From an uncultured Endomicrobiia bacterium (GTDB lineage Bacteria; Elusimicrobiota; Endomicrobiia; DTEH01): DNA of 35,510 bases. Every line of letters begins with the position of its first letter. Positions within the stretch are counted from its first letter, which is position 1. Made by a program: the position numbers and the translations under genes. This document shows positions 1 to 35,510 of the stretch, one piece after another. The notes under the pieces were generated by a model. The model saw only the letters and a program-made list of their open reading frames with translations, made no database searches and was not told the origin of the DNA. Location of the stretch: contig CALJEJ010000024.1 of assembly GCA_938074745.1 (NCBI GenBank), forward strand, positions 1-35,510, written 5' to 3'.

Positions 1-10
1 GAAATCAATT

Positions 11-1624
11 ATGAATGTTTTTAACAAATATGGAGATAGAAAAAACAGACACCATAACCGTCTAAGATTTCTTATCCAAGATATTTCTTGGGAAAAGTTT
101 GTAGAACTTTATAAAGAAGAATTAAAAAAGTTGAAAGATACAGAATATATCAGTTTAAGATTAGAAAATGGGCTGCCTTCACTACCTCAACTACAGTATG
201 GTAATTTGATAGGTTGTTCAGAAGATAATGTTTATAATTTGTTTTTGAAATACAACACAGCAGAACAAAAACAAAAAGGATACTACTTTGCACAGATAAG
301 AGTTCCGTTAGGCGAAGTTGACGCAAAACAACTTATAAGTTTGTCAGAAATTGTAAACGAAATACCTTATGTAATATTAAGAACTACACAAAGACAAAAT
401 ATTGTTGTTTCAAATATACCTTATAACAAAATGTTTTATGTTTATGAAAAAATAAAATCAACATTTACTGACTTTCTTTATCCTGAAACAGTTTTAGATG
501 TTATTTCTTGCAAAGCAGCAACAACTTGTAATTTAGGTATATGTAATGCCATAGATATGGCAAAAGAAATAATAAAAGAATTGAGTTCAAAAATAAATTT
601 AGATACGATTGATAAACTTAAAAATATAAGGATAAACATAAATGGCTGCCCTAACGCTTGTGGTCAACATCCAATAGGGACAATTTCTTTTTCAGGTTTA
701 GCAAGAAAAGTTTATGATAGGACAGTTCCTTTTTACAAGATACATTTTGGTGGAGAGATAAATGCTGAAAATACAAAACTTGCACAAGAAGTAGGTATTG
801 TTCCGGCACGTGTTGTGCCAAAATTGGTTTCAGAGTTGATAATAGATTTTAATGATAAACTTGAAGTATTAACTGTAAGTGAGCTTATAAAGAAATATTC
901 TTTTGTACCACAATATGATGAAGATAAAAGTTTTTATTTTGACTGGGGGAAAGACACTGAGTTTTCTTTGGATGGGCTTTCACAAGGTGAATGTGGTGCA
1001 GGAGTAATTGATATGATAGAATCAGATTTAGAATCAGCAAAACAATCACTACTTAAGGCAAAAGATAAAAACTTTGAAATACAAGAAATTAAAAATGCTT
1101 TAGTTTATTCAGCAAGAGCACTACTTGTTGTAAAAGGAGTTGACCCGAAAGATGAAAAAGAAGCAGTTACTTTTTTTGTTGAAAAGTTTATTAGTAGCGG
1201 TATTTGTGATACAAGGTTTGAAAATATAGTTGAATTTTATGAAAATTTAGTTCCAGGCAAAATTCAAAAAGAAGATGCATACAAATTTGTCTCAGATTTT
1301 TATAATGAAGTAAAAAATATTTATTCCTCAATGGATAGCAACTTTAATTTTCCAGAGAGGTTTAAACACGAACCACAAACCACTAACCACTATCCACTAT
1401 CAACTATAATTTACGATTTACGAGGTACACCGTGCCCAATAAATTATGTAAAAGCAAAACTTAAACTTGAAGAAATGCAGGTCGGAGATATATTAGAAAT
1501 TTATTTAGACGATGGTGCTCCTATACAAAATGTACCTAAAAGTTTACAAAATGATGGTCAGGAAATATTAGAAATTAAACAAGAACAAGATTTTTTTAAA
1601 GTTTTAGTAAAGAAAAAAGTATAA
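11..1624 (+). CDS. Siroheme/4Fe-4S nitrite/sulfite reductase-like protein with a C-terminal TusA (SirA)-like domain
   Basis: CKAATTCNLGIC and NGCPNACGQHPIG siroheme/Fe-S ligand motifs; C-terminal DLRGTPCPINYVKAKLKLEEMQVGDILEI is TusA-like. No in-frame stop in the 10 nt upstream, so the true start may lie outside the window. Confidence 0.85.
   Translation: MNVFNKYGDRKNRHHNRLRFLIQDISWEKFVELYKEELKKLKDTEYISLRLENGLPSLPQLQYGNLIGCSEDNVYNLFLKYNTAEQKQKGYYFAQIRVPLGEVDAKQLISLSEIVNEIPYVILRTTQRQNIVVSNIPYNKMFYVYEKIKSTFTDFLYPETVLDVISCKAATTCNLGICNAIDMAKEIIKELSSKINLDTIDKLKNIRININGCPNACGQHPIGTISFSGLARKVYDRTVPFYKIHFGGEINAENTKLAQEVGIVPARVVPKLVSELIIDFNDKLEVLTVSELIKKYSFVPQYDEDKSFYFDWGKDTEFSLDGLSQGECGAGVIDMIESDLESAKQSLLKAKDKNFEIQEIKNALVYSARALLVVKGVDPKDEKEAVTFFVEKFISSGICDTRFENIVEFYENLVPGKIQKEDAYKFVSDFYNEVKNIYSSMDSNFNFPERFKHEPQTTNHYPLSTIIYDLRGTPCPINYVKAKLKLEEMQVGDILEIYLDDGAPIQNVPKSLQNDGQEILEIKQEQDFFKVLVKKKV
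1372..1413. repeat. Period-7 repeat (variants of AACCACT) inside the sulfite reductase-TusA CDS
   Basis: gaaccac aaaccac taaccac tatccac tatcaac; encodes EPQTTNHYPLSTI in the linker before TusA. Confidence 0.8.
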
Positions 1625-1669
1625 AAAATTTTTTTATAAAATTAAAAAATTGCTGGAGGGTTAAAAAAG

Positions 1670-1879
1670 ATGGCTATAAAAATTTTAATAAATGGAAAAG
1701 AAGAACAAATAGAACAAGAAATTAGTATTTTAGAACTGTTAAAAAAGAAAAATATTCGTCCTGAAGTAGTAACTGTAGAGTTAAATGGTAAAATAATAAA
1801 TCGGCAAGATTATCAATCTACGGTTATTAAAGAAAACGATGTGATAGAATTTGTATTTTTTATGGGTGGCGGAAATTAA
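1670..1879 (+). CDS. ThiS-like ubiquitin-fold sulfur carrier protein, C-terminus MGGGN
   Basis: 69 aa, ThiS-like pattern (INGK...LLKKKNI...VELNGKIINRQDY...DVIEFVFFMGGGN); RBS ggaggg upstream. Confidence 0.8.
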   Translation: MAIKILINGKEEQIEQEISILELLKKKNIRPEVVTVELNGKIINRQDYQSTVIKENDVIEFVFFMGGGN

Positions 1880-1938
1880 TGAAAATTGTAAAATGTTTAA
1901 AATTTATTGTTTAACCAATTAGGAACCTGGAGGATACT

Positions 1939-2898
1939 ATGAATAGTAGTGAGAACAAATTAAAAAAATGTGGTGCAAAAATAGCAGATAATGTGTTAGA
2001 GTTAATTTTTAACACACCTATAGTAAAATTAAACAAAATTGTAGAAAAGGATATGGCAGAAATTTATGCTAAATTAGAGATGTTTAATCCTGGTGGTAGT
2101 GTAAAAGATAGGATTGCTTTTTCTATGATTGAAGATGCAGAAAAGAAAGGTATAATAAAACCAGGAGCAACAATCATAGAACCTACTTCAGGAAATACAG
2201 GTATAGGGTTAGCAATGGTTTGTGCAGTAAAAGGTTATAGATGTATTTTAACAATGCCAGAATCTATGAGTTTAGAAAGAATATATATTTTAAAATCTTA
2301 CGGTGCAGAAGTAGTTTTAACACCTGCAATTGAAGGTATGGAAGGTGCTATAAAAAAGGCTAAGGAAATACTAAAAAAAACAAAAAATGCGTTTATGCCA
2401 CAACAGTTCTCTAACTCTGCAAACCCTAAAATACATCGTGAAACTACAGCAAACGAAATACTTGAAGCTATGCAGAACAAAATAGACGCGTTTGTTGCTG
2501 GTGTTGGCACTGGTGGAACAATTACAGGTGTTGGCGAAGTTCTTAAGAAAAAAGTTCAAAATATAAAAATAGTTGCAGTTGAACCTGCAAGTTCTGCAGT
2601 CCTTTCAGGAAAACCACCGGGTCCACATAAAATTCAAGGTATAGGTGCAGGATTTATCCCTGAGATACTTAATCGCGAAGTAATTGATGAAATTATTACT
2701 GTAGAAGATAATGAAGCATTCCAAACTTCTAAGTTATTAGCAAAACAAGAAGGACTATTTGTAGGTATATCTTCTGGTGCAGCATGTTTTGCTGCACTTA
2801 AAGTAGCGAAAAATTTAGGTAAAGGTAAACGTATAGTTGTAATTTTCCCAGACACTGGCGAAAGATATTTCAGTATAGAACAGTATTTTACTGCGTAA
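1939..2898 (+). CDS. PLP-dependent cysteine synthase (CysK/CysM family)
   Basis: [28 protein letters not shown] and [13 protein letters not shown] motifs; RBS ggagg. Confidence 0.9.
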
Positions 2899-3297
2899 GG
2901 AGTAGAGGCTTTAGCCTCGTAGGAGTAGAGGCTTTAGCCTCGTGGAAATAGAACGTCGGAGTTCGTATAGAAATTATAAAAGTTGGAGTAGAGCGTTTAC
3001 GCTTGTTAAAACGGAGTAGAGCCTTCATGCTCGTAGGAGTAGAGGCTTTAGCCTCGTGGGAATATAGGCTTTAGCCTCGTAGAGTAAAATTTATATAATT
3101 AACGAGCCTAAAGGCTCTACTCCTAACGAACTTAAAGGTAAGAATGCCTATTGAAATTCTTGGAGTAGAGGCTTTAGCCTCGTGGGAATAATAGGCTTTA
3201 GCCTCGTAGAGTAAAATTTATATAATTAACGAGCCTAAAGGCTCTACTCCTGAAGGCTCTACTTTAGACGAGCCTGAAGGCTCTACTCCTAAATTAT
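2898..3297. repeat. Intergenic cluster of about 22-bp palindromic elements (GGAGTAGAGGCTTTAGCCTCGT and its reverse complement), including an 89/90-bp direct duplication
   Basis: Multiple direct and inverted copies between cysK and the thrC-like gene; the unit folds as GAGGCTTTAGCCTC. Confidence 0.95.
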
Positions 3298-3314
3298 TAA
3301 TGGAGGGTTAAAGT

Positions 3315-4589
3315 ATGTATACTAAAGGATTAAAATGTAGAGAATGTGGTAGGGAATATCCTAAGGAACCACTTTATGTATGCGAATATTGTTTTGGACC
3401 ATTGGAAGTAAATTATGACTATTCTAAAATAAAAAAGAAGCTGAGCAAAGAACTGATTGCTTCCCGTCAGAAAAATTTATGGAGATATAGAGAATTATTG
3501 CCTATTGATGGTGAACCAATAGCTGGGTTACAATCAGGATTTACTCCGTTAGTTAAAGCAAACAATTTAGCTAAAGAGTTAGGTGTAAAAGAACTATATA
3601 TTAAAGATGATTCAGTATGTCATCCTACACTTTCTTTCAAAGACAGAGTAGTTTCAGTAGCAATATCAAAATCAAAAGAATTTGGGTTTGATACAGTTGC
3701 TTGTGCATCTACTGGAAATTTAGCAAATTCAGTTGCATCCCAAGCAGCTCAGGCAAAAATGAACTGTTTTGTTTTTATACCTGCAGATTTAGAGTTAGGC
3801 AAAGTTGTTGCCTCACTTATTTACGCACCAAAAGTTGTAGCAGTTGAAGGTAATTATGATGAAGTAAACCGTCTTTGTACAGAAATAGCAAACAAATATA
3901 AATGGGCATTTGTTAACATAAACATTCGTCCATATTATGCTGAAGGGTCAAAGACATATATATACGAAATTGTAGAACAGTTAGGTTGGCGTGCACCGGA
4001 TAATATTGTAGTTCCTGTTGCTGGCGGTTCTTTAATTTCAAAAATTTGGAAAGGACTGAAAGAATTGAAAATGCTTGGTTTTATTGATGAACCAAACGAC
4101 ACTAAAGGGTCTACTTTGGAATTAGAACATTTACGCCCATCTACAAAAATCTATGCTGCACAAGCAAAAGGTTGTTCTCCTGTAGTTACTGCAATAAAAG
4201 AAAATAACGAAATCATCAAACCAGTAAAACCAAAAACAATTGCAAAATCGCTTGCAATAGGGAACCCTGCTGATGGATATTACGCATTTAAGACAGTTAT
4301 AGAAAGTGGTGGTTGGGCTGAAGATGTAACTGATGAAGAAATAGTTGAAGGAATAAAATTGTTAGCTCGTACTGAAGGTATATTTACTGAAACTGCAGGC
4401 GGGGTAACTGTTGCTGTAACTAAAAAACTTATACAACAAGGTAGAATAAAAAAAGATGAATTGACAGTTATTTCAATCACAGGTAACGGATTAAAAACTC
4501 AAGAAGCTGTATCGTCAAAACTTGATACAATTATAAAAATTAAACCTAACTTAAATTCGTTTGAGAACGAAATAAAAAATATTAGCTGA
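3315..4589 (+). CDS. Threonine synthase-like PLP enzyme with N-terminal zinc-ribbon
   Basis: [19 protein letters not shown] ribbon, [34 protein letters not shown] motifs; RBS ggaggg. Confidence 0.8.
4095..4120. repeat. Degenerate hairpin element inside the thrC-like CDS
   Basis: aacgacactaaagggtctactttgga resembles the reverse complement of GGAGTAGA-CCCTTTAGGG-TCGTT. Confidence 0.65.
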
Positions 4590-4602
4590 AAGGAGATTAA
4601 TC

Positions 4603-5676
4603 ATGAGTATAAAAGTAAGAATACCAACACCACTACAAAAATTAACTAATAACCAAGTTGAAGTTGAATGTGAAGCAAAAAATATTAAAGAATTGATTGA
4701 AAATCTTGACAAAAAATATCCAGGTATTAAAGAAAGACTTTGTGATGAGAAAGGCAATTTACGACGGTTCATAAACTTTTTCGTCAACGATAAAGATATA
4801 AGATTTTTAGATGGAGAACAAACAGAACTTAAAGATGGCGATGTTGTATCTATAATTCCAGCGATTGCAGGTGGGACAGAACTTACCGAACAACAGATTG
4901 AACGATATAGTCGTCAAATAATATTGCCTGAAATTGGTGGTAGTGGACAAAAAAAATTATTAAATGCCAAAGTATTAATTATAGGTTGTGGTGGGTTAGG
5001 TTCACCTTGTGCATATTATTTAGCATCTGCAGGTGTGGGTAAAATTGGGTTAGTTGATTCTGACAAAGTTGAACTGAACAATCTACAACGACAAATTTTA
5101 CATTTTACAAAAGATGTAGGAAGACAAAAAACAGAATCAGCTAAAGAAAAATTAAATTCTATCAATCCTGATGTTGAAGTAGTAACTTATCCAGTTAGAA
5201 TTACTTCACAGAATATAATGGATATTATTAAAGATTATGATATAATAGTTGATGGAAGTGACAACTTCCCAACCAGATATTTAGTAAACGATGCCTGTGT
5301 TTTGTCTAACAAACCGTTAGTACATGCAGGAATATTAAGGTTTGAAGGACAAGCAACTACGATTGTCCCTTACAAAGGTCCATGTTATCGTTGTATTTTT
5401 CAAGAACCGCCTCCGCCAGGGATGGTACCTTCATGTCAAGAGGCAGGTATATTAGGAGTAGTAGCTGGAATTCTTGGTGTGATCCAAGCCACTGAAGTTA
5501 TAAAATATATCTTAGGCAAGGGCGAACTTTTAGTTTCTAAACTACTTGTATTTAACGCTTTAGAAATGAGTTTTAGAAAACTTAGTATACAAAAAAATAA
5601 TGATTGTCCAATTTGTGGAGATAAACCTACAATAAAAGAACTTATTGATTATGAACAATTTTGTCAAGTTCGTTAA
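4603..5676 (+). CDS. CysO/MoaD-like sulfur carrier domain fused to MoeB/ThiF-family E1 adenylyltransferase
   Basis: N-terminal ubiquitin fold ending [10 protein letters not shown] directly followed by [23 protein letters not shown]1 [19 protein letters not shown]; Zn motifs CYRC and CPIC. Confidence 0.9.
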
Positions 5677-5697
5677 AACTACAGGAGGTTATTGTTT

Positions 5698-5952
5698 ATG
5701 GTTAAGAAAAAATTAGTAAAAAAAGTTGTAAAATTAGTTTTTCCACAAGAGTTGATTAAAGAACCTGTGACGTTTAAAATGGCAAAAAAGTACGATATAA
5801 TTCCTAACATTCGTCGGGCAAAAGTTACAGAAACAACAGGAGAATTAGTCCTTGAATTAGAAGGTGAAGAAAAAAATATAGAAAAAGGTATTAAGTATTT
5901 GATAAAATTAGGTGTTGATGTTGAACCTATTGAAGGAGATATTGTTGATTAG
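5698..5952 (+). CDS. NIL domain-like small protein
   Basis: KKLVKKVVKLVFPQELIKEPVTFKMAKKYDIIPNIRRAKVT...; RBS aggagg supports ATG at 5698 rather than the TTG at 5692. Confidence 0.7.
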   Translation: MVKKKLVKKVVKLVFPQELIKEPVTFKMAKKYDIIPNIRRAKVTETTGELVLELEGEEKNIEKGIKYLIKLGVDVEPIEGDIVD

Positions 5953-5990
5953 TTTTTATGGTAAAGCTTAATGTATAAGGTAAACTTAAA

Positions 5991-7393
5991 ATGAGTTCAC
6001 AAGGTTGGATTTTAATCAGTGTAGTTTTTTATATGTCTGTTATGGTTTTGATAGGATTTTTATCAAGTAGATTAATAAAAGATACGCTTGATTACATTGT
6101 AGCTGGTAGACGGCTAGGTATTGTGTTGTCTGTAGGGACAATTTTTGCTACATGGTTTGGTGCTGAAACATGTATGGGTTCGGCTAACACTGCGTATGAA
6201 AAAGGTATTCTTGGTATAATTGCAGACCCGTTTGGTGCTGGGTTGTGTTTGTTGATAGCAATTTTTTTTGTTGGGATTCTATATAAAGCCAACATAAAGA
6301 CAATAATAGATTTTTTGAGATTAAATTTGGCAAAGATGCTGGAGTTTGGTTTTCTGTGTTTTATATTCCATCATATATAGGTTGGGTTGGTGCACAGATG
6401 TTAGCATTAGGGACAATTTTACATTCATTAGTTGGTATACCAATAAATACAGCGATAATTATTTCTGCATTTGTTGTGATATTATATACATATTATGGAG
6501 GGATGTGGTCAGTAACAATCACAGATTTTATACAGGCTTTAATTTTAATTTTTTGTTTTGTGGTTCTTTTAATAAAAGTTTATACAGTTTGTGGTGACGA
6601 GATATTAAAATCAATACCTCAGGATAAATTTCAGTTTTATCCAAAAGGAGGCGATTTTTCGTCATGGCTGGGATATTTTGAATCATGGATAATTGTTGGT
6701 TTAGGTTCGTTACCAGCACAGGATTTAGTTGGAAGAATCCTTTCAGCAAGAAATGTTAAAACAGCAAGAGTAGCACTATTTGTTTCAGCAATATTGTATT
6801 GGACAGTTGGAAGTATTCCTGTCTTATGTGGCATCTTTGCTGGCAAAATATTTAAAGAAATAACACCTAACGGTGTTTTGATTGATTTAGCAATGAAATA
6901 TTTTTCTTTACCATTGATAGGGATAATGGTTGGCGGGTTGGTTTCAGCAATAATGAGTTCTGTTGATTCAGCCTTACTTGCTCCAGCAAGTATTATTGGA
7001 AACAATTTAATACCACCCATACTTGGCAAAAAATTAACAGAGAAACAAAAGTTGTTCTTATGTAAAGTTTCAGTACCGATCGTTGGATTTTTTTCACTTC
7101 TTATTGCGCTGTATTTTAAAGATATTTATCAGTTATGTTTAGAATCATGGACTGTACTACTTGTTTCTGTTACAGCAGCAATGATTTACGCTGCGTTAAC
7201 AAAGAGAGCCTTTTCATTAGTTGCTATATTAGCCTCAATTTTTGGAGTAGTTGATTGTATATTCTTAAGCAAAACCTCATATGTTTTACCTAATAAACTT
7301 GGTGGTTTTTTAGTAAGTATTATTACAATTTTTATCTTTCATTTTGTTTTCAAACTATTTAAATTTCCCCCACCCACACGTTATGAAATTTAA
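5991..7393 (+). pseudogene. Sodium:solute symporter (SSS family), interrupted by a frameshift
   Basis: ORFs 5991..6380 (frame 3) and 6356..7393 (frame 2) are N- and C-terminal parts of one SSS protein; adding one T to the T6 tract at 6311-6316 restores IIDFFEIKFGKDAGVWFSVFYIPSYIGWVGAQML. Confidence 0.8.
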
Positions 7394-7459
7394 GAGTTTT
7401 TTTGATACTAATAAATATAAAAAGAACAAAATTATTCAGAAAGGAGGAAATTTTAAAAA

Positions 7460-8254
7460 ATGACAAACAAAATATTTTCTCAAGTCGGTGAAAAAGAAGT
7501 TACAAGAGCTATTGTTAACGAGTTTGCAAAACAGTTTTCTGAATATGTAGAAAGTGATTGTATAATTGTTGGCGCAGGGCCTGCAGGATTAATGGCAGCA
7601 AGAGAGTTAGCAAAGAAAAAATTAAAAGTGTTAGTTATTGAACGGAACAACTATTTAGGTGGCGGGTTCTGGATAGGCGGATATTTGATGAACAAAGTTA
7701 CTGTGAGAGCACCTGCACAGGAAATACTTGAAGAATTAGGTGTGCCTTACCAAGAATTTACAAAAGGTTTATATGTTGCTGATGGTCCACATGCATGTTC
7801 AAAACTAATAGCCTCTGCTTGTGATGCTGGAGTAAAATTTGCCAATATGACTGTATTTGACGATGTTGTATTAAAAGAAAAAAATCGTGTAGCAGGTGTT
7901 GTTGTCAACTGGACACCTGTACAAGCATTACCAAGAGAGATTACCTGTGTAGACCCAGTAGCTTTAGAATCAAAAATAGTTGTTGATGCTACAGGACATG
8001 ATGCTGTTGTAGTAAGAAAATTATCAGAACGAGGAATAATCAAAATTGCTGGTTTTGGAGCAATGTGGGTAGAAATGTCAGAAGATTTGGTAGTAGAACA
8101 TACTTCCGAAGTTCATCCTGGTTTAGTTGTTTGTGGTATGTCAGTAACTACAACTTACGGTCTTCCAAGAATGGGACCAACATTCGGTGCGATGTTGCTT
8201 TCAGGTAAAAAAGCAGCAGAAATTGTTGAAAAATTGATCTTCAGTAAACCATAA
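7460..8254 (+). CDS. thi4: Thi4-family thiazole synthase / ribose-1,5-bisphosphate isomerase-like
   Basis: [74 protein letters not shown] aaggagg. Confidence 0.85.
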
Positions 8255-8274
8255 TTTATATACGAAAAATTTGG

Positions 8275-9087
8275 ATGCATGTCCCATCTTTTATTTATCT
8301 ATATGACGGCGGAAAAACAGAAAGTTTGGATTTGAACGAAATTTCTGTATATCTCAAAAATATATTCAAAAAAACTGAAGTTCAAATAAGAAAGGAATTT
8401 ATAGAATATTGTATTTCAAATCTAAGTTCTGAAGAAAAAGAAAAGTTGATAGATAATCTAGCCAGAGAAATATCTAAAATTAAAATCAGAAAAATAGAAC
8501 ATAAAAATCTAAAATTTGAACCTTTACAAGGCGAGATTGAATACGAGAAAAAAAGATTGTCCAGCCCTGAAAATAAATCATTCGGTATTTTATATGACGG
8601 TTTTGAACTTATAACAATTCTTTCTAAATTAATTCCCAAAGAAGAGACAGATTTTAACCATTGTCACATTATTTTTACTAACCAACTTTTTGCCACATGG
8701 GATGAAGAAGATATGAGATATCATGCCCGAGTAAGTATCTATAGTTTTCCATCAATTATTTCAACCACAGGTATAGTAGAAGCCCCAGCAAGACCAAGAG
8801 AGTTCTATTTAAAAAAACAATTAGGAGTTGATATTTATACTCTTAAAGAAGAATTCAAAGATAGATTTATTGACTATGATGACCCACGGATGACAGAAGT
8901 AATGAAAGGATATGTTCTACAAGCAATATTTTATCACATCACAGGAAATCCTTTTTGTGAAGATAAGAATTGTAGACTTTATAATGCTCACTGGCAGGAG
9001 GAAGTAATTCAGACACAATTAAACAACAAAAACGAATTTTGTCAAAAACATCAAGAGATTATAAATCAAATCAGAAAAGATGAATAA
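8275..9087 (+). CDS. Conserved protein of unknown function (possibly DUF6775-like)
   Basis: FNHCHIIFTNQLFATWDEEDMRYHARVSIYSFPSIISTTGIVEAPARPREFY; Cys-rich C-terminus FCEDKNCRLYNAHWQ. DUF name recalled from memory only. Confidence 0.55.
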   Translation: MHVPSFIYLYDGGKTESLDLNEISVYLKNIFKKTEVQIRKEFIEYCISNLSSEEKEKLIDNLAREISKIKIRKIEHKNLKFEPLQGEIEYEKKRLSSPENKSFGILYDGFELITILSKLIPKEETDFNHCHIIFTNQLFATWDEEDMRYHARVSIYSFPSIISTTGIVEAPARPREFYLKKQLGVDIYTLKEEFKDRFIDYDDPRMTEVMKGYVLQAIFYHITGNPFCEDKNCRLYNAHWQEEVIQTQLNNKNEFCQKHQEIINQIRKDE

Positions 9088-9997
9088 AAAATTAATACTT
9101 TACTTTTTAGTTCTTGCTATCATAAATTTTTCGAACTGCAACAAGAAAAAAGAGGTTAAAAATATCAATTTGTCAGAACCTGCAGAAAAAATAGAAACAA
9201 AAATTCCTCAAGATGCAATAAATGTAGGCATTGGTGCAATTGTTTCTCCTAAGGAAGGATTTCTTTATTATAAAGAATTGTTAGATTACATTAGTAAAAA
9301 AATTTCAAAACCGATAGTTCTAAAACAAGGAAGATATGAAGAAATAAACCGTTTACTTAAATCTAACCAGATTGACCTTGCATTTATCTGCAGTGGTGCG
9401 TATGTAGAACTGCAAAAAGCTGCACAGGTAGAACTACTTGTGGCTCCTTTGGTAAATAACAAACCAGAGTATTATTCTTATATTATTGTCCATAGAGATA
9501 GTGAAATTGAAAACTTTTCAGACCTTAAAGGGAAGAGTTTTGCTTTTGTCGATCCGTTATCTAATTCTGGATATTTATTTCCTGTGTATTTAGTTGCTAA
9601 AAAAGGTAAAACTTATCAGAACTATTTTTCACGGACTATTTTCACATATAGTCATGACAATTCAATCATTGCAGTAGCAGAAAAGTTAATAGACGCAGCA
9701 GCAGTGGACAGTTTAATATACAACTGGCTTTCTGAAACAAATCCTGAACTTGTGTCAAAAACAAAAATTATTTTAACTTCGCCACCGTTCGGTATCCCGC
9801 CAGTTGTAGTACATAAAAATTTTAATTTAAAAAAAGAAATTAAAAAAATATTTCTGGAATTAGATAAAGAAGACGAGGGTAAAAAAATTCTTGCTAAATT
9901 AAGAATTGATAAATTTATATCTCCTGATGACAAAATATATGATTTTATCCGAGAAATGAAAATTAAAGTGAATGAGTTACAAAGATTAAATGAATGA
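9080..9997 (+). CDS. PhnD-like periplasmic substrate-binding lipoprotein
   Basis: Lipobox-like NFSNC after a signal peptide; VGIGAIVSPKEGFLYYKELLDYISKKISKPIVL...NQIDLAFICSGAYVE...DLKGKSFAFVDPLSNSGYLFP. Confidence 0.8.
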   Translation: MNKKLILYFLVLAIINFSNCNKKKEVKNINLSEPAEKIETKIPQDAINVGIGAIVSPKEGFLYYKELLDYISKKISKPIVLKQGRYEEINRLLKSNQIDLAFICSGAYVELQKAAQVELLVAPLVNNKPEYYSYIIVHRDSEIENFSDLKGKSFAFVDPLSNSGYLFPVYLVAKKGKTYQNYFSRTIFTYSHDNSIIAVAEKLIDAAAVDSLIYNWLSETNPELVSKTKIILTSPPFGIPPVVVHKNFNLKKEIKKIFLELDKEDEGKKILAKLRIDKFISPDDKIYDFIREMKIKVNELQRLNE

Positions 9998-10047
9998 TTA
10001 CTTTTAATCGTTGTAATCGTATTTCATGAATCGCAGTAATCAAAATA

Positions 10048-11496
10048 ATGAAAATCCATACGAAGATTATATTACTTTTGATTATAGTCATTTTTAGTTT
10101 AGGTTTTAGTGTTATTTTTTTTGTTAAGGAATTTATTTCAGGTCGTTTATCTGCTGAATTAGATGAAATGGGATTATGTATAGCACGGAATCTGGCTTCT
10201 AATTGTATTGAACCTATTTTGGTTGAGGATTTAGTAAAATTACAAAAAATGATTTCTGATACAAAACAATTAGAGAAACACATCGTTTATGTTTTTATTC
10301 TGGATACTCAAAGTGTACCTGTGGTACATACTTTTGGCGATTATTTCCCTAAAGGATTAGCTGATGCAGTATCTGGAATAAAGACTGCAGTAGGGGCTTT
10401 AGCCCCGTATAACGAACCTAAAGGTTCTACTCCGTATCAGATTCAAATTTTGAGTACTGAACAAGGGTTAATTAGAGATATTGCTTTCCCTATTTTAAAT
10501 GGAAGATTAGGAACTTTACACTTAGGTATTTCTGAAAAATATATTCAAGAGATAGTTTCTGCTATTGTGAACAGGTTGATTTTAATTATTTGTATCATTA
10601 CAGTTATGGGTATAGTGTTGACTTATTTTTTTGCTAATCGTACACTTTCAGAATTAAAAAAAGTAATAAAATCTATCAAAAAGATTGGTGAAGGCGATTT
10701 TAGTCAAAGAATCAATGTAAAATCAAAAGATGAAATAGGCCTGTTAGCGAAAACTTTTAATGAGATGGCAGAAAAACTTGAAAACACAAATATTCAACTT
10801 AAAAATGCTCAAACTCAATTAATTCAGACAGCAAAGATGGCTACTGTAGGACAGTTTGCTGCAGGTGTTGCTCATGAGATTAACAATCCGTTAGCTGGGA
10901 TTTTAAACTGTGTTCGTAGTTTATTAGCTGATCCTGAAATAAAAGGTCAGAAAAGAGGATATTTAGAATTAACTTTGAAAGGATTATTAAGAATAGAAAA
11001 CACAATTAAACAAATTTTAAGTTTTTCTAGTAAACATGAGTTTAAAGTAATGTTAGCCGATGTGAATCAGTTAATTAAAGAATCTTTAGAGTTTGTTAAA
11101 CATCGGTTAACAGAACAAAAAGTTGTTTTAGAATTAAATCTCTCAGAATCTTTACCTAAAATATTATGTGACCCTTACAAAATTCAACAGGTATTTTTAA
11201 ATATAATATCAAATGCTTTAGATGCATTGACCGTAGGTGGTAAGTTAAGTATTAGTACTGCTATGATAGATAAAAATATTGAGATCATTTTTATTGACAA
11301 TGGTAAAGGAATTAAAGAAGAACATTTAGATAAAGTGTTTGACCCATTTTTTACTACTAAAGAAGTTGGTAAAGGTGTAGGATTAGGTCTTTCAATAAGT
11401 TATAGTATAATTCAGCAGCATAAAGGAACAATAAGTATAAAAAGTAAAGAAAACCAAGGTACAACTGTAGTAATTAGGTTGCCAGTTAACAATTAA
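10048..11496 (+). CDS. Membrane sensor histidine kinase (periplasmic sensor, HAMP, HisKA, HATPase)
   Basis: Two TM segments; HAMP FSQRINVKSKDEIGLLAKTFNEMA; H-box FAAGVAHEINNPLAGIL; DNGKGIKEEHLDKVFDPFFTTK; GVGLGLSIS. Confidence 0.9.
   Translation: MKIHTKIILLLIIVIFSLGFSVIFFVKEFISGRLSAELDEMGLCIARNLASNCIEPILVEDLVKLQKMISDTKQLEKHIVYVFILDTQSVPVVHTFGDYFPKGLADAVSGIKTAVGALAPYNEPKGSTPYQIQILSTEQGLIRDIAFPILNGRLGTLHLGISEKYIQEIVSAIVNRLILIICIITVMGIVLTYFFANRTLSELKKVIKSIKKIGEGDFSQRINVKSKDEIGLLAKTFNEMAEKLENTNIQLKNAQTQLIQTAKMATVGQFAAGVAHEINNPLAGILNCVRSLLADPEIKGQKRGYLELTLKGLLRIENTIKQILSFSSKHEFKVMLADVNQLIKESLEFVKHRLTEQKVVLELNLSESLPKILCDPYKIQQVFLNIISNALDALTVGGKLSISTAMIDKNIEIIFIDNGKGIKEEHLDKVFDPFFTTKEVGKGVGLGLSISYSIIQQHKGTISIKSKENQGTTVVIRLPVNN
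10388..10433. repeat. Convergent pair of hairpin elements inside the histidine kinase CDS
   Basis: gcagtaggggctttagccccgtat then acgaacctaaaggttctactcc; encodes AVGALAPYNEPKGSTP. Confidence 0.9.
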
Positions 11497-11518
11497 AATA
11501 TATAATCGCTGTAATCAT

Positions 11519-12856
11519 ATGAAGAAAAAAATATTAGTTGTTGATGATGAAGAACTTATGCGTATAACTCTTAGGGATAGTTTAATAAAAGAAGGGTATG
11601 AAGTAGAGGTAGCGTGTGATGGTGAAGAAGGATGGGAAAAGTTTAAAAAAGAATATCCTGTATTGGTCTTAACTGATCTCAAACTTCCGGGGATGGATGG
11701 TATCCAACTTTTAGAAAAAATTAAAAGTATTTCTTCTGATACGATAGTGATAGTCATTACGGGTTATGGAACAATAGAATCTGCAGTCCAAGCAATGAAG
11801 TTAGGCGCTTATGATTATATCTGCAAACCTTTTATTCTTGAAGATATGGTTCTTTTAGTAAAAAGAGCATTTGAAGTTTATAATCTTAGAGAAGAAAACA
11901 AGAACTTGAAAAGTAAACTAAAAGAAAGTTATAAGTTAGGAGATATAATTGGTAAAAGTGAGAAGATGCAAGAAGTTTACCGAATGATTACAGCTGTAGC
12001 TAAGACTACTGCAACTGTTATTATTTATGGTGAAACAGGTACTGGGAAAGAACTTGTTGCTGAAACTATACATAAACTTAGTCCACGAAAAAATAAACCA
12101 TTGATAAAAGTTAGTTGTGCAGCGCTTCCTGAAACATTGTTAGAGAGTGAATTGTTTGGTTACGAAAGAGGAGCGTTTACGGATGCTGTTTCTCGTAAAA
12201 TAGGCAGGTTTGAGATGGCTGATGGTGGAACTTTATTCCTTGACGATGTTGATGATATTAAACCAGAAGTTCAGGTAAAACTTTTACGTGTCTTGCAGGA
12301 AAGAAAGTTTGAACGTATAGGTGGGACAGAAACACTCCAGGTTGATGTTCGTATTATTGCTGCTAGTAAGAAAGATTTATTAGATTTAGTTAAAGAAGGA
12401 AAGTTTCGTGAAGACCTTTATTATAGGTTAAATGTTATTCCTATATATCTTGCCCCACTCAGGGAAAGAAAAGAAGATATTCCGTTGTTAGTAGAACATT
12501 TTATTGAAAAATATACAAAACCTGCAGGAGACACTAAAAAAGAAATATCTCCTGAAGCACTGGAAGTTTTGGTATCTTATAATTGGCCGGGAAATGTTAG
12601 AGAACTGGAAAACGTGATTAAACGAGTTGTAACTCTTTGTAATAAAGATAAAATTACTCCACAGGATTTACCTGAGTTTTTACAATATCAAAAACAACCT
12701 CCAAAAACAATTCAGGAAGTAGTAAAAGAATCAGAAAAAGAACATATTTTGAAAATACTTTCACAAACAAAAGGTCGTAAGAAAGAAGCTGCAAAAATAT
12801 TAGGTATCACTCCAAAAACACTCTGGCAGAAATTAAAAGAGTACGGGATTAAATAA
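11519..12856 (+). CDS. NtrC-family sigma54-dependent response regulator
   Basis: REC domain VVDDEELMR, AAA+ GETGTGKELVAE, ELFGYERGAFTDA, C-terminal Fis-type HTH. Confidence 0.95.
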   Translation: MKKKILVVDDEELMRITLRDSLIKEGYEVEVACDGEEGWEKFKKEYPVLVLTDLKLPGMDGIQLLEKIKSISSDTIVIVITGYGTIESAVQAMKLGAYDYICKPFILEDMVLLVKRAFEVYNLREENKNLKSKLKESYKLGDIIGKSEKMQEVYRMITAVAKTTATVIIYGETGTGKELVAETIHKLSPRKNKPLIKVSCAALPETLLESELFGYERGAFTDAVSRKIGRFEMADGGTLFLDDVDDIKPEVQVKLLRVLQERKFERIGGTETLQVDVRIIAASKKDLLDLVKEGKFREDLYYRLNVIPIYLAPLRERKEDIPLLVEHFIEKYTKPAGDTKKEISPEALEVLVSYNWPGNVRELENVIKRVVTLCNKDKITPQDLPEFLQYQKQPPKTIQEVVKESEKEHILKILSQTKGRKKEAAKILGITPKTLWQKLKEYGIK

Positions 12857-12900
12857 TCAGATAAAACATAAAAACCCCCCACCCACAGGTTTGTTTCTAT

Positions 12901-12937
12901 ATTACTTTTTAGTAATCAGCGATTACCAAATGGTAAT
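12901..12937. promoter_or_regulatory. Two palindromes 21 bp apart, candidate enhancer (UAS) for the sigma54 activator
   Basis: ATTACT-N4-AGTAAT (12901-12916) and ATTACC-N4-GGTAAT (12922-12937). Confidence 0.6.
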
Positions 12938-12993
12938 ATCGTGATAATCCAAAAATTATAAAATTTCGTCGGATAATACAATATTTATCAATT

Positions 12994-13009
12994 TGGCAGA
13001 TTTGTTGCA
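12994..13009 (+). promoter_or_regulatory. Sigma54 (-24/-12) promoter upstream of the rnfC-like gene
   Basis: TGGCAG-ATTTG-TTGCA versus consensus TGGCAC-N5-TTGCW: one mismatch, exact spacing. Confidence 0.75.
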
Positions 13010-13029
13010 TATAGCCTTTTTAAGAAACT

Positions 13030-14520
13030 ATGATTTCAAAATATAAAACATTTCCTGGCGGATACAAGTTTACTAACATTTCAGGCCAGCCACAAGAAAA
13101 ATTGGTTGAATTAAAAATACCACAGATAGTTATTATTCCCTTAAAACAAGGTTTTGGTAATGAAGTCCCGCCACTGGTAAAACCCGGTGATAAGGTTAAA
13201 GCAGGACAAATCATTGGCAGAGATGATAATTCAGTTTCTTCTCCTGTGCATTCAACAGTCAATGGTGAAGTTTTAGAAATAAAGAAAATAAATTATTTCA
13301 AACAGGAAATAAATTCTGTTATAATAAAATCAGATGGGACACCTGACTGGCAACCGTTAGAAGGACACAATGCTGATTGGACAAAACTACCTGTTGAAAA
13401 AATAGAAGAATTAGTTTATCTTTCCGGAGCATCTTCGTTAGACAGAGAAGGTATACCAACCAGATTTAAAAGTTCAATTATCTTACCTCAAGATGTTGAA
13501 AATCTTATTATTCACGGTATAGGTTCAGAGATATATAATTTATCCTTAGGTGTCCTGCTTGCTGGCAAAAAAATATTTCATTTCGTTGACGGAATAAAAA
13601 TCCTGAAAACAATTTTACCAAAATCAAAAGTATATTTGGCATTAAATAGATACCATAAAAACTTAATTGAACAAATATCAAAACTTACTTCTGGTTTAGA
13701 CTGGCTTGAAATCCAGCCGTTAGAACCAAAATATCCACAAGGGTATGATGAAATGCTTGTCCCTACATTGCTCGGGAAAAAGTTCCCATACGGATATTCA
13801 GCAGCAAATATAGGTGTTGTAGTATTAAACATTCAGGCGGTACTACATGTTTATGAAGCAGTAGTTGAAGGTAAACCTTTAATAGAACGAACAATAGCGT
13901 TATGTGGTGAAGGGTTTAAAGAGAATCTTCATATAAAAGTTAGAGTTGGTACACCTCTTAAAGATATAATTTCTCAAAGATTAAAAGAAAATATAGAAGT
14001 AAGAATCGTATTAAACAGTCTTCTAACAGGTGTACGACTTAAAGATTTATCATTGCCAATAAATAGAACTTATTCCCAAATAATATCTATACCTGAAAAC
14101 AGAAACAGGGAATTTCTTTCTTTTTTAAGGCCTGGTGTAAAAAGAGATTCTTACAGTAATACTTTTCTGTCAAAATTTTTACAATTTTTTAAAAAAGAAC
14201 TAAATACAAACATCCACGGTGAACCAAGACCATGTATTTCTTGTGGTTATTGTGAAGAAGTTTGTCCTGTAGGTATTATACCTCATCTTATTTATAGATA
14301 TGTTGAAAGGAACATAATAGAACAAACTTTGATAAATTACGGAATTTTTGACTGTATAGAATGTAATTTATGCAGTTATGTTTGTCCATCAAAAATACCG
14401 TTGGCAAAATTTATTAAAGATGGACAACAAAAACTTATAAATCTTGGCTGTGACCGTTCTTTAAGGATACTGCCATATTTTGATTTAAAAGGGCTTGAAG
14501 AGTATAGAGGAGTAAAATGA
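13030..14520 (+). CDS. RnfC-like subunit with two C-terminal 4Fe-4S motifs
   Basis: FPGGYKFTN...PLVKPGDKVKAGQIIG N-terminus; CISCGYCEEVCPVGIIP and CIECNLCSYVCPSKIPL. Confidence 0.85.
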   Translation: MISKYKTFPGGYKFTNISGQPQEKLVELKIPQIVIIPLKQGFGNEVPPLVKPGDKVKAGQIIGRDDNSVSSPVHSTVNGEVLEIKKINYFKQEINSVIIKSDGTPDWQPLEGHNADWTKLPVEKIEELVYLSGASSLDREGIPTRFKSSIILPQDVENLIIHGIGSEIYNLSLGVLLAGKKIFHFVDGIKILKTILPKSKVYLALNRYHKNLIEQISKLTSGLDWLEIQPLEPKYPQGYDEMLVPTLLGKKFPYGYSAANIGVVVLNIQAVLHVYEAVVEGKPLIERTIALCGEGFKENLHIKVRVGTPLKDIISQRLKENIEVRIVLNSLLTGVRLKDLSLPINRTYSQIISIPENRNREFLSFLRPGVKRDSYSNTFLSKFLQFFKKELNTNIHGEPRPCISCGYCEEVCPVGIIPHLIYRYVERNIIEQTLINYGIFDCIECNLCSYVCPSKIPLAKFIKDGQQKLINLGCDRSLRILPYFDLKGLEEYRGVK

Positions 14521-14527
14521 GTTAATA

Positions 14528-14560
14528 GTTGATAGTCCACTGTCCATAGTCCACAGAGGA
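14528..14560. repeat. Period-7 repeat between the rnfC-like and nqrB-like genes
   Basis: gatagtccactgtccatagtccacag: tagtcca ctgtcca tagtcca. Confidence 0.85.
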
Positions 14561-14567
14561 TAGATAA

Positions 14568-15605
14568 ATGAAACAAGTTAGAATATTGATTGATAAATTA
14601 TACAAAATAAAATCGCTGTCAAAATTTAAGCCAGTACTTAATGCTATTGACGAGTTTTTCTTTGGTACAGATAAAGTTACTGTAATTTCCTTGCGTTCTC
14701 CACATATACTTGATAATATTGATATAAAACGGTATATGTCAACAGTAATAATTGCACTGCTTCCTGCAACAATTGCAGCAATATACTTTTATGGTTTAAA
14801 AGTTTTATTGATTATTGCTGTTTCTTACATCTTTGGTGGTTTAGTAGAAGTAATTTTCGCTATCGTAAGAAGAAAAGAAATTCATGAAGGATTTCTTGTT
14901 ACAGGGCTTATATTTCCTTTACTATTACCACCGACTGTACCTTTATGGGTAGTAGCGGTAGGGATAATATTTGGTGTTTTTATTGGCAAGGAAGTGTTCG
15001 GCGGGACCGGAAGAAATATTTTCAATCCTGCATTAGTAGGTAGATTGTTTATCACAATATGTTTTCCTGTGATAATGACTACACAGTGGCAACAACCGTT
15101 CAGTGATGCTATTACTTCTGCTACACCTTTGATGATTTACAAAACTACACATACTTTGACACCTCTTTTAGACCTTTTATTAGGCAAAACTCCGGGAAGT
15201 CTTGGAGAAACATTCCGTTTAGGGATAATTCTTGGTGGTATATTTTTGATAATTACAAAAGTAGCGAACTGGCGTGTTCCTTTATCTTATTTACTTTCTG
15301 TTTTTATATTTTCGTTTATTGGGAACAAATTATGGCCACAAAAGTTTGCTCCGCCTGTGTTCCAAATTTTAACAGGTGGACTTTTGTTTGGCGCATTTTT
15401 TATGGCAACAGATCCTGTAACAACACCGTTTACAAAACAAGGTAAATGGATAGCAGGTATACTTTGTGGATTGTTAACAGTACTAATTAGAGGTTTATCT
15501 GGTTATGTTGAAGGTGTAATGTTTTCTATAATTCTTATGAACGGTTTTTCTCCATTAATAGACCAGTTAGTACTTAAAGTAAAGTATGCAACTTCGCTGC
15601 GGTAA
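14568..15605 (+). CDS. NqrB/RnfD-family membrane subunit (NqrB-like)
   Basis: HEGFLVTGLIFPLLLPPTVPLWVVAVGIIFGVFIGKEVFGGTGRNIFNPALVGR; flavinylation-like TSATPL. Confidence 0.88.
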   Translation: MKQVRILIDKLYKIKSLSKFKPVLNAIDEFFFGTDKVTVISLRSPHILDNIDIKRYMSTVIIALLPATIAAIYFYGLKVLLIIAVSYIFGGLVEVIFAIVRRKEIHEGFLVTGLIFPLLLPPTVPLWVVAVGIIFGVFIGKEVFGGTGRNIFNPALVGRLFITICFPVIMTTQWQQPFSDAITSATPLMIYKTTHTLTPLLDLLLGKTPGSLGETFRLGIILGGIFLIITKVANWRVPLSYLLSVFIFSFIGNKLWPQKFAPPVFQILTGGLLFGAFFMATDPVTTPFTKQGKWIAGILCGLLTVLIRGLSGYVEGVMFSIILMNGFSPLIDQLVLKVKYATSLR

Positions 15606-15617
15606 TCATTCTTAGGT

Positions 15618-16190
15618 ATGAAAGAGAAAATATCAATAATACTATTTGTAATAGTGTTAGGTAGTATATCATCAGGATTACTTGTAGGTATAAATTCTTG
15701 GACAAAACCTAAGGTGATAAAGAACAAAGAATTAAAACTGAAATCAAGTATACTTGATGTTTTCGGAATTAAATATGAAAAAGATACCATTGAGAGTGTC
15801 TTCAGTCAGAATATAGAAACATTTGAAAAAAACGGCACTGTATTTTATAGAACAAAAACTAATGAGATTGCATTTAAATATTCAGGTTCTGGTCTTTGGG
15901 GACCAATCTCAGGTGTTATTGCTTTGAATCCAGATTTAGATACTATTAAAGGGATAAAAATACTTCATCAAGAAGAAACTCCAGGATTAGGTGGCAGGAT
16001 TGCAGAACAAGAGTTTTTGTCACAGTTTAAAAATAAAAAGATTACTCCAAAACTCGTAATAGTTGTAAAGGAAAAAGCAAAACAAGAAAATGAAGTTGAC
16101 GGGATAACCGGTGCTACTATGACTTGTAAATCATTTGAGGAACTGTTGAATAAAGATATTAAGGAGCATTTAGAATGTTTAAAAAAATAA
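15618..16190 (+). CDS. NqrC/RnfG-family FMN-binding subunit
   Basis: SGLWGPISGVIAL, EETPGLGGRI, and C-terminal GITGATMTC flavinylation motif. Confidence 0.88.
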   Translation: MKEKISIILFVIVLGSISSGLLVGINSWTKPKVIKNKELKLKSSILDVFGIKYEKDTIESVFSQNIETFEKNGTVFYRTKTNEIAFKYSGSGLWGPISGVIALNPDLDTIKGIKILHQEETPGLGGRIAEQEFLSQFKNKKITPKLVIVVKEKAKQENEVDGITGATMTCKSFEELLNKDIKEHLECLKK

Positions 16191-16804
16191 AAAAACTAAC
16201 TTATACAAGACCATTTAGAATAATAATAAATGGCCTCTGGAAAGATAATCCAATATTCTGTATGGTATTAGGTATATGCTCATCTTTGGCAATAACTAAC
16301 CGTGTAGAGAACGCAATTGCTATGGGTTTAGGTGTAACTTTTGTAACTGTAGCTACTTCAGTTATAATTTCAGCAATGAGAAATTTTATTCCATCACGAG
16401 TTAGAATGATAACATACATGGTTGTTATTTCTACATTTGTAATTTGTGTTGACCAGTTCTTGAAAGCGTTCTTCCCAACAATATCTGAAGCAATGGGTCC
16501 TTATGTAGGATTAATTATTACGAACTGTATAGTTATGGGTAGAGCAGAAGGGTTTGCAATGAAAAACCCTGTTGTTTATTCGTTTTTGGACGCTTTATCT
16601 TGTGGTATCGGTTATACTTATACGCTTCTTATTATATCAATAATAAGAGAAATATTAGCATTCGGGACAATATTAAGATATAGAGTTATGCCACAAACTT
16701 GGACAAACTGGGTAGCATTAGCAATGGCGCCAGGAGCATTTGTTTTGCTGGCTTTATATTTATGGATAATGAGAACACTTGCAAAAGTAGAACCTGAGAA
16801 ATAG
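16175..16804 (+). CDS. NqrD/RnfE-family membrane subunit
   Basis: NPIFCMVLGICSSLAITN, NCIVMGRAEGFAMKNPV, IIREILAFGTI. Confidence 0.9.
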   Translation: MFKKIKKLTYTRPFRIIINGLWKDNPIFCMVLGICSSLAITNRVENAIAMGLGVTFVTVATSVIISAMRNFIPSRVRMITYMVVISTFVICVDQFLKAFFPTISEAMGPYVGLIITNCIVMGRAEGFAMKNPVVYSFLDALSCGIGYTYTLLIISIIREILAFGTILRYRVMPQTWTNWVALAMAPGAFVLLALYLWIMRTLAKVEPEK

Positions 16805-16815
16805 GTACGAAAAAT

Positions 16816-17406
16816 ATGAATACACATCCTCTACTAATATTTATAGCGGCAATTTTTCCACACAATATCGCGTTAACTTACATACTCGGTATGTGCCCTC
16901 TAATAGCAATATCAAAAAATCTTAAGACTGCTTTTGGTATGGGGATATCAGTAATTTTTGTAGTGACTTTGACTGCGGTTATAAATTGGTTCGTATATAA
17001 TTTGATTTTATTACCTACAAATAGCCAAATAATTTCGTATGTAATTTTTATTATAACAATAGCGGCATCTGTGCAACTTGTAGAAATGCTTCTTGAAAGA
17101 TTTTTCCCACCACTACAAGTGGCATTTGGTATATTTTTACCATTGATAACTGTCAACTGTATAGTTCTTGCAGTTTCACTATTTATGGTATTAAGAGAAT
17201 ACGATTTCATAAAAACGGTATGTTTTGCTTCAGGTAGTGCTATTGGATGGGCAATTACAATTGTAACAGTTTCAGCAATAAAAGAAAAATTGTTACTCAT
17301 AGCTGATATACCGAAGGGATTAAAAGGGCCTGCAATAACAATGATAATTTTAGGAATTTTATCACTTGCTTTTATGGGATTTGGAGGGATGGTGAAAATA
17401 AGATGA
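16816..17406 (+). CDS. NqrE/RnfA-family membrane subunit
   Basis: NIALTYILGMCPLIAISKNLKTAFGMG; FLPLITVNCIVLAV. Confidence 0.9.
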   Translation: MNTHPLLIFIAAIFPHNIALTYILGMCPLIAISKNLKTAFGMGISVIFVVTLTAVINWFVYNLILLPTNSQIISYVIFIITIAASVQLVEMLLERFFPPLQVAFGIFLPLITVNCIVLAVSLFMVLREYDFIKTVCFASGSAIGWAITIVTVSAIKEKLLLIADIPKGLKGPAITMIILGILSLAFMGFGGMVKIR

Positions 17407-18533
17407 ATTTAATAACACCTGTTATTTTAATGAATATAATTTTGTTCATAATAACAGTGTTACTTATTTTTGCAGAAAGTGTCCTTGTACCACACAAAAT
17501 ATGTAAAGTTGTGATTAACAAAGAAAGAGTATTTACAACTGAAAGTGGAGCTTCATTACTTAGTTTTTTTACTAAAAACAAAATATTTATTCCCTCAGCC
17601 TGTGGTGGGAAAGCAACCTGTGGCCATTGTAAAATAAAAGTTTTAAACGGTGGTGGACCAATCTTACCTACCGAAGAAGTTTTTATTACTCAAAAGGAAA
17701 AATCTGCAGGGATACGTCTTGCATGCCAGGTGAAAATCAAACAAGATATTGAAGTTTATCTCCCTGAACATTTGTTTGAAGCAAAAGAATATCAAGCAGT
17801 TGTTGAAGAAATCAGTTCACTTACTCATGATATTAAACATTTTACTTTAAAACTTTTAGAACCAAAAACAATAAACTTTAAGCCAGGCCAGTATATACAA
17901 ATTAAAGTTCCGGGGACTGAAGAGTTCCGTGCATATTCTATAGCTTCTTCTCCAAGGCAAAATGATAGAATTGAATTAATAATACGACTTGTTCATGGTG
18001 GATTGTGTTCAACATATATGCACAATGTACTTGAGGTAGGTGATAAAGTTGTATTCACAGGACCATTTGGCGAGTTTTTCCTTCGTGAAGAGTCTGACAA
18101 GGAAATAATATGTATCGCTGGTGGATGTGGTATGTCACCAATAAGGTCTATAATTTTATATTTAGCTGAACTTGGGATGCCAAGAAAAGTTACATATTTT
18201 TTTGGTGCGAGAACAAAAAAAGACTTATTCTATGTTGAAGAGATGACAGAACTTGAAAAAAAATATCCAAATTTTAAATTTATTCCTGCGTTGTCTGAAC
18301 CAGAACCAGAAGATAAATGGGAAGGCGAAGTCGGACTTATAACACAAGTTGTGGAAAGATATCTTGATATATATATGAACGGGCGATATGAGATATATTT
18401 ATCTGGAAGATATGAGGGAGCAGGTGTATTAGAGTCATATTTATGTGGTCCACCACCAATGATAGACGCAGCAATAAAAGTTCTGACAAAAAAAGGTGTG
18501 CATATAGAAAATGTTTATTATGATAAATTCTGA
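17403..18533 (+). CDS. nqrF: NqrF-like 2Fe-2S / FAD NADH-oxidizing subunit
   Basis: N-terminal TM; IFIPSACGGKATCGHCKIKVLNGGGPILPTE; RLACQVKIKQDIEV; ferredoxin-reductase domain RAYSIASSP and YLCGPPPMIDAA. Confidence 0.9.
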   Translation: MNLITPVILMNIILFIITVLLIFAESVLVPHKICKVVINKERVFTTESGASLLSFFTKNKIFIPSACGGKATCGHCKIKVLNGGGPILPTEEVFITQKEKSAGIRLACQVKIKQDIEVYLPEHLFEAKEYQAVVEEISSLTHDIKHFTLKLLEPKTINFKPGQYIQIKVPGTEEFRAYSIASSPRQNDRIELIIRLVHGGLCSTYMHNVLEVGDKVVFTGPFGEFFLREESDKEIICIAGGCGMSPIRSIILYLAELGMPRKVTYFFGARTKKDLFYVEEMTELEKKYPNFKFIPALSEPEPEDKWEGEVGLITQVVERYLDIYMNGRYEIYLSGRYEGAGVLESYLCGPPPMIDAAIKVLTKKGVHIENVYYDKF

Positions 18534-18560
18534 AAATATAAAAGGAGTTGTAGGTCTATT

Positions 18561-19487
18561 GTGAAAGAAAGGTTCAAAGTCTGGCTTAAAGCAATAAGGT
18601 GGCATTTTTTTACTGCTACTATAGTGCCAGTAGTATTAGGTGCTGCGATAGCATGGTATCAATTAGGTAAGTTTAACTGGATAAATTTCTTTTTAGTTTT
18701 GATTGGTGGAATTTTTATCCATGCAGGATTAAATTTAGCAAATGATTATTTTGATCATACTTCAGGTGTGGACGAAGTTAATCAGTTCCCAACTATTTTT
18801 AGTGGTGGAAGTCGTGTAATCCAAGAAAAACTTATTGCTGCTGAGAAAGTACTTATAGCAAGTATTTGCTGTTTTCTTATAGGGATTGGTATTGGGTTAT
18901 ATCTTAATTCAATTTTGCCAGGGAATATACTCCTAATTATAGGTATCGTAGGAATATTTTTAGCATTTTTTTATACTGCTGACCCGCTTAGGATTGGGTA
19001 TACAGGTATTGGTGAGATATGTTGCGGTATAGGGTTTGGTCCTGTTATGGTTTTAGGTTCATATTATGTCCAAGCACAGCAACTATCATGGCTACCATTT
19101 TTTGGTTCAGTCCCTGTAGGTATTCTTATTGCTTTAGTTCTTTACATAAACGAATTTCCTGACTATGATGCTGACAAAAAAGTAGGGAAAAAAACTTTAG
19201 TAGTTCTTTTAGGAAAGAAGAAAGCAATTAGAATCTATTATTTACTTTTGTGGCTTGTTTATCTTTGGATTATTTTAGGAGTGATTACAAAACTCTTACC
19301 TTATTTTGCATTGATAGTATTTTTTACACTTCCATTGTGTCTTAAAGCAATTAATATAGCAAAGTCAAATTATGATAAAATTTATGAATTACTTCCAACT
19401 AATGCTATAACTGTTGTACTACATTTAACAATAGGTCTTTTTTTAAGCGGAAGTTATATATTAGAAAAAATGATTTTCGGTAATTAA
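18561..19487 (+). CDS. UbiA-family prenyltransferase, MenA-like
   Basis: NDYFDHTSGVDEVN and NEFPDYDADKKVGKKTLVVLLGK; GTG start with RBS aaggag. Confidence 0.85.
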   Translation: MKERFKVWLKAIRWHFFTATIVPVVLGAAIAWYQLGKFNWINFFLVLIGGIFIHAGLNLANDYFDHTSGVDEVNQFPTIFSGGSRVIQEKLIAAEKVLIASICCFLIGIGIGLYLNSILPGNILLIIGIVGIFLAFFYTADPLRIGYTGIGEICCGIGFGPVMVLGSYYVQAQQLSWLPFFGSVPVGILIALVLYINEFPDYDADKKVGKKTLVVLLGKKKAIRIYYLLLWLVYLWIILGVITKLLPYFALIVFFTLPLCLKAINIAKSNYDKIYELLPTNAITVVLHLTIGLFLSGSYILEKMIFGN

Positions 19488-19495
19488 ATAGATTA

Positions 19496-20881
19496 ATGAA
19501 TGAACTAAAAAAATTAATCTCAGAAGAAGAAGTTAGAGAAAAATTAAGACAGTTTATCAATTTAAGATGGAAAGAAAATTTAAAATGGCTTGTTAATTTA
19601 AGATGGATATCTGTCATTGCTGTATTTGTTGTAATTACTGCTACAAAATATGTATTAAAGATAGACTTACCTTTACTTCCTTTATATTTTGGGAACCTTG
19701 CGTTACTTTTGAGTAATATTTTGTTTTTCTTTTATCTTCAACAACTTAAATCCTTTGATGAAACTGATAAAAATTTTTTCAACAAAGCAAACAGGTTCGC
19801 TAATGTTCAAATTTCAATAGATTTGATTTTACTTACTTATTTAATTCATTTTTCTGGTGGCATAGAGAACCCATTCATATTTTATTTTATTTTTCATATG
19901 GTTATTGCCAGTATCCTGTTATCAAACAAAGCAGCATATTTTCAGGCTACATTAGCAGTTTTACTCTTAGGAGTAGTCACTATAGGAGAATATTCAAGAA
20001 ATCTTACACATCACCATCTGGCTGGGTTTGTACCTGAAGGACTTTGTTTATCTCCTAAATATCTTTTAGGTGTATTTTCTGTTTTTGTTAGTACGTTATA
20101 TTTGACTGTATATATGGCAACCCGTATTGTTAACCGATTAAGAATGGAAGAAAAAGAACTTGTAATAGCAAATATGAAATTAGAACAGCAGGATAGATTA
20201 AAATCGCAATATGTTCTAACTGTAGCACATGATTTACAATCACCACTTTCTACAATACAAAGTTGTCTTAAAGTTGTCTTAAGTGACTTAACTGGCGAAA
20301 TTTCTGAAAAATCAAGAGAGATGGTTGCTCGTGCAGAACAACGAACAAGGTATCTGTTACAGTTTGTTAAAGACCTCTTAGACCTTTCTAAGATTAGAGC
20401 AGAAAAAGAATTGGAGAAAAAATCTGTCTCATTGTCTGAGATAATAAATAAAGTAATTGGACAGCTAAGACCGAAAGCGGAAGAGAAACAACTCGTTTTG
20501 GTATTTAAAAATTCTGGGAACCGAACAACAGTTTCTGCCAACCCTGAGTCAATAGAACACTTACTGTTTAATTTAATAGATAATGCTATAAAGTATACTC
20601 CCTGGGGTGGAAAAATTACCGTGGAGTATCAACCAGCAACTGTTGATAATTATATCCAAGTTTCTATTATAGACACAGGTATTGGTATACCTCAAGAAGA
20701 ATTACCTCATATATTTGAAGATTTTTATAGAGCGAAAAATGCTCAAACTTTTGAAAAAGACGGCACAGGACTCGGACTCTCTATTGTTAAACAAATTATT
20801 GAAGCACATAATGGCAAAATCTGGGTAGAAAGTCAAGTAGGTAAGGGTACTAAATTTACATTTATTTTGCCAAAAGGTTGA
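19496..20881 (+). CDS. Multi-TM sensor histidine kinase
   Basis: Several TM helices; LTVAHDLQSPLSTIQS H-box; NLIDNAIKYTPWGGKI; GTGLGLSIVKQIIEAHNG. Confidence 0.9.
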   Translation: MNELKKLISEEEVREKLRQFINLRWKENLKWLVNLRWISVIAVFVVITATKYVLKIDLPLLPLYFGNLALLLSNILFFFYLQQLKSFDETDKNFFNKANRFANVQISIDLILLTYLIHFSGGIENPFIFYFIFHMVIASILLSNKAAYFQATLAVLLLGVVTIGEYSRNLTHHHLAGFVPEGLCLSPKYLLGVFSVFVSTLYLTVYMATRIVNRLRMEEKELVIANMKLEQQDRLKSQYVLTVAHDLQSPLSTIQSCLKVVLSDLTGEISEKSREMVARAEQRTRYLLQFVKDLLDLSKIRAEKELEKKSVSLSEIINKVIGQLRPKAEEKQLVLVFKNSGNRTTVSANPESIEHLLFNLIDNAIKYTPWGGKITVEYQPATVDNYIQVSIIDTGIGIPQEELPHIFEDFYRAKNAQTFEKDGTGLGLSIVKQIIEAHNGKIWVESQVGKGTKFTFILPKG

Positions 20882-20935
20882 AAAAAATATCCATGGTTGT
20901 CAATCCACGCTCAATATAGAATATCTAATCTGTGA

Positions 20936-21010
20936 ACCATTGACCGTGGACTATGGACCATGGACTATGGACCGTGGACTGTGGACTATGGACCGTGGAC
21001 CATGGACTAA
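20936..21010. repeat. Period-7 tandem repeat (TGGACYN)n
   Basis: tggacta tggacca tggacta tggaccg tggactg tggacta tggaccg tggacca tggacta. Confidence 0.95.
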
Positions 21011-21029
21011 AAAAGGGGGCAAAACAAAC

Positions 21030-21461
21030 ATGGACCAAAAAAAGATTTTAATTATTGAAGATGACATTGACGCAATTGAAGCAATGAAAGTAGTCTTGGA
21101 ATCAAAAAAGTATCAAGTAATTTTTGCTACCGATGGTAAAGAAGGCTTTGAAAAAGCAAAATCAGAAAGACCTGATTTGATTATTTTAGATGTGATGATG
21201 CAGCGTACTACTGAAGGGTTTGATGTAGCACAAAATTTAAGAAGAAATGAACAAACAAGGTATATTCCTATCCTGATGATTACTGCTATAACACAAAAAA
21301 CAGGCTTCCCGTTTTCTCCACAGACAGATGGCGAGTTTCTTCCAGTTGACGATTTTGTTGAAAAACCTATCCAGCCAGAAGATTTATTAAAAAGAGTTGA
21401 AACACTTTTAACTCTTCCAAAAGATAAAATAAATGTTGAAGGTAAGAAAACAATTTTGTAG
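21030..21461 (+). CDS. Single-domain response regulator (CheY-like receiver)
   Basis: MDQKKILIIEDDIDAIEAMK...DLIILDVMM...VEKPIQPEDL. Start placed at 21030 (ggggg RBS); the 20940 start would translate the heptad repeat. Confidence 0.85.
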   Translation: MDQKKILIIEDDIDAIEAMKVVLESKKYQVIFATDGKEGFEKAKSERPDLIILDVMMQRTTEGFDVAQNLRRNEQTRYIPILMITAITQKTGFPFSPQTDGEFLPVDDFVEKPIQPEDLLKRVETLLTLPKDKINVEGKKTIL

Positions 21462-21508
21462 ATGGTTACAAGTGTGTTGAAAAAAACACGATTACAGAGA
21501 TTAAAAAT

Positions 21509-22414
21509 ATGATTACAGAGATTGAAAACAAAAATAAAATAGACCTAAGAAATATTTACGAACCAATATCTACAGAATTATCCAATGTTGAGATAGAACT
21601 GAAGAACCAAATAAATGATATAGTTGGTCAATTCACAATGGCTAGTACTAAACAAGTTATTGAACACTTTTTTAGAACTCCGGGGAAACTTCTTCGTCCC
21701 GCGTTAGTTTTATTATCCGCTAAATCTGTTACTAATCACAAATCACTAAACACTAATCACTTGGTTCAATTAGCCACAGCAGTTGAACTTATCCATAACG
21801 CTTCTCTTATCCATGATGACATAATTGATGAAGCAACTGTCCGTAGAGGCCAGTCAAGTATAAACAACAAATTTGGGAACAAAATTGCAGTCCTTGCAGG
21901 TGATATATTATACGCACGCGCTTTTTCTATTTTGATAAATAGTCCACGGTCCACAGTCAATAGTCAGATATTAGAAATTATTTCTAAATGCGTAGAAAAG
22001 ATGTGTGATGGCGAAATTAACGAACTTAGTATTGGAGTAGAGCCTTTAGGCTCGTCTACCAGGACTAAAATCTCTGCTATTGAAGAATATCTGAAGATAA
22101 TAGAAAACAAAACTGCATCGTTTATGTCTGCTTGTTGCGAGTGTGGTGCAATATTAGGTGCAGCAGAAGAAAAAATACTTAAAGCATTAAAAGATTTTGG
22201 ATTTTACTTTGGTATGACTTATCAAATAGTTGACGATTATATAGACAGAGATTCAGGAGTAGAACCTTTAGGTTCGTTACCGGGGCTAAAGCCACTACTC
22301 CAATATGCAGACGAATTTGTTCTTAAGTCAAAACAATCAATTGAAATTTTGCCTGATTCTGTTTTTAAAGAAAAATTATTTGATTTAGTTGATTATATCT
22401 CAGGTCAAATATGA
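21509..22414 (+). CDS. Polyprenyl synthetase (trans-isoprenyl diphosphate synthase family) with several repeat-derived insertions
   Basis: GKLLRPALVLLSA, ELIHNASLIHDDIIDEATVRRG (first DDxxD), KTASFMSACCECGAILG, YQIVDDYID (second DDxxD). Confidence 0.85.
   Translation: MITEIENKNKIDLRNIYEPISTELSNVEIELKNQINDIVGQFTMASTKQVIEHFFRTPGKLLRPALVLLSAKSVTNHKSLNTNHLVQLATAVELIHNASLIHDDIIDEATVRRGQSSINNKFGNKIAVLAGDILYARAFSILINSPRSTVNSQILEIISKCVEKMCDGEINELSIGVEPLGSSTRTKISAIEEYLKIIENKTASFMSACCECGAILGAAEEKILKALKDFGFYFGMTYQIVDDYIDRDSGVEPLGSLPGLKPLLQYADEFVLKSKQSIEILPDSVFKEKLFDLVDYISGQI
21727..21763. repeat. Period-7 repeat inside the polyprenyl synthetase CDS
   Basis: ctgttactaatcacaaatcactaaacactaatcac; encodes SVTNHKSLNTNH. 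Confidence 0.8.
21940..21969. repeat. TAGTCCA-type period-7 repeat inside the polyprenyl synthetase CDS
   Basis: tagtcca cggtcca cagtcaa tagtcag; encodes NSPRSTVNSQ. Confidence 0.8.
22034..22055. repeat. Hairpin element inside the polyprenyl synthetase CDS
   Basis: ggagtagagcctttaggctcgt; encodes GVEPLGS. Confidence 0.9.
22256..22301. repeat. Convergent pair of hairpin elements inside the polyprenyl synthetase CDS
   Basis: ggagtagaacctttaggttcgtt then accggggctaaagccactactcc; encodes GVEPLGSLPGLKPLL. Confidence 0.9.
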
Positions 22415-23049
22415 AACCAATAATTTCAATAGTAGGTAAAAAAAACAGTGGGAAAACAACTTTGATTGAAAAAATTATCCCAGAATTAACAAAACGTGGC
22501 TACAAAGTAGGTGCAATAAAACATGATGTTCATGAATTTGAAATTGACCATGAAGGTAAAGACACCTGGAGAATGACAAAAGCAGGTGCAGATACAGTGG
22601 TGATCGCATCGGATAAAAAATTAGCCATGATAAAAATGTTAGGAGTAGACCCTTTAGGGTCGTTTCACGAGGCTAAAGCCTCTACTTCTGAGGGAATTTC
22701 AATAGACCAAATTGCTGAATGGTTATTTCCTGATGTTGACCCTGTTAGAAATATGCCCACCATTCACGAAAGGCAAGAGGCCGATACACAAGTGCATCGG
22801 ATTTCTAACGGGGTGGATATTATCATAACCGAAGGATATAAACGAGAAAATAAACCTAAAATTGAGGTAACTCAAACTGGTGAACTACTTTGTAGCCAGG
22901 ATGATAATTTGATTGCTGTTGTCTTCAATCCTTTACTAACCACTAACAACCAATCGCTAATCACTAATCTGAATGTCCCTTGTTTCAACATAAATGAAAC
23001 AGAAAAAATTGTAGACTTAATTGAAGAAAAATTTTTGAAAAGAGGTTAA
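22411..23049 (+). CDS. mobB: Molybdopterin-guanine dinucleotide biosynthesis protein B with repeat-derived insertions
   Basis: ISIVGKKNSGKTTLIEKIIPEL, GYKVGAIKHDVHEFEIDHEGKDTWRMTKAGADTV, IIITEGYKRENKPKIEV. Confidence 0.9.
   Translation: MKPIISIVGKKNSGKTTLIEKIIPELTKRGYKVGAIKHDVHEFEIDHEGKDTWRMTKAGADTVVIASDKKLAMIKMLGVDPLGSFHEAKASTSEGISIDQIAEWLFPDVDPVRNMPTIHERQEADTQVHRISNGVDIIITEGYKRENKPKIEVTQTGELLCSQDDNLIAVVFNPLLTTNNQSLITNLNVPCFNINETEKIVDLIEEKFLKRG
22642..22688. repeat. Convergent pair of hairpin elements inside mobB
   Basis: ggagtagaccctttagggtcgttt then cacgaggctaaagcctctacttc; encodes GVDPLGSFHEAKASTS. Confidence 0.9.
22739..22814. repeat. Inverted-repeat insertion element inside mobB
   Basis: Arms ACCCTGTTAGAAAT (22739-22752) and ATTTCTAACGGGGT (22801-22814), 13/14 complementary. 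Confidence 0.8.
22934..22970. repeat. Period-7 repeat inside mobB
   Basis: ctaaccactaacaaccaatcgctaatcactaatct; encodes LTTNNQSLITN. Confidence 0.75.
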
Positions 23050-23057
23050 GAACAAAA

Positions 23058-24077
23058 ATGAAAAACAAAATTGCAATAGTTAGTTTAGTGGCAGGTTTAG
23101 TTGTTTGGACAATTGGTAATATATATTCTGAACCAGTAGAATCAGGTTTTGGAAAAATCAAACTCAATGGACTTCTTCAGTTCTGGTACCAAAATGACAA
23201 CAGTGCTACACCTAAAGATACATTTCGGCTTCGTAGAGCAGAAATAAAACTCTCAGGTGAAATAAACCCTGTTGCTTCTTGTGCTGTGATGATTGACCCG
23301 GCACAGGTAAGAGAAGACGATGTTACAAAAAAGCAGCATGGAGAAATAACTTCTGTTGGAAGAAAATCACCATTACAGGATTTCGTGATAAGTTTGAAAC
23401 CACATAAATGCTTTTTTATTGATTTTGGACAATTTAAAATCCCGTTTGGTATGGAAGGGCTTGAGAGTTCAGCAAAACTTGACCTTGTAGAACGCTCCGC
23501 TCTTTCTTCACAATTTAAATGGTCTGATTACAGAGATATCGGAATTGCTATCAAGGGCGATTTTGAAGTAGGTGATATAAAAATTCAGCCTACAGTTGGG
23601 TTCTTTAACGGTGAAGGACAAAATAAACTTGATGTAAACGAACCGATAGATTTTGCAAGTAGGTTGGTTGTGAAACCGATTGATGTATTACATTTAGGTA
23701 TAGGTTACTATAATGGCAAAAAAGGTGAGACTGAGAAAGATAATTCCCGTACCGGGATAGAAGCAAAGTTTGTTAAGGGACCGATTTCTATTTATGGCGA
23801 ATATGCAACTGGCAAAAGCGAGGACAAAGAGAAACTGACATATTACATTACTGCTTGTTATAAATTCCTTAATTCTTGGCAAGCAGTGATAAGATACGAT
23901 TGGTATGACCCTGATACTAACAAAGTTGATGATGAAAAACATGAAGGCACAATCGGGCTAAATTACTTCATTGAAAAACATAATGCAAAAATACAACTCA
24001 ATTATGTTTATCGTGGAGAAAAAGGAACAATGGTTGACGACGATGTTATTAGATTAAATGTTCAAATAAGTTATTAA
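23058..24077 (+). CDS. Outer-membrane porin, phosphate-selective porin O/P-like
   Basis: Signal peptide; GKIKLNGLLQFWYQND, FRLRRAEIKLSGEI, GQFKIPFG; beta-barrel pattern ending VIRLNVQISY. Confidence 0.75.
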   Translation: MKNKIAIVSLVAGLVVWTIGNIYSEPVESGFGKIKLNGLLQFWYQNDNSATPKDTFRLRRAEIKLSGEINPVASCAVMIDPAQVREDDVTKKQHGEITSVGRKSPLQDFVISLKPHKCFFIDFGQFKIPFGMEGLESSAKLDLVERSALSSQFKWSDYRDIGIAIKGDFEVGDIKIQPTVGFFNGEGQNKLDVNEPIDFASRLVVKPIDVLHLGIGYYNGKKGETEKDNSRTGIEAKFVKGPISIYGEYATGKSEDKEKLTYYITACYKFLNSWQAVIRYDWYDPDTNKVDDEKHEGTIGLNYFIEKHNAKIQLNYVYRGEKGTMVDDDVIRLNVQISY

Positions 24078-24086
24078 AAAGAGCAT

Positions 24087-24821
24087 ATGTCAACAAAAAT
24101 TAAAGAAGATATTTTAATAAGAATGCAGAATGACTTAAAAAGGGCACTAACTAAACCAGTAGAAAAAAGAAAATGGGCTATGTTAATTGATTTAAGAAAA
24201 TGTGTTGGCTGTCATGCTTGTACTATTGCCTGCAAAGCAGAAAATGTTTTACCTCCGGGAGTTGTGTATCGTAGAGTTCTTGAAATAGAATCAGGTAAGT
24301 ATCCTGATGTAGAAAGACATTTCGTACCAGTATTATGTAACCATTGTGATAAAACTCCATGTGTAGATGCCTGCCCGGTTAAAGCAACAAAAAAAAGAGT
24401 AGATGGTATTGTAGATATAGATTATAATCATTGTATTGGTTGTAGAGCGTGTCTAAATGCATGTCCATATGGAGCAAGAACATCAGATTTTGGCAAGTTC
24501 TATACCCAAGACACACCAAAAATTCAACCATATGAATTGAGGCCTGCGTTTGAATATCAGAAAAAATGGTATAGGAAAAAAGGTAACTCACCAATAGGAA
24601 ATGCTAGGAAGTGCCATTTTTGTCTTCACAGAATAGAATCCGGACTACTTCCGGAATGTGTAGTTACTTGTATTGGCAAAGCAACATATTTTGGTGATAT
24701 AGAAGACAAAAGTAGTTTAATTTTTGAAATTATAAATAGCAACAATGTAAAAGTATTGAAGGAAAAACTTAAACTAAAACCAAGAGTATATTATATAGGA
24801 CTTAAAGAGGAGTTGTTGTGA
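24087..24821 (+). CDS. Four-cluster 4Fe-4S electron-transfer subunit (TtrB/NrfC-like)
   Basis: [68 protein letters not shown]. Confidence 0.9.
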
Positions 24822-25852
24822 AACAAAAAATATTTCTTTTTCTTATAGCAATATCATTCATAGTAGGATTAATTGGCCTTTATAGATATCTTACAATTGG
24901 ACATTCTTTGTTGAACTTAAACAGTGCAGTCCCGTGGGGTTTATGGGTTGCAGTTTATATATGGTTTGTAGGAATCTCTGCTGGTAATTATTTTATTGTG
25001 ATGTTCTGGAATATTATAAAAAACAAGAAGTTGTCTAATCTTACGACCATCAGTGCCATTCTTTCTTTATCTACACTTTCAGCAGGGTTGTTGAGTATTT
25101 TACTTGATCTTGGACATATTGAAAGATTTTATAAGTTATTTATAAGTGTTAATTTTTCCTCTGTTATGGGTTGGATGGGTTTTTTTTATAGTATTTTTAC
25201 TTTCATACTACTTGTTACTCTTGTGTTAAGTTTTATAAAAAAAGATGTAACAACAAAATTTTATGTTGCCGGAATAGTAATCTCATCTCTTGTAATTTTA
25301 GTTGAAAGTATGCTTTTTGCAAGACCTCCAGGTAAACATTGGCATAGTATTATCTTCCCGATACATTTTTTTGTAACTTCCATTCTATCAGGAACAGGTA
25401 TTCTGATGTTTATAGCAGGTTTATTAAAAAAAGATAATACAAGTTTAATAAGTAAAACTCTGTTAGTTTTGCTTATCGTGAACTTAGTTGTTGAAATTAT
25501 TGACATAGTATCAATGGGAACTATCAGTAATTTAAAGATAATCTATTTATTAACTGCTAATCTTATACCTATAATTTTGTTGATTTTAAACATTCATACG
25601 TTAAAAACATTTGTAGGACTTTTTTGTGGAATTGGAGTTTTGGCTACAAAATATGATTCATTAATTACTGCTCAACTAAAACAACCATTTAAAGGTTTTG
25701 AAAATGCTTTTTTTGAACCTGGTTTGGCATTTAGTTATATCCCATCATTTACAGAATGGTTGGTTACTATATTTTTAATAAGTTTTTCCGTTACGTTTTT
25801 TTATGTTTTTTATAAATCAATTACAAGCCTAAGTTCAAAACTGGTAAGATAA
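24818..25852 (+). CDS. NrfD/TtrC/PsrC-like membrane quinone-interacting subunit
   Basis: Polytopic; [53 protein letters not shown]. Confidence 0.88.
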
Positions 25853-25854
25853 AA

Positions 25855-28800
25855 ATGAAAGAAGAAAAAAACATTGAAAAGTTCTGTAAGAAAATTATTG
25901 AGTTAAAACTTACCCGAAGAGATTTTCTTAAATCTTCAGTTTTTCTGGGAGGTTCAGCAATTTTATTAAGTGAACTAGAAAAATTGTATGCATTGGTAGA
26001 AAAGGTATCTAAAGATAAACTTACTACGATACAACAGTATGAACTTTCCAAAGCAGAAAATATTTTACATACAGTTTGTCTACAGTGTAATACTGGCTGT
26101 GGTATAAAAGTAAAACTTTTTAATGGTATAGCAGCAAAAATAGACGGTAATCCATATAGTCCATGGACTATGACTCCTCATATCAATTATCAAACACCGC
26201 TTGTAGAATCAACCACAATAGATGCTGCTATTTGTCCAAAAGGGCAAGCAGGAGTGCAAACCGTTTATGACCCATATCGGATTGTAAAAGTACTTAAGAG
26301 AACAGGACCAAGAGGTTCTAATAAATGGAAAACAATTTCTTTTGAACAAGCAATAAATGAGATTGTCAACGGCGGAAAACTTTTCGCTGATATTGGCGAA
26401 GATAGATATATTGAAGGATTTAAAGATATATGGGCATTACGCGATGCAAAAATTTCTAAAGATATGGCAAAAGCAGTAAAAGAAATTCTGGATGAAAAAG
26501 ATAAAGAAAAAAAGAAATCACTTGTTGAAGAGTTTAAAATAAAATTCAAAGAGTATCTTCATACTCTAATTGACCCTGACCATCCAGATTTGGGTCCCAA
26601 AAATAATCAATTTGTTTTTATGTGGGGAAGAATGAAAGCAGGAAGAAGTGATTTTGTTAATCGGTTTGTTAAAGACTCCTTCGGCTCAGTTAATGCTCAT
26701 GGACACACAACTGTATGTCAGGGTTCATTATATTTTGCTGGTAAAGTAATGAGTTATCAATGGGATTATGATGAAAAAGATGCTAAAATGAAATGGACAA
26801 AAGAAAAGAAATTTTACTGGCAGTGTGATACTGCGAATAGCGAATTTATAATCTTTGTTGGCGCATCACCATTTGAAGCGAACTATGGTCCACCTTTAAG
26901 AGTAGGTAAAATCACAGAGAACCTTGTTAATAAAAAACTTAAATTTGTAGTGATTGACCCAAGATTTTCTAAAACAGCAGCGAAAGCAGAAAAATGGATA
27001 CCAATAAAACCAGGAACAGAAGCTGCATTTGCTTTAGGAATGATAAGGTGGATTATTGAAAACAAAAAATATGACAGTAAATATCTTACTAACGCGAATA
27101 AAGCTGCTGCTAAAGAAGATAAAGAACCAACCTGGTGTAACGCTACCTGGCTTGTAAAAATTGAAGATGGAAAACCGGGTAGATTTTTACGTGGGTCTGA
27201 TATTGGCGTTCCTAAAGAAAAAAGAATCTTTAAAGATAAAAAAACTGCTGAAGAAAAACACTATGATTTTGATGCCTTTGTTGTTTTGAAAAATTATAAG
27301 ACAATAACTTTTGATCCAAACGATGAAAATAATCCTGTAGAGGGAGATTTGTTTGTGAATACTGAAGTTAACGGGATTAAAGTAAAAAGTGCATTTCAAA
27401 TTCTCTGGGAAGAAGCAAGCAAAAACACAATAGAAAAATGGGCAAAGATTTGCGGTGTTAAAGCAGATGATATAATTGAATTAGCAAAAGAGTTTACTTC
27501 TCATGGTAAAAAAGCTGCTGCTGATATTCATCGTGGAGTCTCACAGCATACAAACGGTTTCTACAATGTATATGCCTGGTTAACACTTAACCTTTTAATT
27601 GGAAATTATGACTGGAAAGGTGGTATGGTTCAACTTTCTACTTTTAATCATTTAGGTGAAAAAGAAGGTCAGCCTTATAATTTGAAAAAATTGCATCCGG
27701 ATAAAATGACACCGTTCGGTATTGATATAATCCGGCATGGAGAGTATGAGAAATCAACTCTTTTTAAAGGTTATCCAGCAAAAAGGCCATGGTATCCAAT
27801 AGCCAGTGATGTGTATCAAGAAATTATACCTTCAATAGGCGATGCTTATCCTTATCCAGTAAAAATACTTATGATGTATATGGCTGCACCAACATATTCT
27901 CTGCCAGCAGGTAATACAAATATTGATGTCCTTGTTGATACAAAAAAGATACCTTTAGTGATTGCTTGTGATATAACAATAGGAACAAGTTCAATGTATG
28001 CTGATTACATTTTCCCTGACCTTTCTTACCTTGAACGCTGGGAATTTCACGGCTCACATCCATCAGTAACTCAGAAAGTTCAACCTATCCGCCAACCAAC
28101 TATCGCTCCTCTTGTTGAAACAGTCAAAGTGTTTGGTGAAGAAATGCCAATATGTCTTGAATCTGTACTTCTGGCAATTGCTGAAAAACTTGGACTTAAA
28201 GGATTTGGTAAAGATGGATTTGCTGCCGGGATGGATTTTAAAAGGCCAGAAGATTTTTATTTAAAGATGGTTGCCAACGTCGCTTATGGTGAAAAACCTG
28301 AAGGAAAAGATTCTGTTCCAGATGCTGATCTTAAAGAAATGAAAATTTTCTATGAAGCTAGAAGACATCTACCTAAATCTGTTTTTGATCCTGTAAAATG
28401 GGAAAAAGCATGTGGTAGTGAATACTGGAAGAAAGTTGTCTATGTACTTAATCGTGGAGGAAGATTTCAAAATTATGAAGATGCATATGAAGCTGAACAG
28501 GCTAAAAATAAGTATGGTAAACTGATAAATCTTTATTCTGAAAAACTTGCTAAAACAAAAAATTCTATGACGGGAGAGACATTCTCAGGAGTAGCTACTT
28601 TTATTCCAATTACAGATTGTTTAGGTCGTCCTATAGAAGATGAAAAAGAAGGTTATAATTTAAATTTGATAACTTATCGGGAAATATCTCAATGTAAGAC
28701 ACGCACAGCACCAAACTATTGGTTGTTGAGCCTTTTACCAGAAAATTTTATTCTTATAAATTCACAAGATGCAAAAAATCTTGGGTTAAAAGATGGTTCT

Positions 28801-29133
28801 ATAGTCAAGGTAACCTCTGCATCAAACCCTGATGGAATATTAGATTTAAAAAATGGCAGAAAAATTTATATAATTGGTAAAGTCAAAGTAACAGAAGGGA
28901 TTCGTCCTGGTGTAGTAGCTTTTTCACTGGGATATGGTAATTGGGCAACAGGATCAAGTGATTATATTGTGGATGGAAAATTAATAAAAGGAGATTCTCG
29001 TAGAGGAAAAGGAGTTCATTGTAATCCTGTTATGAGGACTGATCCATATTTGAAAAACACTTGTCTTGTTGATTTAGTTGGTGGTAGTGTTTCATTCTAT
29101 GATACTAAGGTTAAACTGACGCCTATAAGTTAA
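25855..29133 (+). CDS. Molybdopterin oxidoreductase catalytic subunit, tetrathionate/selenate reductase-like (TtrA family), Tat-exported
   Basis: Twin-arginine [55 protein letters not shown] (probable Mo-ligand Cys); [29 protein letters not shown] blocks resemble TtrA. Confidence 0.85.
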   Translation: [1092 protein letters not shown]

Positions 29134-29201
29134 TCTTAAACATAGTGAAAAGAGGATTCCATTTTTCAGTTAACAGAACTTTAATCTTAAGGAGGTAAAA
29201 A

Positions 29202-29387
29202 ATGTTTGGGTTAGGTATGCCAGAACTAATTGTGATTCTTGTTATTGCATTACTTATTTTTGGTGCATCACGTTTGCCTGAAGTTGCAAGAGGGCTCGGT
29301 AAAAGTATTGGCGAGTTCAAAAAAGGTCTAAAAGAATCAGAAGAAGAAATTAAAAAACTTAGCGACGAAGAAAAGAAAAGTGGTTAG
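29202..29387 (+). CDS. tatA: Sec-independent translocase TatA/E
   Basis: [45 protein letters not shown] aaggagg. Confidence 0.95.
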
Positions 29388-29420
29388 TGATTAGTGATTA
29401 GTGGTTAGGTGATTAGGTGG
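29384..29420. repeat. Period-7 repeat (AGTGGTTAGTGATTAG) between tatA and the S23 gene
   Basis: ggttagtgattagtgattagtggttaggtgattaggtgg. Confidence 0.85.
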
Positions 29421-29424
29421 AAAG

Positions 29425-29790
29425 ATGAAAGTAAAAAGTTATACCGAACTGTTGGTCTGGCAAAAAAGTATTGAGTTGGTAAAATTAGTATATGCACTAA
29501 CTAAAGATTTCCCAAAAAGGGAAATTTATGGATTAACCAGTCAAATGAGAAGATCTGCTGTATCAATTCCATCAAACATTGCCGAGGGATTTATGAGACA
29601 GCATAAACTGGAGATAATTCAATTTTTATTCATTAGTTTAGGGTCTTGTAGTGAATTACATACACAGTTGGTTATCGCTAAAGAGTTAGGATTTATTTCC
29701 GACGAACAACTTAAACACATAACCACTAACCACTTGTTTTATGTTAGCAAGATGCTAAGAAATCTAATCAAGAGTCTAAAAAAATCATGA
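29425..29790 (+). CDS. S23/Avd-like four-helix bundle protein
   Basis: SYTELLVWQKSIELVKLVYALTKDFPKREIYGLTSQMRRSAVSIPSNIAEGFMR. Confidence 0.9.
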   Translation: MKVKSYTELLVWQKSIELVKLVYALTKDFPKREIYGLTSQMRRSAVSIPSNIAEGFMRQHKLEIIQFLFISLGSCSELHTQLVIAKELGFISDEQLKHITTNHLFYVSKMLRNLIKSLKKS

Positions 29791-30542
29791 TCCACAAATC
29801 ACAAACCACTAACCACGAACAACTAACTACTAACCACGAACCACTCACACTAATTGAGCATCTTGAAGAACTTAGAAGACGAATTATTATTTGTTTAATA
29901 GCAGTTTTTGTCTGTAGTATAGTTTGCTATTTTTATGTAGACAAAATCTTATTTATTTTATCAAGACCAGTTAACAAACTCGTTTTCCTAAAACCTACTG
30001 AAGCATTTTTGACAAAATTGAAATTATCTTTTTACAGTGGATTTTTTGTTTCTATGCCAGTTATAATTTATCAAATATGGAAGTTTGTTAGTCCTGGGTT
30101 GTTGCCTAAAGAAAAACATTATATTTACTGGATTGTCCCAACTTCATACTTGTTGTTTATCACAGGTGTGCTGTTTGCTTTTTTTGCAGTGTTACCTGTT
30201 GGGATAAAATTTTTACTCTCTTATGCTACAGAAAGTATCCAACCATTGATTTCTATTAGTGCATATATATCTTTTGTAATAATTTTTCTATTAGTGTTTG
30301 GTATTGTTTTCCAATTACCACTTATAGTTTTGTTTCTTACAAAATTAGGTGTGATTACTCCAAAATGGTTAGTTACAAACCGTAAATATGCGATATTAGT
30401 TGTTTTTATCTTAGCAGGAATACTTACACCTGGACCGGATGTCTTTTCACAATTTTTAATGGCAATACCAACATTGTTACTTTATGAGTTAAGTATTATA
30501 ATTAGTAAAATAGTCCATAGTCTACAGTCCATAAAAAAATGA
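29787..30542 (+). CDS. tatC: Sec-independent translocase TatC
   Basis: LIEHLEELRRRIIICLIAV, FLKPTEAFLTKLKLSFYSGFFVSMPVIIYQIWKFVSPGL, GILTPGPDVFSQFLMAIP. Confidence 0.95.
   Translation: MIHKSQTTNHEQLTTNHEPLTLIEHLEELRRRIIICLIAVFVCSIVCYFYVDKILFILSRPVNKLVFLKPTEAFLTKLKLSFYSGFFVSMPVIIYQIWKFVSPGLLPKEKHYIYWIVPTSYLLFITGVLFAFFAVLPVGIKFLLSYATESIQPLISISAYISFVIIFLLVFGIVFQLPLIVLFLTKLGVITPKWLVTNRKYAILVVFILAGILTPGPDVFSQFLMAIPTLLLYELSIIISKIVHSLQSIKK
29793..29851. repeat. Period-7 repeat forming the 5' end of the tatC CDS
   Basis: caaatcacaaaccactaaccacgaacaactaactactaaccacgaaccact; encodes QTTNHEQLTTNHEPLT. Confidence 0.9.
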
Positions 30543-30600
30543 TTTACAATGTTGTATATAAAAACTTGTGGTTCGTAGACTATTAACTGTAGACTAATCT
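30508..30600. repeat. TAGTCCA-type period-7 repeats at the 3' end of tatC and in the tatC-mobA spacer
   Basis: tagtcca tagtcta cagtcca (30508-30532) and gtagact attaact gtagact (about 30576-30596). Confidence 0.8.
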
Positions 30601-31212
30601 ATGACTGGAATAATTCTTGCAGGTGGTAAAAGTTCACGATTTAACGGAGTTAACAAAGCATTATTAAAAATTGGGAATGAAACAATCATTGAAAATATAA
30701 TAAAAAAATTCAAATTTATCTTTAATGAAATATTGATTGTCACCAACAATCCCTCAGCATTTAACCATTTAACCAATCACAATTTAACCAAACTGGTTAA
30801 GGACATAATACCAGATAAAACTTCCCTCGGTGGTTTATATTCTGGCCTGGTTTATTCAAGTAACCAACATAATTTTGTAGTTGCCTGTGATATGCCTTTT
30901 CTTAATTTGGATTTGATTAAATATATGCTGGAAAATGTAACTGACCAATATGATATAATCATCCCAAGATTAAATAATCGTTCACTACCTAACAATGGAT
31001 ACGAAACATTGCATGCAATATATTCTAAAAATTGTATTACTCCAATTGAAAAACAATTAAAACAAAACAATTTTAAAATTATAGACTTCTTTTCAGAAGT
31101 CAAAGTAAAAGAAATCAGTGAAAATACTATAAGACAATTTGACCCTGAGTTACTTTCATTCTTCAATATCAATACTGAAGATGACTACCAGCAAGCATTA
31201 GAAATTTATTAA
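30601..31212 (+). CDS. mobA: Molybdenum cofactor guanylyltransferase
   Basis: MTGIILAGGKSSRFNGVNKALLKIG, LGGLYSGLVYS, VACDMPFLN. Confidence 0.9.
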   Translation: MTGIILAGGKSSRFNGVNKALLKIGNETIIENIIKKFKFIFNEILIVTNNPSAFNHLTNHNLTKLVKDIIPDKTSLGGLYSGLVYSSNQHNFVVACDMPFLNLDLIKYMLENVTDQYDIIIPRLNNRSLPNNGYETLHAIYSKNCITPIEKQLKQNNFKIIDFFSEVKVKEISENTIRQFDPELLSFFNINTEDDYQQALEIY

Positions 31213-31269
31213 AGTAATTCTGTCAATCAACTAGAAGAACTCATCCAAGCACAAATTTTTTAGTCTTAT

Positions 31270-31301
31270 AAAAACTGAAATTTATAAAAGTTAAATTTCA
31301 G
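31270..31301 (-). terminator. Hairpin plus T-run at the end of the - strand operon
   Basis: CTGAAATTT-N9-AAATTTCAG (31275-31301); on the - strand the stem is followed by TTTTT. Confidence 0.5.
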
Positions 31302-32196
31302 GAAATGGAAAGAAAAAATATTGTGAAAGCAAATATCCATCATTAAATCTTAATGCATATAATTTTAACATCTCAACAATTGTAACAAAATCCAATTTAG
31401 AATTTTTATATTTATCTATCAAGTTTAAAAAATTCGTTTTTTCTTGTTTTGAAAGATTTTTAGAAATATGGCCAAACATATGTATTAAAGTGTTGGTTAA
31501 ATTACTCTTTCTAAAAGGAAGTTTTAACAATTCCTTTAAAGTATTTTCATATTCTTTTAGAGTTTCTAGAAAATTTTCTTTTTTATGTTTTGCAAGTAAA
31601 GAACCTAAAATTTTTAGATGTTTCTGCGATATGCTCATAAAAATATACTTATACTTTGTATGAAAATCTATTAAGTTTTTAATATTTGACTTTGAATTTT
31701 TAAATCTCCAAAACATAAAAACTTTTGTTAAAAATTCCCAGAATAAATTTTTATTTCTTAATCTTCCTTCATCAATTATTGGTATATATGACAAATTTTG
31801 TTTTAAAATTTTTGCAAAAACTCCGTATGTTCTGCCATAAACTTTACCATCAACATAAAACTTAGAATTTGCAATACCACAACTTGGAGATTTTGCTTTA
31901 AGTAGTACACCGTGAATTTCATTTTCATACTTCTTTATAATTTTATAAGAAAAATCTTCAAGTTTATATGTAACATCAAGGTTTGTATCTTCTTGAATAA
32001 CTTTTATTTCTTGATTTATTTTATGTAATCTTATAGGTTTTCTTGGTATTCCGAGACCTATCTCTACTTCAGGACAAACGTTTATTAGGTTAAACAAAGG
32101 TTTGATTTTTTCTACGACTTCGTCGTTTGCAGAAGAACCGTTATATCTATATTCTAATCCGTTAAGGCAAGCACTTATAAGAACTGTTGGTTTCAT
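31291..32196 (-). CDS. DUF523 + DUF1722 protein
   Basis: VLISACLNGLEYRYNG, VCPEVEIGLGIPRKPIRL, LLKAKSPSCG; C-terminal FHTKYKYIFMSISQKHLKILGSLL. Confidence 0.85.
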   Translation of the reverse strand: MKPTVLISACLNGLEYRYNGSSANDEVVEKIKPLFNLINVCPEVEIGLGIPRKPIRLHKINQEIKVIQEDTNLDVTYKLEDFSYKIIKKYENEIHGVLLKAKSPSCGIANSKFYVDGKVYGRTYGVFAKILKQNLSYIPIIDEGRLRNKNLFWEFLTKVFMFWRFKNSKSNIKNLIDFHTKYKYIFMSISQKHLKILGSLLAKHKKENFLETLKEYENTLKELLKLPFRKSNLTNTLIHMFGHISKNLSKQEKTNFLNLIDKYKNSKLDFVTIVEMLKLYALRFNDGYLLSQYFFFPFPEI

Positions 32197-32206
32197 AGAA
32201 AAATTT

Positions 32207-33097
32207 TCAAATTTTATTTGCGGTGAGTAAGAAGTATATTTCTTTATATTTTTCAGATGTAGTTTCTATAACTTCTTTAGGTAAATTAGGTCCTGGGTAG
32301 GTTTTGTCCCAACCAGTAGATTCTGTATAATCTCTGACAAATTGTTTATCAAGCGAAGGTTGAGGTTTCCCTTCTACGTATTTTTCTTTAGGCCAGAAAC
32401 GTGAAGAATCCGGAGTTAAAATTTCGTCAATCAGGATAATTTTTTGTGTTTTTTCGTCAAACCCAAACTCAAACTTTGTGTCTGCAATAATGATGTTTCG
32501 TGTTTCAGCATAATCTGCTGCTTTTTTGTATAACTGTATAGATTTTTCTTTTATAAATAAGGCTTTGTCTTCTCCTATAAGTTCAACTGTTTTTTCAAAA
32601 GTTATATTTTCGTCATGGCCAACTTCTGCTTTTGTTGACGGTGTAAATATAGGCTGGGGAAGTTTTGAAGATTCTTTTAATCCTTCGGGAAGTGGTATTC
32701 CACACACACTGCCAAACTTTTGATATTCTTTTAAAGCACTGCCCGATAAATAACCACGAACTATACATTCAATAGGTAAAACTTTAGTTTTTTTTACCAC
32801 CATAGTGCGTAGTTGTAAAATTTCTTTGTGCTTTTTAAATTCTTCAGGTAGAGTGTCAACTCCAAAAGTTATTACATGGTTTTCAATAACATCTTTTAAA
32901 TATTCACACCAGAATTTTGTAAGTTGTGTTAAAACAATACCTTTATAAGGTATAGGGTCGGGTAATACAACATCAAAAACTGAGATTCTGTCTGTTGCAA
33001 CTATTACAAGTTTATCGCCGAAGTCAAAAATATCTCTTACTTTACCTTGTTTTTGCGGATTTAAACCTAACTCTTTTGTTGATATTAAAGGTTGCAT
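32207..33097 (-). CDS. purC: Phosphoribosylaminoimidazole-succinocarboxamide synthase
   Basis: QGKVRDIFDFGDKLVIVATDRISVFDVVLPDPIPYKG, ECIVRGYLSGSALKEY, DEILTPDSSRFWP. Confidence 0.95.
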   Translation of the reverse strand: MQPLISTKELGLNPQKQGKVRDIFDFGDKLVIVATDRISVFDVVLPDPIPYKGIVLTQLTKFWCEYLKDVIENHVITFGVDTLPEEFKKHKEILQLRTMVVKKTKVLPIECIVRGYLSGSALKEYQKFGSVCGIPLPEGLKESSKLPQPIFTPSTKAEVGHDENITFEKTVELIGEDKALFIKEKSIQLYKKAADYAETRNIIIADTKFEFGFDEKTQKIILIDEILTPDSSRFWPKEKYVEGKPQPSLDKQFVRDYTESTGWDKTYPGPNLPKEVIETTSEKYKEIYFLLTANKI

Positions 33098-33112
33098 TTT
33101 TAGTTTTCCTTT

Positions 33113-33721
33113 CTATTTTGATACAAACTTTGAATTTTTTATTACAAACCTCCAAAGCCAATTTTTAGATTTTGTTGCATAATCAATATTTATTCTTGGC
33201 GTTTTTAAAATTTCTGATTTTTTAATTTTTTCCCCCTCGGTGAGATAAAGTTCAGAATTTACATCCAACATATTTATCCCATTTAGAGATTTATCAATTT
33301 TTAGTGCTTTACATACTTTCCCAGGACCGTTTAAAAGTTTAGTAATATCAAAATTTTTATTTTTGTTTAAATTTTTTAATATCAGTTCTATTCCTTCAAC
33401 AGGTTCACATGCGCGAATTAAAATCCCGCCAGCTTGATTCGGTCTATGACAAACAATGTTTAAACAGTAGGTTTTAATATGAACAGAATAAATATACGCA
33501 TGGCCAACTTCACTAAATAAACCTTCCGTACGTTTTGTTCTACCGAAACGTCCTACATGACATGCATCATCTTCTTTTCCGCCGTATGCTTCTGTTTCAA
33601 CAATTTTTGCTACAATTTTACCTTCAGGTAATCTTCTTACGAGATATTTACCTAAAATTGATGCTGCTGCATGTTTAGGATGAGAAGTAAATAGGTTATA
33701 TAAAACTTTGTTTTTTACCAT
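33113..33721 (-). CDS. 3-methyladenine DNA glycosylase (AAG/MPG family)
   Basis: AASILGKYLVRRLPEGKIVAKIVETEAYGGKEDDACH, GRTKRTEGLF, AYIYSVHIKTYCLNIVC, LLNGPGKVCKAL. Confidence 0.92.
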   Translation of the reverse strand: MVKNKVLYNLFTSHPKHAAASILGKYLVRRLPEGKIVAKIVETEAYGGKEDDACHVGRFGRTKRTEGLFSEVGHAYIYSVHIKTYCLNIVCHRPNQAGGILIRACEPVEGIELILKNLNKNKNFDITKLLNGPGKVCKALKIDKSLNGINMLDVNSELYLTEGEKIKKSEILKTPRINIDYATKSKNWLWRFVIKNSKFVSK

Positions 33722-34287
33722 GCATAACCAATCTGTAATCCTATGTGTGTAATTCCAACTCTTTTATCTAACTCGTCTAATTTTTTATCTTCGACTTTTA
33801 TAACAACTTCAGACTTATATCCCATCCCTACGCTTAGATCAACAAGAAAACCTTTTTTAAGTATTCTTTTATATCCAATATCTAATCCTATAAAATAGCT
33901 ATCTTCAGAAGTAGATTTACTTTCAGGTTTATATTTAGCATTGATTTTTATTAAAGTATACGATGGCATTAAATATACACCGCGAAGTGTTTCTCCATAC
34001 CTGCCTGAAGGATAAATTCCAACACCAATTTTATAAAATGTAGTAAAAATTGACCAGTTCTCATTTGGTGAAATATCTAAGAATCTGTTAGCAGCCGCCA
34101 AACCTAACATAACTGAGATTTTATCATCTAGTAATCTTTCATAATGTGCATTTATTTGACCTATAGCTAAAGGAAAAATGTTTACATAAATTGTGTTTCT
34201 TTCGTTACCATAAATTTTTTTAATATTTTCTTCGGCCATTAAAGGTAAAATAGTAATCAGTAGTAACAATATAAAAATTTTTTTCAT
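33715..34287 (-). CDS. Small predicted outer-membrane beta-barrel protein
   Basis: Signal peptide MKKIFILLLLITILPLMA; alternating strands ending HIGLQIGYAW. Start moved to the second ATG (GGGGGG RBS). Confidence 0.5.
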   Translation of the reverse strand: MKKIFILLLLITILPLMAEENIKKIYGNERNTIYVNIFPLAIGQINAHYERLLDDKISVMLGLAAANRFLDISPNENWSIFTTFYKIGVGIYPSGRYGETLRGVYLMPSYTLIKINAKYKPESKSTSEDSYFIGLDIGYKRILKKGFLVDLSVGMGYKSEVVIKVEDKKLDELDKRVGITHIGLQIGYAW

Positions 34288-34313
34288 TTTTTGTAAACCC
34301 CCCATGTATTATT

Positions 34314-35510
34314 TTATATAAAATTTTCTAAAAAATATTTTATATTACTAACACCCTCTTTTATCTCTTCAATAGAAGTTGCATAAGACAATCTTATATA
34401 ATCGTCGTCACCAAAAACACAACCAGGAATTACTGCTACTTTTGCTTCAGTTAGAAGTAGTTCTGCAAGGTCCATAGAAGTGTTTATAGTTTTTTCTTTA
34501 AATTTTTTATTCTTTAATTTTGATATATTAACCCAGACATAAAACGCGCCTTGTGGTTTAAGACAAGAAAGAAAAGGAATTTTGTTGATTTCATCAACAA
34601 TATAATCTCTTCTTTTTTTAAATTCGTCAACCATCTTTTTAATATACTCTTCAGCATATTTTATTGCATCAACACAAGCATATTGGACAAAAGATGTTAT
34701 GTTAGAAGTTGAATGGTCTTGTAAATTGTTCATTACTTTAATAATTTCTTTCTCAGCACAGGCATATCCTACACGCCAACCTGTCATAGAATGTGATTTT
34801 GAAAAACCATTAACTACAACTGTGAGTTTTTTAATTTCATTACCGAGCGAAGCAATACTTGTGTGTGTTAAGTTATCATATACAAGTTTTTCGTAAATTT
34901 CGTCTGATATACAATAAATTTGGTGTTCAACTAATACTTTAGCAATAGACAATAATTCTTCTTTAGTATATACCATACCGGTAGGGTTTGAAGGCGAGTT
35001 TAAAATTAAAAGTTTAGTTTTTGCTGTTATATATTTTTTAAGTTGTTCATCAGTAATTTTGAAATTCGTTTTTTCATCCGTTGGTATTTCTATAATTTTC
35101 CCACCGGCAAATTTTATCATTTCAGGATAACTTAACCAGTAAGGTTTTGGTAGTAAAACTTCGTCTCCTTCATCTACTAAGGCCATTATGGCATTGAATA
35201 TAGAATGTTTTGCACCACAGGAAACTAAAATTTCGTCTTCTTTATATTCCAGATTGTTTTCTTTTTTAAGTTTTTCAGAAATAGCTTGTTTTAACTCTGA
35301 AATCCCAGAAGTTGGAGTATATTTTGTAAGTCCTTTATCTAACGCTTCTTTTGCTTTTTGTTTAATAAACTCTGGTGTGTCAAAATCTGGTTCACCTGCT
35401 GCAAAAGAAATAACTTTAACACCTTGCGATTTTAACTGTTTAGCTTTTGCTGTTATACCTAAAGTTAAAGAAGGAGAAATTTTTAGTATTCTTGAAGATA
35501 AACTTTTCAT
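34314..35510 (-). CDS. Class I/II PLP aminotransferase (aspartate aminotransferase-like)
   Basis: FAAGEPDFDTP, NSPSNPTGMVYTKEEL, SDEIYEKLVYD, NGFSKSHSMTGWRVGYA; ATG at the very end of the window. Confidence 0.92.
   Translation of the reverse strand: MKSLSSRILKISPSLTLGITAKAKQLKSQGVKVISFAAGEPDFDTPEFIKQKAKEALDKGLTKYTPTSGISELKQAISEKLKKENNLEYKEDEILVSCGAKHSIFNAIMALVDEGDEVLLPKPYWLSYPEMIKFAGGKIIEIPTDEKTNFKITDEQLKKYITAKTKLLILNSPSNPTGMVYTKEELLSIAKVLVEHQIYCISDEIYEKLVYDNLTHTSIASLGNEIKKLTVVVNGFSKSHSMTGWRVGYACAEKEIIKVMNNLQDHSTSNITSFVQYACVDAIKYAEEYIKKMVDEFKKRRDYIVDEINKIPFLSCLKPQGAFYVWVNISKLKNKKFKEKTINTSMDLAELLLTEAKVAVIPGCVFGDDDYIRLSYATSIEEIKEGVSNIKYFLENFI

Follow-up and report, generated by a model that had tools for sequence, protein, structure and literature searches.

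A six-gene operon with NqrF and a candidate cluster-bearing NqrA-type subunit resembles a step between Rnf and Na+-NQR

Na+-NQR is widely thought to derive from Rnf through the loss of RnfB and the gain of NqrF. An operon in an uncultured Endomicrobiia bacterium raises the question of whether a form resembling this transition survives, and of what such a complex would do. The operon lies at positions 13030-18533 of contig CALJEJ010000024.1, within a 35,510-nucleotide stretch that was analyzed as a whole (the window). The original prediction described it as a hybrid, possibly intermediate between Rnf and Nqr, in which an RnfC-like Fe-S protein replaces NqrA and NqrF stands in for RnfB.

We found the operon to be intact, with six tandem ORFs in the order C-D-G-E-A-F on the + strand, as are all features below. 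Against NCBIfam and Pfam, the first ORF (hC, 13030..14520, 496 aa) scored 265 bits for rnfC, above the cut-off, and also matched the NqrA family across its full length (170 bits); this protein, with two [4Fe-4S] motifs, occupies the position of NqrA. It is followed by an NqrB-like membrane subunit (hD, 14568..15605, 345 aa; NqrB family 311 bits vs. rnfD 267) with the flavinylation motif DAITSAT, and by an NqrC-like periplasmic FMN subunit (hG, 15618..16190; nqrC 110 bits vs. rnfG 84) with DGITGAT, so that both carry covalent FMN motifs. The NqrD-like hE (16175..16804; nqrD 216 bits vs. rnfE 183) and NqrE-like hA (16816..17406; nqrE 189 bits vs. rnfA 183) each contain two Cys for an intramembrane [2Fe-2S], four across the pair. 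The last ORF (hF, 17403..18533; nqrF 303.5 bits, above the cut-off) encodes an NqrF with a membrane helix, a [2Fe-2S] ferredoxin domain, and FAD (RAYS) and NADH domains. Cofactor motifs are thus retained throughout the E, A, G, and F subunits, and rnfB is absent from the operon, as predicted. The stretches of text on which the prediction relied (HEGFLVTG..., IGKEVFGGTG, TSATPL, GLWGPISGV, ETPGLGG, and IIHGIGSEIYNLSLGV) were all present.

An rnfB gene does occur elsewhere in the genome, within a complete canonical rnfCDGEA-B operon on another contig, separate from the hybrid operon. Since this second locus is complete on its own, a normal Rnf with a displaced rnfB was ruled out, and the original prediction, which an rnfB completing a normal Rnf would have overturned, is contradicted in the literal sense only. 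A further NQRA_N match in the genome was considered as another pump and rejected, because the gene is RnfC-like and its neighbors resemble MetV and MetF.

The hybrid operon is carried by about 30 genomes, the named ones mainly Omnitrophota, and the whole gene order is present at 20 loci. The host itself falls in a phylum of 341 genomes, apparently distinct from the larger phylum to which the Omnitrophota loci belong. The search for RnfC-NqrF neighborhoods proposed with the prediction thus recovered the identical six-gene order in other genomes, which rules out chance or mis-assembly. In some members, NqrF is replaced or duplicated by a fusion of NqrF-ferredoxin/NuoE type together with a HydB/NuoF-like NADH module (the NuoE-fusion variant at L018 and L179). 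We tried Ilyobacter polytropus as a cultured example; its operon lacks the C gene and is of the same kind as the NqrA-less NqrBCDEF described in Pseudothermotoga, C. ultunense, and Ca. Izimaplasma (PMC4148951, PMC5924567, PMC6256511). Like the hybrid, those systems occur in anaerobes and have a core fed by NqrF but no normal NqrA; the hybrid differs in its full 496-aa C subunit, encoded by the first gene of its operon. Among the sampled rows, two NqrA-less systems (L173 and L181, the latter from I. polytropus) formed a separate branch in the concatenated tree and had an NqrB without the N-terminal extension.

Phylogenies of the subunits placed the hybrids with Nqr. In an E/A tree rooted by paralogues, hybrids and Nqr formed a single clade (support 98 in each half), within which the hybrids were monophyletic (90 and 98). 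A concatenated D+E+A tree separated hybrids and Nqr from Rnf (100/100), recovered the hybrids as a group (100/99), and showed their clade to be as deep as Nqr itself; grouping them with the organism's own Rnf was rejected (p-AU about 1e-68). All NqrF, hybrids included, formed one clade against monooxygenase reductases (98/97), and hybrid C and NqrA stood together apart from RnfC (100). On these trees, the hybrids are a well-supported sister group of Nqr that arose after the acquisition of NqrF, and not a lineage within Rnf. The core subunits fall with Nqr; they do not fall inside canonical Rnf, the placement that would have told against the prediction. The trees refine the reading as a hybrid: they describe a sister group of Nqr and not a chimera, with a C subunit that is NqrA-like by its tree and linker.

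The C subunit combines features of both families. Its best structural matches are Rnf structures, and it has the same fold as RnfC. When the hybrid was aligned with RnfC and NqrA, the former FMN loop (residues 135-147, 13432..13470) was found to read SSLDREGIPTRFK, against VGxGGAxFPTHVK in RnfC, and the former N-[GA]-x-ECEPY flavin/NAD motif (residues 157-172, 13498..13545) reads ENLIIHGIGSEIYNLS. The RnfC FMN/NAD motifs (GGAxFPT and NxxECEPY) are thus missing from hybrid C, confirming the predicted alteration of the NGAECEP-type region. Both predicted CxxCxxCxxxCP motifs are present, CISCGYCEEVC (residues 402-412, 14233..14265) and CIECNLCSYVC (residues 442-452, 14353..14385). All eight cluster cysteines are retained in 28/28 hybrids, and both motifs are among the invariant positions, which number just 57 of 496. 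Between the SLBB-like and ferredoxin domains lies an NqrA-type linker of ~51 residues (14086..14232), a segment of 49-55 residues in full-length hybrids and 50-53 in NqrA, compared with 14-18 in RnfC; no RnfC sampled has the NqrA-type linker. By these features, hybrid C amounts to an NqrA with its clusters retained.

An Nqr operon in which nqrA was recently swapped for rnfC would also account for an above-threshold RnfC score in a genome that carries a canonical rnf operon. We consider this highly improbable, and the C tree and the linker shared with NqrA tell strongly against a recent replacement: in the tree, C joins NqrA and stands apart from all RnfC, the organism's own included. Moreover, C and the membrane core alike part from Rnf along with Nqr, and the organization is common to about 30 genomes.

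It is doubtful, too, that the clusters are relics in a normal Nqr, ancestral [4Fe-4S] sites of RnfC kept solely for the folding of C. Nqr does function with a cofactor-free NqrA, and the NqrA of two other loci (L096 and L097) has ligands for one cluster only, as gradual decay predicts. However, the hybrid clade has the same depth as Nqr and has retained all eight cysteines throughout, in contrast to their loss in the other lineage. The sequences would form a graded series: FMN and two clusters in RnfC, two clusters in the hybrid, one in L096/L097, and none in NqrA. Placing the cluster-bearing NqrA forms in a single clade with L176 was disfavored (p-AU 0.03). The invariance of the cysteines suggests a use beyond the non-redox role of NqrA, one that a simple quinone-reductase reading would not need.

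The original prediction further proposed that an Fe-S exit had taken the place of an NqrA quinone site. This claim was supported only in part, because structures of Nqr place the quinone site in NqrB, at G141 and the N-terminal helices AH-I/AH-II (PMC10643135). The hybrid NqrB retains these features. Ahead of its LDNIDIKRYM block, hD has an NqrB-type N-terminal extension of 47 aa (14568..14708), compared with 11-32 in RnfD, and every full-length hybrid retains it. A Gly-Gly pair (residues 90-91, 14835..14840) aligns with V. cholerae NqrB G140/G141 and was found in 14/15 hybrid NqrB-like subunits; Bacteroidota NqrB rows have the first Gly only. A cytosolic Fe-S exit is compatible with these data, but it would come on top of the NqrB site.

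The genes around the operon point to quinone as well. The most conserved neighbors of hybrid operons are a polyprenyl diphosphate synthase (16 loci; here 21509..22414) and a MenA-type prenyltransferase (here 18561..19487; TIGR00751, 134.5 bits, above the cut-off), the latter near the operon at 13 loci and immediately downstream at many. The Rex regulator (5 loci), radical SAM proteins, and sensor kinases also recur. TtrABC-like genes within the window (24087..29133) encode a candidate terminal reductase with a TtrB/DsrO-like Fe-S subunit, an NrfD/DsrP-like membrane subunit, and a TtrA-like molybdopterin subunit (1092 aa). Searches that included the futalosine family PF02621 found no MenB or MqnA/MqnD in the organism's own genome (94% complete), and 23 other non-Firmicutes hybrid genomes tested had no member of the MqnA/MqnD family; the lack of a visible route to the quinone head group counts against the menaquinone reading.

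From the gene content, motifs, phylogeny, and linkage to quinone-tail genes, all observed directly, we infer a relative of Na+-NQR that branched off early and acts as a Na+-pumping NADH:menaquinone oxidoreductase, a reading to which we assign a probability of about two in three. Electrons from NADH would enter the FAD and [2Fe-2S] of NqrF, pass through the intramembrane [2Fe-2S] of NqrD/E to the FMN of NqrC, and reach menaquinone at the NqrB site via the FMN and riboflavin of NqrB. Na+, presumably rather than H+, would be moved outward during electron transfer. The subunit in the NqrA position would have descended from RnfC by losing FMN and NAD binding, and would keep ligands for two [4Fe-4S] clusters adjoining the NqrB riboflavin. 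These clusters, if occupied, most likely serve to hold electrons or pass them on; one example would be storage of the second electron used to reduce quinone. As a tentative extension, the complex may represent a third type of Rnf/Nqr pump, in which NqrA is redox-active and the input module exchangeable. Electrons from NADH could then reach not only menaquinone at NqrB but also the C clusters, acting as a reservoir or as a second, cytosolic outlet.

The clusters could also serve a pump with two outlets, in which electrons leave for quinone and, through C, for a soluble acceptor such as ferredoxin or a partner protein. Run backward, such a pump could use Na+ influx to push electrons from the soluble partner to NADH or quinone. 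In Rnf, the RnfD riboflavin hands electrons to the RnfC clusters across 11.7 A (PMC9588780). With the FMN/NAD outlet lost, the clusters may form an open end, and their invariance in so variable a protein fits such a use. We nevertheless regard it as unlikely, since NqrB retains the quinone site, no conserved partner adjoins the operons besides the quinone-tail genes, Rex, radical SAM proteins, and sensor kinases, and transfer from NADH to ferredoxin is uphill and would not pump.

The hybrid shares with Na+-NQR (NqrABCDEF; 7xk3, 8a1u) its gene order, NqrF with FAD/[2Fe-2S], the NqrC/D/E motifs, the NqrB extension and quinone-site glycines, and the linker of C; it differs in the two [4Fe-4S] motifs of C, which NqrA lacks, in its shorter NqrB, C, and F, and in its position as sister outside the canonical clade. 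With Rnf (RnfCDGEAB; 7zc6, 9eri, 8ahx) it shares homologous core subunits and a C of the same fold with two [4Fe-4S] motifs, but it lacks RnfB, its C has the extra linker and no FMN/NAD motifs, its NADH site lies on the input side in NqrF, and its core groups with Nqr.

Reyes-Prieto et al. (2014) postulated a hypothetical Rnf-to-Nqr intermediate that had lost RnfB, recruited NqrF, and retained the rnfCDGEA order (PMC4014512). The hybrid matches this intermediate in all three respects, and we found no earlier description of a hybrid or intermediate form in the open-access literature searched. In the 2014 model, the loss of RnfB makes RnfC non-functional, after which its NAD/FMN sites and cluster cysteines are lost (PMC4014512), whereas in the hybrid these sites were lost at separate times and the clusters outlasted the arrival of NqrF. 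The predicted intermediate thus holds for anatomy, with RnfB exchanged for NqrF, the FMN/NAD motifs gone, and both [4Fe-4S] motifs retained; judged from its sequences, the operon resembles a form that survives from the transition between Rnf, the presumed ancestor, and Nqr. The hybrid clade would order the events, with the input swap and FMN loss first and Fe-S loss later, and would place the recruitment of NqrF and the quinone site of NqrB ahead of cluster loss. It would also allow the function of NqrA to be tested, since a form with clusters could be compared with the one that has no cofactor.

Six plus-strand genes, overlapping or closely spaced, occupy positions 13030-18533 in the order C-D-G-E-A-F. 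The original prediction had called them a hybrid of Na+-NQR and Rnf, and the motifs it quoted were all found in the operon sequence. With curated models, gene 1 scored above the RnfC cut-off (265 bits) and was also matched over its full length by NqrA models (170 bits). Genes 2-5 scored higher as NqrB, C, D and E than as RnfD, G, E and A, and gene 6 exceeded the cut-off for NqrF. A MenA-type prenyltransferase gene, over the menA cut-off, follows the operon from 18561.

The host genome (1.52 Mb, 94% complete) carries, besides the hybrid, one NqrB/RnfD gene and one clear RnfB. Because both belong to a complete canonical rnfCDGEA-B operon on a different contig, whose RnfC has an intact NGCECEPY motif, the hybrid forms an additional complex of its own. 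Between rnfA and rnfB of that canonical operon lies a repetitive coiled-coil-like ORF with TQQMIDEGNKR repeats (L068:8002-8538). Host contig C31 encodes a 510-aa RnfC-like protein (L003:10986-14041) adjoining MetV- and MetF-like genes, a group resembling the RnfC2-MetVF methylene-THF reductase of acetogens.

Among 341 genomes of the host's phylum, the hybrid was found only in the host and G334, both of which have canonical Rnf genes as well. A bacterial genome scan identified 17 close relatives with 55-73% identity in C, almost all of them bearing an Omnitrophota label, together with shorter relatives in Firmicutes/Tenericutes bins. In the phylum of the Omnitrophota-labelled relatives, 21 of 384 sampled genomes have the hybrid, giving about 30 genomes in total when G334 and one Firmicutes genome (G400) are counted. 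The complete gene order is present at 20 loci, including L014, where a contig end interrupts F; the remaining loci are interrupted by contig ends, lack the usual F (L018) or have a reduced C. The G, E, A and F subunits of the hybrids retain every flavin and [2Fe-2S] motif except in the NqrE-like subunit of G334 (L090:4031-4600), where serine replaces one of the four cysteines expected for the intramembrane [2Fe-2S] cluster.

We aligned 81 C/A subunit sequences. At the FMN/NAD motif positions, canonical RnfC reads GGAxFPT and NxxECEPY apart from some variants; the hybrids read LDREGIPT and HGxGSEPY or similar, and NqrA has neither RnfC motif. None of the eight cluster cysteines varies among 28 full-length hybrids, in which just 57 of 496 positions are invariant overall. 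The linker between the SLBB-like and ferredoxin domains spans 49-55 residues in hybrids and 50-53 in NqrA, versus 14-18 in every RnfC, the sole exception being reduced 381-aa Firmicutes forms with 24. C is therefore NqrA by descent and linker, and RnfC by its clusters. A confident AlphaFold model of C (pLDDT 89, pTM 0.91) matched RnfC chains best and NqrA after them, a ranking that may be biased by the presence of canonical RnfC among the aligned sequences. In two genomes of the host's phylum (G189 and G188), otherwise normal Nqr operons encode an NqrA (L096, L097) that has lost the first cluster motif and retains the equivalents of C442, C445, C448 and C412, which we take, by the usual 2[4Fe-4S] ferredoxin pairing, to be ligands for exactly one [4Fe-4S] cluster.

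NqrD/RnfE and NqrE/RnfA are paralogues, each rooting the other in a joint tree. Both halves placed hybrids and Nqr in one clade apart from Rnf (support 98), with the hybrids monophyletic (90, 98). Concatenated D+E+A sequences likewise separated hybrids plus Nqr from Rnf (100/100) and united the hybrids (100/99); Nqr grouped with L176, a divergent cluster-bearing relative, and with operons lacking NqrA (96/89). L176 itself falls on the Nqr side, away from the hybrids (94/86); its locus (G349:C17) encodes a 461-aa two-cluster C alongside a radical SAM gene and MenA. Grouping the hybrids with the host's own Rnf was rejected (p-AU about 1e-68), and a single clade of all two-cluster forms was weakly rejected (p-AU 0.03); an alternative placing of the NqrA-less branch was not rejected (p-AU 0.12). 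Hybrid and all other NqrF fall together in a single clade, apart from monooxygenase reductases (98/97). The C tree is limited by the long branches of L176, L171 and the NqrA stem. By parsimony, a single recruitment of NqrF and a single loss of the FMN motifs from C probably preceded the split between hybrids and Nqr, with cluster loss following later on the Nqr side.

Reyes-Prieto et al. (2014) proposed Rnf duplication, RnfB loss and NqrF recruitment, with RnfC sites decaying afterwards (PMC4014512). NqrBCDEF operons without NqrA are known from Pseudothermotoga, C. ultunense and Ca. Izimaplasma (PMC4148951, PMC5924567, PMC6256511), and an Omnitrophota survey lists 'Nqr' for one bin without subunit detail (PMC8542988); no description of the cluster-bearing form was found in the open-access literature searched. 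The NqrA of canonical Na+-NQR is free of cofactor motifs, whereas hybrid C is not, so we do not class the hybrid there; nor is it an Rnf, since it lacks RnfB as well as the FMN/NAD motifs. It is a real, recurrent, early-branching relative of Nqr, undescribed as far as that literature goes. The cultured Fusobacterium Ilyobacter polytropus carries an NqrBCDEF-like operon without a C/A gene on pILYOP01 (L181:6141-9996), with a short NqrB missing the N-terminal extension.

At three relatives' loci (L018:12426-15867, L179:2483-6770 and L175:7736-9077), an NqrF-type membrane helix and [2Fe-2S] domain are fused to a NuoE-like domain. Beside the fusion lies a second 2Fe-2S protein, which is thioredoxin-like; L018 and L179 also have a NuoF/HydB-like protein there that carries additional 4Fe-4S motifs. 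The fusion substitutes for NqrF in L018 and comes after a normal NqrF in L179. This set looks like a swapped NADH input module, perhaps a bifurcating one.

In Rnf, the clusters carry electrons from the RnfD riboflavin (11.7 Å) on to FMN and NAD (PMC9588780). With FMN gone, those of C could be a second electron outlet or could be structural; we prefer that they could store an electron for two-electron quinone reduction. In V. cholerae NQR the quinone site is formed by the N-terminal helices of NqrB together with two paired glycines, one of them G141; substitution of G141 would block quinone (PMC10643135). Hybrid NqrB retains these features: 14 of 15 sampled hybrids have the glycine pair (L172 has G-V), which is missing from every RnfD row and reads G-L in the NqrB of Prevotella and Parabacteroides, and the N-terminal extension occurs in all hybrids and Nqr and is absent from RnfD and NqrA-less rows.

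The gene most often conserved near the operon encodes a polyprenyl diphosphate synthase (16 loci), and MenA comes next (13 loci). The host genome encodes both of these enzymes, but searches of it found no MenB and no MqnA/MqnD, and no MqnA/MqnD was found in 23 further hybrid genomes tested, all non-Firmicutes; the quinone head group may therefore be scavenged or produced by another route. A Rex-type (NADH/NAD-sensing) repressor gene lies directly upstream of C at L009, L018, L021, L023 and L163. Downstream in the window (23058-30542) lies a TtrBCA-like respiratory molybdoenzyme operon, comprising a TtrA-like molybdopterin reductase with Fe-S and NrfD-type subunits; it is preceded by an OprP-type porin and followed by TatC. 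The hybrid most likely works like Nqr: it would pass electrons from NADH to menaquinone with Na+ export, supplying an anaerobic reductase.

Follow-up and report, generated by a model that had tools for sequence, protein, structure and literature searches.

The mobB gene of the window, by which we mean the whole 35,510-nucleotide stretch of an uncultured Endomicrobiia genome analysed here, raises the question of what divides the conserved DVD|IIITEG strand of its product, and where the dividing segment came from. The product of 22411-23049 matches Pfam MobB at 2e-41 in two stretches, scores 128 bits against TIGR00176 mobB (cut-off 76), and matches the MobB structures 2f1r (A. fulgidus) and 1np6 (E. 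coli) in the PDB. It reads ...IDQIAEWLFPDVD-PVRNMPTIHERQEADTQVHRISNGVD-IIITEGYKRENKPKIEV, with the insert splitting the strand. The two crystal-structure proteins align on either side of the insert and not across it, and MobB-like proteins from two other genomes of the class, reading FSDVDIVLVEGLK and FSEADIVLAEGFK at this position, are without it; its removal restores FPDVDIIITEGYK, which aligns with the MobB of 1np6, 2f1r and the two same-class relatives. Since these four orthologues do not have the segment, we conclude that it was inserted where the TEG strand begins.

An in-frame insert in mobB

The features of the locus are as follows, with the strand where one is assigned.

22411..23049, plus strand: mobB, molybdopterin-guanine dinucleotide biosynthesis protein B, 212 aa, with in-frame insert (Pfam, TIGR00176 and PDB matches)
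22736..22739: left copy of the target duplication, TTGA, 4 bp (family-wide YNNR direct duplication)
22740..22813: 74-bp miniature element, CCCTGTTAGAAAT ... ATTTCTAACGGGG (family consensus from other genomes; fold z-scores)
22740..22752, plus strand: left terminal inverted repeat, encoding P-V-R-N and differing from the consensus CCCCGTTAGAAAT at one position (T for C)
22753..22800: interior of 48 nt, a multiple of 3, with two predicted hairpins at 22754-22775 and 22781-22800
22801..22813, minus strand: right terminal inverted repeat ATTTCTAACGGGG, encoding I-S-N-G, exact family consensus
22814..22817: right copy of the target duplication, TGGA, one base changed (family-wide YNNR direct duplication)

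A first-pass annotation of this DNA had proposed an in-frame, mobile-type insertion splitting the MobB motif, and the sequence, the frame and the insert-free orthologues agree with it. Its net gain of 78 bp stands as well, being made up of the 74-bp element and a 4-bp duplication, or 26 codons in all. The site was placed correctly and a target duplication is present, although the borders have to be redrawn to 22740-22813 and the duplication is the 4-bp TTGA/TGGA rather than the 6-bp gttgac/gtggat. The terminal inverted repeats are 13 bp long with one mismatch and, counted as 22739-22752 / 22801-22814, 14 nt long and 93% complementary, that is, near-perfect as had been claimed. The two copies of the duplication match at 3 of 4 positions. 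The window copy carries two substitutions relative to the family, one in its left end and the other in the duplication, which is what an old insertion would be expected to show.

With an interior length divisible by 3 and ends that lack stop codons in two of the three frames, the insertion added its 26 codons without a frameshift; the encoded peptide, DPVRN...ISNGV, would follow a helix of MobB and precede the TEG strand. As the full-length reading frame is still open, MobB is probably made with the extra loop, which the protein would then tolerate. A single-sequence structure model of the insert-bearing MobB gave a pLDDT of 38, too low to be of use in placing the insert.

The same gene holds a second, unrelated in-frame insert of a GTAG-like hairpin type at 22637-22690 (GGAGTAGACCCTTTAGGGTCG...CGAGGCTAAAGCCTCTACTTC, protein LGVDPLGSFHEAKAST), so that mobB alone is host to two kinds of coding palindrome. 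In-frame hairpins of the GTAGAGCCTTTAGGCTC type lie at 22026-22080 and 22250-22300 in the preceding polyprenyl synthetase gene, and more copies of them cluster at 3012-3250 of the window. The element at 22740-22813 differs in type from these GTAG-like 22-bp hairpins, as had been noted at first pass.

A dispersed family with the same ends

Within the window, the exact pair GTTAGAAAT-N48-ATTTCTAAC occurs once, and in none of 100 dinucleotide shuffles. If the actual letters are disregarded, however, a locally shuffled window contains about 2-14 inverted pairs of 13 bp with a single mismatch and a similar gap, and the inverted repeats are thus unremarkable by themselves. A second copy of the element was found neither in its own genome (1.52 Mb, 85 contigs), where near-matches of one end stood at control level and were without a partner arm, nor among about 100 other genomes of the same class. 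We then have to look further afield, and the reality of the window element is established by a cross-genome family that has the same ends. Using the pattern GTTAGAAATN{20,50}ATTTCTAACRGGG on 85,462 GTDB species genomes, we obtained matches in at least 112 contigs; base counting over 264 Gb, with both strands, 31 gap lengths and 21.5 fixed bases, predicts about 2 by chance. The first-pass annotation had proposed a search for further copies in the genome itself and had counted uniqueness there against an insertion; since the same ends and 4-bp duplications recur in these contigs across many phyla, that measure was too narrow.

The scan required exact ends, and conservation of the ends is therefore in part a selection effect; nevertheless, the consensus CCCCGTTAGAAAT / ATTTCTAACGGGG includes a conserved CCCC on its left side that the query did not require. 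Among the matches listed, 99 of 121 copies extend to CCCC...GGGG free of mismatch at 8 positions, three of them fixed by the pattern. The elements measure 47-76 bp. Carriers among the matches listed belong to many groups of Patescibacteria, to Omnitrophota, Elusimicrobia, Deltaproteobacteria, Nitrospiraceae and Planctomycetota (Phycisphaerae, Sedimentisphaerales), and include a Clostridia bin. As all carriers listed are draft metagenome-assembled genomes, misbinning may inflate this list of phyla: it could account for carriers of one copy, for instance the Nitrospiraceae genome, but not easily for those with tens of copies. In the eight carrier genomes counted, exact ends number from 1 to about 40 on each strand and almost all of them form short pairs; a reversed-pattern control gave 0-1.

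The copies are flanked by direct duplications of fixed length. Among the matches listed, the 4-bp duplication is exact in 72 of 119 copies, and identity of the flanks over 4 bp is 0.80 as against 0.44 for shuffled pairings (maximum 0.50); when lengths from 1 to 10 were compared, none but 4 bp gave a signal of that size. The duplicated target is YNNR, most commonly TAAA, TTTA or TGAA. Since such a target is roughly palindromic (T..A), direct and inverted repetition were told apart in the 109 listed copies with a non-palindromic centre, and the duplication was direct in 79 and inverted in 4 of them.

Two near-identical viral contigs in IMG/VR hold a copy with an exact TTCA duplication (L006 762-820 and L007 2951-3009), and viruses of this kind are a possible vehicle between hosts. 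Three further viral-contig matches look unrelated, having neither CCCC/GGGG ends nor duplications. Extra end sequence within the copies of L173, L028, L048, L072 and L092 resembles nesting or an internal build-up of end repeats.

Fold, reading frame and host proteins

The window element is predicted to fold as a three-way junction in which the ends form the stem and the interior two hairpins, with a fold z-score of -4.8 using DNA parameters and -4.5 using RNA parameters. In 104 listed copies with an interior of at least 30 nt, unselected for fold, the mean z was -1.57 and 36% lay below -2. The interior varies across copies, with the two hairpins often formed, and a two-hairpin subfamily is present in Elusimicrobiota and Patescibacteria. 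Nearest to the window's interior is that of L170, from the same phylum (CCGATGTCTTTGCGCATCGG against CCGATGCACTTGTGTATCGG), and the second hairpin of the window element, CCGATrCAC..GTGyATCGG, is similar to that of the L170 copy. Across an alignment of 15 members, whose window row is out of register in the second hairpin, the end stem does not vary and 13 of 17 hairpin pairs have changed on both sides, as in 0 of 500 shuffles; most of these members had been picked for folding, and the result consequently leans towards structure. No Rfam match was found in 22500-23000 at E up to 1.

The family also shows a preference for keeping the reading frame. Among the matches listed, 76 of 119 copies have an interior whose length is divisible by 3 (p about 1e-11 against one third); these statistics are not fully independent, because copies within one genome share interior lengths. 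A test independent of the element itself was made by removing the element and one duplication from each site and asking if what is left lies in an open frame of 150 aa or more. At such open sites the interior is divisible by 3 in 36 of 42 listed copies, the window's included, as opposed to 28 of 63 elsewhere (odds ratio 7.5, Fisher p = 1.7e-5).

In-frame coding insertion into unrelated genes, several of them of known Pfam families, was seen for 32 listed copies, of which 26 add a peptide of the form xPVRN...ISNGV/A and 6 PLEI...FLTG. The hosts include electron transfer flavoprotein (ETF), RACo, Tex, queuine tRNA-ribosyltransferase (TGT), an AIR-synthase-type protein, a class II aminoacyl-tRNA synthetase and a penicillin-binding protein, and the matched domain spans the insert in ETF (L041), AIRS_C (L022), the C-terminal part of RACo (L042) and the central region of Tex (L049). 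In two Phycisphaerae-type loci from two genomes (L022 860-1945 and L119 1058-2143), an AIR-synthase-type gene is interrupted by the element at one and the same codon, which lies upstream of MRDPTRGG. A shared filled site suggests vertical inheritance and indicates that such insertions can persist. For annotation, these data carry the warning that PVRN...ISNGV stretches in such proteins are transposon-derived.

Mobilisation and relation to known elements

Taking these results together, the segment in mobB is very probably a decayed single copy of a 74-bp non-autonomous, MITE-like element that would have been moved in trans and, like a Rickettsia palindromic element (RPE), came to lie in frame in a protein-coding gene. 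We propose that a trans-acting enzyme would recognise the 13-bp ends CCCCGTTAGAAAT and insert the element at a YNNR tetranucleotide, here presumably TTGA, duplicating those 4 bp as is seen across the family. Insertions that keep the frame would survive in genes. The constant ends would act as recognition sites. What is preserved in the variable, hairpin-forming interior may be its structure and length and not its sequence, a point that is shown in part.

An enzyme of this kind was sought in the carriers. No pairs of ends at insertion-sequence spacing occur in the complete end lists of two carriers, and no autonomous copy with ends enclosing a transposase was found among the ends and transposase loci covered by a non-exhaustive search of draft genomes. 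Ends that appeared unpaired have, in nearly all cases, a mismatched partner at short distance. Several of the long candidate pairs turned out to be two neighbouring short elements that share a duplication and the rest have weakly matching ends, which makes all of them unconvincing. Of nine carriers, three have DDE_Tnp_1 and two have IS1380 above the cut-off; none of these transposases was shown to have family ends, and the full-length IS1380 bears ends of its own (CCTGAATTATGCAC).

Three other explanations were weighed against such a relic. That the 26 residues are an ordinary lineage-specific loop of MobB, with inverted repeats by chance, would accord with the frequency of equally long inverted pairs in a shuffled window, with the uniqueness of the segment in its own genome and with its imperfect duplication, yet it leaves the recurrence of the exact ends with 4-bp duplications in the contigs of other genomes, and of PVRN/ISNGV peptide ends in unrelated proteins, without a cause, and we regard it as hardly credible. 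A domesticated structured RNA or regulatory element, such as an attenuator or RNA-binding site, is also very improbable, if slightly less so: the stable three-way-junction fold and the covariation in a subset speak for it, and against it stand the empty Rfam search and the number of copies, dispersed in unrelated genes and flanked by target duplications.

A somewhat greater, though still small, likelihood attaches to an element of the REP/RAYT type, in which a Y1 (HUH) REP-associated transposase would recognise the hairpins and mobilise the palindromic repeat as single-stranded DNA. Y1_Tnp genes occur in 8 of the 9 carriers, a count made in carriers alone, the interior hairpins show compensatory changes, and GTAG and CGTC REPs also occur inside genes (PMC3733652). 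On the other hand, the element is without a GTAG or CGTC tag and no matching ends adjoin Y1_Tnp at the 12 loci examined in the carriers. Moreover, a clear 4-bp target duplication is, to our knowledge, not a product of HUH transposition, and by that established knowledge a DDE-type enzyme is favoured over a Y1/HUH RAYT.

The relic of a MITE-like element, presumably mobilised in trans, remains our preferred explanation. The likeness to MITEs lies in the 13-bp inverted repeats at both ends, the direct target duplication of fixed 4-bp length, and dispersal at up to about 40 copies per carrier genome with no transposase gene inside. Chunjie, a MITE of Geobacter uraniireducens that is 178-235 bp long and largely intergenic (PMC10969869), is likewise short and multicopy, with terminal inverted repeats, direct duplications and no ORF of its own; unlike Chunjie, the present family is much shorter, is biased to multiples of 3 within genes and has no parent insertion sequence that we could find. 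RPEs are short palindromes of about 150 bp, known from Rickettsiales, that lie in frame in unrelated protein-coding genes and add a translated peptide (Ogata et al. 2000, 2002, as reviewed in PMC10969869), and they end in a CGTC tag (PMC3733652). The present family shares with RPEs the in-frame insertion into unrelated protein-coding genes but differs in its size, its CCCC...GGGG ends, its 4-bp YNNR duplication and its spread over many phyla; 22740-22813 contains no CGTC and no sequence relation was seen, RPEs being compared by their published description. We know of no mobilising enzyme for RPEs. REPs with a GTAG or CGTC tetranucleotide tag, some inside genes (PMC3733652), resemble the family as short hairpin repeats, but the element has neither tag and the family does have a 4-bp target duplication; the 22-bp hairpins of the window look closer to GTAG REPs than the 74-bp element does.

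The best reading of the family as a whole is an RPE-like 'coding palindrome' present in many phyla. The full end sequences were not found in the literature searched, in which shorter core strings gave nothing relevant on transposition; with this incomplete coverage of the literature, the family is likely, though not proven, to be undescribed. In-frame coding palindromes are best known from Rickettsia, where their movement and their role in protein evolution are open, and a second, sequence-unrelated family in mostly uncultured phyla, with constant ends and a 4-bp duplication, makes both questions testable. More tentatively, and less probably than not, a single translatable, cloverleaf-folding family may exist in at least seven phyla, with invariant 13-bp ends, a changing interior and an unrecognised enzyme, selected for in-frame read-through; if so, conserved proteins would systematically gain PVRN...ISNGV peptides.

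Two side observations come from the carriers. In L105 (5599-5809), short elements lie near a tRNA-like gene and have interior sequence resembling tRNA. In L145 of the Elusimicrobia carrier G100, a membrane protein (ORF 3636-5537, minus strand) contains in-frame RAALSAIGAESAANGRN repeats, which look like yet another coding-repeat family.
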